Part shown: positions 1-64,000 of the stretch, piece by piece
How positions within the stretch are numbered: position 1 is the first letter of the stretch
Layout of the letters: the number at the start of each line of letters is the position of its first letter
NCBI GenBank assembly: GCA_016791445.1
Contig: JAEUMP010000016.1
Location: 124,001-188,000, forward strand
Direction of reading: 5' to 3'
DNA: 64,000 nucleotides
Origin: Hyphomonadaceae bacterium
GTDB taxonomy: Bacteria > Pseudomonadota > Alphaproteobacteria > Caulobacterales > Aquidulcibacteraceae
Made by a program: the position numbers and the translations under genes
Notes under the pieces: generated by a model
Told to the model about the DNA's origin: nothing
What the model saw: only the letters and a program-made list of their open reading frames with translations
Databases searched by the model: none

Positions 1-594
1 CAGCACGGCGTATCCCGCCTTGGCGAGCGTGGCGAAGGGCGGCGCGATGATATCGGCGCCGTGCAGCGTTTCCGCCGCCCATTGCTGGATCGGCGTACGA
101 CAGCGACCGGGTGTCCAGGCGGGCCGGTCGACATCGCGATAGCGACCGGCGAGCGCGGCGCGGTTGCCGCAGAAGTTCGTCGCAATCACCACCGGCAGCG
201 GCGCCTTCGCCTGGCGCGGCATGATCATCAGCGCGTGGAACCGGATCGGACCTGCCCGCAGCGGGACGTCGAGCGTCCATTCCTCGATCACCGCAATACC
301 CTTGAACGCGGCGTCATCGATCACGCGCCGGCTGGTCAGGATCGGCGACACCGTCTCGGGCTGGGCGCCATAAATCAGGCGCTCGAACGCGCCGCGCAGG
401 ATCGGCGCGCGCCGGGAAAGCCACTCGTCCGCCGAGGTCACAGGCGCATCGCTGCCGAACGCGCCCAGCACATCGGGCATCTCCGGCGGCGCCTTCGGGT
501 GGGCGGGCGCCGCGCGCAAGCTGAATTGCACGCCCCACAGGACGATCCCGAGAGCGACAACGACATACAGAATGCGCTTCAGGCCGGGGCGCAC
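1..594 (-). CDS. Alpha/beta-hydrolase-fold esterase, N-terminal 198 residues (runs off left edge)
   Basis: The reading frame is open from a GTG at 594 down to base 1, so only the N-terminal part is present. The GTG has an AGGGGAGA ribosome-binding site about 8 nt upstream. Residues 7-26 form a hydrophobic signal or anchor helix, so the enzyme is probably exported or membrane-tethered. Around residues 134-144 the segment PVVIATNFCGN resembles the strand and oxyanion region of glucuronoyl-esterase or acetyl-xylan-esterase-like hydrolases. The catalytic Ser and His would lie beyond the window. Family assignment is inference from this motif only; substrate unknown. Confidence 0.6.
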   Translation of the reverse strand, partial: MRPGLKRILYVVVALGIVLWGVQFSLRAAPAHPKAPPEMPDVLGAFGSDAPVTSADEWLSRRAPILRGAFERLIYGAQPETVSPILTSRRVIDDAAFKGIAVIEEWTLDVPLRAGPIRFHALMIMPRQAKAPLPVVIATNFCGNRAALAGRYRDVDRPAWTPGRCRTPIQQWAAETLHGADIIAPPFATLAKAGYAVL

Positions 595-673
595 GCGTTC
601 AGTCTCCCCTGTTCGGCGCTGCAAGTGTCACATGAGTACGATGAACACAGGGCAAAGGTTGCCCCGTCGCGGA

Positions 674-1537
674 TCACTTTGGCTTGCGCGGCCGGATCAG
701 GCCCTCCTGGGCGACGCTGGCCACCAGCGTGCCGTCCTGCAGATAGATGGCGCCGCGATTGAAGCCGCGCGCGCCGGATGCGGACGGGCTGTCCTGATCG
801 TAGAGGTGCCATTCATGCGCGCGTGAAGGCCGGTGAAACCAGATGATGTGATCGAGACTCGCCATCATCACACCGGAGAGCCACGACACGCCATGCGGAC
901 GCGCGCAGGTGTCGAGCAGGCTCATGTCCGTCGCGTATGCAAGCATGCACTGGTTGATGGCGACGCCATCGCCCACGTCTTCCGCCGCGCGGAACCACAC
1001 CTGCTGGTGCGCCGGCATCTTCTTCGGCTTGATCGGGTTGTTCGGATCGACGCGGCGCACTTCGATGGCCCGGTCGCGGGCCATGGATTCAGCGAATGCG
1101 GCGGGCATCGTGGCGGCGAACGGCGCAAAGCGCTCGCGGTCGGTCTGCACGGTTTCCGGCGCCGGCGCAGCGGGCAAGGGATCGCTGTGCTCGAAGCCTT
1201 CCTCGTGCACCTGGAAAGACGCCGCGAGGTTGAAGATCTGCTCGCCGTGCTGGATCGCGATCACGCGCCGCGTGGTGAAGGAGCGCCCGTCCCGCGAGCG
1301 CTCGACCTCGTAGAGCACCGGCGCCTTGGGATCGCCCGGGCGGATGAAATAGCTCTGCAGGGAATGGCAGGTGCGCCCCTCCACGGTGCGGTAGGCGGCC
1401 ATCAGCGCCTGCGCGATGACCTGCCCCCCATAGATGCGGTCGCGGTTCATCTCGTCCTGCGGGGTCTGGCCCCGGAAGAGGTTCACCTCGATGGGCTCGA
1501 GGGACAGCGTGTCGATGAGGGTCTGGATGGCGGTCAT
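674..1537 (-). CDS. tesB: Acyl-CoA thioesterase II
   Basis: Hydrolyses acyl-CoA to free fatty acid and CoA in the cytoplasm. The 287-residue length is typical of TesB, which is a tandem hot-dog protein. Visible family signatures are RIYGGQVIAQAL near residue 35 and SLQSYFIRPGDPKAPVLYEV near residue 60 in the first hot-dog. The second hot-dog has ATDMSLL near residue 204 and VASVAQEGLIR near residue 275. The Asp and Gln in these two stretches match the catalytic Asp and Gln known for E. coli TesB. It stands alone, convergent with the truncated esterase and divergent from the helicase gene at 1613. Confidence 0.93.
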   Translation of the reverse strand: MTAIQTLIDTLSLEPIEVNLFRGQTPQDEMNRDRIYGGQVIAQALMAAYRTVEGRTCHSLQSYFIRPGDPKAPVLYEVERSRDGRSFTTRRVIAIQHGEQIFNLAASFQVHEEGFEHSDPLPAAPAPETVQTDRERFAPFAATMPAAFAESMARDRAIEVRRVDPNNPIKPKKMPAHQQVWFRAAEDVGDGVAINQCMLAYATDMSLLDTCARPHGVSWLSGVMMASLDHIIWFHRPSRAHEWHLYDQDSPSASGARGFNRGAIYLQDGTLVASVAQEGLIRPRKPK

Positions 1538-1612
1538 GGCCGTGGGTTAGGCGCTTGGCCGCGTTGCGGCAAGGTTGGGCATTTCGGCGCGAACACCTTT
1601 AGAACACCGACA

Positions 1613-2902
1613 ATGAGTCTCCCGATCGACCCCGCCGCAGAAGCGGCCCGCGCCGCCCTCGACGACCGCGAACCCGTGGTGTTCCTCACCGGGCGCGCCG
1701 GCACGGGCAAGAGCCACTTCATCCGCACGCTCCTGAAGGAAGACCAGCACCGCCCGCAGGTGGTGCTCGCGCCGACGGGTCTCGCGGCGATGAACATCGG
1801 CGGCCAGACGGTGCACTCCTTCTTCGGCCTGCCGCCGCGCCTGCTGCTGGGGTTCAAGGAAAAGCCGAACTGGTTCTTCACGCAGAACGTGCGGCGGCTC
1901 TCGCGCATCGTCGTCGATGAAATCTCGATGCTGCGCGCCGACACGCTCGACGCCATGGACGCGCACCTGCGCGCCGCGCGCAAGAGCGTGAAGCCGTTCG
2001 GCGGCGTGCAGATGCTGCTCGTCGGGGACTTCTACCAGCTGCCGCCGGTGGTGCGCGGCGACGAAGGGCGGATGATGGAAGAAGCGGGCTACGCCTCCCC
2101 CTTCGCCTTCTCCGCGCATGTGCTGCGCGATGCGCCGGTGTCGGCGTTCGAATTGACAGCCATGCGCCGGCAGAACGACGCGCACTTCATCGCGCTGCTG
2201 CAATCCATCCGCGACAATTCCAATGTGCGCGAGGCGGTGAACGAACTGAACGACGCCTGCTGCGGGGCGCCGCCGCTGCCGGTGAGGCCCGTGCTGCTGT
2301 GCGCGACGAACGCTGTAGCCGATGCGTACAATCTGCGCGGTCTCGAAAGCCTGCCGGGCGCCGCGAAAGTGTTCGAGGGCGGCTTCAAGGGCGATCTGCC
2401 GAAGACGGGAATCCCCAACGACCGCCTGCCCGCGCCGATGACGCTGGCGCTGAAGCCCGGCGCGCGCGTGATCTTCACGCAGAACGACCCCGGCGGGCGC
2501 TGGGTGAACGGCACGCTGGGCGAGGTCGTCGCCATCGAGGAGGAAACCGTGCGCGTCGCCATCGACGGCGACGACGAAGTGGACGTGCCGCGCTCCACCT
2601 GGCCGCAGACGCGCTGGCAGTGGGACGAAAAAGCCCAGGAAATGAACATGAAGGAGGAGTGGCGCTATGTGCAGTTTCCGCTCGCACCGGCATGGGCGAT
2701 CACGATCCACAAGGCGCAGGGCATGACTTTGGATGCGGTCGAGGTCGATCTCGGACGCGGCGCGTTCGCGGCGGGACAGACTTATGTGGCGCTGTCGCGC
2801 GCGCGGAGCATGGCGGGGCTGCGGCTGACGCGTCCGCTGAAGCCCAGCGATGTCCAGGTGGATGAGGCGATTGCGGAGGGGCTGGCGCGGTGGGTGGGGT
2901 GA
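1613..2902 (+). CDS. PIF1/RecD-like AAA helicase
   Basis: A 429-residue superfamily 1B-type ATP-dependent DNA helicase. Walker A is GRAGTGKSH near residue 25 and Walker B is IVVDEISML near residue 100. Close to the C-terminus WAITIHKAQGMTLD and YVALSRARSMAGLRLTRP are the classic UvrD_C_2 helicase motifs V and VI. The start was set at the ATG at 1613 because the protein aligns with PIF1-like family members from there. The upstream open frame is antisense to tesB and is not coding. Likely involved in DNA unwinding during repair or recombination; the exact role is not inferable. No strong ribosome-binding site precedes the ATG. Confidence 0.85.
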   Translation: MSLPIDPAAEAARAALDDREPVVFLTGRAGTGKSHFIRTLLKEDQHRPQVVLAPTGLAAMNIGGQTVHSFFGLPPRLLLGFKEKPNWFFTQNVRRLSRIVVDEISMLRADTLDAMDAHLRAARKSVKPFGGVQMLLVGDFYQLPPVVRGDEGRMMEEAGYASPFAFSAHVLRDAPVSAFELTAMRRQNDAHFIALLQSIRDNSNVREAVNELNDACCGAPPLPVRPVLLCATNAVADAYNLRGLESLPGAAKVFEGGFKGDLPKTGIPNDRLPAPMTLALKPGARVIFTQNDPGGRWVNGTLGEVVAIEEETVRVAIDGDDEVDVPRSTWPQTRWQWDEKAQEMNMKEEWRYVQFPLAPAWAITIHKAQGMTLDAVEVDLGRGAFAAGQTYVALSRARSMAGLRLTRPLKPSDVQVDEAIAEGLARWVG

Positions 2903-2920
2903 GACCCGAGTTCAACCGCC

Positions 2921-3187
2921 CTATTGCTTCCCAGTTCGCTTCAGCAGACGTGTCGCAACCAACCCATGTTGATGATTGATCGCCAGTCGCCCAAGTGTCG
3001 TAATGCTCCACCCCGCATCCGTTTTGTGGATGTACCCCTTGAGGTTTAGCTGATCGACAGCGCGCTGAACCACTACGGGAGCGCCATCGAACGATCCAAC
3101 TGTTCGCCCGTCCGCGAATACCTCAAGTAGCAAGGAGCGCTCCTTGGACTTGAGACGGTGGTTAAATTTGGGCCTGTTGACGTGCAT
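2921..3187 (-). CDS. Hypothetical 88-residue basic protein, winged-helix-like
   Basis: A small protein of unrecognised family. The start ATG at 3187 has AGGAG 8 nt upstream; an alternative in-frame start lies at 3217. The sequence is rich in Arg, Lys and His at both ends. A central stretch (VVVQRAVDQLNLKGYIHKTD then GWSITTLGRLAI) looks like the recognition helix and wing of a small winged-helix domain. That is inference. The coding DNA is visibly less GC-rich than its neighbours, and a perfect DnaA box lies about 50 nt upstream of the start. It may be a recently acquired orphan. Confidence 0.6.
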   Translation of the reverse strand: MHVNRPKFNHRLKSKERSLLLEVFADGRTVGSFDGAPVVVQRAVDQLNLKGYIHKTDAGWSITTLGRLAINHQHGLVATRLLKRTGKQ

Positions 3188-3238
3188 TGGGCGTGCTCCT
3201 GCCCCCCCAAGAAACACACTGAAATCATGAGTCGTGGT

Positions 3239-3247
3239 TTATCCACA
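3239..3247 (+). promoter_or_regulatory. Perfect DnaA box TTATCCACA
   Basis: The nonamer TTATCCACA matches the consensus DnaA box exactly. It lies in the upstream region of the minus-strand gene starting at 3187 and before a palindromic repeat. In Caulobacter-type bacteria DnaA also acts as a transcription factor, so a regulatory role is possible. Function here is inference. Confidence 0.4.
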
Positions 3248-3254
3248 AACGAAC

Positions 3255-3280
3255 CCTTCTCCCCCGCGAGGGGGAGAAGG
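3255..3280. repeat. Intergenic palindrome CCTTCTCCCCC / GGGGGAGAAGG
   Basis: A perfect 11-bp inverted repeat with a 4-base GCGA loop lies just before the methyltransferase gene. The CTCCCCC/GGGGGAG core resembles the outer hairpin of the repeats at 7299-7353 and 27758-27815. It may be a degenerate relative of that dispersed family. Confidence 0.5.
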
Positions 3281-3326
3281 AGGGCGCCGGTTTGTCATCG
3301 CAGCCCATCTCCGCTATCGCCCCGCC

Positions 3327-4079
3327 ATGCCTTCTTCCCCCTCCCTCCTCGACCGTATCGCCCACGCGCTGGGCAAATCGGGCCGTCGCGCCCGGTATCG
3401 CGCGCTCAAGGCGAGCCTCGCCGCGAAGGACAAGCAAGAGGTCTTTTCCGAAATCTACGAGCACAATCTCTGGAGCGACGTGGAAAGCCGGTCCGGCGCG
3501 GGCTCGACGATGGCCTACACGGCGGGCATCCGCGCAGCGCTGGAGAAGCTCCTGGCCGCGCGCAACGTGCAGGTGTTCCTCGATGCGCCGTGCGGGGACT
3601 TCCACTGGATGCAGGCGGTGAAGACGCCGCCCGGCATGCGCTACATCGGCGGCGACATCGTGCCCGCGCTGGTCGCCGCGACGAAGGCGAGGCACGGCGA
3701 CGAGACGCACGCCTTCATCGAACTCGACATCACGCAGGGGCCGCTGCCGAAGGCGGATCTGTGGATGTGCCGCGACTGCTTCTTCCACCTCTCCTACGCC
3801 GACATCGCCCGCGCGCTGCAGCAGTTCGCAAAAGCGGACATCCCGCTCTTTCTCGTGACGACGCACATCGATCCGAAGGACGGCAAGTTCGCCAACCGCG
3901 ACATCAACACCGGCGACGCGCGCCCCATCGATCTCCTCGCCGCACCCTTCAACTTCCCCGACCCCGTGGAGCGCTTCGACGACTGGGTGGCGCCCTTCGC
4001 GCCGCGGGAAATGGGCCTGTGGACGCGCGAGCAGGTGCTGCCGGTCGCGGAGCGGATGGCGAAGGCCTTTCTCGCCTGA
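3327..4079 (+). CDS. Class I SAM-dependent methyltransferase
   Basis: A 250-residue protein whose motif I is VFLDAPCGDFHWM near residue 82. It is followed by YIGGDIVPALV (motif II-like acidic residue after a beta strand) and ADLWMCRDCFFHLSY (motif IV region). These are the order and spacing of a Rossmann-fold S-adenosylmethionine methyltransferase. The ATG at 3327 was chosen because the upstream in-frame extension is encoded by the intergenic palindrome at 3255-3280. The substrate cannot be told. It is followed by dut 20 nt downstream on the same strand, so the two may be cotranscribed. Confidence 0.75.
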   Translation: MPSSPSLLDRIAHALGKSGRRARYRALKASLAAKDKQEVFSEIYEHNLWSDVESRSGAGSTMAYTAGIRAALEKLLAARNVQVFLDAPCGDFHWMQAVKTPPGMRYIGGDIVPALVAATKARHGDETHAFIELDITQGPLPKADLWMCRDCFFHLSYADIARALQQFAKADIPLFLVTTHIDPKDGKFANRDINTGDARPIDLLAAPFNFPDPVERFDDWVAPFAPREMGLWTREQVLPVAERMAKAFLA

Positions 4080-4099
4080 GAATCGCGTAAAGCGGCGTC

Positions 4100-4555
4100 A
4101 TGACCCTCACGATCAAAGTCCGCCGCCTGCCGCACAATGCGGACCTGCCGCTGCCCGCCTACGAGACCGAACAGTCCGCCGGCATGGACCTCCGCGCCGC
4201 CGTCGCCGAGGACGCGCCCGTGACCCTGTCGCCCGGCGCGCGCGCGCTCGTCCCCACCGGGCTCGCGATCGCGTTGCCGCCCGGATACGAGGCGCAGGTG
4301 CGGCCACGGTCCGGTCTGGCGCTCAAGCACGGCATTACCTGCCTCAACTCGCCAGGCACGGTGGACGCGGACTATCGCGGCGAGCTCGCCGTCATCCTGA
4401 TCAATCTCGGACAGGAACCGTTCGTCATCAAACGCGGCGAACGCATCGCGCAGATGGTCATCGCGCCGGTGACGCAAGGATCGTTCGTTGAAGTTGAGGC
4501 GCTCGACGAGACCGCGCGCGGCGCGGGCGGTTTCGGCTCGACAGGAAAATCCTGA
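4100..4555 (+). CDS. dut: dUTP diphosphatase (dUTPase)
   Basis: Hydrolyses dUTP to dUMP and diphosphate, keeping uracil out of DNA and supplying dUMP for thymidylate synthesis. The 151-residue length fits the trimeric dUTPase family. All five conserved motifs are visible: AGMDLRA (1), VRPRSGLA (2), [13 protein letters not shown] (3, with the catalytic Asp and the base-stacking Tyr), GERIAQMVI (4) and the mobile C-terminal arm [10 protein letters not shown] (5). In many alphaproteobacteria dut lies next to coaBC; here coaBC is about 38 kb away. The stop codon abuts the stop of the convergent membrane gene. Confidence 0.97.
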
Positions 4556-5083
4556 TCAGGCGGCGAAACGGTCGAAGAATCCTGCAACGAGCGCTGCGCC
4601 GAAGGGCGCCGCGAGAAGCAGCGCCTGAAGCGCAAAGTTGATGGCGTGGGCAAACCAACGCCCAAACCCGATGGCAAGCACGACGAGCGCTGCGGCGAAC
4701 GTCGCCGCGAGCGGTGCGAGTTGCGCGTTGATCGACGGCATGAACGCCGCTGCGACCGCGCCCATGGCGCTGAGATGAACGACAACGACGAGCGCGATCG
4801 CGGCCCAGTGCAGGTCACGCAGCCCGGACCGCGCGAGACAAAGCGCGCCGATGACCAACGCCAACGCGACGACCGGAACAAGCACGAGGTGCACACCGGC
4901 GGCGACCATGGCGAACACGAAGCCCAAGCCGGCCCCCACGCACGCATAGCCGAACAGGAGCGCGAGGCGGTCCTGCAGCTTGACGTCGCCGTCGAGCACC
5001 GGCGCGCGCGCGAACCGGTTGGGGGCGACGTCGATCAGGGGCGGCCTGAACTGAGGGGAAAGAAGTTCGCCGTCGAACGCCAT
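4556..5083 (-). CDS. Hypothetical multi-pass membrane protein (175 aa)
   Basis: No family recognised. After about 40 polar residues (MAFDGELLSPQFRPPLIDVA onward) there are roughly five hydrophobic helices, so it is an inner-membrane protein. The start ATG at 5083 follows GGGAGG with about 9 nt spacing. An in-frame ATG at 5137 has no such site. Its stop codon directly abuts the dut stop codon with no intervening base, a tight convergent arrangement. Confidence 0.7.
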   Translation of the reverse strand: MAFDGELLSPQFRPPLIDVAPNRFARAPVLDGDVKLQDRLALLFGYACVGAGLGFVFAMVAAGVHLVLVPVVALALVIGALCLARSGLRDLHWAAIALVVVVHLSAMGAVAAAFMPSINAQLAPLAATFAAALVVLAIGFGRWFAHAINFALQALLLAAPFGAALVAGFFDRFAA

Positions 5084-5241
5084 GGAGCCGGTCCTCCCAT
5101 CCGCCCGGGGCATCAGTCGAGCGGTCGTAGAGGTCAACGCCGCTGCGCCGGACCGGTTTCATGGCGGCACGAACTTTGTCGCGCCGCGTGCTGGCGCCAC
5201 ATGCTAGAGGTCACGCCGGGCCAACGGCCGTTGAGGGTTCC

Positions 5242-7200
5242 ATGCGTCGCGTCCTGATCGTCATTGTCGCCATCCTCGCCCTGCTCGCGGCGGGCATCGT
5301 CTCGTTCTTCGTGTTCTTTCCCAAAGACCTCGCCGTCGCCGAGATGAAGAAGCAGGTACAGGCGGCGACCGGACGGACATTGGAGATTGCGGGGGCCGTC
5401 GACCTCACGCTCTGGCCGGCGCTCGGCATTTCGGCGGCGGACGTGACGCTGTCCAACCCTGCGGGCTTCGACGGCGCACCGCTTCTCGCCTCGAAGAAGA
5501 TCGTATTCGCCGTTGCGCCGCTGCCGCTCCTGAAGGGCGATATCGAAGTCCATCGCCTCATTCTCGATTCGCCCGCCTTCACGCTCCTCGCGAAGAAGGA
5601 TGGCGCGGCGAACTGGGTGTTCCCTGAACAGCCCGCCGCGCAAAGCGCACCGCAGAAACTGAAGTCGCTCAGTATCGAGGACATGCGCATCATCGACGGC
5701 ACGCTCACCTTCATTGGTGCAGACGGCGTGCCGCTGGAAGCGACTGACATCGACGCGGTCGTGGCCGTCACTTCCCTCGAAGAGCCCGCGCAGATCGATG
5801 GGTCGTGCACCTATCGCGGTCAGCAGGTGAACATCGGCGCCACTGTCGCGAACCCGCGCGCCACCTTCGAAAAGGGCGAAACGCCGCTGCGGCTGACGCT
5901 CAACGCGCCGGCATTGAGGGCGACGCTCGTCGGCGCAATGGACACCGCGACCGGCGCCATCACCGGCAAGCTCGAATCAAGTGGCGCCAGTGCGCGCGGC
6001 CTGATGGCGTGGCTGGGGTCGCCGCTTCCGCCGGGGCCGGGGTTCGGCGCGTTCGATGTGAAGTCGGACCTCGCGGTTCTTGAGTCCCGCTACACCTTCT
6101 CGAAGGGCGCCTACAAACTCGACTCCGTCGCCGCGACGGGGGACCTCACCGTCGATGTCGCGGAGAATGGCCGCCTCGCCGTGTCCGGCGGACTCGCCAT
6201 CCCGACGCTCGACACCAATCTCTACCTTCCCGCCCCGCCCGCCGCCGCCGCCGGCGCACCCGGCGGGGTCAACACCGCCGCCGCGTGGGACGCCACGCCG
6301 ATGGACCTCGCGGGCCTGCGCGCGATGGACGCCGACCTCTCATTGTCGGTGAGCGACCTGCGGTTCCAGAAGATGCAGTTCACGGGCGCGCAACTTGCGC
6401 TGCGTCTCACGAACGGCGTGGCGGATGCGTGGCTGCAACGCGTGACGCTCTATGGCGGAACGGGCACGGCGCGGCTCGTCGTCGACGGCAGCGGCGCCGC
6501 CGCGAAGCTGCAGAGCCAGATTGACGTTTCGGGCATCGAGGCGCTGCCGCTGCTCTCCGCCGCCATCGGCTTCGACAAGATCGAGGGCAAGGGCCGCCTC
6601 AAGGCGCAATTCGCGGGACAGGGACGTTCGCAGGCGGAAATCATGCGCACGCTCGGCGGGGCAGCGTCGTTCGCTTTCAACGACGGCGCATGGCGCGGCG
6701 TGAACCTCGCACAGGTTGCGCGCACGGTGCAGGCGACCATCTCCGGCGCAGCAGTGGGCGAAGCGGCCAAGACTGACTTCGCGGAACTCGCCGCAACCTT
6801 CAGGGTGCAGGACGGCGCCGCCGTCACTGACGATCTGCGACTGCTCAATCCCTTCGTCCGCCTCGACGGCGCCGGGATGATCGACATCGGCGCGCAGACC
6901 ATCAACATGCGACTGAGCCCCCGCGCCGTGCGTTCCATCGAAGGTCAAGGCGGGACGGCGAGTGCGCAGGGTATCGGCGTGCCCTTCAAGGCCACGGGCC
7001 CTTGGTCGAAGCCCGCTTTCGCGCCCGATCTCGGCAATGTCGTGCAGAGCGAAGTGCAGCGCGCGCTGGAACGCAACAATCTGGGCGCGCTTGGCGGCCT
7101 CATCAGCGGCCAGCAGAAAACCGCGACGCCGGCGACGGAAGATCCCGCCGCGACACCCGCCCCGTTAAACCCGCTGGATCTGCTGCGCAGGAAGAAGTGA
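5242..7200 (+). CDS. AsmA-family outer-membrane assembly or lipid-transport-like protein
   Basis: A 652-residue protein with an N-terminal membrane anchor (residues 1-25, MRRVLIVIVAILALLAAGIV). A large periplasmic beta-rich region of the AsmA type follows. Typical family features are LEIAGAVDLTLWPALGISAADV near residue 50 and, in the C-terminal AsmA_2 part, MDLAGLRAMDADLSLSV then LRLTNGVADAWL. AsmA proteins are related to chorein-type bridging proteins that affect outer-membrane lipid and protein assembly. The start is set at 5242, where a GAGGG site precedes the ATG. The upstream extension to 5161 lacks family similarity. Single-gene unit. Confidence 0.85.
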   Translation: MRRVLIVIVAILALLAAGIVSFFVFFPKDLAVAEMKKQVQAATGRTLEIAGAVDLTLWPALGISAADVTLSNPAGFDGAPLLASKKIVFAVAPLPLLKGDIEVHRLILDSPAFTLLAKKDGAANWVFPEQPAAQSAPQKLKSLSIEDMRIIDGTLTFIGADGVPLEATDIDAVVAVTSLEEPAQIDGSCTYRGQQVNIGATVANPRATFEKGETPLRLTLNAPALRATLVGAMDTATGAITGKLESSGASARGLMAWLGSPLPPGPGFGAFDVKSDLAVLESRYTFSKGAYKLDSVAATGDLTVDVAENGRLAVSGGLAIPTLDTNLYLPAPPAAAAGAPGGVNTAAAWDATPMDLAGLRAMDADLSLSVSDLRFQKMQFTGAQLALRLTNGVADAWLQRVTLYGGTGTARLVVDGSGAAAKLQSQIDVSGIEALPLLSAAIGFDKIEGKGRLKAQFAGQGRSQAEIMRTLGGAASFAFNDGAWRGVNLAQVARTVQATISGAAVGEAAKTDFAELAATFRVQDGAAVTDDLRLLNPFVRLDGAGMIDIGAQTINMRLSPRAVRSIEGQGGTASAQGIGVPFKATGPWSKPAFAPDLGNVVQSEVQRALERNNLGALGGLISGQQKTATPATEDPAATPAPLNPLDLLRRKK

Positions 7201-7298
7201 GCCACTCTTCCGCCCGCGGGAGAGGGGCAGCCCGAGTTAAGCGAGAAGCAGGGCGAGGGCCCGGCCGCTCAGAATGAGTCTCGTTCGGCGCCACTGCG

Positions 7299-7353
7299 CC
7301 CTCACCCAGATCGCTTCGCGATCGTCCCTCCCCCGCTCAGGCGCGGGGGAGGG
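7299..7353. repeat. Two-hairpin intergenic repeat, copy A
   Basis: Layout: CCCTCACCC, then a short hairpin GATCGC-TTC-GCGATC (7309-7323), then GTCCCTCCCCCGC and its inverted partner GCGGGGGAGGG (7343-7353). A second copy with the same outer parts but a different inner hairpin is at 27758-27815. It fills the gap between the AsmA gene and cysK together with a degenerate GC-rich stretch (7205-7298). Confidence 0.7.
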
Positions 7354-7453
7354 TACAACCGGCAAGCCCGTCTGAACCCACCATTCAGGCGGAGGCGTTT
7401 CGCCCGGGTCTCTTCCGGCCTATCTTCCGGTCACGAGATACCAAGGAGTTCCC

Positions 7454-8434
7454 ATGTCCACCCCAAACAACAATGGCGGGGGCGACCGCCGGATCGGCCA
7501 CGGGCTGATCTACGACAACATCACCGAGACCATCGGCAACACGCCCCTCGTGCGGCTCAACAAGCTGGCCAAGGCGCACGGCGTGAACGCCGAGATCATC
7601 GGCAAGCTCGAATTCTTCAACCCGATCGCCTCTGTGAAGGACCGCATCGGCGTGTCGCTGATCGAGGACCTCGAAGCGCAAGGCAAGGTCGGCCCCGGTA
7701 CGGTGCTGATCGAACCGACGAGCGGCAACACCGGCATTGCGCTCGCGTTCGTCGCGGCGCAGCGCGGCTATCGCCTGATCCTCGTGATGCCGGAGACGAT
7801 GTCGATCGAGCGCCGCAAGATGCTGGCGCTGCTCGGTGCGGAACTGGTGTTGACGCCCGGCCCCGAGGGCATGCGCGGCGCGGTGGCGAAGGCGAAGGAA
7901 CTGGTGGACTCGACGCCGAACTCGGTGATGCCGCAGCAATTCGCCAACCCCGCCAACCCCGCGATCCACAAACGCACGACGGCGGAAGAGATCTGGGCCG
8001 ACACCGGCGGCAAGCTCGACTTCTTCGTCTCCGGCGTCGGCACCGGCGGCACCATCACCGGCGTCGGCCAGGTGCTGAAGCCGCGCCTGCCCAACCTGAA
8101 GATCGTCGCGGTCGAGCCGGAGGCGTCCCCCGTCCTTTCGGGCGGCGCGCCGGGTCCGCACAAGATTCAGGGCATCGGCGCGGGTTTCGTGCCGGACATT
8201 CTGGACCGCAGCGTCATCGACGAAGTGGTGCAGGTGTCGAACGACGAGAGCTTTGCGGTCTCGCGCGAAGTCGCGCGTCTGGAGGGCCTTCCGGGCGGCA
8301 TCTCCACAGGCGCAGCGCTCTCGGCGGCGATCAAGATCGGTAAGCGCCCGGAGAATGCGGGGAAACGCATCGTCGCGATCATTCCGAGCTTCGCGGAGCG
8401 CTACCTTTCTACGGCGCTGTTCGAGGGGCTGTAG
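7454..8434 (+). CDS. cysK: Cysteine synthase A (O-acetylserine sulfhydrylase)
   Basis: A PLP-dependent enzyme that makes cysteine from O-acetylserine and sulfide in the cytoplasm. The 326-residue protein has [10 protein letters not shown] near residue 30, the PLP-binding lysine in [10 protein letters not shown] near residue 62, the substrate loop [10 protein letters not shown] near residue 92 and the phosphate-binding glycine loop [11 protein letters not shown] near residue 195. The start ATG follows CAAGGAGTTCCC. An N-terminal extension of about 15 polar, glycine-rich residues precedes the conserved part. Cystathionine beta-synthase-like relatives share the fold, but length and motifs favour CysK. 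Confidence 0.95.
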
Positions 8435-8511
8435 CGCGCTTCCTCCGGGCGGGCGGGCGGAGGCAGGCGGCCCCTTGATCCGGCGATGGTCATACGGCTA
8501 GCGATGCAACG

Positions 8512-8910
8512 GTGGGACACCTCGTCGAACTCGCATGCTACTTTGACCGCGAAGAGGTCGTCGTTGCGCAGGCCTCGCTGGACTCAGCGGGCGTGCTCTC
8601 CTTCGTTTTCGGGTTCGACTTTCTGGGCGTTCAGCCGGACCTGCGCGGCGCGATAGGCTATCGTTTGTGGTGCCTCGAAGCGGATCGAGAGGCAGCGCGG
8701 GATTTGCTGCAGTGGCGCCCGGACGAGTGGGCTCCGGCCATCGCGAACACGCGTTTCTCAAGCGCGCCGTTCGCGAACTCAGCACTGCTGATCTTGCTCG
8801 GGTTCCTGCCCGGATTCCTCCTGAGGGGGCGTCGATCGGGGGAAGTCCCGTTCGGACCCGCCCTCGCGACGCTCGTCATGCTCGGCGTGCTTTTGATGTT
8901 TGGCGTTTGA
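8512..8910 (+). CDS. DUF2007-type putative signal-transducing protein with C-terminal membrane helices
   Basis: A 132-residue protein starting at GTG (no in-frame ATG nearby). The N-terminal half (VELACYFDREEVVVAQASLD, then AGVLSFVFGFD, then YRLWCLEADREAARDLL) matches the pattern of DUF2007 domains, a PII-like small fold of unknown function. The C-terminal part holds two short hydrophobic helices separated by a basic turn. It sits between cysK and the MoeB-like gene in a same-strand run. Confidence 0.6.
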   Translation: MGHLVELACYFDREEVVVAQASLDSAGVLSFVFGFDFLGVQPDLRGAIGYRLWCLEADREAARDLLQWRPDEWAPAIANTRFSSAPFANSALLILLGFLPGFLLRGRRSGEVPFGPALATLVMLGVLLMFGV

Positions 8911-8928
8911 GCGTACGGCTGCTTTCTC

Positions 8929-9702
8929 ATGACCGCGCTCACGCCAGACGATCTCGAACGCTTCTCGCGCCACATCCTTCTGAAGGAAATCGGCGGGCCG
9001 GGGCAACAGCGGCTGAAGGCGGCGCATGTGGCGATCGTCGGCCTCGGCGGACTTGGCGCACCAGCGGCGATGTATCTCGCGGCGGCAGGCGTCGGGAAAC
9101 TGACGCTCATCGACGATGACGGCGTGTCGCTCTCCAACCTGCAGCGGCAGATCCTCTACCGCACCACGGATGTGCAGCAACTGAAGGCGCTGGTCGGACG
9201 CGATTCGCTTGCCGCCCTGAATCCCGGCGTGGAAATCACGCCCTTCGCTGTCGAGCTGGATGCGATGAAGGCGGAGCGCCTGCTTGCCGGCGCCGATGTC
9301 GTGCTCGACGGGACCGACGATTTCGATACCCGCTTCGCCGTGAACGCCGCGTGCCACGCGCTCGGCATACCGCTGGTATCCGGCGCAGTCGGCCGCTGGG
9401 ACGGGCAGGTCGGCGTGTTCGCTTCCGGCAGAACGAAAGACGCGCCCGCCGATCAACGCCTTCCCTGCTATCGATGCTTCGTGCCGGAAGAACCGCCGCA
9501 GGCGGAGCATTGTTCGGAGGTCGGCGTCGTCGGCGCATTGACGGGCGTCATCGGATCGATGATGGCGCTGGAGACGATCAAGATCATCGCGCGCGCCGGC
9601 GAAACGCTCGCGGGCCGTGTCTTCCTCTTCGACGGGCTGAAGGCCGAAGCGCGCACCGTGCGCCTCAAGCCCGATCCCGCCTGTCCGGTGTGCGCACGAT
9701 GA
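8929..9702 (+). CDS. moeB: ThiF/MoeB/HesA-family adenylyltransferase
   Basis: An E1-like enzyme that adenylates the C-terminal Gly-Gly of a sulfur-carrier protein such as MoaD or ThiS. The 257-residue protein has the signature ERFSRHILLKEIGGPGQQRL near residue 10, the nucleotide-binding loop VGLGGLGAPAA near residue 37 and LQRQILYRTTDV near residue 68. DGTDDFDTRFAVNAACHAL follows, and two CxxC zinc pairs, CYRC near residue 180 and CPVC at the C-terminus. There is no rhodanese domain. Motifs alone do not separate MoeB from ThiF. It overlaps the next gene by ATGA. Confidence 0.85.
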   Translation: MTALTPDDLERFSRHILLKEIGGPGQQRLKAAHVAIVGLGGLGAPAAMYLAAAGVGKLTLIDDDGVSLSNLQRQILYRTTDVQQLKALVGRDSLAALNPGVEITPFAVELDAMKAERLLAGADVVLDGTDDFDTRFAVNAACHALGIPLVSGAVGRWDGQVGVFASGRTKDAPADQRLPCYRCFVPEEPPQAEHCSEVGVVGALTGVIGSMMALETIKIIARAGETLAGRVFLFDGLKAEARTVRLKPDPACPVCAR

Positions 9703-10295
9703 CGATGGAGCCGATCTGGCGCGACAGCCTTCTGAAGGCGGCGGAAAGAGACATGGAAACCCGCGCGCGCCTCGTCCGCGAAGGGACGCTCTTCGACGGC
9801 TACCACCCAGACATGGAGGCCGTGCATCTGGAGAACGCGACGCTCCTGGCGCAGGCGTTCGACGCGCTCGGCTGGCCCGATCGCACACGCCTTGGCGACG
9901 AGGGCGCGGCGGCGGCATTTCTCATCCTGCAACACGCCATCAGCCGTCCGGACCTGCAACGGCGCGGTCTCGCGCTCATGCTTGAAGCGATCCCGCGCGG
10001 CGATGCGAGCATGATCGACGCCGCTTATCTCTCGGATCGGATCGCCGTTTTCGAAGGCAAGCCGCAACTCTACGGCACACAATTCGACTGGTTCGACGGC
10101 GAACTCTCGCCCGCCCCGATGGTGGAGCCCGAGCTTGTCGAGGAGCGTCGCGCGGCTGTGGGCCTGCCGCCGCTGGCGGACGTCGCCGCCATGTTGCGCC
10201 GACGCGCCAGAGACGAAGGCGACGCCCCGCCGGCAGACATGGACGCCCGCAAAGTCGACTTTGAAGCGTGGGCCCGCAAGGTCGGGTGGCGCTAG
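9699..10295 (+). CDS. DUF6624-type hypothetical protein
   Basis: A 198-residue cytoplasmic protein starting at the ATG that overlaps the moeB stop codon (ATGA), so the two are translationally coupled. The sequence has the features I associate with DUF6624: alternating basic/acidic helices in the N-terminal half, ISRPDLQRRGLALM, a late QLYGTQFDWFDGELSP and a conserved EERRAAVGLPPLADV stretch. Its molecular function is unknown. Coupling to a sulfur-carrier-activating enzyme is the only functional hint. Confidence 0.65.
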   Translation: MTMEPIWRDSLLKAAERDMETRARLVREGTLFDGYHPDMEAVHLENATLLAQAFDALGWPDRTRLGDEGAAAAFLILQHAISRPDLQRRGLALMLEAIPRGDASMIDAAYLSDRIAVFEGKPQLYGTQFDWFDGELSPAPMVEPELVEERRAAVGLPPLADVAAMLRRRARDEGDAPPADMDARKVDFEAWARKVGWR

Positions 10296-10343
10296 GCTCC
10301 ACGCCGCTTTCGGGCATACTACGCTGAAATGACGGAGGGGTTG

Positions 10344-11357
10344 ATGCGGAAGATCTTGCTGGGACTGATCGTCCTCATCATCGGTGCGGCGGTAGCCGGT
10401 TACTTCACGCTGCGGCGCGGCGACATCCCCCACGCAACGCTCGACAAGACCTATGCAAGCCCCGCGTCCAAATTCATCGACATGGGGGGCGGCGTGGAGG
10501 CGCACTGGCGCGACGAGGGCAATCCGAACGCCCGCCCCATTCTCCTCATCCACGGTTTCTCTGCTTCGCTGCACACCTGGGAGCCCTGGGTGCGCGAACT
10601 CGGCGGCGAATACCGCATGGTCAGCGTCGACCTGCCCGGCCACGGTCTGACGCGCACGCCGGAGGGATACAGACCTTCCATCGAGGGCTATGCTGATTTC
10701 ATCGACGCCTTCATGGGCAAGATCGGGTTGGAACATGCCATGGTCGTCGGCTCCTCCATGGGCGGCAACACGGCGTGGATGCTCGCCTTGCGCCACCCTC
10801 GACGCGTTGACTCTCTCGTGCTGGTCGGCGCCTCCGGCTGGCGGGAAGAGAGCAAGGAGGGCGCGGAGGAAGAACCGCTCGTGTTCAAGCTTCTGCGCAC
10901 GCCCCTCGTCGGGCCGTTGCTGATGAACCTCGACAATTCGCGACTGGTGCGCGGCGGCCTTGAAGCCTCGTTCGTGGACAAGAGCCTCGTCGACGACGCG
11001 ATGGTCGCGCGCTATGTGGACATGGCCCGCGCGCCGAACCACCGCGCGGTGCTGCTGGCGATCACGCTGAACCGTGACGAACGCGCCCTCGCCACCAAGG
11101 AAGCGCTGGCCCGCATCACCGCGCCGACGCTCATCCTCCACGGCGATCAGGACAATCTCGTGCCCGTCGGCGGCGCCACGCTCTTCCGTGACGCCATTCC
11201 CGGCGCGCAGGCGATCATCTACGAAAATGTCGGCCACATCCCGCAGGAGGAAATCCCAGCGCGCAGCGCGCAGGATCTGCGGACCTTCCTGAAACGCATC
11301 GAACCCGAAGCCGTCGGCGGCGTGCCGCTGGCCGCCGCCGTTCCACACGCGAACTAG
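10344..11357 (+). CDS. Membrane-anchored alpha/beta hydrolase
   Basis: A 337-residue hydrolase with an N-terminal hydrophobic anchor (MRKILLGLIVLIIGAAVAGY). The canonical fold elements are visible: oxyanion HG motif LLIHGFSAS near residue 68, nucleophile elbow VVGSSMGGN near residue 133, acid in LILHGDQDNLVP near residue 265 and catalytic His in YENVGHIPQEE near residue 295. The ATG at 10344 has a GGAGGGG site 5-6 nt upstream; the ATG at 10329 has none. The substrate is unknown; lipases, esterases and haloalkane-dehalogenase relatives share this pattern. Confidence 0.85.
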   Translation: MRKILLGLIVLIIGAAVAGYFTLRRGDIPHATLDKTYASPASKFIDMGGGVEAHWRDEGNPNARPILLIHGFSASLHTWEPWVRELGGEYRMVSVDLPGHGLTRTPEGYRPSIEGYADFIDAFMGKIGLEHAMVVGSSMGGNTAWMLALRHPRRVDSLVLVGASGWREESKEGAEEEPLVFKLLRTPLVGPLLMNLDNSRLVRGGLEASFVDKSLVDDAMVARYVDMARAPNHRAVLLAITLNRDERALATKEALARITAPTLILHGDQDNLVPVGGATLFRDAIPGAQAIIYENVGHIPQEEIPARSAQDLRTFLKRIEPEAVGGVPLAAAVPHAN

Positions 11358-11364
11358 GCCGTGT

Positions 11365-12462
11365 TCAGGTTGAACTGCAGGCGGCCTTCACGATCGCCCA
11401 GTCGGCATCCGACAACGCCTCAGCGGTCGCCGTCGCGCCCTGAGCCCGCGCGCGGGTGATGCGGCCTTCCAGGTCCGGGTGAGACTTCAGCCACTCCGGA
11501 ACCCGAAATTGTTCGAGTGCGGAAGGCCGGCCCTTCGTTTCTTCGCGCGCTTCGAAATCACTGAATGCCTTCAGCCGCTCGAATGCACGCGCCAGCGCGG
11601 CGGGATCGAGCCCCGCACCGCGCAGCATCGCCACCGCCGTTTCATCCGCACGCGCTTCCTGCCGGCGCGTGTAGCTGAGTTCCGTCACCTGACCGCCGAG
11701 CAGGATCGCCTGCTGCGCCAGTCCGGAGCCGCCCGTGATGAGCTCCAGCAGAATGCCCAGACCCGCATTGCGATAAAGCGCCACCATGCCGTCGCGCGCC
11801 TTCACATGCCCCAACTCATGCGCGATCACCGCCGCCAGCTCATCGGGACTCTCGAGCGTATCGAGCAATCCGCTGGTGACCATCACCTGCCCGCCCGCCA
11901 GCGCCAGCGCGTTCGGCGACTTCTGCGAGACGAACTGGAGCGTGATCGGAAAGCCCGGATCGTCGGCGGCGATCAGCGCTTCCAGCATCGGCGCGATTGC
12001 GGCGTCTGCGGCTTCGGTGTTCTCGCAGGGGCGCATGACCACATTGACCTGCTTGGCGATGTTTTCGCCGAGCTGTTCTTCGACGTGTCGCGGCGTGGCG
12101 TGCGCCAGAGGTTCTGCAGCCATCGGTATCGCGACGAACACGATGAACCCGAGCACGGCGCTCAAACCGAGGAGACCGCCGATCAATCCCCACGACTTCA
12201 TCGCCTCGCGTCGCGGATCGAGAATGCGCGCGCCCTTCAGCGCCGCTTCCGCCTCCGGCGTGCGGTCGATCACGAGACGTGCATCGCCGCAGGCGAACCG
12301 CCAGACCCCCGCCTCCGTGGACAGGCGTTCGATATCCTGACGCCGCCAGAAGGCGTGAACGCCGGGCGCGGCGATTTCCAGACCGTCCGCAGAGACCGTG
12401 ACGGTGACGGCGTGCTCCGCCGCCGTCACGCCATCGTGGAAGCGGGCCGGAAAACGCGCCAC
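11365..12462 (-). CDS. M48-family membrane metalloprotease
   Basis: A 365-residue protein. An N-terminal cytoplasmic-looking domain of about 90 residues is followed by one transmembrane helix (GLIGGLLGLSAVLGFIVFVA, about residues 92-112) and a peptidase M48 domain. The zinc motif HELGHVKARD is near residue 216, and the third ligand is the Glu in RRQEARADETAV near residue 265. The catalytic part would face the periplasm. It starts 3 nt after the stop of the DUF898 gene, so the two form an operon. Possible envelope quality control, by analogy with other M48 proteases. Confidence 0.85.
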   Translation of the reverse strand: MARFPARFHDGVTAAEHAVTVTVSADGLEIAAPGVHAFWRRQDIERLSTEAGVWRFACGDARLVIDRTPEAEAALKGARILDPRREAMKSWGLIGGLLGLSAVLGFIVFVAIPMAAEPLAHATPRHVEEQLGENIAKQVNVVMRPCENTEAADAAIAPMLEALIAADDPGFPITLQFVSQKSPNALALAGGQVMVTSGLLDTLESPDELAAVIAHELGHVKARDGMVALYRNAGLGILLELITGGSGLAQQAILLGGQVTELSYTRRQEARADETAVAMLRGAGLDPAALARAFERLKAFSDFEAREETKGRPSALEQFRVPEWLKSHPDLEGRITRARAQGATATAEALSDADWAIVKAACSST

Positions 12463-12465
12463 CCC

Positions 12466-13575
12466 TCAGACCCCGCCGGAGAGATCGAAGGCGTCCGCCA
12501 TGCCCTCGCCGGATTTCGGACCGCGCGAGGCGGCCTGATGGATCTGCGCCAGATCCAGCGTTCCCTCGACGTCGATGGTGCGGCAGATGCGCCGCCAGAC
12601 GCGCATCTGCGCCGCGAGCGTTCCGATGCCGAGCGTGAAGATGATGAGCAATGTGTTGGTGATCGCGAGTTCGATCAGGTCCCACGCCTGGAACCGAGAC
12701 GAGAGCTTCACATCGCCCAGCGAGATCGACTTCGTGATCTGCCGGATCATCACCGCCTCGTGCCATGCCACAAACAGCACCAGCAGGAGAATTCCCCCGA
12801 ACAAGACAGCGTAGAGCATCCCGATCTTGGCGATGTCCGGCATCGCCGTCGGGTCAGTCATCTCGTTGAAGAAGCCAAGCGCATGCATCGCGCCGAAGAA
12901 AACGGCGTAAAAGAGGATCGATCCGAGATAGGCCAGGATGAAGCTCTTGTAGACCGGCTCGGTGCGTCCTTCCTTCGAGTTGTCGTAACTGAAGGGCATG
13001 TCGCCGAAGTAAGCGTTGCCCCACAGGCGCTTTTCGAGCCGCAGCCGCATGGCGGGTGCGAACCAACCGAGCGTCAGTACTGTCAGCAGTCCGTAGCCGA
13101 ACGCCATCAGGCCGTACCCCAGTGCGGAGCCGCGCTGTTCGAACCGCACGCCGCGCCAGACAGTGCGCGACAACTGATAGCGACGCGCCAGAAAGATCGC
13201 GACGCCGATGAGCACGAAGAAACCGAGATAGATGACGACGAACACCGCGAGCACGCCCATAGGCGGCAACAACAATTGTGCGCCGACCAGCGCGCCGACG
13301 ATCGGCAGCATCACCGTGAAGATCGCGATCAGGAATCCGAAGAAGAGCTCCGAGCCCTTGCCAGTATATTCGAGCGGCGCCTCGCCGATCGTCGTTTCAC
13401 CCCACAGACGCCGGCGCACCACGGTGCGCGCCCAGAAGCGGTAGATGGTGAGGGTGAGCAGCGTGAGGACGCCGGTGTAGAACCCCATCCAAAGGAATTG
13501 CCCGATGTTCGAGTCGTTCTTGACATCGAGGCGCACCGCCCCGCCCGGCGCCTGCGGCGCAGCATCCATGCTCAT
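12466..13575 (-). CDS. DUF898 (YjgN-like) multi-pass membrane protein
   Basis: About 369 residues with alternating hydrophobic helices. The signature IYRFWARTVVRRRLWGET near residue 45 and the repeated YRFWA-like turn are typical of DUF898/YjgN proteins, whose function is unknown. Several start ATGs are clustered (13578, 13575, 13569). GGAGGGG lies 6 nt before the one at 13575, so that was chosen. First gene of a two-gene operon with the M48 protease, which suggests a joint envelope function. Confidence 0.8.
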   Translation of the reverse strand: MSMDAAPQAPGGAVRLDVKNDSNIGQFLWMGFYTGVLTLLTLTIYRFWARTVVRRRLWGETTIGEAPLEYTGKGSELFFGFLIAIFTVMLPIVGALVGAQLLLPPMGVLAVFVVIYLGFFVLIGVAIFLARRYQLSRTVWRGVRFEQRGSALGYGLMAFGYGLLTVLTLGWFAPAMRLRLEKRLWGNAYFGDMPFSYDNSKEGRTEPVYKSFILAYLGSILFYAVFFGAMHALGFFNEMTDPTAMPDIAKIGMLYAVLFGGILLLVLFVAWHEAVMIRQITKSISLGDVKLSSRFQAWDLIELAITNTLLIIFTLGIGTLAAQMRVWRRICRTIDVEGTLDLAQIHQAASRGPKSGEGMADAFDLSGGV

Positions 13576-13688
13576 CATTCCCCTCCGTATCCCTTTGTGA
13601 CGCGAGCCTAGCGCATGACCGCGACAGTTTGAACTGGCCCATCGGTAAGGCGGGGATCGGCGGGAACTGGGGTCAGGGCGGCGCGCGA

Positions 13689-14093
13689 TCAGCCGATCGG
13701 CGGATAGCGGTCGAAGGCCGGCAGCGCGTCCGCGCCCTTCATCCAGGAAATGCGCTCGGCGGTCTGGATGTGAGCCGGCGCCGGGGCGGCGTCCGGATCA
13801 TCGAGTGTGGCGCTCTGCACATCGACGATGCCGGCGAGCGTCACGGCATTTCGGTAGAACACGCCCGTTCCGCACGCACCGCAAAAGTAACGGCGCCCAT
13901 TCTCCGATGAGGCGTATTCCGTGGGTGCGCCCTTTGTGACGCGCATCGCGGCTTCGGAAAGCAAGAGCCAGCCGACGACCGGCGCGCCCGCATGTTTGCG
14001 ACAGTCCCCGCAGTGACACAGCGCATGCGCGACGGGATCGCCCTCGATCTCGTAACGGATCGCGCCGCAATGGCATCCGCCCGTCGCTTTCAT
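13689..14093 (-). CDS. GFA-family (glutathione-dependent formaldehyde-activating type) zinc protein
   Basis: A 134-residue beta-rich zinc protein. The conserved cysteines appear in order: GGCHCGAIRYEI near residue 6, ALCHCGDCRKHAG near residue 25 and YFCGACGTGVFYRN near residue 70. These bind one structural and one catalytic zinc in the family. Family members add glutathione to formaldehyde or handle other small thiol adducts; the true substrate is open. It lies 10 nt downstream of the dehydrogenase gene on the same strand, so it is probably cotranscribed. Confidence 0.85.
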   Translation of the reverse strand: MKATGGCHCGAIRYEIEGDPVAHALCHCGDCRKHAGAPVVGWLLLSEAAMRVTKGAPTEYASSENGRRYFCGACGTGVFYRNAVTLAGIVDVQSATLDDPDAAPAPAHIQTAERISWMKGADALPAFDRYPPIG

Positions 14094-14103
14094 GCGCGTC
14101 TCC

Positions 14104-15090
14104 TCAGAGCATCGCGGGTATCACCCTATCCGGCGGCTTGTGGCCATCGGCGAAGGTCTTGATGTTGATGATGACCTTCTCGCCCATGTCGATACGGCCC
14201 TCAAGCGTGGCTGAGCCCATATGTGGCAGCAGTACGACATTGGCGAGCTTCTTGAGCTTCGGGTTGATGGCGGGCTCATGCTCGAACACGTCGAGACCCG
14301 CGCCCGCGAGTTCGCCCCTCTCCAGCATCCGCGCGAGCGCAGCTTCGTCGATGATTTCGCCGCGCGCGGTGTTCACGACATAGGCGTGGGGCTTCAGCAG
14401 CGCGAGGCGACGCGACGACAGCAGGTGATACGTCGCCGGCGTATGCGGGCAGTTCACCGAGACGATGTCCATCCGCGAGAGCATCTGGTCGAGGCTCTCC
14501 CAGTACGTCGCCTCCAGCTCCTGCTCGATGTGCGCGGAGACCTTGCGGCGGTTGTGATAGTGGATCTGCAGGCCGAACGCCTTTGCGCGCCGGGCCACCG
14601 CCTGTCCGATCCGGCCCATGCCGACGATGCCGAGGCGCTTGCCCCAGATGCGGCGGCCGAGCATGTGGGTCGGGCTCCAGCCGGTGAAATTGTCCGCCTC
14701 GACGAGCTTCACCCCCTCCACGATCCGCCGCGGCGCGGCAAGGATCAGCGCCATCGTCATGTCGGCGGTGTCTTCGGTCAGCACGCCGGGCGTGTTCGTC
14801 ACCGCGATACCGCGCTGGATGGCCGTGGCGACGTCGATATTGTCCACGCCCGCGCCGAACTGCGCGATGAGCCGCAATTGTTCGCCCGCCCGCGAGAGCA
14901 GCCGACCGTCGATGCGGTCCGTCACGGTAGGCACCAGCACATCGGCCCGCGCCACCGCCGCGACGAGCGCGTCGGCGCTCATCGGCGTATCGTCGATATT
15001 CAGTTCGGTATCGAACAGCTCCCGCATCCGGGTTTCCACCGGATCAGGCAGTTTGCGGGTGACGATGACCTTGAGCTTCTTTGACGGCAT
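14104..15090 (-). CDS. D-2-hydroxyacid dehydrogenase (glyoxylate/hydroxypyruvate reductase type)
   Basis: A 328-residue NAD(P)H-dependent oxidoreductase of the D-isomer-specific 2-hydroxyacid family. The Rossmann motif GIVGMGRIGQAVARRA is near residue 154. The catalytic Arg lies in NTARGEIIDE near residue 240, Glu in GLDVFEHEP near residue 270 and His in VVLLPHMGSAT near residue 288. The catalytic domain begins with a substrate-loop signature GAGVDNIDV near residue 80. It may recycle glyoxylate or hydroxypyruvate. First gene of a pair with the GFA protein. Confidence 0.88.
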   Translation of the reverse strand: MPSKKLKVIVTRKLPDPVETRMRELFDTELNIDDTPMSADALVAAVARADVLVPTVTDRIDGRLLSRAGEQLRLIAQFGAGVDNIDVATAIQRGIAVTNTPGVLTEDTADMTMALILAAPRRIVEGVKLVEADNFTGWSPTHMLGRRIWGKRLGIVGMGRIGQAVARRAKAFGLQIHYHNRRKVSAHIEQELEATYWESLDQMLSRMDIVSVNCPHTPATYHLLSSRRLALLKPHAYVVNTARGEIIDEAALARMLERGELAGAGLDVFEHEPAINPKLKKLANVVLLPHMGSATLEGRIDMGEKVIINIKTFADGHKPPDRVIPAML

Positions 15091-15245
15091 GGCCCCTACA
15101 TATCAGGCGTCGGGGCCGAACAAAGGCCGGCCTCGCCAAAAAGCGGAAATGTCACCCCGTTAAGCCCGTTTTCACGGCGCCTGATGTCATGTCACCGGCT
15201 CTTGCCTAAGAGGCATTCCCGAAGGCTCTCAGAAGAGACCCGCCG

Positions 15246-15761
15246 ATGCTGCGCGCCGCCGCCCTCTGCCTTGCCTTCGTCGCGACCGCCGCGGCGGCCG
15301 ACGCCCCGCGCCTCGGGCCGGATTCCCAGCTTCCCGTGCCGCGCTTCGAGAGCCTGGCCGCCCCCAAGGTGCACGGGCGCCGTGGTCCGGGCATGGATCA
15401 TCGTATTGACTGGATCTACCACACCGCCGGCCTGCCGGTTCAGGTGCTGGAAGAAAGCGCATCCTGGCGCCGCGTCCGCGACCCTTCGGGCGATCGCGCG
15501 TGGGTTCGGGCAGACCGGCTCTCGCCGGCCCGCACCGTCTATGTGAGCACCAATCTTTCCCCCGGCCTCGCGCTGCGCACCGCCCCCCGCCCGGAATCCC
15601 GGACCGTCGCGGTGCTCGCGAAGGGCGTCATCGGCAAGCTCACGGGCTGCGTCGGGAGCTGGCGCAAGTTGGCCGTCGAGACCCCCTCCGGGACCCAGAC
15701 CGGCTGGGTCGACAAGTCCGGGGTCTGGGGCGGCGACGACTGTCAGGGCGTCCCGGACTGA
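15246..15761 (+). CDS. Secreted SH3-domain protein
   Basis: A 171-residue protein with a signal peptide ([20 protein letters not shown], cleavage near residue 18). It has two SH3-like halves: [19 protein letters not shown] with [11 protein letters not shown], then [20 protein letters not shown] with [10 protein letters not shown]. Bacterial SH3 proteins of this type (COG3807) sit in the periplasm and may bind peptidoglycan or peptides. A similar SH3 gene is often found near hydroxyacid dehydrogenase genes in alphaproteobacteria; I recall this only loosely. Divergent from the dehydrogenase gene. Confidence 0.8.
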
Positions 15762-15885
15762 CCGCGCCCGCGCGAGCGCCCCGCTTGCGTCCGCCGCCCG
15801 TCCCGCGCATGTAAAAGTCTTGGCATTTCCGGGCGCCGCCCGCGCGCGGCCCGACCCGGTCGCGTGTTCAAGACTTCAGGATCGC

Positions 15886-16413
15886 ATGTCCGCCTACCCG
15901 ACCTCCCTTTCCCACGCCCAGCTTCTCGACAGCGGACACGGCCGCCTGTTCGGCCCCGGCAACGCACAGCTTCCGCTCCCGCCCATGCTGATGATCGACC
16001 GCATCGTCGACATCGACCAGACAGGCGGCCAGTACGGCAAGGGCAAGCTCGTCGCCGAGTTCGACATCAATCCCGACCTCTGGTTCTTCAAGTGCCACTT
16101 CGAGGGCGACCCCGTCATGCCGGGCTGCCTTGGCCTCGACGCCATGTGGCAGCTCGTCGGCTTCTACCTCGGCTGGCTCGGCGCGCCCGGCAAAGGTCGC
16201 GCACTCGGCGTCGGAGAGGTGAAATTCTCGGGTCAGGTCACGCCCGCCGCGCGCGTGCTGCGCTACGAGATCGAGTTCAAGAAAGTGATCCTGCGCAAAC
16301 TCGTGCTGGGTCTGGGCGACGGCACCACCTATGTCGATGACCGGCCCATCTACACCGCGAAGGATCTCAAGGTCGGGCTCTTCACGCCCGAACAATTGTC
16401 GGCAGGCATGTAG
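15886..16413 (+). CDS. fabA: 3-hydroxydecanoyl-ACP dehydratase/isomerase FabA
   Basis: Dehydrates 3-hydroxydecanoyl-ACP and isomerises trans-2- to cis-3-decenoyl-ACP, the branch point of anaerobic unsaturated fatty acid synthesis. The 175-residue hot-dog protein has the catalytic His in [20 protein letters not shown] near residue 70 and the catalytic Asp in that same helix. The start at 15886 was chosen because AGGA precedes it and the family begins about here. An upstream extension to 15820 is not conserved. Followed by fabB 50 nt downstream in the expected operon order. Confidence 0.97.
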
Positions 16414-16463
16414 GACGAAGACGCCCCCAGAAGGCGTCGTCCATTCAGTCGGAGGAGTGCGCG

Positions 16464-17675
16464 TTGCGTCGAGTAGTGGTTACCGGGATCGGCATCGTCT
16501 CGTCGATCGGCAATAACTCGAACGAAGTCATGGCGTCCTTGCGGGAGGCGCGCCCCGGCGTCACGCGTGCGCCCGAATACGCGGAGCTGGGTTTTCGCTG
16601 CCACGTCCATGCGAGCCCCACACTCGATTGGGAGGCCGCCGTCGATCGACGCGCCGCGCGCTTCCTCGCGCAGGGCACCGGCTGGGGCCACGTGGCGATG
16701 GAGCAGGCCATTCGCGACTCCGGTCTCGAGGAAAGCGAAGTCTCCAACGAGCGCACCGGTCTGATCGTCGGCGAGGGCGGCCCCTCCACACGCACGATCG
16801 TGCAGGCGGCGGCCACGGCGAAAGAAAAAGGCCCCAAGCGGGTCGGTCCGTTCGCGGTGCCGAAGGCCATGGCTTCGGGCCCGTCGGCGGCACTGTCCAC
16901 CTGGTTCAAGATCCGCGGCATCAATTATTCGATCAGCTCCGCCTGCGCGACGAGCGCGCACTGCATCGGCGCCGCCGCCGAACAGATCCAGTGGGGCAAG
17001 CAGGACGTCGTTTTCGCCGGCGGCTGCGAGGAACTCGATTGGACGATGTCCGTGCTCTTCGACGCGATGGGCGCCATGTCGTCGAACTTCAACGAGACGC
17101 CGGAAGTCGCCTCCCGGGCCTACGACAAGGATCGCGACGGGTTCGTCATCGCCGGCGGCGCCGGCATGGTGGTGCTCGAGGAATACGAACGCGCGAAAGC
17201 GCGCGGCGCGAAGATCTACGGCGAACTCGTCGGCTATGGCGCAACGAGCGATGGCCACGACATGGTCGCGCCCTCCGGCGAAGGCGCCGTGCGCTGCATG
17301 AAGCTCGCGATGAGCACGCTTGGCGGACGTCGCATCGACTACCTCAACCCGCACGGCACTTCGACGCCGATCGGCGACGAGCGCGAGATGCAGGCGGTGC
17401 GCGAAACCTTCGGCGACCGTCCGCCGATGATCTCCTCGACCAAGTCCCTCACCGGCCACAGCCTCGGCGCCGCCGGCGTCCAGGAAGCGATCTACTCGCT
17501 GCTGATGCTCGGCGCCGACTTCGCGGCGAAGAGCGCCAACATCTTCAACCTCGACCCGCTCTTTGCAGACCTGCCGATCCTTCTCGAACGCTTCGATGGC
17601 GCGCTCGAGACCGTCATGTCCAACAGCTTCGGCTTCGGCGGCACCAACGCGACGCTTGTCTTCGCGAAAGCGTAG
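16464..17675 (+). CDS. fabB: 3-oxoacyl-ACP synthase I FabB
   Basis: A condensing enzyme that elongates the cis-3-decenoyl-ACP made by FabA. The 403-residue protein has the nucleophile Cys in [14 protein letters not shown] near residue 163, the first His in [11 protein letters not shown] near residue 298, the Lys in [12 protein letters not shown] near residue 328 with its His, and the C-terminal [14 protein letters not shown]. Translation starts at TTG ([10 protein letters not shown] is the usual N-terminus) with GGAGGAG about 6 nt upstream. The rare TTG may temper expression. A hairpin terminator follows at 17695. Confidence 0.97.
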
Positions 17676-17694
17676 ACGCATCGCCGAAAAGAAG

Positions 17695-17720
17695 CCGCCT
17701 CCCGGCATCCCGGGAGGCGG
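17695..17720. terminator. Bidirectional terminator between fabB and the cysteine-repeat gene
   Basis: Perfect 11-bp stem CCGCCTCCCGG / CCGGGAGGCGG with a 4-base loop (17706-17709). On the minus strand it is followed by CTTCTTTTC, so it can end the convergent minus-strand gene rho-independently. For fabB the T-tract is weak. Confidence 0.7.
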
Positions 17721-17744
17721 TGCGATTTCAGCGATGGCGGTGCG

Positions 17745-19157
17745 CTACTGGGTCGGACACTGCACCCACTGATAGTGCTGGGCCATGCGCCAGCCTCCGC
17801 CGACGACAATGACGCCCTCCCGCTCTGACGGCCCGCTTGTCAGGATGCGGCACCCGCTCGGGATGGTGATGCCGTTCTCGTAGCGAAGTTGCCGGTCTGC
17901 ACTGAAGGTCTGACCGTCCGGGTTGGCTCTCACCTGCGCGAAGTCGAGGGAAATCTGCGAGCCGCTCTTGTGCACGCGCGACCCGACGACGAGGGCGCGA
18001 CCGATGACAATGGCCTGCATGGACCCGATGCCGTGGGCGCGCATGTAGCCGATCACGTTGGAGCTGCACATGCCGCCGCCGAGGAGGCGCTGTTCCGGGG
18101 CGCACGATCCGGGCTCGATGATCGGTTCAACCTTGCCGTACACTTCGTAGATCGCCATCGGCGCCGGCGCCGCCGGCGCGCCGCAGAGCAGGCGCTGCCG
18201 CTCCTGCACGGAGGCCGGTCCCGTCACGTGGAATCGAACGGGCGACACCGCACTGCATCCAGACGGACCGGAAACCGTGGTGCGATCACTCCAGCGCTTG
18301 TCCGCCTTGTAGCCATTCCGCCGACGCTTCAGAACATACTGCTCAGTCTCGGCGGCGCTGAGCGATTCCCCGCCCGAGACCGGCCGACGCGCAGCGACGA
18401 CGTCCAGCTCACGCAGCGACTGATCAGCGTTCATGAGCGCGATGGCCGCATCAAAGCAGATGCCGTCGCGCAGCACCCCTGTCGCCGAACAGGTCGGCGA
18501 CGGCGCTGCGAGATGACGCGTCGTGCCCACGGCAGAGCGGTAGCCCGCGACCTCCCAGGTTTGACCGGAAGCCATCGGCGCCTGATTGATCGCAGGCGGG
18601 CTCGCGGGAATGGAAGGGCCCGCGGGCTGGTAGGGACCATTGCCCTGCGGGCCGCCGCCACAGACAACGAGTTGCCGCTCCTGCGCGACCGTCTGCCCAT
18701 CACGACTTTCCACACTGTACTTCACCCCCTCGCCTGGCAGGCTGAAGCACTCCCGCGGCACGCGCACAGAGGTCGTGACGTCATCCTGCCGGGTTGCGGA
18801 GAACTGTCCGCCGGCAGCGGTCACAGTGAAAATGTCGAAGCCCGATCCGGGTTCGCCGCCGATCGTCGCGCCCGCACTGACTTGCTGGCTGGCGCCGAAC
18901 ACAGTCGCCGAGGTGACGCCCCGTGCGCGCATGTAGGCGGTGACCGTATCGAAGCAGGGGCCGTCCTGCGCCAATCGGGCCGCTGTCGGACAATTCGGTT
19001 TGGGCTGCGCCACGAGCAAAGGCATGCCGAGCACTTCACGCACCGTCCCGTACTCAGGACCCTGAATCAGCTTGGCGCCGGTATACTGCGCCTGAGCAGT
19101 CCCTGCGCAGGTGAGCGCAGCGACCACGGCGACCATCGCAACTCCAAGAACCCTCAT
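17745..19157 (-). CDS. Secreted protein with three four-cysteine repeats
   Basis: A 470-residue protein with a signal peptide (about residues 1-23, ending AQA). No family was recognised. The mature part holds three modules, each with four cysteines at nearly constant spacing: 56, 68, 137, 166; 223, 234, 301, 325; and 352, 364, 436, 467. Each module begins C-x(10-11)-C followed by a helix such as TVTAYMRARG or NVIGYMRAHG, and ends with an ERQRLLC-like strand. Two disulfides per module are likely in the periplasm (inference). The linkers between modules are Pro-rich. Last gene of a minus-strand cluster with the SUMF1-type and transmembrane genes. Confidence 0.7.
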   Translation of the reverse strand: MRVLGVAMVAVVAALTCAGTAQAQYTGAKLIQGPEYGTVREVLGMPLLVAQPKPNCPTAARLAQDGPCFDTVTAYMRARGVTSATVFGASQQVSAGATIGGEPGSGFDIFTVTAAGGQFSATRQDDVTTSVRVPRECFSLPGEGVKYSVESRDGQTVAQERQLVVCGGGPQGNGPYQPAGPSIPASPPAINQAPMASGQTWEVAGYRSAVGTTRHLAAPSPTCSATGVLRDGICFDAAIALMNADQSLRELDVVAARRPVSGGESLSAAETEQYVLKRRRNGYKADKRWSDRTTVSGPSGCSAVSPVRFHVTGPASVQERQRLLCGAPAAPAPMAIYEVYGKVEPIIEPGSCAPEQRLLGGGMCSSNVIGYMRAHGIGSMQAIVIGRALVVGSRVHKSGSQISLDFAQVRANPDGQTFSADRQLRYENGITIPSGCRILTSGPSEREGVIVVGGGWRMAQHYQWVQCPTQ

Positions 19158-19197
19158 GCTTGTCCCCTTACTCTCGTCGCACCCTGCGACATGGCGA

Positions 19198-20166
19198 TCA
19201 GTCCATATCCCGAACGACGCGGAAGCCGATCGTCGGGCCTCGCTGTCCTGGCGGCTGCGCGTCTCGCGCCGCGTAGCGCGCCTGCTGCGGGCCGTCGAAC
19301 CATGACCCGCCGCGTACGACGCGTTGCGCGCAGGCGCCGGTCACCCATGCGCTCTGATCACGCGGCGCGCCGGCGAAATTCGGATTGTAGCAATCGAAGA
19401 CCCATTCCGTGACGTTGCCGAGCATGTCGCGGAGTCCCCACGCGTTGGCGCGCAGCCCACCGGTCGCGGCGACGCCCGAAGCGCCGCACGTTCCGATGTG
19501 CGCTACCGCACACAAGTTTGATGGCGCCTGCGCGCGATCGCCCGCGCGTGCTGCGTACTCCCATTCCGCTTCGGTCGGCAGCCGGTATTTCAGCCCGGTC
19601 GTCTGCGCCAACCACTGCGCATAGGCGCGCGCCTCGTCATAGGAAACGCCCGTCACCGGATCTCCGCCAGCGCCGGCCGAAGCGGGCGCTCTGCAGGAGC
19701 CCTCATTCACGCAGGCTGACCATTGATCGACTGTCGTTTCCCGCACCGCCATCGCGAACCTCTTGCGCACAGCGACGGCGCGGACGGGCGCCTCGGAATC
19801 CTGTGTTCCGCCCATCTGGAAGGCGCCTGCAGGGATGACCGCAAGTTCGGGGCAGAATGCGCAGTCCAGAGGAAGGATTGCCCCCGCACGCGGTGCAGCG
19901 GAGACAACACCAGGAGCGGCGCCCGCGGATCGGTTCAACACCGCAAGTGCGTTGCGCACTTCGCCCTGAAGTCCGCGACAGAGGTTCGGAATTCGCGGGA
20001 GAAAGGCGTTGTACGCGGCCGCATCGCGCGACGGCGCGATCTGCGCCCATTGAGCCCGGGCGTTTGCACACGGCGCCACGGGATCGATCTGCGACTGCGC
20101 AAACGCCTGGGGTGACGCCAGAACGAGGGCCGCTATCGCCGCGAGGAAGCACATCAACGGATTCAT
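19198..20166 (-). CDS. Exported SUMF1/FGE-sulfatase-domain protein
   Basis: About 322 residues with a signal peptide (MNPLMCFLAAIAALVLASPQ, to about residue 24). A formylglycine-generating-enzyme-type fold follows: VIPAGAFQMGGTQDSEAPVR near residue 110, GVSYDEARAYAQWL, KYRLPTEAEWEYAARAG, WGLRDMLGNVTEWV and RVVRGGSWFDG near the C-terminus. The C-terminal stretch lacks the reactive cysteine pair of true sulfatase-activating enzymes, so it probably has another binding or catalytic role. The start ATG at 20166 overlaps the upstream stop codon as ATGA. Confidence 0.8.
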   Translation of the reverse strand: MNPLMCFLAAIAALVLASPQAFAQSQIDPVAPCANARAQWAQIAPSRDAAAYNAFLPRIPNLCRGLQGEVRNALAVLNRSAGAAPGVVSAAPRAGAILPLDCAFCPELAVIPAGAFQMGGTQDSEAPVRAVAVRKRFAMAVRETTVDQWSACVNEGSCRAPASAGAGGDPVTGVSYDEARAYAQWLAQTTGLKYRLPTEAEWEYAARAGDRAQAPSNLCAVAHIGTCGASGVAATGGLRANAWGLRDMLGNVTEWVFDCYNPNFAGAPRDQSAWVTGACAQRVVRGGSWFDGPQQARYAARDAQPPGQRGPTIGFRVVRDMD

Positions 20167-20621
20167 GCGGCGCATTTCTCGAACGGCGTGACGCTTCGAG
20201 GATCCTTGGCCAGCCGCATCTCCAGCCTCCCGCCATTCCGACGCAGTTCTATTCCCGTCGCGGGCGCCAACAGCCAGTCTCCCTCTGCCTTTTCTAATGG
20301 ATCGAGGATTTCACGCTCGCCGGCGGAAGACATTTCAAGACGGCCTTCCGCGCGACCGATCACCAGCGGGGTCGCGCAGTCGCCGACGTTCGGGGCCCAT
20401 GCGCCGACGAGCGCGTCCGCCATTGTGGAAGTAACGTAGGCGTCGACCATTTTGCGGACCGGCGCGAAGGCGAAGGTTGCAGCGAATGTCAGCGCGCCGG
20501 CGACGCCGGCCGCCAGCCACATATTGACGCCCGTGAAGAGGGCGCGCCGAGCAATCCCGCCGACCCCGCCCCTCTGATCCTCGTCTTCCCCGTCGCTGCG
20601 CGCCAAAACTTGTCCCCTCAT
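20163..20621 (-). CDS. Single-pass membrane protein with exported C-terminal domain (152 aa)
   Basis: No family recognised. A charged N-terminal segment of about 30 residues precedes one transmembrane helix (MWLAAGVAGALTFAATFAFA, about residues 34-53). The exported domain of about 95 residues contains ALVGAWAPNVGDCATPLVIG and GEREILDPLEK. This resembles small secreted lipocalin-like or META-like beta proteins (inference). First gene of the three-gene minus-strand cluster and translationally coupled to the SUMF1-type gene. It is divergent from fabI. Confidence 0.6.
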   Translation of the reverse strand: MRGQVLARSDGEDEDQRGGVGGIARRALFTGVNMWLAAGVAGALTFAATFAFAPVRKMVDAYVTSTMADALVGAWAPNVGDCATPLVIGRAEGRLEMSSAGEREILDPLEKAEGDWLLAPATGIELRRNGGRLEMRLAKDPRSVTPFEKCAA

Positions 20622-20738
20622 GCACTGGAGAGGAGCTTAGCGTCCCCGGTCCGCGCCTCGCAAGCGAGTGGGTTGACCGACAGGAGCGGGCCTGCCAACT
20701 GCGGTCGTTGCAGAATTCGCGGACGCCGGAGCGCTCTC

Positions 20739-21554
20739 ATGTCGGACTGGACCCTGCCGAAAGGCGATCTCATGCGCGGCAAGCGCGGGCTCGTCATGGG
20801 CGTCGCCAACGACAAGTCCATCGCGTGGGGCATCGCCAGCCAGCTCGCCGCGCAAGGCGCGGAGCTTGCTTTCACCTATCAGGGCGAGGCGCTGGAGAAG
20901 CGCGTGCGGCCTCTGGCGGAAAGCGTGGGTTCGAAGATCCTGCTCGAGTGCGATGTGACGAACGACGCTCACCTCGACGCCGTGTTCGGCGCGCTCGGGG
21001 AGCAATGGGGCGGCATCGACTTCCTCGTCCACGCCATCGCCTTCTCCGACAAGAATGAACTCAAGGGATCCTTCGTCGAGAACACGACGCGCGAGAACTT
21101 CCTGCGCACGATGGATATCTCTGCGTTCTCCTGGGTCGCGTGCGCAAAGCGCGCGGCGCCGCTGATGAAGCCGGGCGGCTCCATGGTGACGCTCACCTAT
21201 CTCGGCGCCGAGCGCGTGCTGCCGAGCTACAACGTCATGGGCGTCGCCAAGGCCGCGCTCGAGGCCTGCACCCGGTACATGGCGCGCGATCTCGGGCCGT
21301 CAGGTCTGCGGGTGAACGCCATCAGCGCGGGGCCGATGCGGACGCTGGCGCTTGCCGGAATCCAGGGCGGTCGCGGCCTCGTCAGCACGGGCCGCGAATG
21401 GAGCCTGATGAAGGAAGACACGAGCATGGAGGGCATCGCCGGATGCGCGCTCTGGCTCCTGTCGGATCTGGGCCGGTCGACGACCGGCGAAGTCATCCAC
21501 GTGGACGCGGGCTTCCACGTCGTCGGCCTGCCGGAAGGCGTCGACGCCGGATGA
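20739..21554 (+). CDS. fabI: Enoyl-ACP reductase (NADH) FabI
   Basis: Reduces trans-2-enoyl-ACP, the last step of each fatty acid elongation cycle, and is the target of triclosan. The 271-residue atypical SDR has GLVMGVANDKSIAWGIA near residue 17, the FabI hallmark AFTYQGEALEKRV near residue 45 and the catalytic Tyr-x6-Lys in SYNVMGVAKAAL near residue 160. AISAGPMRTLA follows. Its distance from fabB (three opposite-strand genes lie between) breaks the contiguous fabA-fabB-fabI order known from many alphaproteobacteria. Confidence 0.96.
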   Translation: MSDWTLPKGDLMRGKRGLVMGVANDKSIAWGIASQLAAQGAELAFTYQGEALEKRVRPLAESVGSKILLECDVTNDAHLDAVFGALGEQWGGIDFLVHAIAFSDKNELKGSFVENTTRENFLRTMDISAFSWVACAKRAAPLMKPGGSMVTLTYLGAERVLPSYNVMGVAKAALEACTRYMARDLGPSGLRVNAISAGPMRTLALAGIQGGRGLVSTGREWSLMKEDTSMEGIAGCALWLLSDLGRSTTGEVIHVDAGFHVVGLPEGVDAG

Positions 21555-22058
21555 TTACTCAGCCAGACGCCAGCCCTTGATCGCGTAGCGGGTCGGGTCG
21601 CCCTTGATCACGTATTCGCCGTCGAACGAGCAGTAGGACTTGTCGTCCGCGCCGATGGAGATCGTCGGCCAGCGCCGCAGCAGGAAGCCGTTGGCGGTTT
21701 CGTCGGTCGGAGCGCCCCAGCGGCCCCGGATCGTCGGCCCGTTGAGACGCGCGCCTTTGCCGGACACATCGCCCTTCGCGTCGCCGATGACCCATTGCCC
21801 GCTCACATCGCCGTTCGGTGCGATGACGAGATCGAGCTTGCCGTTCTGTTCGCCGCCGCCCGGCACGGTGCGCACGATGTTCCAGGCGGATTGCGCGGTA
21901 TCGCCCTTCACGCTGCCCCAGGCCATGCAGCTGCCCGCGGCCGTGGATGCGACGTCATCCGGAAATACCGGATCGGCCGCAGCCTGCGGGGTCGGCGCAG
22001 GCGACGTCGCGCATGCCGCCAGAACCATCGCGCCGAGCGCTGCAAATGCCTTGTTCAT
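21555..22058 (-). CDS. Lipoprotein of unknown function (167 aa)
   Basis: The start ATG at 22058 has AGAGG about 6 nt upstream. The N-terminus MNKAFAALGAMVLAACATSP is a lipoprotein signal with lipobox LAAC, so the mature protein is lipid-anchored. The rest (WNIVRTVPGGGEQNGKLDLV, then GQWVIGDAKGDVSG and NGPTIRGRWG) looks like an up-and-down beta-sheet domain. No family recognised. The stop codon abuts the fabI stop without a gap. Confidence 0.7.
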   Translation of the reverse strand: MNKAFAALGAMVLAACATSPAPTPQAAADPVFPDDVASTAAGSCMAWGSVKGDTAQSAWNIVRTVPGGGEQNGKLDLVIAPNGDVSGQWVIGDAKGDVSGKGARLNGPTIRGRWGAPTDETANGFLLRRWPTISIGADDKSYCSFDGEYVIKGDPTRYAIKGWRLAE

Positions 22059-22330
22059 GTTCGCCTCTCTGGATCGGTCATGATCCGGTCGAAGCGACGG
22101 CAGCAATTCCGGCGCCACGCGCGAGACGGCGTTGCATCCGCGCCACGCCGAACCGACTCCTTGCACGGCTCGCCTGTTACGCCGCTTTTTCGCCCTTCAG
22201 GCGTGTGACAGGCACAGCGCAGGCGTAGCGCTCCGCTCCACTTGTGGATAGAATGTGCGCTTGCCCACGGATCGACTGGCGATGAAGCGTCAGCGACCGC
22301 TTGCGGCGCCGTACTGGGACAGACTGGTTA

Positions 22331-23557
22331 ATGACCGAAGTCGCACTTGCATTCTCGAACATCGACAAACCGCGCGCCGACGCCCTCGCGCGCATCCTCA
22401 ATGCCGTCGGATATGAAGTCGCCGCCCAACCGCTGACGCCGGAGAAGGTGGATCGCGCCGCTGCGGTCCTCGCCTTCTGGTCGCCGTCTTCGATCAACTC
22501 GCAGCCGGTGCAGAATTTCGCCTCGCAGGCGGCGTTCTCGAAGAAGCTCGTCTCGGTCCGCGCGGGCCCTGCGGATCCGCCGGCGGCGTTTGCGCTGGTG
22601 ACGTTGCACGACCTCTCGAGCTGGACCGGGTCGCTTGATGCGCCGGAGCTGCGGACGCTGGTCTCGCACGTGGCCAAGATGGCTCCGCCGACGCCGCAGC
22701 AACAGCAGCAGCCGCTGTCGCAGGCCCCGGGCCGCTTCGGCGGCTATGGCGGCATGGGCTTCAGCGGCAACGGGTTCGATCCCTATGCCGCGCCGGCCCC
22801 CGCGCCAGTTCCCCGTCCCGCGCCCCGCGACGCCGCCCCGCAGCCGGCGGTGCGTGACGCCGCCCCGCCGCGCGAGGCGACGCCCGCCCCCGCCAGCTAC
22901 CGCGACCGCCCGGCCCGCCCGGAGCGCCGCACCGCCGAGGAGCCCCGCCGGGCCGCCGGCGGCGGCGTCGCCCGCATGGCCTTCGGCGCCATCGCGGTGA
23001 CCGTCATGGGCGGCGGCGCAGTCGCCGCGTTCAACTACTACGGCGACGGCCAGAGCGGCGCGTCGACGGCGGACGCCCCCGGCGGCGCCGAGATCCTCAC
23101 CGCCGCCCCCTCGGCCCCGATCGAGGCGCCCGCCCCGACCGCGGCTGAGGAGCAGACCGTCCAGGTCGCCGCCAACAGCTACACGGCCCCGGCCGAGACG
23201 GTGGTCGCCGGTCCGACTGTCGCGGCGGCCGCCACGCCGCCGGTCACGGTCCAGAGCGGCGCCGGCTGGACGGCGACGCTGCCGAGCACGCCGCCCGCCG
23301 CCACCCAGAAAGCCGCGTCGACCCGCACGCCGACCATGACCGCCACGCCCGTCTCGGGCGGCACGGCGGCGCCGGCCCGCCCGCAGCGCGACGTCCGACT
23401 CCCGCCCATCGGCGGCGCAGCCCCCCAACCCGCCGACATCGTCGCCGTGGACCGGGCGAACTTCGGCGACGAGAACGTCCGGCCCGCCCCGGCCCCGCCG
23501 GCGCAGCCGGAACGGGTCTGGCAGCGCCCGGACGTGACCTACGGCCCGGATAGCTGA
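22331..23557 (+). CDS. Membrane protein with N-terminal TIR-like domain and Pro/Ala-rich tail
   Basis: A 408-residue protein. Residues 1 to about 85 (LAFSNIDKPRADALARILNA, then GYEVAAQPLTPEKVDRAAAV, then LAFWSPSSINSQPV) follow the alternating strand-helix layout of a TIR domain. The acidic catalytic residue expected soon after the conserved WSPSS-like strand is not seen, so NADase activity is doubtful. A Gln-rich and Pro/Ala-rich linker leads to one transmembrane helix (about residues 214-236). A second low-complexity Ala/Pro/Thr tail follows, probably periplasmic. The low-complexity DNA is extremely GC-rich. Function unknown. Confidence 0.7.
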   Translation: MTEVALAFSNIDKPRADALARILNAVGYEVAAQPLTPEKVDRAAAVLAFWSPSSINSQPVQNFASQAAFSKKLVSVRAGPADPPAAFALVTLHDLSSWTGSLDAPELRTLVSHVAKMAPPTPQQQQQPLSQAPGRFGGYGGMGFSGNGFDPYAAPAPAPVPRPAPRDAAPQPAVRDAAPPREATPAPASYRDRPARPERRTAEEPRRAAGGGVARMAFGAIAVTVMGGGAVAAFNYYGDGQSGASTADAPGGAEILTAAPSAPIEAPAPTAAEEQTVQVAANSYTAPAETVVAGPTVAAAATPPVTVQSGAGWTATLPSTPPAATQKAASTRTPTMTATPVSGGTAAPARPQRDVRLPPIGGAAPQPADIVAVDRANFGDENVRPAPAPPAQPERVWQRPDVTYGPDS

Positions 23558-23661
23558 GCCTCCAAGGATGAGGCGGGCGACAGGCATGCGCCGGCGCCCC
23601 CGGAATCGTCCCTGAAAAGACGACGCCGCGGCGATTTTCGACGGACGTGGAACGCGGGCGT

Positions 23662-23988
23662 TCAGCCCGATGCGGGAATGGACCTCACACGCGGTCGCGC
23701 GCCTTCGGCATGCACGGCGGACGCACGCGTCCGCAGCGCCGCGTGGCGCGAAGGGAATGCAAAGGCCTGCTCACACAACAGACCCGGCGCGCGCAGCGCA
23801 TGAATGAGGGAGCGCGGACCGGCCGCACTGCGCGAGGTGTTTCGAGAAGTGCGGCGCGCATCGAAGGACGCGCCCCCAGCTTCAGTGGCCCGCGCTTCCC
23901 CGCGATCCGGGCGCACGAACAGGGCCGCCACCTGCATCAGCAGGAGCGCCCCCATCGCCAGACCCAGAACCACAAGAAACGCCGTCAC
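23662..23988 (-). CDS. Small SOS-box-controlled membrane protein (108 aa)
   Basis: The GTG start at 23988 has GAGGAG 7 nt upstream. One hydrophobic N-terminal helix (about residues 2-23, TAFLVVLGLAMGALLLMQVA) is followed by an Arg/Ala-rich, probably disordered tail with a single Cys. No family recognised. A perfect GTTC-N7-GTTC LexA operator lies 31 nt upstream of the start. By analogy with the small SOS-induced division inhibitors SidA and DidA of Caulobacter, it could be a damage-induced membrane effector. That is inference; the sequence is not a recognised homologue. Confidence 0.55.
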   Translation of the reverse strand: MTAFLVVLGLAMGALLLMQVAALFVRPDRGEARATEAGGASFDARRTSRNTSRSAAGPRSLIHALRAPGLLCEQAFAFPSRHAALRTRASAVHAEGARPRVRSIPASG

Positions 23989-24018
23989 TTTCAAACTCCT
24001 CAAAAACCTGCCACCAAT

Positions 24019-24033
24019 GTTCTTGTTTTGTTC
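24019..24033 (-). promoter_or_regulatory. LexA (SOS) box GTTC-N7-GTTC
   Basis: The plus strand reads GTTCTTGTTTTGTTC and the minus strand reads GAACAAAACAAGAAC. This is an exact match to the direct-repeat SOS box known for alphaproteobacterial LexA. It lies in an AT-rich segment 31 nt upstream of the GTG start at 23988, a normal position for repression of that gene. The remaining gap to 24131 shows no other gene. Confidence 0.75.
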
Positions 24034-24131
24034 TTTTTGTAAAGTGACGTTTTCGCAATGATCTCCAGCGCTCGCGGTCCATGTGATCTACCGTCAAACA
24101 TGACATCAGTTCTCCGCCCACAGCGCTCGCA

Positions 24132-24365
24132 TCAGTCCCGATCGGTGCCGGCGAGAAAAATGTCGCGCACGGCTTCCGCGAGTGCGCGAAGGCGCGACGC
24201 CATCTCGTCATCCTCGGCTGACGGGAGGGAGAGGAGGTAGTCTTCGATCACGACACGCGTGTCGATCGGCTCGTCGACCGCAGCTGTCGCCGCATGATCC
24301 AACAGGACTTGCGTGAACAGCGTGAGCGCTTGCTTCCCAAGCTGCTCATTATTTTTGGAACGCAT
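24132..24365 (-). CDS. Hypothetical 77-residue helical acidic protein
   Basis: MRSKNNEQLGKQALTLFTQV begins a short, mostly helical and acidic protein with no membrane segment and no recognised family. Codon use matches the surroundings. The start codon lies inside a long imperfect hairpin (24357-24408), which could hide the ribosome-binding site. It lies upstream of the SOS-box gene on the same strand, separated by about 140 nt that contain the LexA box. Alternatively it is a fragment of a longer ancestral gene. Confidence 0.5.
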   Translation of the reverse strand: MRSKNNEQLGKQALTLFTQVLLDHAATAAVDEPIDTRVVIEDYLLSLPSAEDDEMASRLRALAEAVRDIFLAGTDRD

Positions 24366-24408
24366 CGTGGCCGCTCAGCAGCTAATGGCCCACGCGGCCC
24401 AGCGTTCC
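24357..24408 (-). repeat. Imperfect hairpin over the start of the 77-aa gene
   Basis: Outer arms GGAACGC (24357-24363) and GCGTTCC (24402-24408) pair perfectly. Inner arms GGCCGC (24369-24374) and GCGGCC (24394-24399) also pair. The start codon at 24363-24365 lies at the base of the outer arm. Possible translational control; inference. Confidence 0.4.
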
Positions 24409-24519
24409 GCAACATATGCATAATCGCGGCAATTTTACGATAGGTTGGTCGTGTTTTTCCTTTGTCTGCTCTGCTGGATTTTTGGATAAGTAGGCAGCGT
24501 AGACACCAGCCCACCCGAG

Positions 24520-25413
24520 ATGTCGCCACTACAAGCCAACTCGAAAATCCAGATACAACAAAGGCTTCCAGCCGCGCCTGTTCCGCTGCGGCAGGTTGCG
24601 GCGCGGCCTACGATCACGGTCGAGGCGACCGAAACCGGCTCTGGAAACGCCGTCGATTTCAACTGGCAAGGCGGCCAGCACTTCCTTGCCCTTCACGACA
24701 TCAAGATCATCGACGGGGAAACGCGCGTGGGAGACCTGCGCGCTACGGGCGCGAATGATCTGGTCGACACTTTGACGCTCGTTCCCGCCGGCCTCGAGGT
24801 TTCCGGCTGGTCCCAGAATGCCGAACGCAGAAACGGGTTCGTCGCGGTCTATCTGGACCCTGGCGCGATAACCCGCGACCTCGCCGAAGTCAGCGCATCC
24901 GTCGAGCTGAAACCGAAACTCTATTTCCGCAGCCAGATCGTGCGGCAGACGGTGCAGAAGCTGCATCGTTGCCTCACCCATCCCGAAACCACAGACACGC
25001 TTTACATGGACGCGCTAGGGGTCGTGCTGAGTGTGGAGCTATGGCGCGCGGCTGCGGCCGACACCGACCACCGCAAGACAGGCGCGACACTTTCTAGGAA
25101 GCAGCTGCAGCAAGTGACGGACGCCATCGAGTCCAGTCTCGACTCGCCCCTAGCGCTGCAATCGCTGGCCGACATCGCCGGGCTTTCCCGCTTTCACTTC
25201 CTGCGCGCCTTCAAGGCCAGCGCGGGGCTTTCGCCGCACCAGTTCGTCCTCTCGAAACGCATCGCGAAGGCGCGCGAGTTGCTTGAGGGCACGCGACTGC
25301 CGATTTCCGAGATCAGTCGGCTTGCGGGTTTCGGGAGCGCCGCGCATTTCGCAAGGGTCTTTCACGTTTCGGTCGGCATGACACCGAGCGACTACAGAAA
25401 CAGCTGCCAATAA
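24520..25413 (+). CDS. AraC-family transcriptional regulator
   Basis: A 297-residue regulator. The C-terminal ~100 residues hold the two helix-turn-helix motifs of AraC/XylS: SLADIAGLSRFHFLRAFKAS near residue 218, then ISEISRLAGFGSAAHFARVF and VGMTPSDYR near the end. The N-terminal part is a beta-rich effector or dimerisation domain with no recognisable ligand signature. It is oriented away from the orphan genes at 23.6-24.4 kb and ends in a terminator hairpin. The target genes are unknown. Codons near the 5' end are less GC-rich than in core genes. Confidence 0.88.
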   Translation: MSPLQANSKIQIQQRLPAAPVPLRQVAARPTITVEATETGSGNAVDFNWQGGQHFLALHDIKIIDGETRVGDLRATGANDLVDTLTLVPAGLEVSGWSQNAERRNGFVAVYLDPGAITRDLAEVSASVELKPKLYFRSQIVRQTVQKLHRCLTHPETTDTLYMDALGVVLSVELWRAAAADTDHRKTGATLSRKQLQQVTDAIESSLDSPLALQSLADIAGLSRFHFLRAFKASAGLSPHQFVLSKRIAKARELLEGTRLPISEISRLAGFGSAAHFARVFHVSVGMTPSDYRNSCQ

Positions 25414-25443
25414 AAACGGCGGGCCCTCGCGAGCCCGCCGTTT
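25414..25443. terminator. Bidirectional hairpin terminator between the AraC gene and pnp
   Basis: Stem AAACGGCGGGC / GCCCGCCGTTT, 11 bp, loop of 8 bases. A-rich sequence before and T-rich sequence after make it usable from either strand, as expected between two convergent genes. Confidence 0.85.
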
Positions 25444-25470
25444 CCATATTCAGCAAGAAGCCTGCATTGA

Positions 25471-27612
25471 TCAGCCGTTGCCGGCCGACACCTTGCCCGC
25501 TTTTTCGAGGTCTTCGCCCGTCGCCTGATCGACGACCTTCATCGAGAGCTTCGTCTTGCCGCGATCGTCGAAGCCGATGAGCTTCACCTTCACGATGTCG
25601 CCTTCCTTGACTACGTCGGACGGCTTGTTCACGCGTTCGGCCTTGAGTTGCGACACGTGGACGAGGCCGTCCTTGGCGCCGAAGAAGTTCACGAACGCGC
25701 CGAACTCGGCGACCTTCACGACCTTGCCTTCGTAGATCGCGCCGACTTCCGGCTCACTCGTCAGCGACTTGATCCACTTCACCGCGGCGTCGATCGACTC
25801 CTGGCTCGGCGAGGCGACGCGGACGGTGCCGTCATCGTTCACGTTCACCTTGGCGCCGGTCTTTTCCACGATCTCGCGGATAACCTTGCCGCCCGTACCG
25901 ATCACATCGCGGATCTTGTCGACCGGGATGGTGATCTGCGTGACCTTCGGCGCATGCTCGTTCATCTGCGTGCGCGGCGCGGTCATGGCTTTCGCCATTT
26001 CATCGAGGATGTGCATGCGGCCGTCGTAGGCGCGCGCGAGCGCCACCTTCATGATGTCCTGCGTGATGCCGGCCACCTTGATGTCCATCTGCAGCGACGT
26101 GATGCCCTTCGTGGTGCCCGCGACCTTGAAGTCCATATCGCCGAGGTGATCCTCGTCGCCGAGGATGTCGGTGAGGACTTCGTAGCCGTAGTCCTCAAGC
26201 ACGAGGCCCATCGCGACGCCCGCCACCGGCCGCGTGATCGGCGCGCCGGCGTCCATCAGCGCGAGCGAGGAGCCGCACACCGTCGCCATCGAGGACGAGC
26301 CGTTGGACTCGGTGATCTCGGAGACGAGGCGGATGGTGTAGGGGAAGTCCTCTTCCTTCGGCAGCACGGCCTGCATGGCGCGCCAGGCGAGCTTGCCGTG
26401 GCCGATTTCGCGACGCTTCGTGCCGCCGAGACGGCCGGTCTCGCCGACGCTGTAGGGCGGGAAGTTGTAGTGCAGCATGAACTTGGCCTTGGTCGTGCCG
26501 TTCAGGCTGTCGATGTACTGCTCGTCTTCGGCGGTGCCGAGCGTGGCGACGACGAGCGCCTGCGTTTCACCGCGGGTGAAGAGCGCCGAGCCGTGTGTGC
26601 GCGGCAGCGGACCCACTTCGCAGACGATCGGGCGGACCTTGTCGACGGGGCGCCCGTCGATGCGCGCCTTGTCCTTGATGATGCGGGAGCGGACGATGTC
26701 GCTCTCCACGCCCTTGAAGGCTTCCTTGAAAACGTTCTCGTCGAGGCCCTCGGAGTTCGCGTCGGACTTCACCAGCGCGGCCTTCGCCTTGTCGCGGGCG
26801 GCGCCCACAGCCTTGTAGCGCTCGTCCTTCTTGGTGATGCGGTAGGCTTCGCCGATGTCGGCGCCGACGAGATCGGCGATCTGCTTCTTCTGCGGCGAGA
26901 GATCGACCGGCTCGAAATCGAAGGGATCCTTCGCGGCCTTTTCAGCGAGCTGGATGATCGCGTCGATCACCGGCTGGAAGCCCTTGTGCGCGGCGTCGAG
27001 CGCGAGAAGCATCTGCTCCTCGGTCAGCTCCTTCACTTCCGATTCCACCATCATGATCGCGTCCGCGGTGCCCGCAACGACGAGATCGAGATCGGATGAG
27101 GCCATCTGCGAGATGGTCGGGTTCAGCACCGGCTTGCCGTCGATCCAGCCGACGCGCGCGGCGCCGAGCGGGCCCATGAACGGCACGCCGGAAATCGTCA
27201 GCGCCGCGGAAGCGGCCACGAGGGAGAGGATGTCGGTCTCGTTCTCGCCGTCCCACGACAGCACGGTGACGATGACCTGCACTTCGTTCTTGAAGCCGTC
27301 GACGAAGAGCGGGCGGATCGGGCGATCGATGAGGCGCGAGATGAGCGTCTCACGCTCGGTCGGGCGGCCTTCGCGCTTGAAATAGCCGCCGGGAATGCGT
27401 CCCGACGCGAAGGTCTTTTCCTGGTAGTCGACGGTGAGCGGGAAGAAGTCCTGCCCCGGCTTTGCGCTGCGTGCGTAGACGCAGGTGGCGAGAACGGCGG
27501 CTTCGCCCATCGTCGCGAACACGGCGCCGTCGGCCTGGCGCGCGATGCGGCCGGTTTCCAGCGTCAGTTTCTTGCCGGCCCAGTCGATGGAAACGGATTT
27601 GGTGTCAAACAT
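25471..27612 (-). CDS. pnp: Polyribonucleotide nucleotidyltransferase (PNPase)
   Basis: A 3'-5' phosphorolytic exoribonuclease and core enzyme of RNA decay. The 713-residue protein has two RNase PH domains ([20 protein letters not shown] near residue 78; [18 protein letters not shown] near residue 345). The KH domain has [15 protein letters not shown] near residue 565, and the S1 domain has [20 protein letters not shown] near residue 625. The start ATG at 27612 follows CCAGGAG with 8 nt spacing. It lies downstream of rpsO, the order known from E. coli and many other bacteria. Confidence 0.98.
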
Positions 27613-27757
27613 GGTCTCTACTCCTGGCGAGCGAGCCCCATGCCCGGTCGCCGCGTGCGTCCCGCCTATCCGGATGATCGACGGGGATTCCCGCGTGTGA
27701 GTGCGGGTCGATGAGGGTTCTGGTGCAGGAAATTTCTGAGGCCCTGCGTCCCACGGG

Positions 27758-27815
27758 CCCTCACCCTGACGTTGCTTGCAGCAACGTCTGTCCCTCCCCC
27801 GCATGCGGGGGAGGG
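27758..27815. repeat. Two-hairpin intergenic repeat, copy B
   Basis: CCCTCACCC is followed by an inner hairpin GACGTTGCT-TGC-AGCAACGTC (27768-27788). A GTCCCTCCCCCGC arm then pairs with GCGGGGGAGGG (27805-27815). Same architecture as the copy at 7299-7353, but the inner hairpin has another sequence. It lies between rpsO and pnp, close to the rpsO stop codon, where it could also act as an mRNA end or processing structure. Confidence 0.7.
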
Positions 27816-27826
27816 TTTCAGTCGTC

Positions 27827-28096
27827 CTACTTGCGCAGGCCGAGCTTTTCGATGATCGCCTGATAGCGGGCCGCGTCGCGGTCCTTCAGGTAATCGAGCA
27901 ACCGGCGACGCTGCGACACCATTTGCAGGAGTCCGCGACGCGAGTGGTTGTCCTTCTTGTGCGTCTTGAAGTGCTCCGTGAGGTTCACGATGCGCTCCGT
28001 GAGGATGGCGCACTGCACTTCGGGGCTGCCCGTGTCGTCCTTGCCGCGGGCGTGTTCCTTGATGAGCGCTTCCTTGCGCTCTGCCGTAATCGACAT
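27827..28096 (-). CDS. rpsO: 30S ribosomal protein S15
   Basis: An 89-residue primary 16S rRNA-binding protein of the small subunit platform. The characteristic [20 protein letters not shown] near residue 20, [20 protein letters not shown] near residue 47 and [20 protein letters not shown] near the end are visible. It lies between truB and pnp as in E. coli, 5 nt after the truB stop codon. The order truB-rpsO-pnp is one of the most conserved in proteobacteria. Confidence 0.98.
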
Positions 28097-28101
28097 CGGA
28101 T

Positions 28102-29061
28102 CTACTCCTGATCCAGGTGAAAGACGCGGGTGGGAGAGAATTTCCCCGCCCGCACGTCGCCCAGCGCCACCGCCGATCCGCCGAAAACCGCAAACGCCGC
28201 ACGGCTGGCGTCAACGCCAGCAATCGTACGGGGTCGGAAGCGTGCTTTCAGGTCCTCGATCACATGCGGAAGGAGAACAATCGGCCGGCCTTGCCGGAGC
28301 TTGAAGGCATCTTCGCCATTGACGGCCACCGCCGGGATGTCGGCCAGCGCGGTCTCAACGGGTCTGAGGGCCTCGAACGCGGCGGCCTTATGCACCAACT
28401 CTTTCAGTTCGTCGAGCCCGACGGCCATTGACTCGGTGAATCCGCCCACCGCGGTGCGCCGCAACCGGGAGACATGCCCTTCCGCCCCCAGTTTGTGGGC
28501 CAGATCGCGCACCAGCGCCCGGATGTAGAAGCCCTTACCGCTGCGCACCGTGATGACGGAATGATCGGCGTCCGGGGTCTCCACCAGCGCAGCCTCGTGG
28601 AGCACGACCTGCCGGGCCTTCAGCTCCACGGTCTGGCCGTCGCGGGCAAGGTCGTAGGCGCGTTCGCCATCAACCTTCACGGCGCTGAATTGCGGCGGCA
28701 CCTGCTCGATCTCGCCGAGGAAACCCTTCAGCGCCTCCGCCACCGCTTCCGGCGTCGGGCGCACGGCGCTCTCGCCGGTGATCTTGCCCTCGCGGTCCTG
28801 GCTGTCCGTCGAGACGCCCCATCGGATGGTGAAGCTGTAGCTCTTCTCGGCTTCCATCAGCCACGGCACGGTCTTCGTCGCCTCGCCCAGCGCGATCGGC
28901 AGGATGCCGGAGGCGAGCGGATCGAGCGTGCCGGCGTGGCCCGCCTTGTTGGCGTTGAAGAGCCGTCGAACGACGCTGACGGCATCCGTGGAGGTGAAGT
29001 CTTCGGGCTTGTCGAGCACGAGCCAGCCGTGCACGTCGACACCCTTCTTGCGGCGTCCCAT
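28102..29061 (-). CDS. truB: tRNA pseudouridine-55 synthase
   Basis: Converts U55 of the T-loop of tRNAs to pseudouridine. The 319-residue protein has [17 protein letters not shown] near residue 12 and the catalytic Asp in [16 protein letters not shown] near residue 43. [16 protein letters not shown] and [18 protein letters not shown] follow. The ATG at 29061 overlaps the rbfA stop codon by one base (TGATG), so the two are coupled. The C-terminal part lacks a long PUA extension but is of normal alphaproteobacterial length. Confidence 0.97.
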
Positions 29062-29477
29062 CAATTCGTCTCGTCGGTCTTGGGGTCCAGATCGCGCGCG
29101 ACTTCCGGCGTCTTCAGCAGGCGATCGATGTGGGTGGCGGTGTCGTACGACACGTCGGGAATGAAGTGCAGCTGCGGCGTATGCTTGAGATCGGCCGCCT
29201 TGCCGAGGCGCGTGCGCAGGAAGCCCTGCGCCCGGCCGAGCGCGGTTGCGATCTTCTGCGGATCGCCCGCGCCGAGCGGCGAGACGAACGCCGTCATGTG
29301 CTTCAGATCGGGCGAGGCGCGCACTTCGCCGATGGTGATCGACACGCCGACGAGATCGGGATCGCGCAGATCCTCGCGCTGGAGAATCTCGACGAGCGCA
29401 TGGCGCACGAGTTCCGCGGCGCGCAACTGTCGCTGCGATGGCCCCGCATGGCGCGGCGCATGATCACGCTTGCTCAT
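29061..29477 (-). CDS. rbfA: 30S ribosome-binding factor RbfA
   Basis: A late-acting assembly factor of the small ribosomal subunit with a KH-like fold. The 138-residue protein has [20 protein letters not shown] near residue 17, [20 protein letters not shown] near residue 45 and a typical end ([20 protein letters not shown]). It overlaps the upstream YcxB-like gene as ATGA and the downstream truB by one base. This places it firmly in the nusA-infB-rbfA-truB operon. Confidence 0.96.
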
Positions 29478-30040
29478 GCCGCCGCCTCCTTTCCTTTCGA
29501 CCAGGCCTCGTTGGCGCGGCGGCGCAGGAAGCGCAGTTCGTCGGCGAAGGCGTTCATCGCGGTCACGTCCGCGAAGGCGCGCACGGGGATGGCGATGGCG
29601 TTGGCCTTGTCGATGAAGATGAGGATCATGTCCGGGATGGCTTCGATGGCGAAAATGCCCGCCCACTTCACCCGCAGCGAAGACACGTCCGACTCCACCA
29701 GCACGCCATCCTGATCCGCCGAGAGGTGAAACGCGCGCAGGAAGGCCCCATCGGGCCGCAACAGACCCTTGAGCTGACGCCGGCGCGCGCGCGATGTCGC
29801 GGCGAAGGTGAGCAGCAGCGCCGCGCACACGCCGATCGCGATCGCCAGAGGCACCTGCGCGCCGAGCGCAAACGTTCCGGCATAACCGCCAACCATGCCG
29901 ATAGCCGCCGCGACGAACGGCTCGAGCCGCGACCACCAGCCTGACGACTTCGCGCCGCGCTTGTAGAGCGCGCCCGAAAGCGTGAGGAAATCGGCCTTGT
30001 TGAGTTGCGCGGCGATGACGCGCGTCTTGATCTTTTCCAT
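29474..30040 (-). CDS. YcxB-like membrane protein (188 aa)
   Basis: Two transmembrane helices (about residues 43-85) precede a soluble domain. That domain (VESDVSSLRVKWAGIFAIEA, then MILIFIDKANAIAIPVRAFA) matches the pattern of YcxB-like proteins, which resemble PH-like or bPH domains. Its role is unknown. It is inserted between the lipoprotein genes and rbfA, and its stop codon overlaps the rbfA start, so it is cotranslated with the ribosome-maturation genes although it seems unrelated to them. Confidence 0.65.
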   Translation of the reverse strand: MEKIKTRVIAAQLNKADFLTLSGALYKRGAKSSGWWSRLEPFVAAAIGMVGGYAGTFALGAQVPLAIAIGVCAALLLTFAATSRARRRQLKGLLRPDGAFLRAFHLSADQDGVLVESDVSSLRVKWAGIFAIEAIPDMILIFIDKANAIAIPVRAFADVTAMNAFADELRFLRRRANEAWSKGKEAAA

Positions 30041-30091
30041 GTGCGCCCCGCGCCGGACTCGGACCGGTCGCGGCTCCTTGTTCCTGCTGCT

Positions 30092-30703
30092 TCAGTTCAC
30101 GACATAGCCATATGCGCCGCACAATTGCGGATCGCGATCGGACTGCGGGCCGGGCGATTGTTCGCCGCGGAAGGCCGCAAAGACGAAGGTCCAGTCGCCG
30201 TTGCGATTCACGAACTCGCTCAACGCAACAAACTTCGCCGCGTCGCGCTGGCACACGCCGCCCTGCGGCGCCGTCGAATAGATGCGCTCGTCGGCGACGC
30301 GGTAGATGTACACGCCCGCATTCGGATCGGCGCCGAGCGTGGCTGCGAAGGTCGCGCCGCCGGAGCCCGTGCGGTCTGCGCCCACATGCTCTGCAATGCG
30401 TTCGAGCCGCAGGGTGAGGCCGTTCGCGAACGCCATGATGAGCGGGCCGCCGCGGCCGGATTCGAGACTCGTCGTGAGATTGCCCGTGACCGTGCGCGCG
30501 AGATCGGTGCCCGCCGCCCAGCGATTGCGCGCAAGACCCGGTTCTGCGGTGGCCACGGTGTCGACGGCGGTATCCGGAACGGTGACGGGCGAGGAACGGC
30601 TCGGACGCTGGGTGGTGGTCGGCGCTTCGCCCACGCCGACGCGATCACAGCCCGCCGCCGCCGTCATCATCAGCAGCGCGACGCATGCCATGCGCAGACT
30701 CAT
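30092..30703 (-). CDS. Lipoprotein of unknown function (203 aa)
   Basis: The start ATG at 30703 overlaps the preceding stop codon (ATGA). [20 protein letters not shown] is a lipoprotein signal with the lipobox Cys at residue 19. The mature part has a short Thr/Pro-rich linker and a beta-rich domain (FANGLTLRLERIAEHVGA, then GVYIYRVADERIYSTAPQGG and DWTFVFAAFRGEQSPGPQSD). Two cysteines could form a disulfide. No family recognised. It pairs with the next lipoprotein upstream; the pair sits inside the infB-rbfA interval. Confidence 0.7.
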   Translation of the reverse strand: MSLRMACVALLMMTAAAGCDRVGVGEAPTTTQRPSRSSPVTVPDTAVDTVATAEPGLARNRWAAGTDLARTVTGNLTTSLESGRGGPLIMAFANGLTLRLERIAEHVGADRTGSGGATFAATLGADPNAGVYIYRVADERIYSTAPQGGVCQRDAAKFVALSEFVNRNGDWTFVFAAFRGEQSPGPQSDRDPQLCGAYGYVVN

Positions 30704-31260
30704 CGACTTCCCTCGCTGTTTGCCGCGCCCCGCTCCCGCGTGTAGCGGAGAACGCGGCACACCGTCGACCCTTGCTCCCCCGGACGCGCACCCTGAACGA
30801 TCCCGAGCACAAGCTCGCGTCCCTCGATCAGTTCGGGCTCGTACCACACGATCCACTGCGCCGACGTCTGGCCGCACAGGCCCTCGTCATGCGCCACCGC
30901 GTAGAGCGTCGGCCGCGCGCCCGCGCGCAGTTCCATCACCTCGCCGAGCGTGCGCTCGCCCACCTTGAGCGCGGGGTCCACTTCGCCTTTCAGATGAGTC
31001 ATCGCCGCAACGCCGCGCGCCGCCACGAGACCGCGCGAGGGGCCCGCCGCATCCACGCCCGCCTCGACGACGAGCAGGCCGGTCGCGCTGTCGGTTTCCG
31101 CTGACGCCGGCGTGTAGAGCCACTCGGGCGACAGCACGCCCTGTGCGGCCGCCGGTTCCGGCGCCGACTCCTGGCCGGAGTCACCCTTCCCGCACGCCGT
31201 GAGCGCAAGGCCCGCCAGCGCGATCAGAGCGAACGCTGCACCGACTCGAGGAGATAGCAT
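30700..31260 (-). CDS. Lipoprotein of unknown function (186 aa) overlapping infB
   Basis: [20 protein letters not shown] followed by TACGK is a lipoprotein signal peptide with its lipobox. The start codon at 31260 lies inside infB, so the first 37 nt are shared with the last infB codons in another frame. The mature protein ([20 protein letters not shown], then [20 protein letters not shown]) is beta-rich and contains two cysteines. No family recognised. Coupled by ATGA to the next lipoprotein. Confidence 0.7.
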
Positions 31261-33866
31261 TCGATGACGTCGCCCGGCTTGATGTCCTGGAAGTTCTCCA
31301 GACCCACGCCGCACTCCTGCCCGTTCTGGACTTCGTTCACGTCGTCCTTGAAGCGCTTCAGCGTGTTCAGCTTGCCGCCCTCGTGGATCACGACGTTGTC
31401 GCGGATCAGACGGACGCGGGCGCCCTTCTGCAGCTTGCCGTCGGTGATGCGGCAGCCCGCGACGCGACCGATGCGTGCGATCTGGAAGATCTCGAGCACC
31501 TGCGCGTTGCCGAGGAACGTCTCGCGGATATCCGGCGCGAGCATGCCCGACATGACGGCTTTGATGTCGTCGATGACGTTGTAGATGATCGCGTAGTACC
31601 GGATTTCGACGCCTTCGCGCTCCGCGAGATCGCGTGCTTCCTTGGAGGCGCGAACGTTGAAGCCGATGATCGGCGCGCCCGATGCCTTCGCCAGCGTGAT
31701 GTCCGCTTCGCTGATGGCGCCGACGGTGGACTGGAGCACGCGCGCGCGCACCTCGTCGGTGTTCATCTTCTCGAGCGAGGAGGCGATGGCTTCCGCAGAT
31801 CCCTGCACGTCCGCCTTGATGACGATCGGCAGTTCCTTGGCGCCGCTTTCCTTCTTCGCCATGAGCTGTTCGAAGGATGCGCGCGTCGTCGGCGCGGTCT
31901 TTTCGCGGCGGCGGCGTTGGCGGAATTCCGCCACTTCACGCGCGCGCGCTTCCGTCTCGACGACCTGCAGCGTGTCGCCCGGTTCGGGCACGCCCTCGAG
32001 GCCCATGATCTCCACCGGCGTGGCGGGACCCGCTTCGCCCAGCGTCTGGCCGCGTTCGTTGGACAGCGCGCGGACACGCCCCCAGGTGCCGCCGGCCACG
32101 ACGATGTCGCCACGCTTCAGCGTGCCGTTGCTGACGAGCACGGTGGCCACGGTGCCGCGCCCGCGGTCGAGCCGCGATTCGATCACCGCCGCCTCGGCGG
32201 GCCGGTTCGGGTTCGCCTTGAGTTCGAGCACTTCGGCCTGCAGCGCGATCGCTTCGACCAGCTGGTCGAGGCCCGTCTTCTTCGTCGCCGACACGTTCAC
32301 TGTCTGCACGTCGCCGCCGTTGGCTTCGGTGACGATCTCGTACTGCAGCAGCTCGTTGATGACGCGCTGCGGATCGGCCTCGTGCTTGTCGATCTTGTTG
32401 ACCGCCACGATGATCGGGACGCCCGCCGCCTTGGCGTGATTGATGGCTTCGATGGTCTGCGGCATGACGCCGTCATCGGCGGCCACGACCAGCACCACGA
32501 TGTCGGTGACCTGCGCGCCGCGCGACCGCATCGACGAGAACGCTGCGTGGCCGGGGGTGTCGAGGAAGGTGACGCGCGCGCCGTCCTTCAGACGCACCTG
32601 GTAGGCGCCGATATGCTGCGTGATGCCGCCCGCCTCGCCGGCGACGACGTCGGTCTGACGCAACGCGTCGAGCAGCGAGGTCTTGCCGTGGTCGACGTGG
32701 CCCATGACCGTCACGACCGGCGGCCGCGGCTTCAGGTCTTCAGGATTGTCGGTCGCGCCGGAGAGGCCCTCTTCGACGTCCGATTCCGAGACGCGACGCA
32801 CGGTGTGGCCGTACTCTTCGGCGATGAGCTGCGCGGTGTCGGCGTCGAGCACGCTCGCCAGCGTCACCGGCGTGCCCTGCCGGAACATGTACTTGATGAT
32901 GTCGGCGGCGCGCGTCGCCATGCGCGCGGCGAGATCCTGCACCGTGATCGATTCCGGGATGACGACATCGCGCGAGACGCGCTGCTGGTCGCCCGTCTGT
33001 TCGCGGCGCTGCTTTTCCTTTTCACGGGCGCGGCGCACCGACGTCAGCGAGCGGCCCTTCTCGTCATCGCCTTCGGCGAGACGCTCGACCATGTCGAGCG
33101 TGAGCTTCATGCGTTGCTTCGGACCCGGCTCGCCGCCCTTGGGTGCCTTCACGCCCTTCGGCGCCGGCGCCGGGGGCGGTTCACGCAGGGCGCGCGTCGC
33201 GGCGGGACGCGCTGCAGCGCCGTTCGAAGCGGCGGGACGCGCGGTCGACAGCGTGCCTTCACGGCGCGCCGGCATCGGCGCCACATCGCCGATCCTCGGA
33301 TTGGCGAGGCGTTCCGCGCGCGCAGCCGCTTCGGCGGCGACCGCGGCGGCGGCGGCTTCAGCGGCCAGACGCTCCTCGTGCTCGCGCGCGAGACGTTCGG
33401 CCTCCTCGGCTTCCGCAAGCGCCTTCTGTGCCGCGCGCTCCTGCGCGTCGAGCAAAGCGCGACGCTGGGCGTCGGCGGCCTTGGCCTGTTCGGCGCGCGT
33501 CTCGTCGAGCTCGCGCTTGGCCTTCAGTGCATTTTCACGGGCCGCCATTTCGGCGGCGGACAAACCGCCCTGGCGCGCGGCCGGCGCCGCCGGCGCTTCG
33601 GGAGCGGCAGGCTTCGGCGCGGCGGCGGGACGCGCCGTCGGCGGCGCAAGGCCGCCCTGCAGCGGACGCGGCGCCACGGGCGCAGCGCCCTGACCCGGGC
33701 GGGTGACGACACGGGTCTGCTTCACCTCGACCGCGACCTGCTTCGTGCGGCCGTGGGGGAAACTCTGACGCACGGCGCCGCCGCTCGTTGTGCGGGTGAG
33801 AGTCAGCGGCTTGCGACCACCCGGCTCTTCCGGCTTGCCGTCCTTGCGTTCCGTCGTATCGCTCAT
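31224..33866 (-). CDS. infB: Translation initiation factor IF-2
   Basis: A GTPase that places initiator tRNA on the 30S subunit and promotes subunit joining. The 880-residue protein has a long Ala/Arg/Glu-rich N-terminal region, usual for alphaproteobacteria. G1 is [15 protein letters not shown] near residue 390, the switch region has [14 protein letters not shown]3 is [13 protein letters not shown] and G4 is [12 protein letters not shown]. Domains II, III and IV follow, ending in [19 protein letters not shown]. It follows ylxR in the conserved operon. Confidence 0.98.
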
Positions 33867-33961
33867 GCGTTCGCTTCAGATCCGTACTTCAAACAAATGC
33901 CAAGTGCGGCGCCGGGGACGGGCTTCCACCCGACCACCGCGCCGTCCCGCCCATCGCCGCC

Positions 33962-34597
33962 TCAGAAAGACGGGGGGGGCCAGGATGCGGGTATGATGGC
34001 GCGGAACCCTGCCAGTCGGGCGATCTCGATCGACCAGCGGCGCGCCATGCTCTCCGTGAGCAGGACAGCGTGTACCACATGATCGCGGCCCAAGGCCAAT
34101 CCCATTTCCGCCGCCGTGAACGCGCCGGTGACCGGGACTTCCTCCCCCCAGAGACCGAAAATCAGGCGTTGCAGCTTCAGCCGGCCATCGTCGGCGCCGT
34201 CCGACGCCTCGATCAGGCCGAACGGCGCGCGCTTGCGGATCGCCCCTTCGGCCTGCGCCACGCCGATCGCGAGCGCGCCGGCGCGCTTGGCGAGGCCGAG
34301 AAAGTCCAGACAGCGGCGCTCGATGAGCGCCTGGGTCTGGTCCGCGAGATCCGCCGGCGGCTTGATCGCGCCCTTCAGGCCGCGCGCGAAACCGTTCTTC
34401 TTCACCGCAAGATTGATGGAGTCGCGGTCCGCGCGCACCCACACGCCGCGCCCCGGCAGCTTCGCCGCGACATCGGGCACGAGCGCGCCGTCAGGCCCGC
34501 GCACAAAGCGCACGAGCAAGCTCTCCGGCAGGTTCTCGCCGGACGCCACGCAGGTGCGTTCGCGTTCCTTGGGGGGTGCGGCCGGGGCGTCGCTCAG
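33962..34597 (-). CDS. YlxR-type RNA-binding protein, apparent non-ATG start
   Basis: A small RNA-binding protein of the nusA operon (YlxR/DUF448) with a C-terminal L7Ae-like half (RRCLDFLGLAKRAGALAIG). The family signature ERTCVASGENLPESLLVRFV is partly upstream of the first GTG (34549), because the conserved Arg-Thr-Cys lies before it. No ATG, GTG or TTG exists in frame further upstream. The open frame reaches a CTG at 34597 that overlaps the nusA TGA stop codon, giving 211 residues. I placed the start there. The GTG start would give 195 residues and cut the signature. Confidence 0.75.
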   Translation of the reverse strand: MSDAPAAPPKERERTCVASGENLPESLLVRFVRGPDGALVPDVAAKLPGRGVWVRADRDSINLAVKKNGFARGLKGAIKPPADLADQTQALIERRCLDFLGLAKRAGALAIGVAQAEGAIRKRAPFGLIEASDGADDGRLKLQRLIFGLWGEEVPVTGAFTAAEMGLALGRDHVVHAVLLTESMARRWSIEIARLAGFRAIIPASWPPPSF

Positions 34598-36237
34598 CGG
34601 AACACGCTCTCCGCAGTTTCTTCGCCGTCCGCCGTTTCCTCGGCGACTTCCTCTTCGGGCGGCGCCTCGATCCAGCCGGCGGCGACGCGCGCGCCGAGGA
34701 TGAGGGCGTCGGCCTCTTCCTGAGACAGTGAGAGAGAATCGAGAATGCCGGGGTGGCGGATGCGCTCCCCGTTCTTGGTCTCGAACCAGCCGCGCAGATC
34801 GTCGGCCACCAGTCCGGCGAAGTCTTCGAGCGATTTCACATCGCCCTTGCCCAGCAGGATCGCCATTTGCGGCGTCACGCCCGGGGCCATGAAGAGATCG
34901 TCCTGCACGCCGAGTTCACGGCGCTCGGCATCCATCTTCTCGGCCTGCTCTTCGAGCCAAGACCGCGCGCGCGACTGCAGTTCTTCCGCCAGTTCGTCGG
35001 AGAAGCCTTCGAGGTTCGCGAGATCACCGGTCTCAATGTAGGCGATGTCTTCGACGGTGACGAAGCCTTCGGTGGCGAGCAGCTGCGCCATCATCTCGTC
35101 GGCGTCGAGCGCCTCCATGAAGAGCGCGGTGCGTTCGGCGAATTCCTTCTGACGGCGCTCCGATTCCTCGGCCTCCGTCATGATGTCGATCTGCCAGCCG
35201 GTGAGCTGCGAGGCGAGGCGCACATTCTGGCCGCGACGGCCGATGGCGAGCGACAGCTGCGCTTCGCCAACGACGACTTCGACGCGCCCCTGTTCGGGAT
35301 CGAGCACGACCTTGGACACTTCCGCCGGCTGCAGCGCGTTGACGATGAAGGTCGCCGGGTCCGGGGACCACGGAATGATGTCGATCTTCTCGCCCTGCAT
35401 TTCGCCGACCACCGCCTGCACGCGCGCGCCGCGCATGCCGACGCAGGCGCCGACGGGGTCGATGGAGTGATCGTGGCTCATCACGGCGATCTTCGCGCGC
35501 GAGCCCGGATCGCGGGCGCCGGACTTGATCTCGATGATGCCTTCGTAAACTTCCGGCACTTCCTGCGCGAAGAGCTTCGCCATGAATTCAGGCCGCGCGC
35601 GGGAAAGGAAGATCTGCGGGCCCTTGGCTTCGCGGCGCACGTCGTAGATCAGCGCGCGGGTGCGATCGCCCTGGTGCAGGTTTTCGCGCGGGATCGCTTC
35701 GGCGCGGCGAATGATGCCTTCGGCCTGGCCGAGATCGATGACGATGTTGCCGTATTCGACGCGCTTCACGACGCCGTTCACGATCTCGCCGACGCGGTCC
35801 TTGTAGAGGTCGTACTGGTTGTCGCGCTCGGCTTCGCGGACTTCGTGGTTGATGACCTGCTTGGCGGTCTGCGCGGCGACGCGACCGAACTCCATCGGCG
35901 GCAGGATGTCTTCGTAGGTCTTGCCGACGAAGGCGTCCGCATCGGTCTTGAGCGCGGCCTTGAGATCGATGTCGGTCGCGGGATTGAACGGTCGCGCCTG
36001 CGCTTCGAGCATTTCGTCGTCGACGACGGTCATCACGCGCTTCAGCGTCATCTCGCCGGTCTTCGGGTCGATTTCGGCGCGGATGTCGTGCTCGGCGCCG
36101 TAGCGCGAGCGCGCGGCCTTTTGAAGCGCGTGGCTCATCGCCTCGATGACGAGCGACTTCTCGATGCCCTTTTCGCGGGCGACCGCTTCGGCGATCTGCA
36201 GGATTTCGGCGCGGTTGGCGCTGATGCCGGTGCTCAT
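34594..36237 (-). CDS. nusA: Transcription termination/antitermination factor NusA
   Basis: Binds RNA polymerase and nascent RNA to control pausing, termination and antitermination. The 547-residue protein has the NusA N-domain (residues 1-125), an S1 domain ([20 protein letters not shown] near residue 140), KH1 and KH2 ([20 protein letters not shown] near residue 260; [20 protein letters not shown] near residue 325) and C-terminal helix-hairpin-helix acidic repeats. Its ATG overlaps the rimP stop codon. The usual order rimP-nusA-ylxR-infB is kept. Confidence 0.98.
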
Positions 36238-36788
36238 GATTCCTCTACCTCACCTTTGCTCTTGGCCAGCGCGTCCGCCGCTTCGGCGGCCTTGGCGCGG
36301 CGCAAATCCTCTTCGATCAATCTGTCGGTCAGCATGAGGCGGGCCTCGCTGATCCACGCGAACGGGAACGACACGTCAGCGCCGTCCACCGTCATCGTCA
36401 CCTGATCGCCGCTGACGCCGGCGATGTTCCCGCGATAGCGCCGACGCCCGTCGACGCCCGCGGACAATTCGATCTTCGCCTCGTGACCCGTAAAGCGCGC
36501 GAAATCCTCGATCCGCACCAGCGGCCGGTCGATGCCGGGAGAGGAGACCTCGAGGTCGTAGAAGCCCTTGATCGGATCTTCCGCATCCAGCACCGGCGAG
36601 ATCGCACGCGAGAGCTTCGAGCAGTCGTCGATGTTCATCGTGCCGTCGCTAAGGCGCTCGGCCATGATCTGCAGCCGCTTGCGGCGCAGGCCCGACAAAC
36701 GGACGCGCACGAGCGCATAGCCGACGTCCGCCGCCGCCGGTTCCAGCAGCGCGATGACCTTTTCCTCGAGGGGGTTGGATGCCCGCAA
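36234..36788 (-). CDS. rimP: Ribosome maturation factor RimP
   Basis: Needed for assembly of the 30S head domain. The 184-residue protein has the family motifs LEPAAADVGYALVRVRLSG near residue 15, IDDCSKLSRAISPVLDAED near residue 53 and YDLEVSSPGIDRPLVRIEDF near residue 77, then the C-terminal Sm-like domain. The only plausible start is a TTG at 36788 with a weak upstream purine tract; the N-terminus is therefore uncertain by a few residues. First gene of the nusA-infB operon. Confidence 0.95.
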   Translation of the reverse strand: MRASNPLEEKVIALLEPAAADVGYALVRVRLSGLRRKRLQIMAERLSDGTMNIDDCSKLSRAISPVLDAEDPIKGFYDLEVSSPGIDRPLVRIEDFARFTGHEAKIELSAGVDGRRRYRGNIAGVSGDQVTMTVDGADVSFPFAWISEARLMLTDRLIEEDLRRAKAAEAADALAKSKGEVEES

Positions 36789-36815
36789 ACGTGAGACTTT
36801 CTGGCCCGGAATGTG

Positions 36816-36844
36816 AAAAACGGCGGCCCCTCCCGGGACCGCCG
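36816..36844 (-). terminator. Rho-independent terminator after trmB
   Basis: On the minus strand a stem CGGCGGTCCC / GGGGCCGCCG (one G-T pair, loop GGGA) is followed by TTTTT. It lies between trmB and rimP and would end trmB transcription before the rimP operon. Confidence 0.85.
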
Positions 36845-36900
36845 CCGCGCCCTCATCGAGAGCAGTCAGCGATGTTCTTGAGGCTCATATAGCGAGGCCA

Positions 36901-37590
36901 TCAGCCTTTGTCATTAGGACTCGCGCGAACGAACCGCAGCCACACCGGCGCGCAGTCGCCCAGCTTCTTCTCCTCGTACCGGGTGGTGACGTGGCCGGGC
37001 CACGCATTGCGCCAGTCGGCGGCGCATTCGGCGGTCCACCGGAAGCGGGGGTCGCGGACGACGTGTTCCAGCGCGGTGGCGGCGTAATTGGCCCAGTCGG
37101 TGGCGAAGCGCACCTCCCCGCCCGGCTTCACCACGCGAGCGAGGGCTGAGACGAAGTCCGGCTGCACCAGCCGGCGCTTGTGATGGCGGGCCTTGGGCCA
37201 GGGATCGGGGAAGAGAATGTCGACGCGGTCGAGGCTCGCGTCCGGCAGGGCGGCGATGACGTCCCGCGCGTCGCCCATGTGGATGCGGACGTTCGAGAGC
37301 CCCGCCTCGTCGATATGACGCAGGCACGAGCCCACGCCGTTGAGGAACGGCTCGACGCCGATAAAGCCGTGATCTGGGTGCGCGGCCGCCTGCGCGGCGA
37401 GATGCTCGCCGCCGCCGAAGCCGATTTCCAATACGAAAGTTCGGCGTTCGGGGAACAGCGCGCGCGGATCGAGCGGCGCCGACAGGTCCACCGACAGTGT
37501 CGGCAGCAGCGTCTCGATGAGCTTCTCCTGCCTCGGCTTCAGCGCCCGCGCCTTGATGCGACCGTAGGAACGGAGCGGCGGGTGCGTCAC
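36901..37590 (-). CDS. trmB: tRNA (guanine-N7-)-methyltransferase
   Basis: Methylates G46 of tRNAs using S-adenosylmethionine. The 229-residue protein has motif I in VLEIGFGGGEHLAAQA near residue 53, the family-specific DILFPDPWPKARHHKRRLVQ near residue 124 and RFATDWANYA near residue 160. The start is GTG, one base after the upstream NTF2-like stop codon. The two genes therefore form a short operon that ends at the terminator at 36816. Confidence 0.97.
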   Translation of the reverse strand: MTHPPLRSYGRIKARALKPRQEKLIETLLPTLSVDLSAPLDPRALFPERRTFVLEIGFGGGEHLAAQAAAHPDHGFIGVEPFLNGVGSCLRHIDEAGLSNVRIHMGDARDVIAALPDASLDRVDILFPDPWPKARHHKRRLVQPDFVSALARVVKPGGEVRFATDWANYAATALEHVVRDPRFRWTAECAADWRNAWPGHVTTRYEEKKLGDCAPVWLRFVRASPNDKG

Positions 37591-37591
37591 G

Positions 37592-37984
37592 TCAGCCCGC
37601 GAGCTTCGCGAGCATCTCGCCCATCAGGCGATGCAGCATGTTGATGGCCTTGAGCGGCCGCACCATCACCTTGAAGTGGATGATCTTGCCGGCGTCGTCG
37701 AAGGTGATGATGTCGACGCCGTTGATGGCGATGCCCTCGATCTCGTTCGTGAACTCCAGCACGACGCCGTTCGCGCTGCGCCATTCGCCCACATAGCGGA
37801 AGCCCGGACCGCCCAGCACCTTCTCGGCGCTCGCGAGGTATTTGAATGTGATGTCCCTGCCCCGCTGCGGCGTATGCACGACGGGGCTTTCGAACACGGC
37901 GTCCGGGTGCAGCATGTCCCACAGCGCACTCGCGTCATGGGTGACCATGTAGTCCTTCCAGCGGGCGAGGGCGGCGTCGATCAT
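37592..37984 (-). CDS. NTF2/SnoaL-like domain protein (130 aa)
   Basis: A small alpha+beta cone protein: MIDAALARWKDYMVTHDASA, then LWDMLHPDAVFESPVVHTPQ and FTNEIEGIAINGVDIITFDD show the usual helix pair and sheet of SnoaL-like domains. Such proteins bind or isomerise small hydrophobic ligands; the ligand is unknown. The start at 37984 is preceded by GGAGGACCCC. It is immediately followed by trmB (1-nt gap). Confidence 0.75.
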   Translation of the reverse strand: MIDAALARWKDYMVTHDASALWDMLHPDAVFESPVVHTPQRGRDITFKYLASAEKVLGGPGFRYVGEWRSANGVVLEFTNEIEGIAINGVDIITFDDAGKIIHFKVMVRPLKAINMLHRLMGEMLAKLAG

Positions 37985-38028
37985 GGGGTCCTCCGGCGGG
38001 GCCGATAGACCCCGGCAGGCCGGACCGG

Positions 38029-38112
38029 TCAAGCGAGCGCGAGGTAGAGCCCCGCTCCGGCGATCGCGATCAGGCCGAGCGCCACGCCCAGGATCAGGTG
38101 CATCACGCACAT
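38029..38112 (-). CDS. Possible 27-residue membrane micro-protein
   Basis: In the 323-bp gap between the NTF2-like gene and the SDR gene, an ATG at 38112 with GAAGG about 5 nt upstream opens a 27-codon frame (MCVMHLILGVALGLIAIAGA, then GLYLALA). It would be one transmembrane helix. The same frame is open for about 35 codons further upstream without a usual start codon. No independent support; the rest of the gap holds nothing else I can name. Confidence 0.3.
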   Translation of the reverse strand: MCVMHLILGVALGLIAIAGAGLYLALA

Positions 38113-38307
38113 CACGACCTTCGGGCTGAATCCGGCGTCCGCGATATCGGCGTCTTCGGCGTTGCAGGTGTGGGTCTGGTTGATCGTGGCCGTCGCTCCG
38201 TCATCTCCCTCAGCAGTACGACCGCGCCCGTCCCTTCGTTACGCTGCGGCGCCTTGCGGGCGCAGGCGGGAGGCGTTTCAGTCCGCGCCAAACAAGGGGA
38301 GGAAATC

Positions 38308-39060
38308 ATGTCGCTTCAAGGTCGCGTCGCCCTCGTCACCGGCGCCAGCCGCGGCATCGGGCGCGCCATCGCGCTCGCGCTCGCGGAGGACGGGGCGGAT
38401 GTGGCGGTGAACTACCGCCGGGAGTCGGAGGAAGCCGAAAAAGTCGCCGCCGATATCCGCGCCATGGGGCGCCGGGCGTTCACGGTCGGCGCGTCCGTCG
38501 ACGACTACGACGCCTGCGTGACGATGGCGAAGCTGGTCGAGGACACGCTCGGGCCCGTCTCGATCCTCGTGAACAACGCCGGCATCGCGAGCCGCGGCAA
38601 CAGCGTCTTCGACACCGATCCCGCCGAGATGATGCGCGTGATGGGCGTCCATGCGCTGGGCCCCTTCTATGCCTCGAAAGCGATCCTGCCGCAGATGCGC
38701 ACTCAGCCGCGCGGCGACATCATCGTCATCTCGTCCATCGCCACGCTGCACCACGCCGCGCGCGGCGCGCCCTACAACATGGGCAAGGCGGCCGGAGAAT
38801 CCCTCGCGCTCACCCTCGCCAAGGAAGAACGCGAACACGGCATCTACGTGAACATCGTCGCGCCGCCGCTGACGGATACCGACATGGGCCAACGTCTCGC
38901 GAAGGCGCGCGGCACGGCGGCCATACACGACCTCGACAAGGCGTCCCCCTTCGGCCACGTCTGTTCCCCGCAGGAAATCGCGAACGTCGTGCGGTTTCTG
39001 GTCTCCCCGCTGAACACTTATGTGAGCGGCGAGAAGATCAGCGTTCACGGGGGCGGGTGA
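38308..39060 (+). CDS. Short-chain dehydrogenase/reductase
   Basis: A 250-residue classical SDR oxidoreductase. The cofactor motif VTGASRGIGRAIALAL is near residue 10, the NNAG motif ILVNNAGIASRG near residue 87, the catalytic Ser in IIVISSIATLHH near residue 138 and the Tyr-x3-Lys in PYNMGKAAGES near residue 153. The Arg following the first Rossmann strand favours NADPH. It resembles FabG-like 3-oxoacyl-ACP reductases, but the substrate is not determinable. GGGGAGGAAATC precedes the ATG. Monocistronic. Confidence 0.88.
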   Translation: MSLQGRVALVTGASRGIGRAIALALAEDGADVAVNYRRESEEAEKVAADIRAMGRRAFTVGASVDDYDACVTMAKLVEDTLGPVSILVNNAGIASRGNSVFDTDPAEMMRVMGVHALGPFYASKAILPQMRTQPRGDIIVISSIATLHHAARGAPYNMGKAAGESLALTLAKEEREHGIYVNIVAPPLTDTDMGQRLAKARGTAAIHDLDKASPFGHVCSPQEIANVVRFLVSPLNTYVSGEKISVHGGG

Positions 39061-39084
39061 GCTTTCCACCCTCCCCAAGTCCTT

Positions 39085-39196
39085 CCGTCATTCCGGACAA
39101 CGCGAAGCGTTGATCCGGAACCCAGCAGACCGGACGAGACGGCTCGCTTGAACCCCTGGGTTCCGGGTTCGACCTCCGGTCGCCCCGGAATGACGG
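39085..39196. repeat. Large nested intergenic inverted repeat
   Basis: Outer arms CCGTCATTCCGG (39085-39096) and CCGGAATGACGG (39185-39196) are perfectly complementary. Inner arms CCGGAACCCAG (39115-39125) and CTGGGTTCCGG (39156-39166) are too. Such CATTCCGG...CCGGAATG elements are common in alphaproteobacterial genomes. It fills the gap between the convergent SDR and mutM genes. Confidence 0.75.
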
Positions 39197-39220
39197 CTCA
39201 AACTTGCAGGAATGCGCCCG

Positions 39221-40078
39221 TCAGCGCTGACACTTCGCGCAATAAAACGTCGAGCGCCCGCCCTGCACGATCCGCGAGATCGGCGCAGCGCAATTCGGAC
39301 ACGGCTCGCCTTCTCGGCCATAGACCTTGAACCGGTGCTGGAAGTAGCCGAGCGCGCCGTCGACAGTGGCGTAGTCCCGCAGCGTGGAGCCGCCGGCCTC
39401 GATGGCTTCGTTGAGCACGTCACGCACGGTCGTGGTCAAGTGCTCCAGACGCCCCGCCGCGATGCGGCCCGCCGCGCGCTTCGGCGAAATGTTCGAACGG
39501 AAGAGCGCCTCGCAGACATAGATGTTGCCGAGGCCCGCGACGATGCGCTGATCCAGCAGCGTCGCCTTCACATTCTGCTTCTTGCCGGCGAACGCACGCG
39601 CAAGGTGCTCGGCGTGAAACGTGTTTCCCAGCGGCTCCGGCCCGAGCCCCGCGAAGTACGCGTGCGCTTCGAGGTCTTCGGTGGGGATGAGCGTCATGTA
39701 ACCGAAGCGGCGGGGGTCGTTGTATTCGACGCGATCGCCGCGATCGGTCACCAGCACGACGTGCGTGTGCGCCGGGTCGGGCGCATCGGCATAGTAGAAC
39801 TCGCCGGGCCGGACCGTTCCTTTCTTCGCGAGGATGGTGAAGCGCCCCGACATGCCGAGATGCGCGACGAGGCTCTCGCCCGTGTCGAGCGGCGCCACGA
39901 GATACTTCGCGCGACGATCGAGCCGCAGGACTTTCGCGCCTTCAAGCCGCTCCGCAAAACGCTCCGGCAACGCAAAGCGCAGATCCGGGCGCCGCGCCTC
40001 CGCACGCTTCAGGCGACGGCCCTCAAGCACGGGCGCAAGCCCGCGTCGGACGGTCTCGACTTCGGGAAGCTCAGGCAT
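39221..40078 (-). CDS. mutM: Formamidopyrimidine-DNA glycosylase (Fpg/MutM)
   Basis: Removes 8-oxoguanine and formamidopyrimidines and nicks the abasic site. The 285-residue protein begins PELPEVETVRRGL, with Pro2 as the catalytic nucleophile and Glu3 after it. It has the conserved Lys in the beta-hairpin loop region, the helix-two-turn-helix LDQRIVAGLGNIYVCEALFR near residue 166, and the C-terminal zinc finger CPNC ... YCAKC. Divergent from ubiE, an arrangement usual in alphaproteobacteria. Confidence 0.97.
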   Translation of the reverse strand: MPELPEVETVRRGLAPVLEGRRLKRAEARRPDLRFALPERFAERLEGAKVLRLDRRAKYLVAPLDTGESLVAHLGMSGRFTILAKKGTVRPGEFYYADAPDPAHTHVVLVTDRGDRVEYNDPRRFGYMTLIPTEDLEAHAYFAGLGPEPLGNTFHAEHLARAFAGKKQNVKATLLDQRIVAGLGNIYVCEALFRSNISPKRAAGRIAAGRLEHLTTTVRDVLNEAIEAGGSTLRDYATVDGALGYFQHRFKVYGREGEPCPNCAAPISRIVQGGRSTFYCAKCQR

Positions 40079-40152
40079 CGGGAACAGCGACGGATCGGCG
40101 CGACATCAGTCCTCATGTAGCGATTTCAGGCCTCTACGCCTAATCTCCACCC

Positions 40153-40929
40153 ATGGCCTCCAATCCCAGCTCCCCCACCGACGACCTCGCCTCGTTCGGC
40201 TTCGAAGACGTCCCCGCCGCCGAGAAGGCCGGCAAGGTGCGCGAGGTCTTCGACCGCGTCGCCAGTCGTTACGACTTGATGAATGACCTCATGTCCGCAG
40301 GCATGCACCGGCTCTGGAAGGACGCCGCGGTCGCGCGGCTCAACCCCCGTCCGGGAGAGGTGATCCTCGACGTGGCGGGCGGCACCGGCGACATCGCCCG
40401 GCGGATTCAGAAGCGGGTGGAGGCGATCCGGCGGCGTCGCGGCGGGGAACTGGCCGACATCCATGTGTGCGACATCAACGAGGAAATGCTGGAGGCCGGC
40501 CGACGCCGGGGTGAGGAAGGCTTCACCTGGAAGCAGGCGGACGCCGAGGCCATGCCCTTCCCGGACGGCTTCGCGAACGCCTACGTCATCAGTTTCGGAA
40601 TCCGGAACGTCACCGACATCCCCAAGGCGCTCAAGGAGGCGCACCGCGTCCTGAAGCCCGGCGGGCGCTTTCTGTGCCTCGAATTCTCCCGGATGGCGAT
40701 TGGGGGCGTGGCCGAGGCCTATGACGCCTATTCCTTCAACGTCATCCCGAAAATCGGGAAGCTGGTGGCCAAGGACGAGGCCTCCTACCGCTATCTCGTG
40801 GAATCCATTCGGCGTTTTCCGGATCAGGAAACCTTTTCGGGCATGATTCGGGACGCGGGATTCGCCCGCGTCGGCTACCGGAACTTCGCAGGCGGAGCGA
40901 CGGCGCTGCATTGGGGCTTTGTGGTCTGA
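40153..40929 (+). CDS. ubiE: Demethylubiquinone/demethylmenaquinone methyltransferase UbiE
   Basis: The C-methyltransferase of ubiquinone synthesis. The 258-residue protein has the SAM motif [16 protein letters not shown] near residue 72 and the family signatures [20 protein letters not shown] near residue 34 and [20 protein letters not shown] near residue 148. The C-terminus ALHWGFVV is usual for UbiE. It is 3 nt upstream of ubiB, so the two are certainly cotranscribed. Confidence 0.97.
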
Positions 40930-40932
40930 AGC

Positions 40933-42540
40933 ATGTTTGACTGGATCGGGCATACTTGGAGGCTGTTGCGGGTGGCGGTGACGCTGCTCCGCTACGACGC
41001 CCTTTTGCCCGCCGAATACCAGAGCCGCATGCCGTGGTGGGCGCAGGGACTTTCCAAGGTGCTGCGTATCTTCGCGCGCCCGAAACGCGGACAATCGCCC
41101 GGCGAACGCCTCGGCGACGCGCTCGAACGGCTCGGCCCGGCTTACGTCAAACTCGGCCAGTTCCTCGCAACGCGGCCCGATTTCATCGGCGTGACGGCGG
41201 CGCAGGATCTCGCGCGCCTGAAAGACCGCATGGCGCCGTTCTCACGGGAAAAGGCGCTCGACACGATCAACGCGGAGTTCGGCGGCACCGTCGACATCTT
41301 CGGCGAGCACTTCTCCGACGCCATGGCTGCCGCTTCGATTGCGCAGGTGCACCAGGCGCGGCCGGAACGGTCGCATCCCGTCGCCGTGAAGATCCTGCGC
41401 CCGCGCATCGAACGGAAGATGGCGAAGGAAATGGGCGCGCTCCATTTCGGCGCGCGCCTCATCGAGACGTTCATTCCCGCCTCGCGACGTCTCGAACCCG
41501 TGCAGTTCATGGAGACGGTGACGACCGCGCTGGAGCGCGAACTCGATCTGCGTCTCGAAGCGGGCGCAGCTGCTGAGTTCAAGGAAGTCGCGGAAAAGGA
41601 CGGTTTTCTCGCTGTTCCCGCCATTGACTGGTCGCGCTCCGGCAAGCGCGTGATGACGCTGGACTGGATCGAAGGCACGCCGCTGACCGACAAGCGCGCG
41701 CTGGCCGCCGCCGGCGCCGATCTTCCGGGTCTGGCGATTTCAGTGACGCGCGGCTTTCTCGCGGCGGCGCTCGACCACGGCTTTTTCCACGCCGACATGC
41801 ACGAGGGAAACCTCATCTACGGCAAGGACGGCAAGCTCTGGGTCGTCGACTTCGGCATCATGGGCCGCATCGGCCACAAGGAACGCCGCTACCTCGCGGA
41901 AATCCTCTATGGCTTCCTGCGCCGCGACTACAAGCGCGTGGCCGAAGTGCACTCGGAGGCCGGCTACGTGCCGGAGCGCTTTACTGTCGAGGAATTCGCC
42001 CAGGCGCTCCGCGCCATCGGCGAGCCGATTTTCGGCAAGACGGCGGAAGAAGTCTCCATGTCCAAGCTGCTGCTGCAGCTCTTCGACGTGACGCACATGT
42101 TCGGCATGCGCCTGCGGCCCGAACTCGTTCTGCTGCAGAAGACGATGGTTCAGGTCGAAGGCGTGTCGCGCACGCTCGACCCGCGTCACGACATGTGGGC
42201 GGCCGCGCGTCCGATTGTGGAGCGCTGGGTGCGGCGCGAACTCGGCGCGGAATCCACTGCGCGCCGAGCCATCGACGAGGCCGGCGCGGGTTTCGGCGCG
42301 CTGCGCCGCCTGCCGCAGACGCTCGCGGCGCTCGAAGGCGCGGCGAACTCCATCCGGGAAAACTCGAACCCGCCACAGGAGCGGATCCCCTTCCAGTGGC
42401 GCCACTTCTGGGTGGGCGCGCTGACGGGCGTGCTCGTCATGCTGATGCTTATGGTCTCCAACGCCCCGCGCACGCCGGAGCCGATGCGGCCGGCAGCGGT
42501 GGAGGCGAAGACCGCGACGACCGAAACCGTCACCAAGTAA
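40933..42540 (+). CDS. ubiB: Ubiquinone biosynthesis kinase-like regulator UbiB
   Basis: An atypical protein-kinase-like ATPase of the ABC1/ADCK family needed for ubiquinone synthesis. The 535-residue protein has the family motif AYVKLGQFLATRPD near residue 74, the Ala-rich loop AAASIAQVHQARPE near residue 133 and the kinase-like segments KILRPRIERKMAKE, HADMHEGNLIYGKDG and WVVDFGIMGRIG near residues 285-315. It ends in one C-terminal membrane helix (WVGALTGVLVMLMLMV), usual for UbiB. Follows ubiE by 3 nt. Confidence 0.96.
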   Translation: MFDWIGHTWRLLRVAVTLLRYDALLPAEYQSRMPWWAQGLSKVLRIFARPKRGQSPGERLGDALERLGPAYVKLGQFLATRPDFIGVTAAQDLARLKDRMAPFSREKALDTINAEFGGTVDIFGEHFSDAMAAASIAQVHQARPERSHPVAVKILRPRIERKMAKEMGALHFGARLIETFIPASRRLEPVQFMETVTTALERELDLRLEAGAAAEFKEVAEKDGFLAVPAIDWSRSGKRVMTLDWIEGTPLTDKRALAAAGADLPGLAISVTRGFLAAALDHGFFHADMHEGNLIYGKDGKLWVVDFGIMGRIGHKERRYLAEILYGFLRRDYKRVAEVHSEAGYVPERFTVEEFAQALRAIGEPIFGKTAEEVSMSKLLLQLFDVTHMFGMRLRPELVLLQKTMVQVEGVSRTLDPRHDMWAAARPIVERWVRRELGAESTARRAIDEAGAGFGALRRLPQTLAALEGAANSIRENSNPPQERIPFQWRHFWVGALTGVLVMLMLMVSNAPRTPEPMRPAAVEAKTATTETVTK

Positions 42541-42589
42541 CGCCGCGCCGACCTGGACGGCACTGGTCTTGGCCACACAGGCGCGTTAT

Positions 42590-44008
42590 ATGTCCAATAT
42601 GGACAAAAAGAACGCGCCGCCGCCCGAAGACCCCGCCGAGTGGCAGGTGGCCGAGGCGAAAAACCGTTTCTCCGAACTGATGACCAGGGCGCTGACCGAG
42701 GGCCCGCAGCGGGTCCGGCGGCGGAAAGAGACCGTGGTCGTCATGGCGGAGGGGGCCGAGGCCGGGCCGGCGCTCGCGCCGGAAGCCTTCCCCCTTCACG
42801 CCATCGAGCCCGCTACCGAGCGGCGAGTGCTGCTGGTCATCGGCGGGGGGATAGCGGCCTATAAGTGCCTGGAGCTGATCCGGCTGCTGGCGAAATCGGG
42901 CGTGCGCACGCGAGCGATCCTGACCAATGCGGCTTCGCACTTCGTCACCCCGCTCTCGGTCGGCTCGCTGACGGAAGACAAGGTCTATCGCGAGCTCTTC
43001 GACCTCACGGACGAAGCAGAGATGGGCCACATCCAGCTTTCGCGCAGCGCCGATCTGGTGGTCGTGGCGCCGGCCACGGCGGACCTGATGGCGAAAGCCG
43101 CCAACGGCCTCGCCAACGATCTCGCCTCGACGACGCTGCTCGCCACCGACAAGCCGGTGCTGATGGCGCCGGCGATGAATGTGCGCATGTGGCGGCACGC
43201 GGCGACGCAGCGCAATCTGAAGCAACTCAAGGCGGACGGCGTGCGCTTCATCGGCCCGGACGAGGGCGCGATGGCCTGCGGCGAGTTCGGGCCCGGCCGC
43301 ATGGCGGAACCGCAGGCGATCCACGACGCGATCCTTTCCTTCTACGTCGAGCGGAAATCCGGCCGCCCGCTCGCGGGCAAGCGCGTCCTCGTCACCGCAG
43401 GCCCGACGCTCGAACAGATCGATCCCGTGCGCTTCATCTCCAATCGCTCGTCGGGCAAGCAAGGTTATGCGATCGCCGAAGCGCTGGCGCGGCTCGGCGC
43501 GGATGTGCGTCTGGTGTCCGGCCCGGTGGCGCTGCCAGATCCGGCGGGCGTGAACACCGTGCGCGTGGAAAGCGCGCGCGAAATGCTCGCCGCGTGCGAA
43601 GCCGCGCTGCCGGCGGACGCGGCGGTGTGCGTGGCGGCGGTCGCCGACTGGCGGCCGCAATCCGCGGCGTCGAAAAAGATCAAGAAAGGCGCCGACGGGC
43701 CGCCGCCCATCGCGCTGACCGAAAACCCGGACATTCTCGCGACACTGTCGAAGCTCAAGCCCCACCGCCCGCGCCTAGTCGTCGGCTTTGCGGCGGAAAC
43801 CAACGACGTCGAAGCCCATGCGAAAACGAAACTCGCAAAGAAAGGCTGCGACTGGATCGTCGCCAACGACGTCAGCGGCGATGTGATGGGCGGCGACGCG
43901 AACGAGGTCATGATCATCCGCGCCAAAGGCGTCACGCGCTGGCCGCAGATGGCGAAAACCGCCGTGGCCGACGCCCTCGCCCGCGAGATCGCGACCGCGC
44001 TGGGGTGA
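42590..44008 (+). CDS. coaBC: CoaBC (phosphopantothenoylcysteine decarboxylase/synthetase) with N-terminal Phd/YefM-like antitoxin segment
   Basis: Makes 4'-phosphopantetheine for CoA synthesis. The CoaC half begins near residue 79 and has [18 protein letters not shown], the catalytic His in [30 protein letters not shown] and the Cys in [14 protein letters not shown]. The CoaB half has [20 protein letters not shown] and [12 protein letters not shown] and the Lys-rich [12 protein letters not shown]. Unusually, residues 18-54 ([18 protein letters not shown], then [18 protein letters not shown]) match the DNA-binding part of Phd/YefM antitoxins. The ATG at 42590 was chosen; a palindrome covers it. 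Downstream of ubiE-ubiB by 49 nt. Confidence 0.92.
42591..42605. promoter_or_regulatory. Palindromic operator over the coaBC start codon
   Basis: TGTCCA-ATA-TGGACA is a perfect 6-bp inverted repeat with a 3-base spacer. It overlaps the ATG at 42590 and the next in-frame ATG at 42599. Operators of this type are usual at antitoxin promoters, so binding by the antitoxin-like head of the gene product is plausible. Inference. Confidence 0.5.
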
Positions 44009-44049
44009 GCCTGCTTGCATCGCGCGGATCGCCGGTGCACCACATCTGC

Positions 44050-44205
44050 GCATCATCGGTGTCGGGAACGCGGTGCAATTCCGCGGCTGTCCCCGCAACT
44101 GTAGGCGGCGAGCGACGGTTCACTGCGCGCCACTGGGAGCTGATCCCGGGAAGGCCAGAACCATCGTGATGACCCGCAAGCCAGGAGACCGGCCGGTGAT
44201 CGTCG
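44050..44205 (+). ncRNA. Cobalamin (B12) riboswitch
   Basis: All conserved blocks are in order: GGTGTCGGGAACGCGGTGCA near 44059, CCGCGGCTGTCCCCGCAACT near 44091, a GCCACTGGGAGCTGATCC stretch near 44130, GGGAAGGCCAGAA near 44148, and the B12 box GCAAGCCAGGAGACC at 44176-44190. It lies in the 271-nt gap between coaBC and btuF and is oriented towards btuFCD. Adenosylcobalamin binding should reduce btuFCD expression, as for other members of this class. GC-rich inverted repeats downstream (about 44185-44265) could form the switching hairpin over the btuF start. Confidence 0.93.
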
Positions 44206-44279
44206 TCATGCCCGCGGCCGGGTGAGCCGAAGGCAGCGGGTCACCGCGCGACGACACATGGTCGTTCGTGGGAGTCCCG

Positions 44280-45116
44280 ATGCGTCGCATCCTCATCGCC
44301 GTCGCCCTTGCGCTTTGCGTCGCGCCCGCCGCCGCGAAGCCGCCGCAGCGCGTCATGTCGATCAATCTGTGCACCGACCAGCTCGCGCTCATGCTGCTGC
44401 CGCCGGAGCGCATCGTGTCAGTATCGTGGCTCGCGCGCGATCCCGCGCTGTCGGCGATGGCGGACGCCGCGCGCCGCGTGCCGATCAACCACGGGGCCTC
44501 CGAGGAAGTGTTGCGCGCGCGTCCCGACATGGTGCTCGCTGGAACCTTCACCACACGCACGACCGTTGAGACGCTGCGCGCGCTCGGCGCGCCGCTGGTC
44601 GAGGCGCCGCCCGCAGAAAACTGGAACGACATCCGCCGCATCACGCGTGAGGTTGGCGAGGCGCTCGGCGAACGCGCGAAGGCCGAAGCGGCGCTGGCGC
44701 GCATGGACGCGACGCTCAACCGGCTCGCGGCGCAACAGCCGGCGTACAAGCCGGTCGTCGCGTTCTGGTCCGGCCCCGGCATGGCGCCCGGCGCCGGCAC
44801 GCTTTCCGACGCAGTCGTGCAGGCGGCGGGCGCCCGCAATCTTGCCCGCGAACTCGGCATCACCGGCTTCGGCACGCTTGACGCAGAGCGCCTCATCGCA
44901 GCGGCGCCGGACCTCCTCATCACCGCCCATGCGACGCCGGAACCCTCCTTGCGCAGCGAAGCCGCGCGTCATCCCGCCATCCGCCACCGCTGGCGCGATC
45001 GCATGATCAGCGTGCCTGAAGCGCTCACGAGCTGCGGCGGGCCATTCACCGCCGATGCGGTCGTCGCGCTGCGCGCCGAAATCGACAAGGCGCTGCCGAA
45101 CGGGCGCGCGCGATGA
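44280..45116 (+). CDS. btuF: Periplasmic B12-binding protein of the ABC importer
   Basis: A 278-residue class III solute-binding protein with a signal peptide (MRRILIAVALALCVAPAAAK, to about residue 19). Typical features are RVMSINLCTDQLALMLLPPE near residue 23, VGEALGERAKAEAALARM in the connecting helix and LITAHATPEP. The position behind a cobalamin riboswitch and before FecCD-type permease and ATPase genes argues for a vitamin B12 or cobinamide ligand rather than a siderophore. Overlaps btuC by ATGA. Confidence 0.88.
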   Translation: MRRILIAVALALCVAPAAAKPPQRVMSINLCTDQLALMLLPPERIVSVSWLARDPALSAMADAARRVPINHGASEEVLRARPDMVLAGTFTTRTTVETLRALGAPLVEAPPAENWNDIRRITREVGEALGERAKAEAALARMDATLNRLAAQQPAYKPVVAFWSGPGMAPGAGTLSDAVVQAAGARNLARELGITGFGTLDAERLIAAAPDLLITAHATPEPSLRSEAARHPAIRHRWRDRMISVPEALTSCGGPFTADAVVALRAEIDKALPNGRAR

Positions 45117-46111
45117 CGCCGCCGGGACAGTACGCGCTGCGCCTGATCGGTCTCGCGACGCTGGTGGTCGCGCTTGCGGCGATGTCGCTGCTGGCGGGCA
45201 AGATCTGGTTCTCACCCGCCGACGCGTGGCGCGCACTGGTGAGCGGCGCACCCGATCTCGGCGGCGTCATCGTGCGCGAACTGCGTGCGCCGCGTGCGGT
45301 TCTCGCCATCCTCGTCGGCGCGGGACTGGGCCTCTCCGGCGCGGCGCTGCAGGGACTGCTGCGCAACCCGCTCGCCGAACCCGGCGTACTCGGCATCTCC
45401 ACCGGCGCTTCTCTCGGTGCGGTGCTTTCGCTCTACTACGGCCTGTCTGCAGCGATACCGCTGGCGCTGCCGGTCGCGGGACTCATCGGCGCGGCGCTGA
45501 CCGCCCTCCTGGTCGTCGCGCTGGCGCGGAACGGCGGCACGATCGCGCTCATTCTGTCCGGCGCGGCGGTTTCGAGTTTCGGCGGCGCGCTCGTCGCCCT
45601 CGCGCTCAATCTCGCGCCATCGCCGTGGGCGGCGACGGAGATCATGGTCTGGCTGATGGGATCGCTCGCGGATCGTTCGTGGTCGCACGTGATGCTCGCC
45701 GCGCCGTTCGTGTCGGTCGGCGCCGTGCTGCTCTTCGCAAGCGGCCGCGCACTCGATGCGCTCTCTCTCGGAGAGGCGACCGCAGAAAGCCTCGGCATCC
45801 GCATGGGACGCGCCAGACTCACCGTCGTCGCCGGCGCGGCGCTTGTGGTAGGTGCGGTCACCGCAGTGTCCGGCGCCATCGGATTCGTCGGATTGATCGC
45901 GGGCCATCTCGTGCGGCCGCTTGTCGGTTTCTCCCCCAGCCGGACCTTGCCGGCGGCAGCGCTTGCAGGCGCAGCACTCGTGCTCGCCGCCGACATCGGC
46001 GTGCGACTCGTACCGATCGGACCGGAACTGAAACTCGGCGTCGTCACGGCGCTCGTGGGTGCGCCGTTCTTCTTCCTGCTGATCCTGCGGGCGCGAAAGG
46101 CGTTGCCATGA
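45113..46111 (+). CDS. btuC: B12 ABC transporter permease (FecCD/BtuC family)
   Basis: A 332-residue permease with about ten hydrophobic helices. Family signatures are VIVRELRAPRAVLAILVGAG near residue 45, LSGAALQGLLRNPLAEPGVL near residue 70 and, near the C-terminus, GAIGFVGLIAGHLVRPLVGF, the coupling-helix region that touches the ATPase. It begins inside the btuF stop codon and ends overlapping the btuD start. All three genes therefore form one translationally coupled unit under the upstream riboswitch. Confidence 0.92.
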   Translation: MTPPGQYALRLIGLATLVVALAAMSLLAGKIWFSPADAWRALVSGAPDLGGVIVRELRAPRAVLAILVGAGLGLSGAALQGLLRNPLAEPGVLGISTGASLGAVLSLYYGLSAAIPLALPVAGLIGAALTALLVVALARNGGTIALILSGAAVSSFGGALVALALNLAPSPWAATEIMVWLMGSLADRSWSHVMLAAPFVSVGAVLLFASGRALDALSLGEATAESLGIRMGRARLTVVAGAALVVGAVTAVSGAIGFVGLIAGHLVRPLVGFSPSRTLPAAALAGAALVLAADIGVRLVPIGPELKLGVVTALVGAPFFFLLILRARKALP

Positions 46112-46872
46112 CCCTCGCCGCTCACGCCCTGACGGTGGCGATCGATGCGCACACAGTGCTCGATGCGGTCAGCGTGTCCGTCGCGCCCGGCGAGATGCTG
46201 GCGGTGCTCGGGCCGAACGGCGCGGGAAAGTCGACGCTGCTGGCAGCCCTTGCGGGCATTGCAGCGCCAACCAGCGGCGCCGTGACGCTCGACGGACGCG
46301 ATCTGAAATCATGGGCGCCGCGCGACATGGCCGCTGCACGCGCCTACCTGCCCCAGAACGGCGCGCTCGGCTGGCCGTTGACGGTGGAGCGGGTCGTCGC
46401 CCTCGGCCGTCTGCCACTGCAGGGCCTGTGGGGCGAAGCGCGCGCGGCGGAAACGCTTGCGATAGACGAGGCGCTCGACGCCATGGACGCGCGCGCGCTG
46501 AAGAATCGCATCGCGACGACGCTCAGCGGCGGCGAACTCGCGCGCGTGCTGCTCGCGCGCGCGATCGTCGGCAAGCCGCGCGTGCTGATCGCCGACGAAC
46601 CGCTGGCGGGTCTCGACCCGCGTCACCAGATCGATGCGCTCACACGACTGCGCCGCATGGCCGACGACGGGCGCGCCATCGTCATCGCCATGCACGATAT
46701 CGACCTCGCCGCGCGCTTCGCCACACGGGTCGCCTTGCTTTCCGACGGGCGCGTCGCGTCGGACGGCGCGCCGCAGAACACGTTGACGCCTGCGACCATC
46801 TCGGCGGTGTTCGGCGTGGAGGCGCGCGTCGGCGCCGACGCGGACGGCGCATGGGTGCGCCTGCTGCGTTAG
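46108..46872 (+). CDS. btuD: B12 ABC transporter ATP-binding protein
   Basis: A 254-residue ABC ATPase. Walker A is LGPNGAGKSTLL near residue 34, the Q-loop is YLPQNG near residue 79, the ABC signature TLSGGELARVLLARAI near residue 131, Walker B VLIADEPLAGLDPRHQ near residue 155 and the switch His in VIAMHDIDLA near residue 188. The ATG at 46108 overlaps the btuC stop codon. The last bases overlap the convergent antiporter gene by 4 nt. No btuB receptor gene is in the window. Confidence 0.92.
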   Translation: MTLAAHALTVAIDAHTVLDAVSVSVAPGEMLAVLGPNGAGKSTLLAALAGIAAPTSGAVTLDGRDLKSWAPRDMAAARAYLPQNGALGWPLTVERVVALGRLPLQGLWGEARAAETLAIDEALDAMDARALKNRIATTLSGGELARVLLARAIVGKPRVLIADEPLAGLDPRHQIDALTRLRRMADDGRAIVIAMHDIDLAARFATRVALLSDGRVASDGAPQNTLTPATISAVFGVEARVGADADGAWVRLLR

Positions 46873-48671
46873 TCCTCGGGATCGTCGCGCACGCGCGTCA
46901 GCCTGGCGCGCCGCACCGTGGCGTCCGGCGCCATGGCCTCGATCTCGGCGCGCTGCTCGGCGCGACGATCGTGCACGGACGCGATGACATATCCCATCGG
47001 CACGCCGAGATCGACGAGCAGTTGCTCGCACAGCACGAGGCTCGCTTCGGTGGTTTCCGGAACGGCGTCCGTCGCGCCGAGTCGGTAAAGCCGTGCGGCG
47101 TCGCGCGCATCGCGTGCGCGACAGACGATGATGAGATCCGGGCGTTCGCCGCGCGCCGCCTCGACGATCTGCGCCGCAGCGGTCGGTGAATCGAGCGTGA
47201 CCACCAGCGCCCGCGCGTTGGCGATATCGCACAGGCGCAGGAACTCCACACGCGTCGCATCGCCGTAGGCGACGGGATGGCCGCGCGAGCGGTGCCTTGA
47301 GACTTCGCGCGCGTCCATGTCGACCGCGAGGAACGGCAGGTTGTGGACCTGAAGCATCGCGCCGACTGTCTGTCCCACCCGCCCGTAGCCGCACACGATG
47401 ACGCGCGGCGGCGAGGGAGCGAGATCAGGCAACGGCGCGAGACCGCCTTCCGCAGTCGCCTTCGCGGGGAGCCGTCGTTCCGTCCAGGCGCCGACACGTT
47501 CGAGCACCGGCACCAGACTCATCGTCGTCGCTGCGACGGCAAGGGCGAGAGCGGCGAGATCGGGGCTCAAGAGATCCAGGTGCGTTGCGAGGCCGATGAT
47601 GACGAAGGTGAACTCGCTGCCCGGTCCGAGCAGCAGCCCGGACTGCAAAGACACGCCCAACGGCAGCCCGAAGGCGCGACCGAGCCCGGTCACGATCAAC
47701 GCCTTGATCGCCACCATCGCCACGCCCACGCCGATGAACACGACCGGCGACGCCGCGATCCGCGGCAGGTCGATGCTCATCCCCACGGAGATCAGGAAAA
47801 CACCGAGCAGCAACCCCTTGAACGGCTCGATGGTGATTTCGATCTGACGGCGATACTCGGTTTCCGCGAGCAGGATGCCGGCGATCAGCGCACCCATCGC
47901 CATCGACAATCCCGCCGTCGCCGTCGCGATGCTCGCGCCGAGGATAACCAGCAGCGACGCGGCCATGAAACTTTCCGAAGCGCCCGCGCCGGCGACCATG
48001 CGGAACAGCGGGCGCAACACGATGCGCCCCAGCACCACGATCGCCACGACCGCCACTGCGGCCTGCAACATGGCGACGCCGAACGTCCTGAAGACCGGCC
48101 CCTCGCCCTGCGCGCCGAGAACGCTCACCGCAAACAGGATCGGCACGACGGCGAGATCCTGAAACAGCAGCACCGAAAACGTCGCGCGTCCCACAGGCGC
48201 CGCAAGGCGTCGGTTCTCCGACAGCGTCTGCACGATGATCGCCGTGCTCGACACCGACAGCGCGAGCCCCAGCACGATCGCCGTCGTCAGATCGACCTTC
48301 ATCGCGTACGCCGCAGCGCCGATGGCCAGCGCCGACAACATCACCTGCAGGAAGCCCATGCCGAAGACGAGGCGTCGCATCATGTTCAGGCGCTCGAATG
48401 ACAGTTCGAGACCGATCATGAACATCAGCAGCACGACGCCGAGTTCAGCGATCGTGGCGATCGACTCCGGCTCCGTGATCACCACGTGGGACAACCACGG
48501 AATCTCTCGCGCCATCGCGCCGAGCGCATAGGGCCCGATGAGGACCCCGACGAGGATGAAACCGATGATCGGGCTGAATTTGAGCCGCCGGAACAGCGGG
48601 ATGACCACGCCCGCCGTCGCGAGGATGATCAGCGGTTCCTGGAAGGATGAAAGATCAAGCGGTGCGGCCAT
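46869..48671 (-). CDS. Monovalent cation:proton antiporter-2 (KefB/KefC type) with RCK domain
   Basis: A 600-residue inner-membrane transporter with about 12 transmembrane helices in the first 400 residues (motifs GFILVGVLIGPYALG, MFMIGLELSFERL and GLALSVSSTAIIVQTLSENR). A cytoplasmic TrkA-N/RCK nucleotide-binding domain follows, VIVCGYGRVGQTVGAML near residue 422. This is the layout of CPA2 proteins such as the glutathione-gated K+/H+ antiporters; whether glutathione gates this one cannot be said. The C-terminal tail is rich in Arg and Glu. Divergently or independently transcribed from the eda gene region. Confidence 0.9.
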   Translation of the reverse strand: MAAPLDLSSFQEPLIILATAGVVIPLFRRLKFSPIIGFILVGVLIGPYALGAMAREIPWLSHVVITEPESIATIAELGVVLLMFMIGLELSFERLNMMRRLVFGMGFLQVMLSALAIGAAAYAMKVDLTTAIVLGLALSVSSTAIIVQTLSENRRLAAPVGRATFSVLLFQDLAVVPILFAVSVLGAQGEGPVFRTFGVAMLQAAVAVVAIVVLGRIVLRPLFRMVAGAGASESFMAASLLVILGASIATATAGLSMAMGALIAGILLAETEYRRQIEITIEPFKGLLLGVFLISVGMSIDLPRIAASPVVFIGVGVAMVAIKALIVTGLGRAFGLPLGVSLQSGLLLGPGSEFTFVIIGLATHLDLLSPDLAALALAVAATTMSLVPVLERVGAWTERRLPAKATAEGGLAPLPDLAPSPPRVIVCGYGRVGQTVGAMLQVHNLPFLAVDMDAREVSRHRSRGHPVAYGDATRVEFLRLCDIANARALVVTLDSPTAAAQIVEAARGERPDLIIVCRARDARDAARLYRLGATDAVPETTEASLVLCEQLLVDLGVPMGYVIASVHDRRAEQRAEIEAMAPDATVRRARLTRVRDDPED

Positions 48672-48719
48672 TGAAGCGCCGACAGTCGCACGCGTCGCCG
48701 TCCGAGAACAGGGGCGCCT

Positions 48720-49352
48720 TCAGCGCAAAGAAGCCGCGGCGCGGGCGCGCGCGGTGATGCCCGTCCAGTCGCCGGCGGCGATCTGATCGGGCGTCGCAAT
48801 CCAGCTGCCCCCGGCGCAGAGCACGTTCGGCAGGGAGAGATAGGTGCGGGCGTTTTCCAGTGTGACGCCGCCGGTGGGGCAAAAGCGCGCCGTCTGGAAC
48901 GGGCCCGAGAACGCCTTCAGCATCGGCGCGCCGCCGGCCTGCTCGGCGGGGAAGAACTTGAAATGCGTCAGGCCCAGATCCAGCCCGCGCATCACTTCGC
49001 TCGCCGTCGCAACGCCGGGCAGGATCGGCGCGCCCGCAGCGCCGGCGTCCGCGACCACCCGCTCCGAGAGGCCGGGCGTGACGATGAATTTCGCGCCCGC
49101 CGCATGCGCCGCCGCGAAGTCCTTCGTGTTGAGCACGGTGCCGGCGCCGACCACCGCGCCTTTCACGTCAGCCATCGCCCGGACCACATCGAGCGCGGCC
49201 GGCGTCCGCAGCGTGACCTCGAGCGCGTAGAGCCCGCCCGCCACCAGCGCTTCCGCCAGCGGTCGCGCGTCCTCGACGCGGGCCACCGTCAGCACGGGAA
49301 TGATCGGCGCCAGTTTCATGACGGCGGACACGTCGTGCATCGAGGTGTTCAT
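48720..49352 (-). CDS. eda: KDPG aldolase (2-dehydro-3-deoxy-phosphogluconate aldolase)
   Basis: Splits KDPG to pyruvate and glyceraldehyde 3-phosphate, the last step of the Entner-Doudoroff pathway. The 210-residue TIM barrel has the Glu in [14 protein letters not shown] near residue 45, [15 protein letters not shown] near residue 70, the Schiff-base Lys in [14 protein letters not shown] near residue 133 and the phosphate site [11 protein letters not shown] near residue 160. The ATG overlaps the edd stop codon (ATGA). Last gene of zwf-pgl-edd-eda. Confidence 0.97.
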
Positions 49353-51166
49353 GGCTGGCCCTTGTGAAAAATGCCGCCGCCGCCCGCTTCCGCTGCGCAC
49401 GCGCCCGCGCGAAACGGCGCGAAAAGCTCCCGCCCCCAACCCGCCTTCTCCGGTGGCCGCACCGCAAGCGGTCGCGCCGCCAGCGCGACGGCATCGCCGA
49501 CGATGTCGAGAACGCCGTTGACCGCATCCACGCGCAGGGTGTCGCCGTCGACGATACGGCCCAGCGATCCGCCCAGCGCGGCTTCGGGTGAGACATGAAT
49601 CGCCGCCGGCACGGCGCCCGAGGCGCCCGACATGCGCCCATCGGTGACGAGCGCGACGCGAAAACCCTTGTTCTGCAGCGCGGTGAGCGCGGGCGTCAGC
49701 TTGTGCAGCTCCGGCATGCCGTTCGCAGCGGGTCCCTGGAAGCGCACGACGGCGACATGGTCACGGTCCAGCGCACCCGCCTTGAAGGCGGCAAGGAAGT
49801 CCTCCTGGTCGTCGAACACCGCCGCCGGCGCCTCGATGACGTGACGATCCGCCGGCACCGACGAGACCTTGATCACCGCGCGGCCGAGCGAGCCCTTGAG
49901 CAGGCGCAGACCACCTTCGGCGTCGAAAGGATCGGACGCAGGACGCAAAATGTCCGGTGCGAGCGATTTCGGCGGCGCATCGCGCCATGCCAGAACATCT
50001 CCCTCCAGATGCGGTTCGCGCGCGTAGTGTTCGAGGCCGTCGCCAGCGACGGTCTTCACGTCCGCATCGAGCAATCCCGCATCGAGCAGTTCCCGCACGA
50101 GAAAACCCATGCCGCCGGCTGCGTGGAACATGTTCACGTCCGCGCCGCCGTTCGGATAGACGCGCGCAAGCAACGGCGTGACGCGCGCAATGTCGTCGAA
50201 GTCCGTCCAGTCGACGACGACGCCCGCCGCGCGCGCGATCGCGGGGATGTGCAGCGCATGGTTCGTCGAGCCGCCCGTCGCCATCAGGCCGACGATGCCG
50301 TTGACCACGGACGCCACGGTGACGATCTCCGCGAGCCCGACATCACCCGCCCGCGCCAGCTCGATGGCGCGGATCGCCGATTGCCGCGTCAGCGCATCGC
50401 GCAGCGGCGTACCCGGATTGACGAACGCCGTGCCGGGCAGATGCAGGCCCATGACTTCCATCAGCATCTGGTTGGAGTTCGCGGTGCCGTAGAAAGTGCA
50501 GGTGCCGGCTGTGTGATACGAAGCGCTCTCCGCCGCCAACAGTTCTTCGCGCGTCGCCAGTCCGAGCGCGAAGCGTTCGCGCACCTTCGCCTTTTCCTTG
50601 TTCGGAATGCCGGACGGCATGGGACCGGCGGGCGCGAACACGACGGGCAGGTGTCCGAAGGACAGTGCGCCGATCATGAGCCCCGGCACGATCTTGTCGC
50701 ACACGCCAAGCATGATCGCGGCGTCGAAGGCGTCGTGCGTCAACGCCACCGCCGTCGCCATGGCGATGACATCCCGCGAGAAGAGCGACAGCTCCATGCC
50801 GGGGCGGCCCTGCGTGACGCCGTCGCACATGGCCGGCACGCCGCCCGCCACCTGCGCGGTTCCGCCCGCCTTCCGCGCGGCGTCCTTGATCAAATCCGGA
50901 TAGTCCTTCAGCGGCTGATGCGCGGACAGCATGTCGTTGTAGGCGGTGACGATGCCGATATTCGGCGCGTCCCCGCGCATGGTCAGCTTGTCGCCGAGCG
51001 GCGAGGCCGCGAAGGCGTGCGCGAGATTTCCGCAGGAGAGATTGGTGCGCCCGCGACCGGCCGCGCGCGCGGCGGCCATGCGCGCTTCGTAGTCGGCACG
51101 CGCGGCGGCGCTGCGCTCCGCGATGCGACGCGCGACTTCGGCGATGACGGGATGGCGAGCTGTCAT
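49349..51166 (-). CDS. edd: 6-phosphogluconate dehydratase
   Basis: Converts 6-phosphogluconate to KDPG. The 605-residue IlvD/Edd-type enzyme has the three iron-sulfur cysteines in [13 protein letters not shown] near residue 46, [18 protein letters not shown] near residue 110 and [14 protein letters not shown] near residue 155. It also has [19 protein letters not shown] near residue 305 and [19 protein letters not shown] near residue 520. The ATG at 51166 overlaps the pgl stop codon. Third gene of the Entner-Doudoroff operon. Confidence 0.97.
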
Positions 51167-51870
51167 GGAAGCGGCTCCGGACACCAGCAGGCGAGCACGG
51201 GCGTCTCCGTCTGCGTGAGCAGCGCGACGACGGGCTGCGCGCCGTCGCCTTTCATGGCGGCTTCAAAAACCGCGCGCTTTGCCGCGCCCGTGGTGATGAC
51301 AACGATGCGCCGTGACCTTTCGATGGCGCGCCATGTGAGTGTCAGCCGTTCCGCCGCCCCTGCAGCGCCCGACGCCGTCACCGGCGCAACCAAGCCTTCG
51401 CCATGCATGGCGTTGTTGAAACCTTCCGCGCCCGGAATGAGGGAGGCGATATGCCCGTCCGCGCCGAGGCCGAGTACGCACACGTCGAACGGCCACAGCG
51501 CCGCGATCTTCGATTCCAGCGTCCGCGACGCTGCTTCGCGAGTCTCTCCCGCCGTGCGCCACGACACGAATCCCGCACGCGCGGCGCGATCCTTCAGCAG
51601 GCGTGACCGCACGAGATATTCGTTGCTCGCGGAATCGTCCGCGCCGACCCAGCGCTCGTCGGATACCGTCACCGTCACGCGCGGCCAGTCCAGCGACTGA
51701 CGGGAAAGCTCATCGAAGAACGGCCCCGGCGTCGTGCCGCCCGGCACGACAAGCGATGCACGCGCGCGCTCACCGAGCGCAGAGGAGAGATCGCCCGCCA
51801 CAGTGCGCGCGACCGCCGCCGAGAGCGTCGCCATGTCGGGATACACACGCGTCTCGATGCGGGATGTCAT
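51163..51870 (-). CDS. pgl: 6-phosphogluconolactonase
   Basis: Hydrolyses 6-phosphogluconolactone, linking Zwf to Edd. The 235-residue DevB-type protein has [19 protein letters not shown] near residue 43, [20 protein letters not shown] near residue 67 and [19 protein letters not shown] near residue 128, which are the family's active-site strands with the His and Asp. The ATG at 51870 starts 1 nt after the zwf stop codon; a TTG at 51879 is an alternative. Cotranscribed with zwf and edd. Confidence 0.95.
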
Positions 51871-51871
51871 C

Positions 51872-53329
51872 TCATTCAAACCAGGTGTGTCCGTTGCGCT
51901 CCGTCAGCGCGAACGCCCCGGAGGGTCCCCACGTTCCTGCGGCGTAGGGCGCGGGCGCGAGGCCCTGCTGGTTCCAGCCCCTGATGATGCCGTCCACCCA
52001 CGTCCACGCGGCCTCGGATTCATCGCGACGCACGAAGAGCGTGGAATTGTTCTGCAGCGCTTCCAGCAGAAGGCGCTCGTAAGCGATGCGCCGGCGCGTC
52101 TTGGCGAACGCATCGTCGAGACTAAGATTGAGCGAGAGCGGTTTCAGCTCAAATCCGCCGCGCGCGCCGCCCTGCGCCAGCGTCGGCGTCTTGTTCATCA
52201 GCGTCAGGGCAATGCCTTCCTCCGGCTGCAGCCGGATCGTGAGGCGATTGGCGATGAGCTCGTTTGACCCGAAAATGGAGTGCGGCACTTCACGGAACTG
52301 GATGACGATCTGAGAGGCCCGCGCCGGCATGCGCTTTCCGGTGCGCAGATAGAACGGCACGCCCGCCCAGCGCCAGTTGTCGACGTGCGCGCACAGCGCG
52401 ACGAAGGTTTCGGTGTCACTCGGCCTTGCGCCCTCTTCCTCGGTGTAGCCCGGCGCGGTACCGCCTTCCGAGACGCCGCGCTTGTACTGGCCCCGCACCG
52501 TGCGGCGCGCGATGTCGGCGCCGGCGATCGGTTTCAGCGACCGCAGCACCTTCACCTTCTCGTTGCGCACGCTCTCGGGATCGAGATCGGCGGGCGGCTC
52601 CATCGCCACGAGGCAGAGCAGTTGCAGGATATGGTTTTGCACCATGTCCCGCGTCGCGCCGTATTCGTCGTAGTAGGCAAAGCGCCCCTCGACGCCGACC
52701 GTCTCCGCCACCGTGATCTGCACATGATCGATCGAGACCTTGTCCCAGAGCGGTTCGAACAGCGTGTTGGCGAAGCGCAGCGCGATGAGATTCTGCACCG
52801 CCTCCTTGCCGAGATAGTGGTCGATCCGGAAAATCCGGTTCTCGGAGAAATGCTGCGCGAGTTCGCCATTGATGGCGTCGCACGACGCGCGGTCCCGGCC
52901 GATCGGCTTTTCGACGATGATGCGGCTCTCGCCGTCCGAGAGTTTCGCGCCGGCCAGACCGCGCACGATGGCGCCGTAAAGCGCCGGCGAGGTGGAGAGA
53001 TAGAAGACGCGCTCCTCGCAACCTTCCAGCAACCCCGCGAGGCAGCCATAAGTGTCGGCCTTCGTCGCATCGCCGCCGCAATAGCGCAGCCGTGAGGCGA
53101 ACCGCTTCCAGACCTCGGGATCGAGCGGCGCATCAGCGCGCTCGCGCACCGCCTTTTCGACCTCCGCGCGGAAGTCGCTGTCGCGCAGCGGCGAGCGTGC
53201 AGCGCCGACAATGCGCAAATCCTTCGGTAGAAGGCCGTCGGCATCGAGGAAATAGAGCGAGGGAAACAACATCCGCCGGGCCAGATCGCCCGTGGCGCCG
53301 AAGATCACGATAGCCGGGTTTGCGCGCAT
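51872..53329 (-). CDS. zwf: Glucose-6-phosphate 1-dehydrogenase
   Basis: Oxidises glucose 6-phosphate to 6-phosphogluconolactone with NAD(P)+. The 485-residue protein has the cofactor motif IVIFGATGDLARRMLFPSLY near residue 6 and IIVEKPIGRDRASC near residue 137. The active-site His lies in FRIDHYLGKEAVQNLIALRF near residue 170. The structural segment WAGVPFYLRTGKRM is near residue 325. A GTG at 53332 precedes the ATG at 53329. First gene of zwf-pgl-edd-eda; its upstream gap to proS is about 90 nt. Confidence 0.97.
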   Translation of the reverse strand: MRANPAIVIFGATGDLARRMLFPSLYFLDADGLLPKDLRIVGAARSPLRDSDFRAEVEKAVRERADAPLDPEVWKRFASRLRYCGGDATKADTYGCLAGLLEGCEERVFYLSTSPALYGAIVRGLAGAKLSDGESRIIVEKPIGRDRASCDAINGELAQHFSENRIFRIDHYLGKEAVQNLIALRFANTLFEPLWDKVSIDHVQITVAETVGVEGRFAYYDEYGATRDMVQNHILQLLCLVAMEPPADLDPESVRNEKVKVLRSLKPIAGADIARRTVRGQYKRGVSEGGTAPGYTEEEGARPSDTETFVALCAHVDNWRWAGVPFYLRTGKRMPARASQIVIQFREVPHSIFGSNELIANRLTIRLQPEEGIALTLMNKTPTLAQGGARGGFELKPLSLNLSLDDAFAKTRRRIAYERLLLEALQNNSTLFVRRDESEAAWTWVDGIIRGWNQQGLAPAPYAAGTWGPSGAFALTERNGHTWFE

Positions 53330-53421
53330 CACGTCGTGAGGACGTAGAGCGTTCGCTGCGTCGCATCAAGCAAACCTGCGCGCTGTCCCCGGGACACGGC
53401 CCCGCATGGCTGCCTTGCGCC

Positions 53422-54969
53422 TCAATACGCCCGCGCGATGAGCACTTCCTCCACGCCCGGCGCGCCGGTGAAGATGCATGCGCCCACCGATGCCGGCTGC
53501 GCCATCGGCGCGTTGCGGATGGTCAGCTTCAGGGCCTTCAGCCGCGTCGCGACCGTTTCCAGCGCCTCGCCCGTCGGCTTCGACCATGCGACGCGCGCCC
53601 AGCCCTTGAACGCGACGCCCGCCTCGTCGTCCTCGGCAGCGGCGCCGAAAAAGGCTTCGAGATCGGCGAAGGACGCGATCGGCGTGATCGCCTCGTCGAG
53701 ACGCAGTTTCGCTTCGGCAAACAGCGAGGCCTGGATTTCCTCCAGCAGCGCGGCGGCGCTGGCGATGAAGGCCTCGCGCGAGGACGCCGTCGAGATGATC
53801 TTGTCGCCGTCGCGCAGATGATCGCGGCGCATGAACGTCACCTGCCCGCCGGCGGCGTCACGGGGGCCGATCTCGAGGATCACGGGCGCGCCGCGGCGGA
53901 CCCAGTTCCACCGCTTGTCGGCGGACTTCGTCGCCTTCTTGTCCACGAAGGCGCGCACCGGGGCGCCGAGCGCGACGCGCTTCGACAGCTCTTTCTGCAG
54001 CGCCTCGCAATAGGCGAGCACCTCGGCGTCCTCGGGCTTGTCGCGCAGCATGGGCACGATGACGATCTGGCGCGGCGCGATCGCGGGCGGCAGGCGCAGG
54101 CCGTCGTCGTCGCCGTGAGTCATGATGACGCCGCCGATCATGCGTGTGGACACGCCCCAGCTCGTCGTGTGGCAGTACGACTCGCCGCCTTCCCTGTTCT
54201 GGTAGCGGATGTCCTGCGCCTTGGAGAAATGGGTGCCGAGATAGTGCGAGGTGCCCGCCTGCAGCGCCTTGCCGTCCTGCATCATCGCTTCGATGGAGTA
54301 GGTGTTGTCGGCGCCCGGGAAGCGTTCGTTCTCGGGTTTTTCACCGGCGATCACCGGCATGGCGAGCACCGTCTCGGCGAACTCGCGATAGACTTCGAGC
54401 ATGCGCAGCGTGTGCTCGCGCGCCTCGGCCTCGTCGGCGTGGGCGGTATGGCCCTCCTGCCAGAGGAACTCCGCCGTGCGCAGGAAAAGCCGCGTGCGCA
54501 TTTCCCAGCGCACCACGTTCGCCCACTGATTGATGAGCAGCGGCAGGTCCCGGTAGCTGCGGACCCAGCGGCTGAACGCATCGCCGATGATCGTCTCCGA
54601 CGTGGGCCGGACGATCAGGGGCTCCTCCAGCTCCGCATCGGGATCCAGTTCGAGCTTGCCGTCGACATTCTTCAGTCGGTGGTGCGTGACCACCGCCATC
54701 TCCTTGGCGAAGCCTTCGACGTGCTCGGCCTCCTTGGCGATGAAGCTCTTGGGGATGAAGAGCGGGAAATAGCAGTTCTCGTGCCCCGTCTCCTTGATGC
54801 GGTCGTCGAGCTGGCGCTGCAGCAGCTCCCAGACGCCATAGCCCCACGGCTTGATCACCATGCAGCCGCGCACGGGCGAGGCTTCCGCCATGTCGGCGTC
54901 GCGCACGACCGCCTGATACCATTCGGGAAAATTCTCGGCCCGGGTGACGGGCAAGGCGCGCTTGGACAT
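53422..54969 (-). CDS. proS: Prolyl-tRNA synthetase, archaeal/eukaryotic type
   Basis: Attaches proline to tRNA-Pro. At 515 residues and without the insertion domain of the E. coli enzyme, it belongs to the archaeal/eukaryotic-like (type 3) class. Class II motifs are visible: motif 1 region MVIKPWGYGVWELLQRQLDD near residue 36, motif 2 TRLFLRTAEFLWQEGHTAH near residue 155 and motif 3 region GGVIMTHGDDDGLRLPPAIA near residue 285. The start at 54969 was chosen because the conserved part begins there. The C-terminus has the usual zinc-less Tyr ending (RAY). Confidence 0.95.
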   Translation of the reverse strand: MSKRALPVTRAENFPEWYQAVVRDADMAEASPVRGCMVIKPWGYGVWELLQRQLDDRIKETGHENCYFPLFIPKSFIAKEAEHVEGFAKEMAVVTHHRLKNVDGKLELDPDAELEEPLIVRPTSETIIGDAFSRWVRSYRDLPLLINQWANVVRWEMRTRLFLRTAEFLWQEGHTAHADEAEAREHTLRMLEVYREFAETVLAMPVIAGEKPENERFPGADNTYSIEAMMQDGKALQAGTSHYLGTHFSKAQDIRYQNREGGESYCHTTSWGVSTRMIGGVIMTHGDDDGLRLPPAIAPRQIVIVPMLRDKPEDAEVLAYCEALQKELSKRVALGAPVRAFVDKKATKSADKRWNWVRRGAPVILEIGPRDAAGGQVTFMRRDHLRDGDKIISTASSREAFIASAAALLEEIQASLFAEAKLRLDEAITPIASFADLEAFFGAAAEDDEAGVAFKGWARVAWSKPTGEALETVATRLKALKLTIRNAPMAQPASVGACIFTGAPGVEEVLIARAY

Positions 54970-55091
54970 GGGACTTCCGGAAAAATGCGAGGCGGGGGTG
55001 ATAACGTGGGCAACGGGTGGGTTGAAGGGCAGATTAGCCGCCACCACTTGGTTTAGGAGTTCCTTTACCTATTCTCGCGGCGGCGAGTCAG

Positions 55092-55100
55092 TTATCCACA
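55092..55100 (+). promoter_or_regulatory. Perfect DnaA box TTATCCACA just before a start codon
   Basis: Exact consensus DnaA nonamer, ending 5 nt before the ATG at 55106. It occupies the place where a ribosome-binding site would be expected. Possible DnaA-controlled expression of the orphan gene; inference. Confidence 0.4.
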
Positions 55101-55105
55101 GGCAC

Positions 55106-55519
55106 ATGTCCCGGCCAAACAACTCCCCCAACGAGCCCGGATCTGCCCCGGAAAAACCAGCTTGGGCGCGGGTAAAGCGAAATACGGCCGACCAGATCGA
55201 CGCCATTGTGCGGAAGTCCGGCGAGTCCCGGGACGATGTACTCGACCTGCTCTTGAGAAAGGGGCTTGAGATGGCGCCGCAGTCCAAAGGGAAGCAGACC
55301 ACCGTCATTGAGAAAACCATCCACCATCACGTTCGAAACGGCGACGTCGGCCTCATCAACATCAAAGACTCGTTCAACAATCTAATGTTCAAGATTGCGA
55401 TCGGAGGCCGAATTCAGGACGGGCTAACCCCAACTGGCTGGGCTCTCGCAATTTCCTTCTTTCTCGGAATTGTTGCCCTTGGCGCCGCTGGGGCACTGAA
55501 AATACTTATCTTTTCATAG
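55106..55519 (+). CDS. Orphan RHH-like protein with C-terminal membrane helix (137 aa)
   Basis: No family recognised. Residues 20-60 (WARVKRNTADQIDAIVRKSG, then ESRDDVLDLLLRKGLEMA) look like a ribbon-helix-helix DNA-binding domain or a similar helix pair. The C-terminus (GWALAISFFLGIVALGAAGA, then LKILIFS) is a transmembrane helix. A DNA-binding-like head on a membrane anchor would be unusual. The DNA is visibly AT-richer than its neighbours, which suggests transfer. The stop codon overlaps the convergent serine hydrolase gene by 6 nt. Confidence 0.6.
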   Translation: MSRPNNSPNEPGSAPEKPAWARVKRNTADQIDAIVRKSGESRDDVLDLLLRKGLEMAPQSKGKQTTVIEKTIHHHVRNGDVGLINIKDSFNNLMFKIAIGGRIQDGLTPTGWALAISFFLGIVALGAAGALKILIFS

Positions 55520-56698
55520 TCTGGGCGCAGGCGCCCAGAACGCCTTGTCCCCGTACTCCCACGTCCACGGAACCCCGGTTTCGCCCAGGACCTTCGCGAC
55601 GATGGCCGGGAAGGCCGCTTCGGCGCGGACGTCGTTGGCGAGGATCACCACGCAACGTTTGCCCCGCTCGACGCACACCCATGTGTTGCCTGTCGAGTCG
55701 TTGTGGCCGCCCTTGTAGAAGCCGCGCCCCTGCGGGCCCTCGAAGACGACGACGCCGAGGCCCGCCGCGAGATCGGGGCGGCGCTCGGCGGGCGGCAGCT
55801 CCGGCTGCAGCGAGGGGAATTGCGTGCGCGTGGTGATCGGCAGCTGCGGCCGCGTGAGCTCGCGCCGGGCGGCGGGCGAGAGCCCCGCGCCGGACACATA
55901 AGCCGCCGCGAAACGCGCCATGTCGGCGATCGTGGTGTCCATCGAGCCCGCCGCGCGCACGCGGCTGCGCTCGTCATGCGGCTCCACCGCACCGTCCTCC
56001 TTCCAGCCATCGGCGAGATTGGCCGCGAAATCCGCGCGCCACATCATGCTCGTGCGCGTCATGCCGAAACGGTCGAACACGCGCCGCTGCATCTCCGCGC
56101 CGAGATCGAGGCCGAGGCCCTTCTCGATCACGAACTGCAGCAGGATCAGCCCGTCGCCGGAATAGGCGTAGCGGGCGCCGGGTTCGAAATGGAAGCGCAG
56201 CTTCCCGTCCGGCTCTAGGAAACCGAAATTCGAGAATCCCGACGCGTGGTTCAACAGGATGCGCGGCGTGAGCTTCCGCCAGCGCTCGTCCCCCGCGAGA
56301 TCGCTCCAGCGCGCGTAGGCGCGCGTGATCTGCGCATCGCCATAGCTCGGCAGCGGTTGCGGGAGGTAATCGGCGATCGACCGGTCGAGATCGATCTTCC
56401 CTTCCTCGGCCAGCTGCATGACCGTGTAGCCGAACACCGCCTTCGTCAGCGACGCGCCGTACATCACGGTGTGTTCTTCGAGCGGCTCGCCCTTCGCGTT
56501 GCGGTCGCCATAGGCGCCCACATGCACGACGCGGCCATCCTCGATCACCGCGACCGCAATGCCCTTCGCACCGGTTGCGGCCATGGCGCGCGCGACGAAG
56601 GCGTCGACCTGCGCGCCGCTTGGCGGCGAAGATGTGGTCCGACCGGCGGCGCACGCCGCAACGGCCGCGCAGAGCGCGAGGGCTTTCAGGAGGTTCAT
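55514..56698 (-). CDS. Serine hydrolase, beta-lactamase class C-like (lipoprotein)
   Basis: A 394-residue exported protein with a lipoprotein-like signal (MNLLKALALCAAVAACAAGR, lipobox near residue 16). The serine hydrolase motifs are the Ser-x-x-Lys in YGASLTKAVFG near residue 83, Tyr-x-Ser/Asn-type RYAYSGDGLILLQ near residue 177 and a late KGGHNDS motif near residue 345, the third conserved element. These fit the class C beta-lactamase/D-aminopeptidase/esterase EstB group. Beta-lactam hydrolysis cannot be inferred. It borders the genomic island on its left. Confidence 0.88.
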   Translation of the reverse strand: MNLLKALALCAAVAACAAGRTTSSPPSGAQVDAFVARAMAATGAKGIAVAVIEDGRVVHVGAYGDRNAKGEPLEEHTVMYGASLTKAVFGYTVMQLAEEGKIDLDRSIADYLPQPLPSYGDAQITRAYARWSDLAGDERWRKLTPRILLNHASGFSNFGFLEPDGKLRFHFEPGARYAYSGDGLILLQFVIEKGLGLDLGAEMQRRVFDRFGMTRTSMMWRADFAANLADGWKEDGAVEPHDERSRVRAAGSMDTTIADMARFAAAYVSGAGLSPAARRELTRPQLPITTRTQFPSLQPELPPAERRPDLAAGLGVVVFEGPQGRGFYKGGHNDSTGNTWVCVERGKRCVVILANDVRAEAAFPAIVAKVLGETGVPWTWEYGDKAFWAPAPRL

Positions 56699-56757
56699 GC
56701 GTCTTGCCTAGCTCAGCAGGCCCCGAAGGGCGATGTGTCCGGCAATATCGGGAAAAC

Positions 56758-56802
56758 TGGAGCGGGCGAGGCGATTCGAACGCCCGACCCCAACCTTGGC
56801 AA
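56758..56802 (-). other. 3' fragment of tRNA-Gly(GCC): attachment-site remnant
   Basis: On the minus strand the sequence runs from the anticodon loop TTGCCAA through AGGTTGGGGTC, a T-arm GGGCG-TTCGAAT-CGCCT and the acceptor CGCCCGC-T-CCA. This is the 3' part of a glycine tRNA with anticodon GCC. No D-arm or 5' acceptor strand precedes it. Cutting at the anticodon loop is the usual crossover site of tyrosine recombinases, so this is most likely attL or attR. The intact tRNA-Gly should lie at the other island end. Confidence 0.8.
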
Positions 56803-56896
56803 TCGTTGCAAGTACTGATTCCGCTACATTCTAGCACTTTCCGCTTCATTCCAAATTCTCGTGTCGAGTCACTGCGTTATTGCGCGTTTTCGCTCT

Positions 56897-56989
56897 TGGT
56901 AGCAGAAACACTTTTGCCTCGTCGTTACTGCGAATTCCGCTCTCGTGGTAGCAATATGGTAGCAAAACAGACTCGAACTCTTGGTAGCA
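56897..56989 (+). repeat. Four TGGTAGCA direct repeats (integrase arm-type sites?)
   Basis: The octamer TGGTAGCA occurs at 56897-56904, 56946-56953, 56957-56964 and 56982-56989, all in the same direction, between the tRNA fragment and the integrase gene. Clustered short direct repeats beside int are typical arm-type binding sites of tyrosine recombinases or excisionase sites. The 337-bp stretch 56699-57035 otherwise holds no gene. Confidence 0.6.
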
Positions 56990-57035
56990 AACTCAACACT
57001 GCGCACTGAGTTTGAGTCACCCGGTGGGACGACTC

Positions 57036-58376
57036 ATGGACGGCATTCGCTCACGCATCACCATCCGCTTGATCGACGCCACGTCGGCGCCGAGCGATGG
57101 CGAACTTCGTATCTGGGACACCGACGTGCGCGGCTTCATGCTCCGCATCGCCAAGAGCGGGCGCAAGACCTATTGCCTCAAATATCGCTACAGCAACCGC
57201 CAGCGCTGGCTCACCATCGGCGAGCATGGCTCGCCGTGGACGCCAGACACTGCGCGCGCCCGCGCGAAAGAAGCGCTCTACCAAGCCAGCCACGGCGAAG
57301 ACCCCCAAGCGGTGAAGGTGGAAACTCGCGCCAAGAGTGGGACGATCAAGGAGCTGTTCGAGCGCTATTTCGTCGAAGGGCGCATCGACAAACCGCTCAA
57401 GCGCGAAAGCTCCTGGAAGGTCGATCGCACCAATTACACGCGCCACATTGAGCCGCTGATCGGCAAACGGATCGCGCGCGAACTGACGCTCTCGGACCTT
57501 TCCCAATGGCAAGCACAAGTCGCTGCTGGGAAAACCTCACTGGACGTGAAGACCCGTAAGCAGGGCCGCGCCATTGTCACAGGTGGGACAGGCGCAGCGG
57601 CACGCTCGATGCGCACGTTATCGGCGATGATGTCTTGGGCCGTCCGCCACGAAATCCTCGATCATAACCCTTGCGGCAAAATCCAGAAGTATCGTGATGA
57701 GCAGCGAGAACGCGCGCTTACCGAAGAGGAAGCCATTCGGCTTTGGACGATGATGGCTGAAGCGGAGAAGGCCTGGGTCATTACCAGGGATTTCGCTGAC
57801 ATCTTCCGCCTGATCATGCTCACCGGCGCGCGTCGGACCGAAATCGTGGCACTGCGTTGGTCGGAAGTAGATTTCGACCGCGCCCGCCTTGTGCTGCCGC
57901 CGGTCCGGACCAAGATGGGCGCACTCAATCGCTCCCGGCACATCGTCCTGTCGGCGCCGGCGCTCGACATCCTGCAAAAGGCAAAGCGACGCGGTGAGCA
58001 TGTCTTCCCATCAAGCGTGGGCGATAAGCCCCTCGTGGGTGTCAATCGCGCCTGGGAAAAGGTGCGCACACTCGCTGGCATCTCCGACGTGCGGCTGCAT
58101 GACCTCCGCCACAGCTTCGCGACCTTCGCCGTCGAGAACGGCGCTTCCCTCTTCCAGGTTGGTCGCGCCTTGGGGCACGCGAAGTCAGTTTCTACGGAAC
58201 GATATGCCCACCCGACCGATGCAGGCGCGCGTGCCATTGCGACGGACGTGGCGGCGCGCTTTGTCCCGCCGGCGGCGCCGCCGGCAAACGACCGCGATTG
58301 CCCCCGCGATATTCAGGCCGAGCTTCCGTTTGATCCTACGACCTCGTCGAAGGAACACCGAACCGTTGGGGGATAG
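57036..58376 (+). CDS. Tyrosine recombinase (integrase) of the island
   Basis: A 446-residue phage-type integrase. An N-terminal arm-binding domain of the DUF4102 type (ELRIWDTDVRGFMLRIAKSG and KTYCLKYRYSNRQRWLTIGE, residues 20-70) is followed by a core-binding SAM-like domain and a catalytic domain. Catalytic residues are the Arg in TGARRTEIVALRW near residue 265, His-x-x-Arg in LHDLRHSFATF near residue 355, the second His in ALGHAKSV near 381 and the Tyr in TERYAHP near 390. The ATG at 57036 was preferred over a TTG at 57012. It lies about 230 bp from the tRNA fragment. Confidence 0.92.
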   Translation: MDGIRSRITIRLIDATSAPSDGELRIWDTDVRGFMLRIAKSGRKTYCLKYRYSNRQRWLTIGEHGSPWTPDTARARAKEALYQASHGEDPQAVKVETRAKSGTIKELFERYFVEGRIDKPLKRESSWKVDRTNYTRHIEPLIGKRIARELTLSDLSQWQAQVAAGKTSLDVKTRKQGRAIVTGGTGAAARSMRTLSAMMSWAVRHEILDHNPCGKIQKYRDEQRERALTEEEAIRLWTMMAEAEKAWVITRDFADIFRLIMLTGARRTEIVALRWSEVDFDRARLVLPPVRTKMGALNRSRHIVLSAPALDILQKAKRRGEHVFPSSVGDKPLVGVNRAWEKVRTLAGISDVRLHDLRHSFATFAVENGASLFQVGRALGHAKSVSTERYAHPTDAGARAIATDVAARFVPPAAPPANDRDCPRDIQAELPFDPTTSSKEHRTVGG

Positions 58377-58466
58377 TGGCTGCCTGGGCTTGGAGCCACT
58401 TGCCTCGCTCCGAGGTTCGAGGTCCGCTCCCGTCGCAGTCATGGGCGCGATTCTAGGACAGGTTCC

Positions 58467-59702
58467 GTGAAGCCGATCACCCTCTTTTATTCGTGGCAGA
58501 GCGACCGAGACGGAAACCTCTGCCGCCACTTCATCGAGAAAGCGCTGGAAACCGCCATGGAGCTACTGACCTCCGAAGGCATCGCGCTCACCATCGACGC
58601 CGACACGCGTAACGTACCGGGCACGCCGCCGATCAACGCCACCATCCTGAAGAAGATCGAGGCCTGCGACGTCTTCCTCGCAGACATGACATTCGTCGCC
58701 GCCACCGAGGGCGGCAAGCTCACGCCCAATCCGAACGTGATGGGTGAATACGGCTACGCGCTGAAGGCTCTCGGCCACGAACGCATCTTGCTGGCCATGA
58801 ACACCGCGTTCGGACCGCCGGAGCAATTGCCATTTGATTTGAAACACCAGCGCTTCCCGCTTCAATACGACGCCGCGGTCAACATCCAGAATGCGCCGCG
58901 CCGTGCGCTTCGGCGAGACTTCGGCCGCAAACTCGCCGACGCGATCATCCCCGTCGCCGCAGCGGCGCTCGCCATGGCGCAACGCACGAACGCCGACACC
59001 GAAGCACGCGCGCGCGAACTCGCCATGGAGCATCGTGCCGCGTTCATGCGCGGCAATACCCCCGCCATCGTCACCCGCCCTTGTCTTTCGATGCAACTCG
59101 CGCCGCTCGCGGCCTTCAGCGGCGTGACGCTGACGCCGCGCAATGTCGCGCCCGTGGTCGAAGCCTTCCTGCCGCCACGCTATCAACGGGCGCGCCAAGG
59201 CGCCGACGAGCGCATGTGGTGGGCGAGCGATCCGCCGCGCCCGGTCACCGGAAAACCTAACCCAGAGGTGGATTGGCTCTTCACCGTGGCGCGACCCGGC
59301 GTGCTGCAGTTTGCGGTCTGCCTGGGGAAGCTGATCGACGACGACCCCAGGATCGCGGTTGAGGGGCTCCAGCTTGAAGCGTGGATCGTGAGGATGGCGG
59401 AGCGCTTGTTGCGTGACGCCGAAGCGCTGGGGCTGCCGGGTCCGGCTGTGATCGATGTGGGCTGCGAAGGCATCGACAACATCGATGTGTTTCCGGGCCG
59501 ACTGAAATCGGTCCGCGTGCAGCGCCAGACGGTGCTGCTCAACGGTCCGATAATCACGCTCGGTGCAACGCCGGTCGCGACTCAATTGCGCGCCGTACTT
59601 GATGATTTCTGGTTGGCGATCGGGCGCGGGGCGGGCTCGCCGTCTTTCCCCGATGATCATTGGCAAGGCTATGATGATCTGCCGGATTACCGGCTGGCCT
59701 AG
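58467..59702 (+). CDS. TIR-like domain protein, candidate defence effector (411 aa)
   Basis: The first ~130 residues form a TIR/nucleosidase-like domain: LFYSWQSDRDGNLC at 6-19, TIDADTRNVPGTPPIN at 42-57, ILKKIEACDVFLADMTF at 60-76 and NPNVMGEYGYAL at 88-99, with Glu94 at the position of a catalytic Glu. Proteins with this FYSWQSD head occur in defence islands, where relatives may degrade NAD or related nucleotides (inference). The remaining ~280 residues are unrecognised and may be the sensor. It is convergent with hipA (6-nt gap). Position next to integrase supports a cargo role. Confidence 0.6.
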   Translation: MKPITLFYSWQSDRDGNLCRHFIEKALETAMELLTSEGIALTIDADTRNVPGTPPINATILKKIEACDVFLADMTFVAATEGGKLTPNPNVMGEYGYALKALGHERILLAMNTAFGPPEQLPFDLKHQRFPLQYDAAVNIQNAPRRALRRDFGRKLADAIIPVAAAALAMAQRTNADTEARARELAMEHRAAFMRGNTPAIVTRPCLSMQLAPLAAFSGVTLTPRNVAPVVEAFLPPRYQRARQGADERMWWASDPPRPVTGKPNPEVDWLFTVARPGVLQFAVCLGKLIDDDPRIAVEGLQLEAWIVRMAERLLRDAEALGLPGPAVIDVGCEGIDNIDVFPGRLKSVRVQRQTVLLNGPIITLGATPVATQLRAVLDDFWLAIGRGAGSPSFPDDHWQGYDDLPDYRLA

Positions 59703-59708
59703 CGCCGA

Positions 59709-61007
59709 TCAGGCGTTGCTGGCGGCCGCGGCATGTTCGGCGCCGTAGATCGCTTCTAGGCCTTTGCAGCGCGCCGCCAGTTCTTTGACTAAGCGATCGA
59801 GTGTCTCGTTGCGCAAGCCTTGCTCGCGCAATTCATCCACGAGCACACGGGCTTCATCGGGCGCGCGCGCGATAATATCGCGAATGTGACCGAGCGCGCG
59901 ATCGGCGTTGAATCCGACATCCGCGGACAAGGCCTCCCAATGGCGCGGGATGATTTCTTTTAAGACCCGATGGCCATCGATGCCCATCGCCAGTGACGAT
60001 TCGCGGCGGTCTGCCGCGTATGGCAAATCGCTGATCACATCGTAGAGCGGCGCCAAGCGGAAGGCGCCGCCGGGGGCGTAGACGATAGAATAGTTGCGCG
60101 CGTGCGCATCGGTCCCGGCGATAATAAAGTTCAGCGCTTGCGCGCGCATGAAGCGGTCGCGGTCGACATTTGGGTTCGCGGAATCCAACAACAGCGCCAT
60201 GATGTGCTTGATGGTAGGCCCACCGTCCGACTGATATTTGCGCAATGGGTTCACGCCCAGCGCCTGGCACATGTCCTCCTGGTGGACACGGAAGACACCT
60301 TGCGTGCGCCGCAGTCGGTCATAGCGCTCGACGATGATCACCGGCACATCGCCGATCATCTCGACGACGGAAATGGCGGCGGCCATATCGAGGCGGCGCG
60401 CAAGTTCAAGGCAGAAGTGTTCATTTGATGCGATGTGGCGAATGCGGCCGGTCTCGGGCTTAAAGATGTGCGTAGTGGGCGTGCGGCCCTGCGGCACCGC
60501 CCAGCTGTTCTTGATCTTGTAGAGCGCGGTTTTCGCTTGGGCGCCGGCCAAACTGAACTGGCCATTGTCTTCGGCCAAACGCCCGGCGCCGGGGTCGTTC
60601 TTCAGCGCCAGCATACGCGCCTCTAGCTCCTTGCGCGTCAGCCGTTTCACATTTTCCCGGCCCGCGAGTTCGACATCGGGCGGCACCAATTGCACAGCAC
60701 CGGGGCAATCCTCCCCCACCGCCGCCAGCAGCGCGAACGGGTTGCGCGCAGACACCTGAAAGCGCCTGGCCCATTCGTCGAGGATCCGCTCATTATCCGG
60801 AAGCAACCCCCACATGAAATTTGTGATCGGCCGCACGCCATGGCGCTGTTGCTGCAGCGGCATCGAGCGCGACAGCGGAATGTGACGCGGGTTGCGCTGC
60901 CAGTCGGCGAGGTACTCGAAGCGGTAGCTGCCATTGGGGCGCTGTGTCAGCTGACCAACATCCTTGTCGGTCAGCAGCACGCGCAAGGTTTTTCCGTTGG
61001 CGCTCAT
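59709..61007 (-). CDS. hipA: HipA-type toxin kinase
   Basis: A serine/threonine kinase toxin; E. coli HipA phosphorylates glutamyl-tRNA synthetase. The 432-residue protein has an N-terminal subdomain, GQFSLAGAQAKTALYKI near residue 150, HIFKPETGRIRHIASNEHF near residue 180, IVERYDR and FRVHQEDMCQALG near residue 240. The catalytic loop GTDAHARNYSIVY is near residue 297 and the Mg-binding LAPLYDVISDLPYA near residue 322. All main HipA motifs are intact, so it is probably active. It starts inside the hipB stop codon (ATGA), so translation is coupled. Confidence 0.93.
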   Translation of the reverse strand: MSANGKTLRVLLTDKDVGQLTQRPNGSYRFEYLADWQRNPRHIPLSRSMPLQQQRHGVRPITNFMWGLLPDNERILDEWARRFQVSARNPFALLAAVGEDCPGAVQLVPPDVELAGRENVKRLTRKELEARMLALKNDPGAGRLAEDNGQFSLAGAQAKTALYKIKNSWAVPQGRTPTTHIFKPETGRIRHIASNEHFCLELARRLDMAAAISVVEMIGDVPVIIVERYDRLRRTQGVFRVHQEDMCQALGVNPLRKYQSDGGPTIKHIMALLLDSANPNVDRDRFMRAQALNFIIAGTDAHARNYSIVYAPGGAFRLAPLYDVISDLPYAADRRESSLAMGIDGHRVLKEIIPRHWEALSADVGFNADRALGHIRDIIARAPDEARVLVDELREQGLRNETLDRLVKELAARCKGLEAIYGAEHAAAASNA

Positions 61008-61303
61008 TTGCGCTTCAATCCGGTATTGGCGATGGCATCGAGATCGACGAAATCATCTTCCGCCTTGCGTTGGGGCGGTGGCGGGGATGGCGGCGCCTCA
61101 CCGCCAAGCGTCAGCGGCAAATCAAGCGCCTTAAGCATCTGGAAGATGAGTCCAATGCTGGCGCCGGGATAACCCTTTTCCACCTTGGAGATCGCGGACT
61201 GGGTGACGTTGATCTCATCGGCCAGCCCACGCTGAGTCTGCCCGCGGGCGATGCGCCGCTCGCGCAGCACAGCGCCCAATTCTCGTACGCTCTTGGCCTG
61301 CAT
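61004..61303 (-). CDS. hipB: HipB-type antitoxin/repressor
   Basis: A 99-residue XRE-family helix-turn-helix protein: LGAVLRERRIARGQTQRGLA near residue 9, ADEINVTQSAISKVEKGYPG near residue 28. A Pro/charged tail follows (APPSPPPPQRKAEDDFVDLD). It should neutralise HipA and bind palindromic operators, as E. coli HipB does. Its start lies 5 nt from the first of five operator-like palindromes (61309-61423). It precedes hipA in the usual antitoxin-toxin order. Confidence 0.93.
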   Translation of the reverse strand: MQAKSVRELGAVLRERRIARGQTQRGLADEINVTQSAISKVEKGYPGASIGLIFQMLKALDLPLTLGGEAPPSPPPPQRKAEDDFVDLDAIANTGLKRK

Positions 61304-61308
61304 GGCTC

Positions 61309-61423
61309 ATTCCTATCAGGAATTTTCTAATTTATGCCTATCAGGAATTTCTTACAAGATGCCTGACAGGAATAATCTACAACATTCCCATTGGGAATAT
61401 ACAGAAACATTCCCGCCGGGAAT
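61309..61423. promoter_or_regulatory. Five HipB-type operators at exact 25-bp spacing
   Basis: Palindromes of the form ATtCC-N5-GGAAT lie at 61309-61323 (spacer TATCA), 61334-61348 (TATCA), 61359-61373 (TGACA), 61384-61398 (CATTG) and 61409-61423 (CGCCG). Copies 1, 4 and 5 are perfect; copies 2 and 3 have ATGCC in the left arm. Start-to-start distance is 25 bp in all four steps. The array fills the divergent intergenic region between hipB and the defence operon. HipB binding is inferred from position and from the E. coli precedent of TATCC-N8-GGATA-like repeats. Confidence 0.85.
61329..61357 (-). promoter_or_regulatory. Likely hipBA promoter
   Basis: On the minus strand TTGTAA (61352-61357) and TAAATT (61329-61334) are separated by 17 bp, close to a sigma70-type -35/-10 pair. 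The second operator palindrome (61334-61348) lies in the spacer, so repressor binding would block polymerase. Inference from position and consensus. Confidence 0.5.
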
Positions 61424-61475
61424 ATATCGATAGCCAGACTCGGCGTAAAAGGTGCCTACACGAAGGGCATTAGCC

Positions 61476-62294
61476 ATGAGCGCCTCGATCGGACGAATTC
61501 AAACGGACGCGGACTATGAAATCGCGCTGCTGCACGAGGCGCACGAAGCGCTCGCCGACATCATCACGCCAAAACTCTACAAAATCGCAGGACCGGCGGG
61601 CGACCAACAGATTGCCTTCCACACCGCCGAGCATTTTGAACTTTTCCTGGTCCGGCTCGTCGAATTGTTTTCCGCGGGCGCGCCAATCGGAGGTCAGACG
61701 CGGAACGTCCAATTGATCGAAGGATTGGCGTGGTTGGCGGCAACGCATCCGGCAGAAGCCGCGCACTGTGGCCTAGGCGAAACGGTCGCCACCCTGCAAA
61801 GCTGGGCGGGCGAGGAAACCGATGCCGAGTTCTGGTGTGGCGAACTTGGCCTTCAGATCAAGCTCCGGCTGAGCCGCCGCGACATTATTTGGTTTGCCGC
61901 GAACTGCGCCAAGCACGGGTTGTTGCGTCTCTCCGTGGTGTTGGAAAAGCTTGAGCGGAAGCTCAACGCGAACGGGGTCAGCGTGCCGCCGGCGGACATC
62001 GTCGCGATCTTGCCTGACCTGCGCCAGGAGGCGACCAATCGTGTGGAATATCATGCAAGCTATCTGGTCGAGATGATCGGACACGTGTTCGTGGCGCTCA
62101 ACCGCATCGCTTGGCGCCGCTTCAAGGCAAACCCCACCAACGAGACGCGCAAGATGACCATGCCCGTCGGCGTCTCCTCGGATGTGTTCCGCAATCTCTA
62201 CGGCTCATTCCTGGTATTCAAACGCTACGACGAGGCGACCAGGATCACTACCTACATTCCGCAGACCACACGTTACTTACGAATGCGCTTTTGA
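61476..62294 (+). CDS. Unrecognised helical protein upstream of the STAND gene (272 aa)
   Basis: No family recognised. It is a soluble, mostly alpha-helical protein (MSASIGRIQTDADYEIALLH, then EAHEALADIITPKLYKIAGP, AEHFELFLVRLVELFSAG and SVVLEKLERKLNANGVSV). There are no membrane segments and no obvious catalytic motif. The ATG at 61476 has GAAGGG 8 nt upstream; a GTG at 61452 is less likely. Its stop codon overlaps the start of the STAND gene by one base (TGATG), so the two are translationally coupled and probably act together, for example as partner, inhibitor or accessory sensor (inference). Confidence 0.7.
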   Translation: MSASIGRIQTDADYEIALLHEAHEALADIITPKLYKIAGPAGDQQIAFHTAEHFELFLVRLVELFSAGAPIGGQTRNVQLIEGLAWLAATHPAEAAHCGLGETVATLQSWAGEETDAEFWCGELGLQIKLRLSRRDIIWFAANCAKHGLLRLSVVLEKLERKLNANGVSVPPADIVAILPDLRQEATNRVEYHASYLVEMIGHVFVALNRIAWRRFKANPTNETRKMTMPVGVSSDVFRNLYGSFLVFKRYDEATRITTYIPQTTRYLRMRF

Positions 62295-64000
62295 TGACCG
62301 GTCAGACCAAACCGATACCGCCCGGCGAAGGCGAACGGCGCGCCCAGCGTGGGTACGTGCCGCAATACGATCTTGCCGCGCACTTGATCTATTTCGCGAT
62401 GGCGGCGGGAAGATTGCGTTGGATTGGCGTCGCTGATCGCGGCGCAGGTTCGTTCGACGATATCGTTCTGGGTCTCGCCGATCGCACCAAGGCCTATCAG
62501 GTGAAGTCGAGCGGCACGCCTGAACCATTCACCGTCTCCACAGCGCTCACCGGCGCCGCGAAAATCCTGGCGCGGATGATCGATGCGCGCGCCAAGCTGG
62601 CGCCGATCGGTGGCGTCATTGAGACCATCTTCGTCACCGACGATTATCCGCGCCTCGATGACAATGTGGGCACCGCCGACAAGCCCGTCTCATCGGCGGC
62701 CTTTGTACGCGCGCTCGAAGCGCACCGCGAGAGCTGGACGCTCGATGACTGGCTCGCCTCAGCGTTCGCGCCACTCATCACAACGCTAAAGAGCGCATCA
62801 CAGCTCGACGACGCGGCCTTCGCCGCGCTCTTGCGCGGAATGCAGTTTAACGTCGGCGTGCAACCGCCCGGCGCGAACTCGCCGCAAGATCAACGGCGCA
62901 TCGGCCAGATCGCGGCACTGTTGCCACGCTTGGCAGCCGACCGCGCCGACCAGGATCGTTGGGCGCTCGATGAACTGCTGACGCGCTTGAATTGGCGCGA
63001 TGCATTCGCGTTGCGTCACGAGCATGCGTTTCCGGTCGATGCGCTCTATCAATCCAACCAAAGCACGCAGCGTGCGTTACTAGAGGCGCTCGGACGCATC
63101 GAGAGCGGGTATTGCGCGCTGGTAGGCGCGCCGGGCAGCGGAAAGTCCACGCTGCTTGCGGCCGGGCTCTTGCCCGCGCCGCGCGCGTTGATCGCGCGCT
63201 ATCTCGCTTTCCTCCCCAATGAAGGCCACGGGCTGGGGCGCGCGGAAGCGGAGAATTTTCTTCAAGAGGTGGTTAAGCAGCTCAAACAACAAGACCTAGG
63301 CCAGCAGATCATTCCCGGGGTCGAATTGAGCGAATTGCAGCAGCAGTTCGCAACCCTGCTCCAGCAAGCAGCTCAGCGTTACGCCGCGGATGGCGTCAAG
63401 ACGCTGATCGTCGTCGATGGGTTAGACCACGTCCCGCGCGAAGAGCGGCCGGCGCGCTCGTTCCTATCTGAGCTGCCGCTTCCCCATGCCGTGCCGAAGG
63501 GCGTTGTGTTTGTGCTCGGCACACAAAAACTCGACTTGGATGGTATGGCGCCCGCCGTTCGCGATCAGGCAGGCACCGATGATCGCCGCGTGGAGATGTC
63601 GGCTCTCCCGCCCGAGGCCGTGGCTAAGCTGGCGAACGCCGCGCGCGTTCCCGCCGATGTTGACCGCGTCAAACTCTTTGAGCGGACGCTCGGCCATCCG
63701 TTGTCGGTGCGCTACGCGGTTGAGCGCCTGACCGCGCTTTCGACAGAAGCTGAGCGGCGTGACTGGCTCAGCAACGGTCCAGCCTTCGGCGGCGACGTCG
63801 AGACCTATTATTCCAGCGTTTGGCACGAGCTTGAAGACAAGGCTGATGCGCGCACCGCGCTTGCCTATTTAGCCCTGATCGATGGCGCCATCGCCTCCTC
63901 CGGCATGGATGCGTTGGTCGGGGCCGCCGCGACCGACGCTGCTGATGCCGCCGCTCGGCACTTGATCGCCCGCGACCGCGCAGGCGCGTGGTCCATTTTT
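62294..64000 (+). CDS. Nuclease-STAND NTPase, Avs-like defence protein (first 569 residues; continues past the window)
   Basis: The frame is open from 62294 to the end of the window. The N-terminal ~75 residues (YVPQYDLAAHLIYFAMAAGR, then FDDIVLGLADRTKAYQVKSS) have the Asp55/Asp56 and Gln69-Val-Lys71 pattern of PD-(D/E)xK-type nucleases like the DUF4297/Cap4 head. A STAND/NACHT-type NTPase core follows: Walker A VGAPGSGKSTLL (Lys284), Walker B TLIVVDGLDHV (Asp375). A helical arm region follows. In Avs proteins a C-terminal sensor of phage proteins comes next; here it is outside the window. Function in anti-phage abortive defence is inference. Confidence 0.8.
   Translation, partial: MTGQTKPIPPGEGERRAQRGYVPQYDLAAHLIYFAMAAGRLRWIGVADRGAGSFDDIVLGLADRTKAYQVKSSGTPEPFTVSTALTGAAKILARMIDARAKLAPIGGVIETIFVTDDYPRLDDNVGTADKPVSSAAFVRALEAHRESWTLDDWLASAFAPLITTLKSASQLDDAAFAALLRGMQFNVGVQPPGANSPQDQRRIGQIAALLPRLAADRADQDRWALDELLTRLNWRDAFALRHEHAFPVDALYQSNQSTQRALLEALGRIESGYCALVGAPGSGKSTLLAAGLLPAPRALIARYLAFLPNEGHGLGRAEAENFLQEVVKQLKQQDLGQQIIPGVELSELQQQFATLLQQAAQRYAADGVKTLIVVDGLDHVPREERPARSFLSELPLPHAVPKGVVFVLGTQKLDLDGMAPAVRDQAGTDDRRVEMSALPPEAVAKLANAARVPADVDRVKLFERTLGHPLSVRYAVERLTALSTEAERRDWLSNGPAFGGDVETYYSSVWHELEDKADARTALAYLALIDGAIASSGMDALVGAAATDAADAAARHLIARDRAGAWSIF

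Follow-up and report, generated by a model that had tools for sequence, protein, structure and literature searches.

Two questions are raised by a row of evenly spaced palindromes in front of a toxin-antitoxin operon, namely which protein reads them, and why their spacing should be so exact. In the stretch of Hyphomonadaceae DNA analysed here (64 kb in length, hereafter the window), five 15-bp palindromes lie between a hipBA operon and a divergent gene of unknown family, and their four start-to-start distances are exactly 25 bp each; the coordinates and the intervals given in the initial annotation were all confirmed (Table 1). From the sequence and its comparison with homologous loci, we consider it very probable that this array is the autoregulatory operator of hipBA, with one predicted HipB dimer per palindrome and cooperative filling of the sites.

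The first element of this reading is the identity of the operon. The HTH protein encoded next to the array matches Pfam HTH_3 (2.9e-11) and E. coli HipB in the PDB (7e-4), as well as the NCBIfam model TIGR03070 at 7.4e-13, under the curated cut-off of that model. The gene that follows, and that overlaps it by 4 bp, encodes a protein matching HipA_C (4.5e-47), Couple_hipA (2.8e-26) and HipA in the PDB (9.7e-69), in which the residues aligned to S150, K181, D309 and D332 of E. coli HipA are identical and G22 is kept too. The locus has both marks of a HipBA type II toxin-antitoxin system, a hipB-like HTH gene that immediately precedes a full-length hipA kinase gene and the retention of the kinase catalytic and autophosphorylation residues. 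This HipB is at most 45% identical, over a 66-aa core, to any HipB found in the comparison described below, and the homologues from the family to which the window belongs are likewise distant (35% at best). No closer relatives were found in viral contigs, and a plasmid search returned two weak HipB matches, both below 45% identity. Upstream of hipB, site 2 sits in the spacer of the near promoter-like pair, TTGTAA/TAAATT, which is outscored by a second minus-strand pair located further upstream, TTTACG/TATATT (61449-61421). The minus-strand half of site 1, AGGAA (61314-61310), is the likely ribosome-binding site of hipB.

Table 1. Features of the hipBA locus and of the palindrome array, in coordinates of the window.
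Feature	Coordinates	Strand	Sequence or elements	Remarks
hipA, full-length Ser/Thr kinase toxin, 432 aa	59709-61007	-		Pfam, PDB, residue map
hipB, antitoxin and HTH repressor, 99 aa	61004-61303	-		Pfam, NCBIfam and PDB matches
Putative operator site 1	61309-61323	none	ATTCCTATCAGGAAT	5 bp from the hipB ATG (61303-61301)
Candidate hipB promoter	61329-61357	-	TTGTAA (61357-61352), 17 bp, TAAATT (61334-61329)	Consensus matches only
Putative operator site 2	61334-61348	none	ATGCCTATCAGGAAT	Lies in the spacer of the best-scoring nearby promoter-like pair of hipB
Putative operator site 3	61359-61373	none	ATGCCTGACAGGAAT	
Putative operator site 4	61384-61398	none	ATTCCCATTGGGAAT	
Putative operator site 5	61409-61423	none	ATTCCCGCCGGGAAT	
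Divergent gene of unknown family, 272 aa	61476-62294	+		280 aa if started from GTG 61452

Given the base composition of the region, the probability of a site with no more than one mismatch is 3.5e-5 per position. Five copies of one inverted repeat, in exact register and directly upstream of hipB, are therefore far outside what chance would give (about 1e-16 expected once every position and 45 periods are allowed for). Throughout the 64-kb window, ATTCC-N5-GGAAT at 0-1 mismatch has no matches beyond the five sites, whose outer arms are 94% identical. The spacers of sites 1-3 and of sites 4-5 had been regarded as unrelated, and a difference between them is real. However, the bases at -2 and +2 from the dyad are complementary in 5/5 sites, being T-A in the first three and C-G in the last two. 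ATKCCY-N3-RGGAAT is therefore the better consensus, and the supposedly unrelated spacers become symmetric variants. Such a symmetric swap between groups of sites is as expected for one dimeric protein. Only four further exact matches to the motif occur in the 3.6-Mb genome; a wider regulon is not claimed, since all of them are single and the reversed-pattern control for the genome count is an unfair null for a pattern that is itself a palindrome.

Whether such regularity is peculiar to the window was judged from other hipB-hipA loci, a comparison that the initial annotation had proposed. Searching for HipA in 385 genomes of the class, together with GTDB contigs, yielded about 110 loci, most of them with a hipB-like ORF upstream of hipA, and the comparison set comprised about 105 other hipB-hipA loci. 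In a set of 74 loci whose HipB proteins share less than 70% identity with one another, autocorrelation of the 150 bp lying upstream of hipB gave a mean z of 1.51 at lag 27, 1.05 at lag 54, 0.60 at lag 26 and -0.05 at lag 25; the window alone peaks at lags 25 and 50. The strongest lag was 26-28 or 52-54 in 56 of the 74 upstream regions. The corresponding numbers were 14 for the adjoining 150 bp further out and 12 for hipA coding DNA. As 27 is a multiple of three and a small excess at this lag is also found in hipA coding DNA (0.50 vs 1.51 upstream), codon periodicity could explain part of the lag-27 signal, and it gives no explanation of lag 26 or of the palindromes. The latter were scored separately: palindrome-pair scores exceeded the 99th percentile of shuffles in 48 of 106 upstream regions, among which the window's locus is counted twice, vs 1 of 106 hipA-body controls. 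These shuffle and coding-control scans replaced a first array scan, in which chance palindromes in GC-rich loci were mixed with real arrays.

After refinement of the sites, 116 of 143 adjacent distances were 26-28 bp, and the only 25-bp distances in the refined table were the four of the window; an earlier, looser scan had given one 25 among the 27s of locus L079. The counts are lower bounds, as the automatic scan missed the arrays of L061, L067, L072 and L120, which were found by eye and had their positions computed. Evenly spaced arrays are thus what hipBA loci usually have, and that of the window stands at the short end. Homologous loci without evenly spaced sites had been named in the initial annotation as grounds for refutation; the comparison did not refute it, evenly spaced arrays being common at homologous loci. 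All four intervals of the window, at 25 bp, fall outside the 26-28 bp range, which is a statistic of the present sample and no published criterion. What is peculiar to the window is the 25-bp period together with an odd-centred 15-bp site, most relatives having an even-centred 18-bp one. The edge-to-edge gap is 10 bp in the window vs 8-10 bp in relatives with 18-bp operators, so that adjacent complexes would be almost equally far apart in both, and this distance could be the conserved quantity. At another locus, L122, the first scan listed, within about 290 bp upstream of hipB, as many as nine palindromes resembling TGTCG..CGACA, several of them at 26-bp steps, and five palindromes were left after refinement.

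The nearest HipA relative, from a Hyphomicrobiaceae MAG (L061, HipA 49% identical), resembles the window in having five exactly periodic sites directly upstream of hipB, at -141, -114, -87, -60 and -33. It differs in its period, which is exactly 27 bp, and in its sites, which are 18 bp long, TGTAATCGATCGATTACA-like and built on another half-site. In the HipA tree, the window falls within a supported clade of 10 rows, the others of which mostly have 27-bp arrays, and the simplest reading, on a long branch of a quick tree, is that the period shortened from 27 to 25 bp in the line leading to the window. A separate HipA clade (L054, L057 and L105) has TTCCCGATCGGGAA-like operators upstream of hipB that are 49-50 bp apart, twice the period of the window, with a half-site related to that of the window.

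Half-site sequences vary widely among relatives, and this variation follows the protein. Across 67 loci, operator half-site likeness tracks helix 3 of HipB beyond the rest of HipB (partial r 0.31 vs 0.13; permutation counts of 0 and 1 of 2000, respectively, in tests on related loci that do not fully remove shared ancestry). For instance, helix 3 RQWLNAFE pairs with a TGTCGCC half-site, SQRWVSHVE with TATAATCGA or TATGATCGA, and RQATIS with TATACG. This covariation supports the view that the arrays are probably the operators of the cognate HipB, and the assignment of the window's array to HipB is further supported by the identification of hipB and hipA and by the like arrays at homologous loci. 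Between neighbouring units, the outer arms are 0.75-0.96 identical and the linkers about 0.3; with arms alike and linkers near background, sites and spacing appear to be kept while linkers drift. The same measure bears on the idea that the array is a by-product of the recent tandem duplication of a 25-bp unit, which would give regularity without function. Such an origin would suit the exact period, and it would suit the linkers of the window, all AT-rich and with some letters in common near the midpoint. However, linker identity is 0.25-0.38 at 10-11 bp from the dyad, the arms being at about 1.0, and the combination of kept arms, free linkers and fixed spacing recurs in unrelated operator sequences from several phyla, so that we regard duplication as highly improbable.

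If the array is the operator of HipB, each 15-bp palindrome would take one HipB dimer, with one half-site per HTH, and the fixed 25-bp spacing would bring neighbouring HipB (or HipB-HipA) complexes into contact. With such contact, the five sites would fill cooperatively and, as the likely -35/-10 spacer, start site and ribosome-binding site of hipB lie under sites 1 and 2, hipBA would be shut off. Upon degradation of HipB, the array would empty and the operon would be transcribed again. For this locus, we infer that HipB binds, that it does so cooperatively and that it represses the operon; the promoter, and whatever influence there may be on the divergent gene, are inferred as well. In E. coli, HipB binds its four operators cooperatively (PMC3920265; PMC3376134), and it bends the DNA by 70 degrees, with HipA carried on its flanks (PMC3920265).

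At 10.5 bp per turn, distances of 26-28 bp amount to 2.5-2.7 turns and the 25 bp of the window to 2.4, so that neighbours would sit roughly on opposite faces of the helix. That constant spacing is found in unrelated operator sequences fits contact between neighbouring complexes. A model in which HipA bridges operator complexes is in part general knowledge. In published work on the E. coli promoter, HipA forms dimers inside the operator complexes (PMC7029023; PMC6581861). From the regular phasing, the initial annotation had argued for a cooperative filament or DNA wrapping; functional phasing is upheld, and the filament or wrapping becomes only one reading, because the 26-28 bp spacing fits this published HipA dimerisation at least as well. 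The spacing might also derive mainly from RNA polymerase geometry, an operator being placed between -35 and -10, and less from HipB-HipA contacts. Many loci do have one operator between the -35 and -10 of their best promoter, as does the near promoter candidate of the window, and the -10 phases are clustered, mostly at 0.2-0.4 and 0.5-0.8 (values given with no null comparison). Nevertheless, this geometry accounts for one interval and not for three or four equal ones far upstream, and it is unlikely to be the main cause.

To return to contacts between complexes, it is possible, if doubtful, that the family-wide 26-28 bp rule reports a conserved HipB-HipA contact, and that the operator and the period of the window shrank together, the complexes then adopting another geometry, of the HipB dimer or between HipA molecules, and perhaps forming a filament of five units. 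If the spacing did report HipA contact, its near-constancy at 26-28 bp would mean that HipBA systems generally adopt the bridged state, and the 25-bp array would be a natural test of how far the geometry bends. The hipA7 high-persister change of E. coli is thought to weaken HipA dimerisation in operator complexes (PMC7029023). As a simple rule, the spacing can also serve to recognise HipB operators from sequence in genomes that lack annotation.

Comparable arrangements have been described in a few systems. In E. coli, HipB represses its own operon and HipA acts as co-repressor (PMC3920265; PMC3376134). The operators O1-O4 of this operon are, as in the window, multiple palindromes just upstream of hipB. 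They consist of four even-centred 18-bp TATCC-N8-GGATA sites at -134, -106, -67 and -39, and their intervals of 28, 39 and 28 bp agree with the earlier remark that the E. coli sites are less regular. In contrast, the five sites of the window are 15 bp long, odd-centred and all at 25 bp, and they follow neither the E. coli consensus nor its 18-bp even dyad. The Legionella hipBST operators O1-O3 are likewise evenly spaced and bound by a HipB, and differ from the window in their 53-bp gaps, their number of three, their conserved inner spacers and the split toxin (PMC10653801). For Caulobacter crescentus, regular inverted repeats have been reported at the hipBA1 and hipBA2 promoters and likened to the higher-order HipA/HipB/promoter complex of E. 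coli (PMC7029023); regular repeats at hipBA promoters are to that extent already known. No statement of a family-wide 26-28 bp rule was found in the literature searched, the reach of which did not extend to key subscription papers.

At its far end the array reaches the promoter region of the divergent gene, and control may be shared. This gene has no family match, and matches to it were found in 2 of 398 genomes, its own included. The initial annotation had gone further and divided the sites into two groups, one for each promoter; on that view hipBA would be repressed through sites 1-3 and the divergent gene controlled through sites 4-5, and HipB would switch between the two. The position of the array in a divergent intergenic region (starts 61303 and 61476) and the difference between the two groups at ±2 from the dyad would agree with this. 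However, that difference is the symmetric T-A to C-G swap described above, set between outer arms that hardly vary over the five sites (94%), and the array holds no convincing plus-strand promoter, the best score being 9 as compared with 10.5 and 9.5 on the minus strand. Moreover, L061 has five sites too, and arrays occur whatever the upstream neighbour is (co-directional at 32 loci, absent at 15, divergent at 18), so that extra sites need no second promoter. The division into groups is not supported, and a two-promoter switch seems distinctly unlikely.

After the divergent gene comes a large ORF for a STAND-type NTPase (about 2045 aa, L143:5112-11249 region), with a partial match to the Avs1b anti-phage model (E 2.1e-28), and the two genes could possibly form a new two-gene defence system. 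Beyond the STAND gene, a 669-aa ORF (L143:11589-13598) has, by eye, a relaxase-like look and a histidine-rich HHDTGRPHVHLLMRG stretch. On the other side, beyond hipA (57012-59702 of the window), are found a tyrosine integrase and a gene for a 411-aa protein that weakly matches the TIR-like PF10137 (E 0.037, below the cut-off); these neighbours suggest a putative mobile defence island carrying hipBA.

Follow-up and report, generated by a model that had tools for sequence, protein, structure and literature searches.

The window, a stretch of 64,000 nucleotides corresponding to positions 124001-188000 of contig C3, ends inside a large plus-strand gene that opens with an ATG at 62294 and stays open to the window edge (62294..64000, residues 1-569). 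The remainder lies at contig C3 188001-192248, and the complete gene, referred to as the nuclease-STAND gene herein, spans contig C3 186294-192248 (L002:6295-12249) and encodes 1,984 aa. The initial annotation, which had described a gene truncated by the window edge, was therefore right on this point. The ATG shares one base with the TGA of the preceding gene (62292-62294), which encodes a 272-aa protein on the plus strand at 61476..62294, with a GTG start at 61452 also possible. The region before the nuclease-STAND gene (57012-62294) additionally contains a tyrosine integrase gene (PF00589, 2e-21), a gene whose 411-aa product matches a TIR-like family weakly (PF10137, E 0.037), and a HipA/HipB pair on the minus strand, while a DUF3363 relaxase-like gene follows downstream (L002:12589-14598). 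Since an integrase precedes it and a relaxase-like gene follows it, the nuclease-STAND gene looks like mobile cargo, and the locus is probably a mobile island.

The initial annotation had proposed a short nuclease-like head with an Asp-Asp ... Gln-Val-Lys motif, followed by a linker of about 150 residues. To define conserved residues, we aligned 73 full-length rows (72 relatives and the window protein, with a few near-copies among them), which remained after 27 matches of 99, being shorter or broken, were removed. E14 (62333..62335, plus strand), Q24, D55, D56, and K71 were identical in all 73 rows and Q69 in 72, showing that the motif is genuine and not a chance resemblance. Based on the PD-(D/E)XK fold, Asp55-Asp56 (62456..62461, plus strand) and the Q-x-K motif Gln69-Val70-Lys71 (62498..62506, plus strand) are predicted to be catalytic.

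An AlphaFold2 model of residues 1-252, built on 63 heads taken from the window gene and from the loci of its relatives, had a mean pLDDT of 92.6. The best four Foldseek matches of this model were HamA (8zue, 3.4e-6), two Cap4 entries (among them 7yia, 1.1e-5), and Avs3 (8dgc_A, 1.4e-5). Structural alignment with VIA-align likewise gave Cap4 at Z 13.6 (196 residues), Avs3 at Z 13.0 (202 residues, model residues 9-235), and HamA at Z 12.5; the best match beyond the Cap4, Avs3, HamA, Lamassu, and HerA-DUF group was a restriction enzyme at Z 7.4. The fold search that had been suggested as a check on the head thus returned a nuclease fold and not a non-nuclease family. Because the AlphaFold model and the Foldseek and VIA matches agree on one domain of ∼240 residues, residues 1-240 (62294..63013, plus strand) are predicted to be a single Cap4-type PD-(D/E)XK nuclease domain. 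The head is consequently as long as that of Avs3 and not short, and the stretch taken for a linker is part of it. By sequence, the window head had no Pfam family match at E 1, and the Pfam Cap4_nuclease model (PF14130) matched two of 70 heads, that of the window not among them, with a best E of 6.5e-4. The PADLOC CBASS endonuclease 'Effector' model matched 21 of the 70 and SAVED_PDDEXK matched 11, and an hmmsearch with a profile of the heads reached HamA at an E of only 0.088. Since sequence libraries detect the head so faintly, its assignment as a nuclease depends on the fold together with the conserved residues.

The NTPase core begins within the window (63083..64000, plus strand) and continues beyond it. 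Its Walker A P-loop (G278-T286; 63125..63151, plus strand) is as conserved as the head motifs, and a Walker-B-like strand with a DGLDH motif follows at residues 371-379 (63404..63430, plus strand), D375-H379 being present in 73 of 73 rows. The Pfam nSTAND1 model matched above its cut-off (29.7 versus 27.1 bits). The PADLOC Avs1b model matched residues 264-745 at an E of 2e-28, and the NCBIfam Avs1b model scored 94.4 bits, far below its cut-off of 1500. No other Avs model matched at E 10 in PADLOC or NCBIfam, either of which may lack an Avs3 model; the NCBIfam models for Avs2 (NF041813), Avs4 (NF041815), and Avs5 (NF041814) gave no match at the gene. When nine relatives were aligned with two Avs1b proteins by hhalign, the probability was 99.9% with an E of 3.8e-35, and the match ran from residue ∼254 to 970 or beyond, past the NTPase and into the helical solenoid that follows it. 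When a profile of the whole family was searched against PDB sequences, most matches were P-loop ATPases, and Avs entries were absent. In a quick tree built on the NTPase region with rows from the family and Avs1b, three Avs1b proteins and the 73 family rows were split by a branch with an SH-aLRT of 100, so the family is not nested within the sampled Avs1b. Judged by these sequence comparisons, the core is a STAND NTPase related to Avs1b.

We predicted the structure of residues 785-1984 from 51 rows (mean pLDDT 87.9, pTM 0.83) and obtained a run of ∼50 helices that leads into an alpha/beta domain at the end. Foldseek matched this model to Avs3 at 1.8e-9 and 3.2e-9, the next and unrelated match being at 2.6e-3. 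VIA aligned 904 residues to Avs3 residues 806-2080 with a Z of 14.1 and an rmsd of 7.3 Å, the next match having a Z of 10.0. As solenoids match widely and unrelated helical models may reach Z 13, we placed weight on the gap to the next match and on the collinearity with the head match. The modelled C-terminal part is thus an Avs3-like helical solenoid plus end domain, a putative sensor. The initial annotation had expected a C-terminal sensor region once the contig was extended, and one was found; the order it compared with Avs proteins, a nuclease head, a STAND core, and a C-terminal sensor, is borne out as well.

Avs3 is the only Avs protein to appear in the structure matches, and its solved structure aligns collinearly with the head as well as with the C-terminal 1,200 residues. 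This raises the question of whether the protein is simply a very divergent Avs3, that is, a Cap4-headed terminase sensor and not a separate lineage. We regard that reading as unlikely, although it deserves real weight, since the core points to Avs1b alone among the Avs models searched, with the proviso given above on Avs3 models. If the core is indeed Avs1-like and both ends Avs3-like, the family would link two Avs types.

The 272-aa protein encoded upstream had been described in the initial annotation as a dedicated partner with no recognisable domain. It is adjacent, its gene overlaps the nuclease-STAND gene, and it has no Pfam, PADLOC, or NCBIfam match; its dedication, by contrast, did not hold. 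The overlap of stop and start suggests translational coupling and, together with the lack of a known domain, would fit a true partner (a sensor, adaptor, or inhibitor) in a two-gene system unlike the solo Avs proteins. However, phmmer --max of the protein against all ORFs of 101 loci found no credible homologue at the 92 loci with STAND relatives (L007-L012, L014-L016, and L019-L101, nine of which have less than 700 nt of upstream sequence). These include the locus of the closest relative (L019, with 81% identity across its best segment), where a homologue is absent from the 1.6 kb upstream. The search matched the window's own copies, L013, L006 weakly (0.003), and L070 at chance level (0.7), and neither L013 nor L006 carries a STAND relative. 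Relatives of the upstream protein instead occur in five Rhizobiaceae plasmids that lack the STAND gene, an integrase adjoining in four of four examined; a further, marginal match (E 8.5e-4) lies in genome G088. Moreover, the genes upstream of other STAND relatives vary and encode DUF5677, DUF4365, or hypothetical proteins. We therefore consider a partner role improbable and rejected a dedicated family partner. The gene encoding it is probably a passenger, independent of the system, whose translation has come to be coupled at this locus.

The Rhizobiaceae plasmids (L132, L133, L134, and L013) share a cassette of a divergent ∼208-aa gene, the upstream-protein relative, and an integrase on the opposite strand. 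Two candidate relationships of the upstream protein, to DUF5677 and to the protein encoded upstream of the Salmonella relative, were rejected as neither gave a meaningful alignment. Nothing was found when it was searched against phage records and viral contigs.

A profile scan of genome contigs from 84,980 species genomes confirmed 239 of 378 candidate stretches as relatives of the nuclease-STAND protein. We kept the best 80 of the 239, ranked by match to the window protein, and hence close, full-length relatives are over-represented in the sample. Across genome contigs and plasmid records, the family occurs in several proteobacterial classes, in Chloroflexota, Planctomycetota, Myxococcota, and Verrucomicrobiota, on an actinobacterial plasmid, and in others. 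At the class level, one of 385 genomes was positive, namely the genome of the window itself, and the other 384 were negative. Plasmid records yielded 18 matches, 15 of which cover at least one third of the query; the other three were two Avs1b proteins (Cupriavidus) and a serine protease beside avs1a and avs1c. Three loci on viral contigs were found by scanning with the family profile, and a single-sequence scan of viral contigs and phage records found no match. A census with the Avs1b model was left out of these counts because its matches were for the most part short and weak and fell in the protease end of the model, the first 100-odd positions. Of 5,426 E. coli genomes, 11 carry a near-identical copy of the Salmonella plasmid gene (nine chromosomal, two plasmid); these copies are full-length and annotated 'ATP-binding protein', and no named record examined carried a more specific label. 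The family is thus probably a common immune receptor missed by the annotation libraries used here, and the E. coli and Salmonella plasmid copies, which show ∼30% identity to the window protein across 98% of the query, make laboratory testing easy.

Some relatives are found in unusual settings or are damaged. The 81%-identical relative in L019:1-8710 comes from a contig of 8.7 kb whose bin is assigned to a Woesearchaeota archaeon and on which fragments resembling integrases and transposases were seen by eye; either mis-binning or recent transfer could account for this. The relative on a Vibrio cholerae plasmid (L016:7983-16168) is broken by IS3 and IS21 elements, and several further relatives are frameshifted.

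We then compared the genes around the relatives with controls, using 110 of 179 neighbour ORFs of 200-1500 aa and 109 of 171 ORFs from twenty preset stretches. At E 1e-15, PADLOC matched 71 families in the neighbours versus 24 in the controls, a contrast that is qualitative because the tally counts families and one protein can match many. Twenty of the 24 control families were GajB/UvrD-like helicase models, and two of the neighbour loci, L024 and L101, have neighbours in common. Among the 25 neighbour families shown were Mza, BovA, DRT nitrilase RT, restriction-modification, DrmMII, Qat, Tmn, PD-T7-1, and PD-T4-5, and genes annotated as Dsr1, Lit, and AbiE lie near relatives in named plasmids. 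For instance, the relative on Nitrosococcus halophilus plasmid pNHAL01 (L009:285-10768) is near a gene annotated Dsr1. STAND NTPases also act as regulators, and the protein could in principle be a regulator or cell-death switch with no role in defence. We judge this very improbable, given a nuclease head with invariant predicted catalytic residues, a patchy distribution (one of 385 class genomes), plasmid and mobile contexts, and defence genes as neighbours.

Avs1c was found beside none of the relative loci. Only one relative, that of L060, has an Avs1a-type MBL gene nearby, and this gene forms a pair with one for a CHAT protease. There, the MBL nuclease gene and then the CHAT (caspase-like) gene, which matches PADLOC BovA at 1.5e-150, are located upstream of a frameshifted relative (L060:669-3899). 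The pair resembles the recently described caspase-nuclease (canu) loci (PMC12799240).

Taken together, the fold of the head, the relationships of the core, and the C-terminal model suggest an NLR-like anti-phage sensor that consists of one protein and has the Avs architecture, and we hold the mechanism as a whole, drawn by analogy with characterized Avs proteins, to be likely. By comparison with Avs3 and Avs1-4, the protein would be an inactive monomer in the uninfected cell. Upon infection, its C-terminal solenoid would bind a conserved phage protein, for which the terminase large subunit or the portal is our best guess, offered tentatively and with the odds somewhat against it. ATP-dependent oligomerisation would then bring the Cap4 heads together, and the assembled heads would cleave double-stranded DNA, stopping the infection but sacrificing the cell. 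This outline follows the Avs1-4 systems, in which nuclease effectors cut phage and host DNA after terminase or portal is sensed (PMC12931631). The nuclease would be carried in cis and need no partner, as opposed to the Avs1 protease head that unlocks a separate MBL pro-nuclease. It is conceivable, with a chance that we put a little under even, that these genes form a large Avs lineage, as yet unnamed, whose STAND sensor is of the Avs1b type, comes with a Cap4 DNA nuclease of its own, and activates it directly in cis from one gene. If the in-cis reading is true, one sensor chassis would serve two unrelated effector logics, and direct activation would stand in place of the two-step Avs1 relay. 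The family also allows a direct test of whether STAND sensors can swap protease-relay and nuclease-in-cis outputs.

Among known systems, the protein shares with Avs3 (8dgc, terminase-bound) a Cap4-type head and a C-terminal solenoid plus end domain in collinear order within ∼2,000 aa. It differs from Avs3 in sequence: the head is 13-15% identical and the C-terminal part 10-12%, and no Avs3 sequence model was matched, the content of the libraries in such models being uncertain. Its STAND core and the initial part of its solenoid are homologous to Avs1b, but the trypsin-like protease head is absent; a Cap4-type nuclease stands in its place and the Avs1b match begins at residue 264. The Avs1 protease acts by cleaving an MBL nuclease that is gated (PMC12799240). 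The window locus has neither an Avs1a nor an Avs1c gene. The nuclease fold is also that of the CBASS effector Cap4 (7yib and 6vm6, Z 13.6 and 10.5), but no SAVED domain was seen, and the STAND sensor replaces the cyclic-nucleotide sensor. HamA of Hachiman (8zue), LmuA of Lamassu, and the DUF4297-HerA nucleases have the same fold (Z 10.9-12.5). These nucleases belong to systems of several genes, in which their partners are a helicase, SMC, or HerA. A literature search covering titles and abstract openings, with the primary Avs papers outside its coverage, turned up no named family built in this way. Heads are swapped in the published Avs phylogenies, in which the clade may already be present without a name. 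The initial annotation had suspected an undescribed Avs type, citing the short head and dedicated partner; those two grounds fell away, while no curated model tested names the protein. With a STAND core, an N-terminal effector domain, and a C-terminal helical-repeat region, it has the features of Avs proteins in the broad sense. The nuclease-STAND family is best read as an unnamed variant of the Avs kind, claimed by no numbered Avs type with a tested model.
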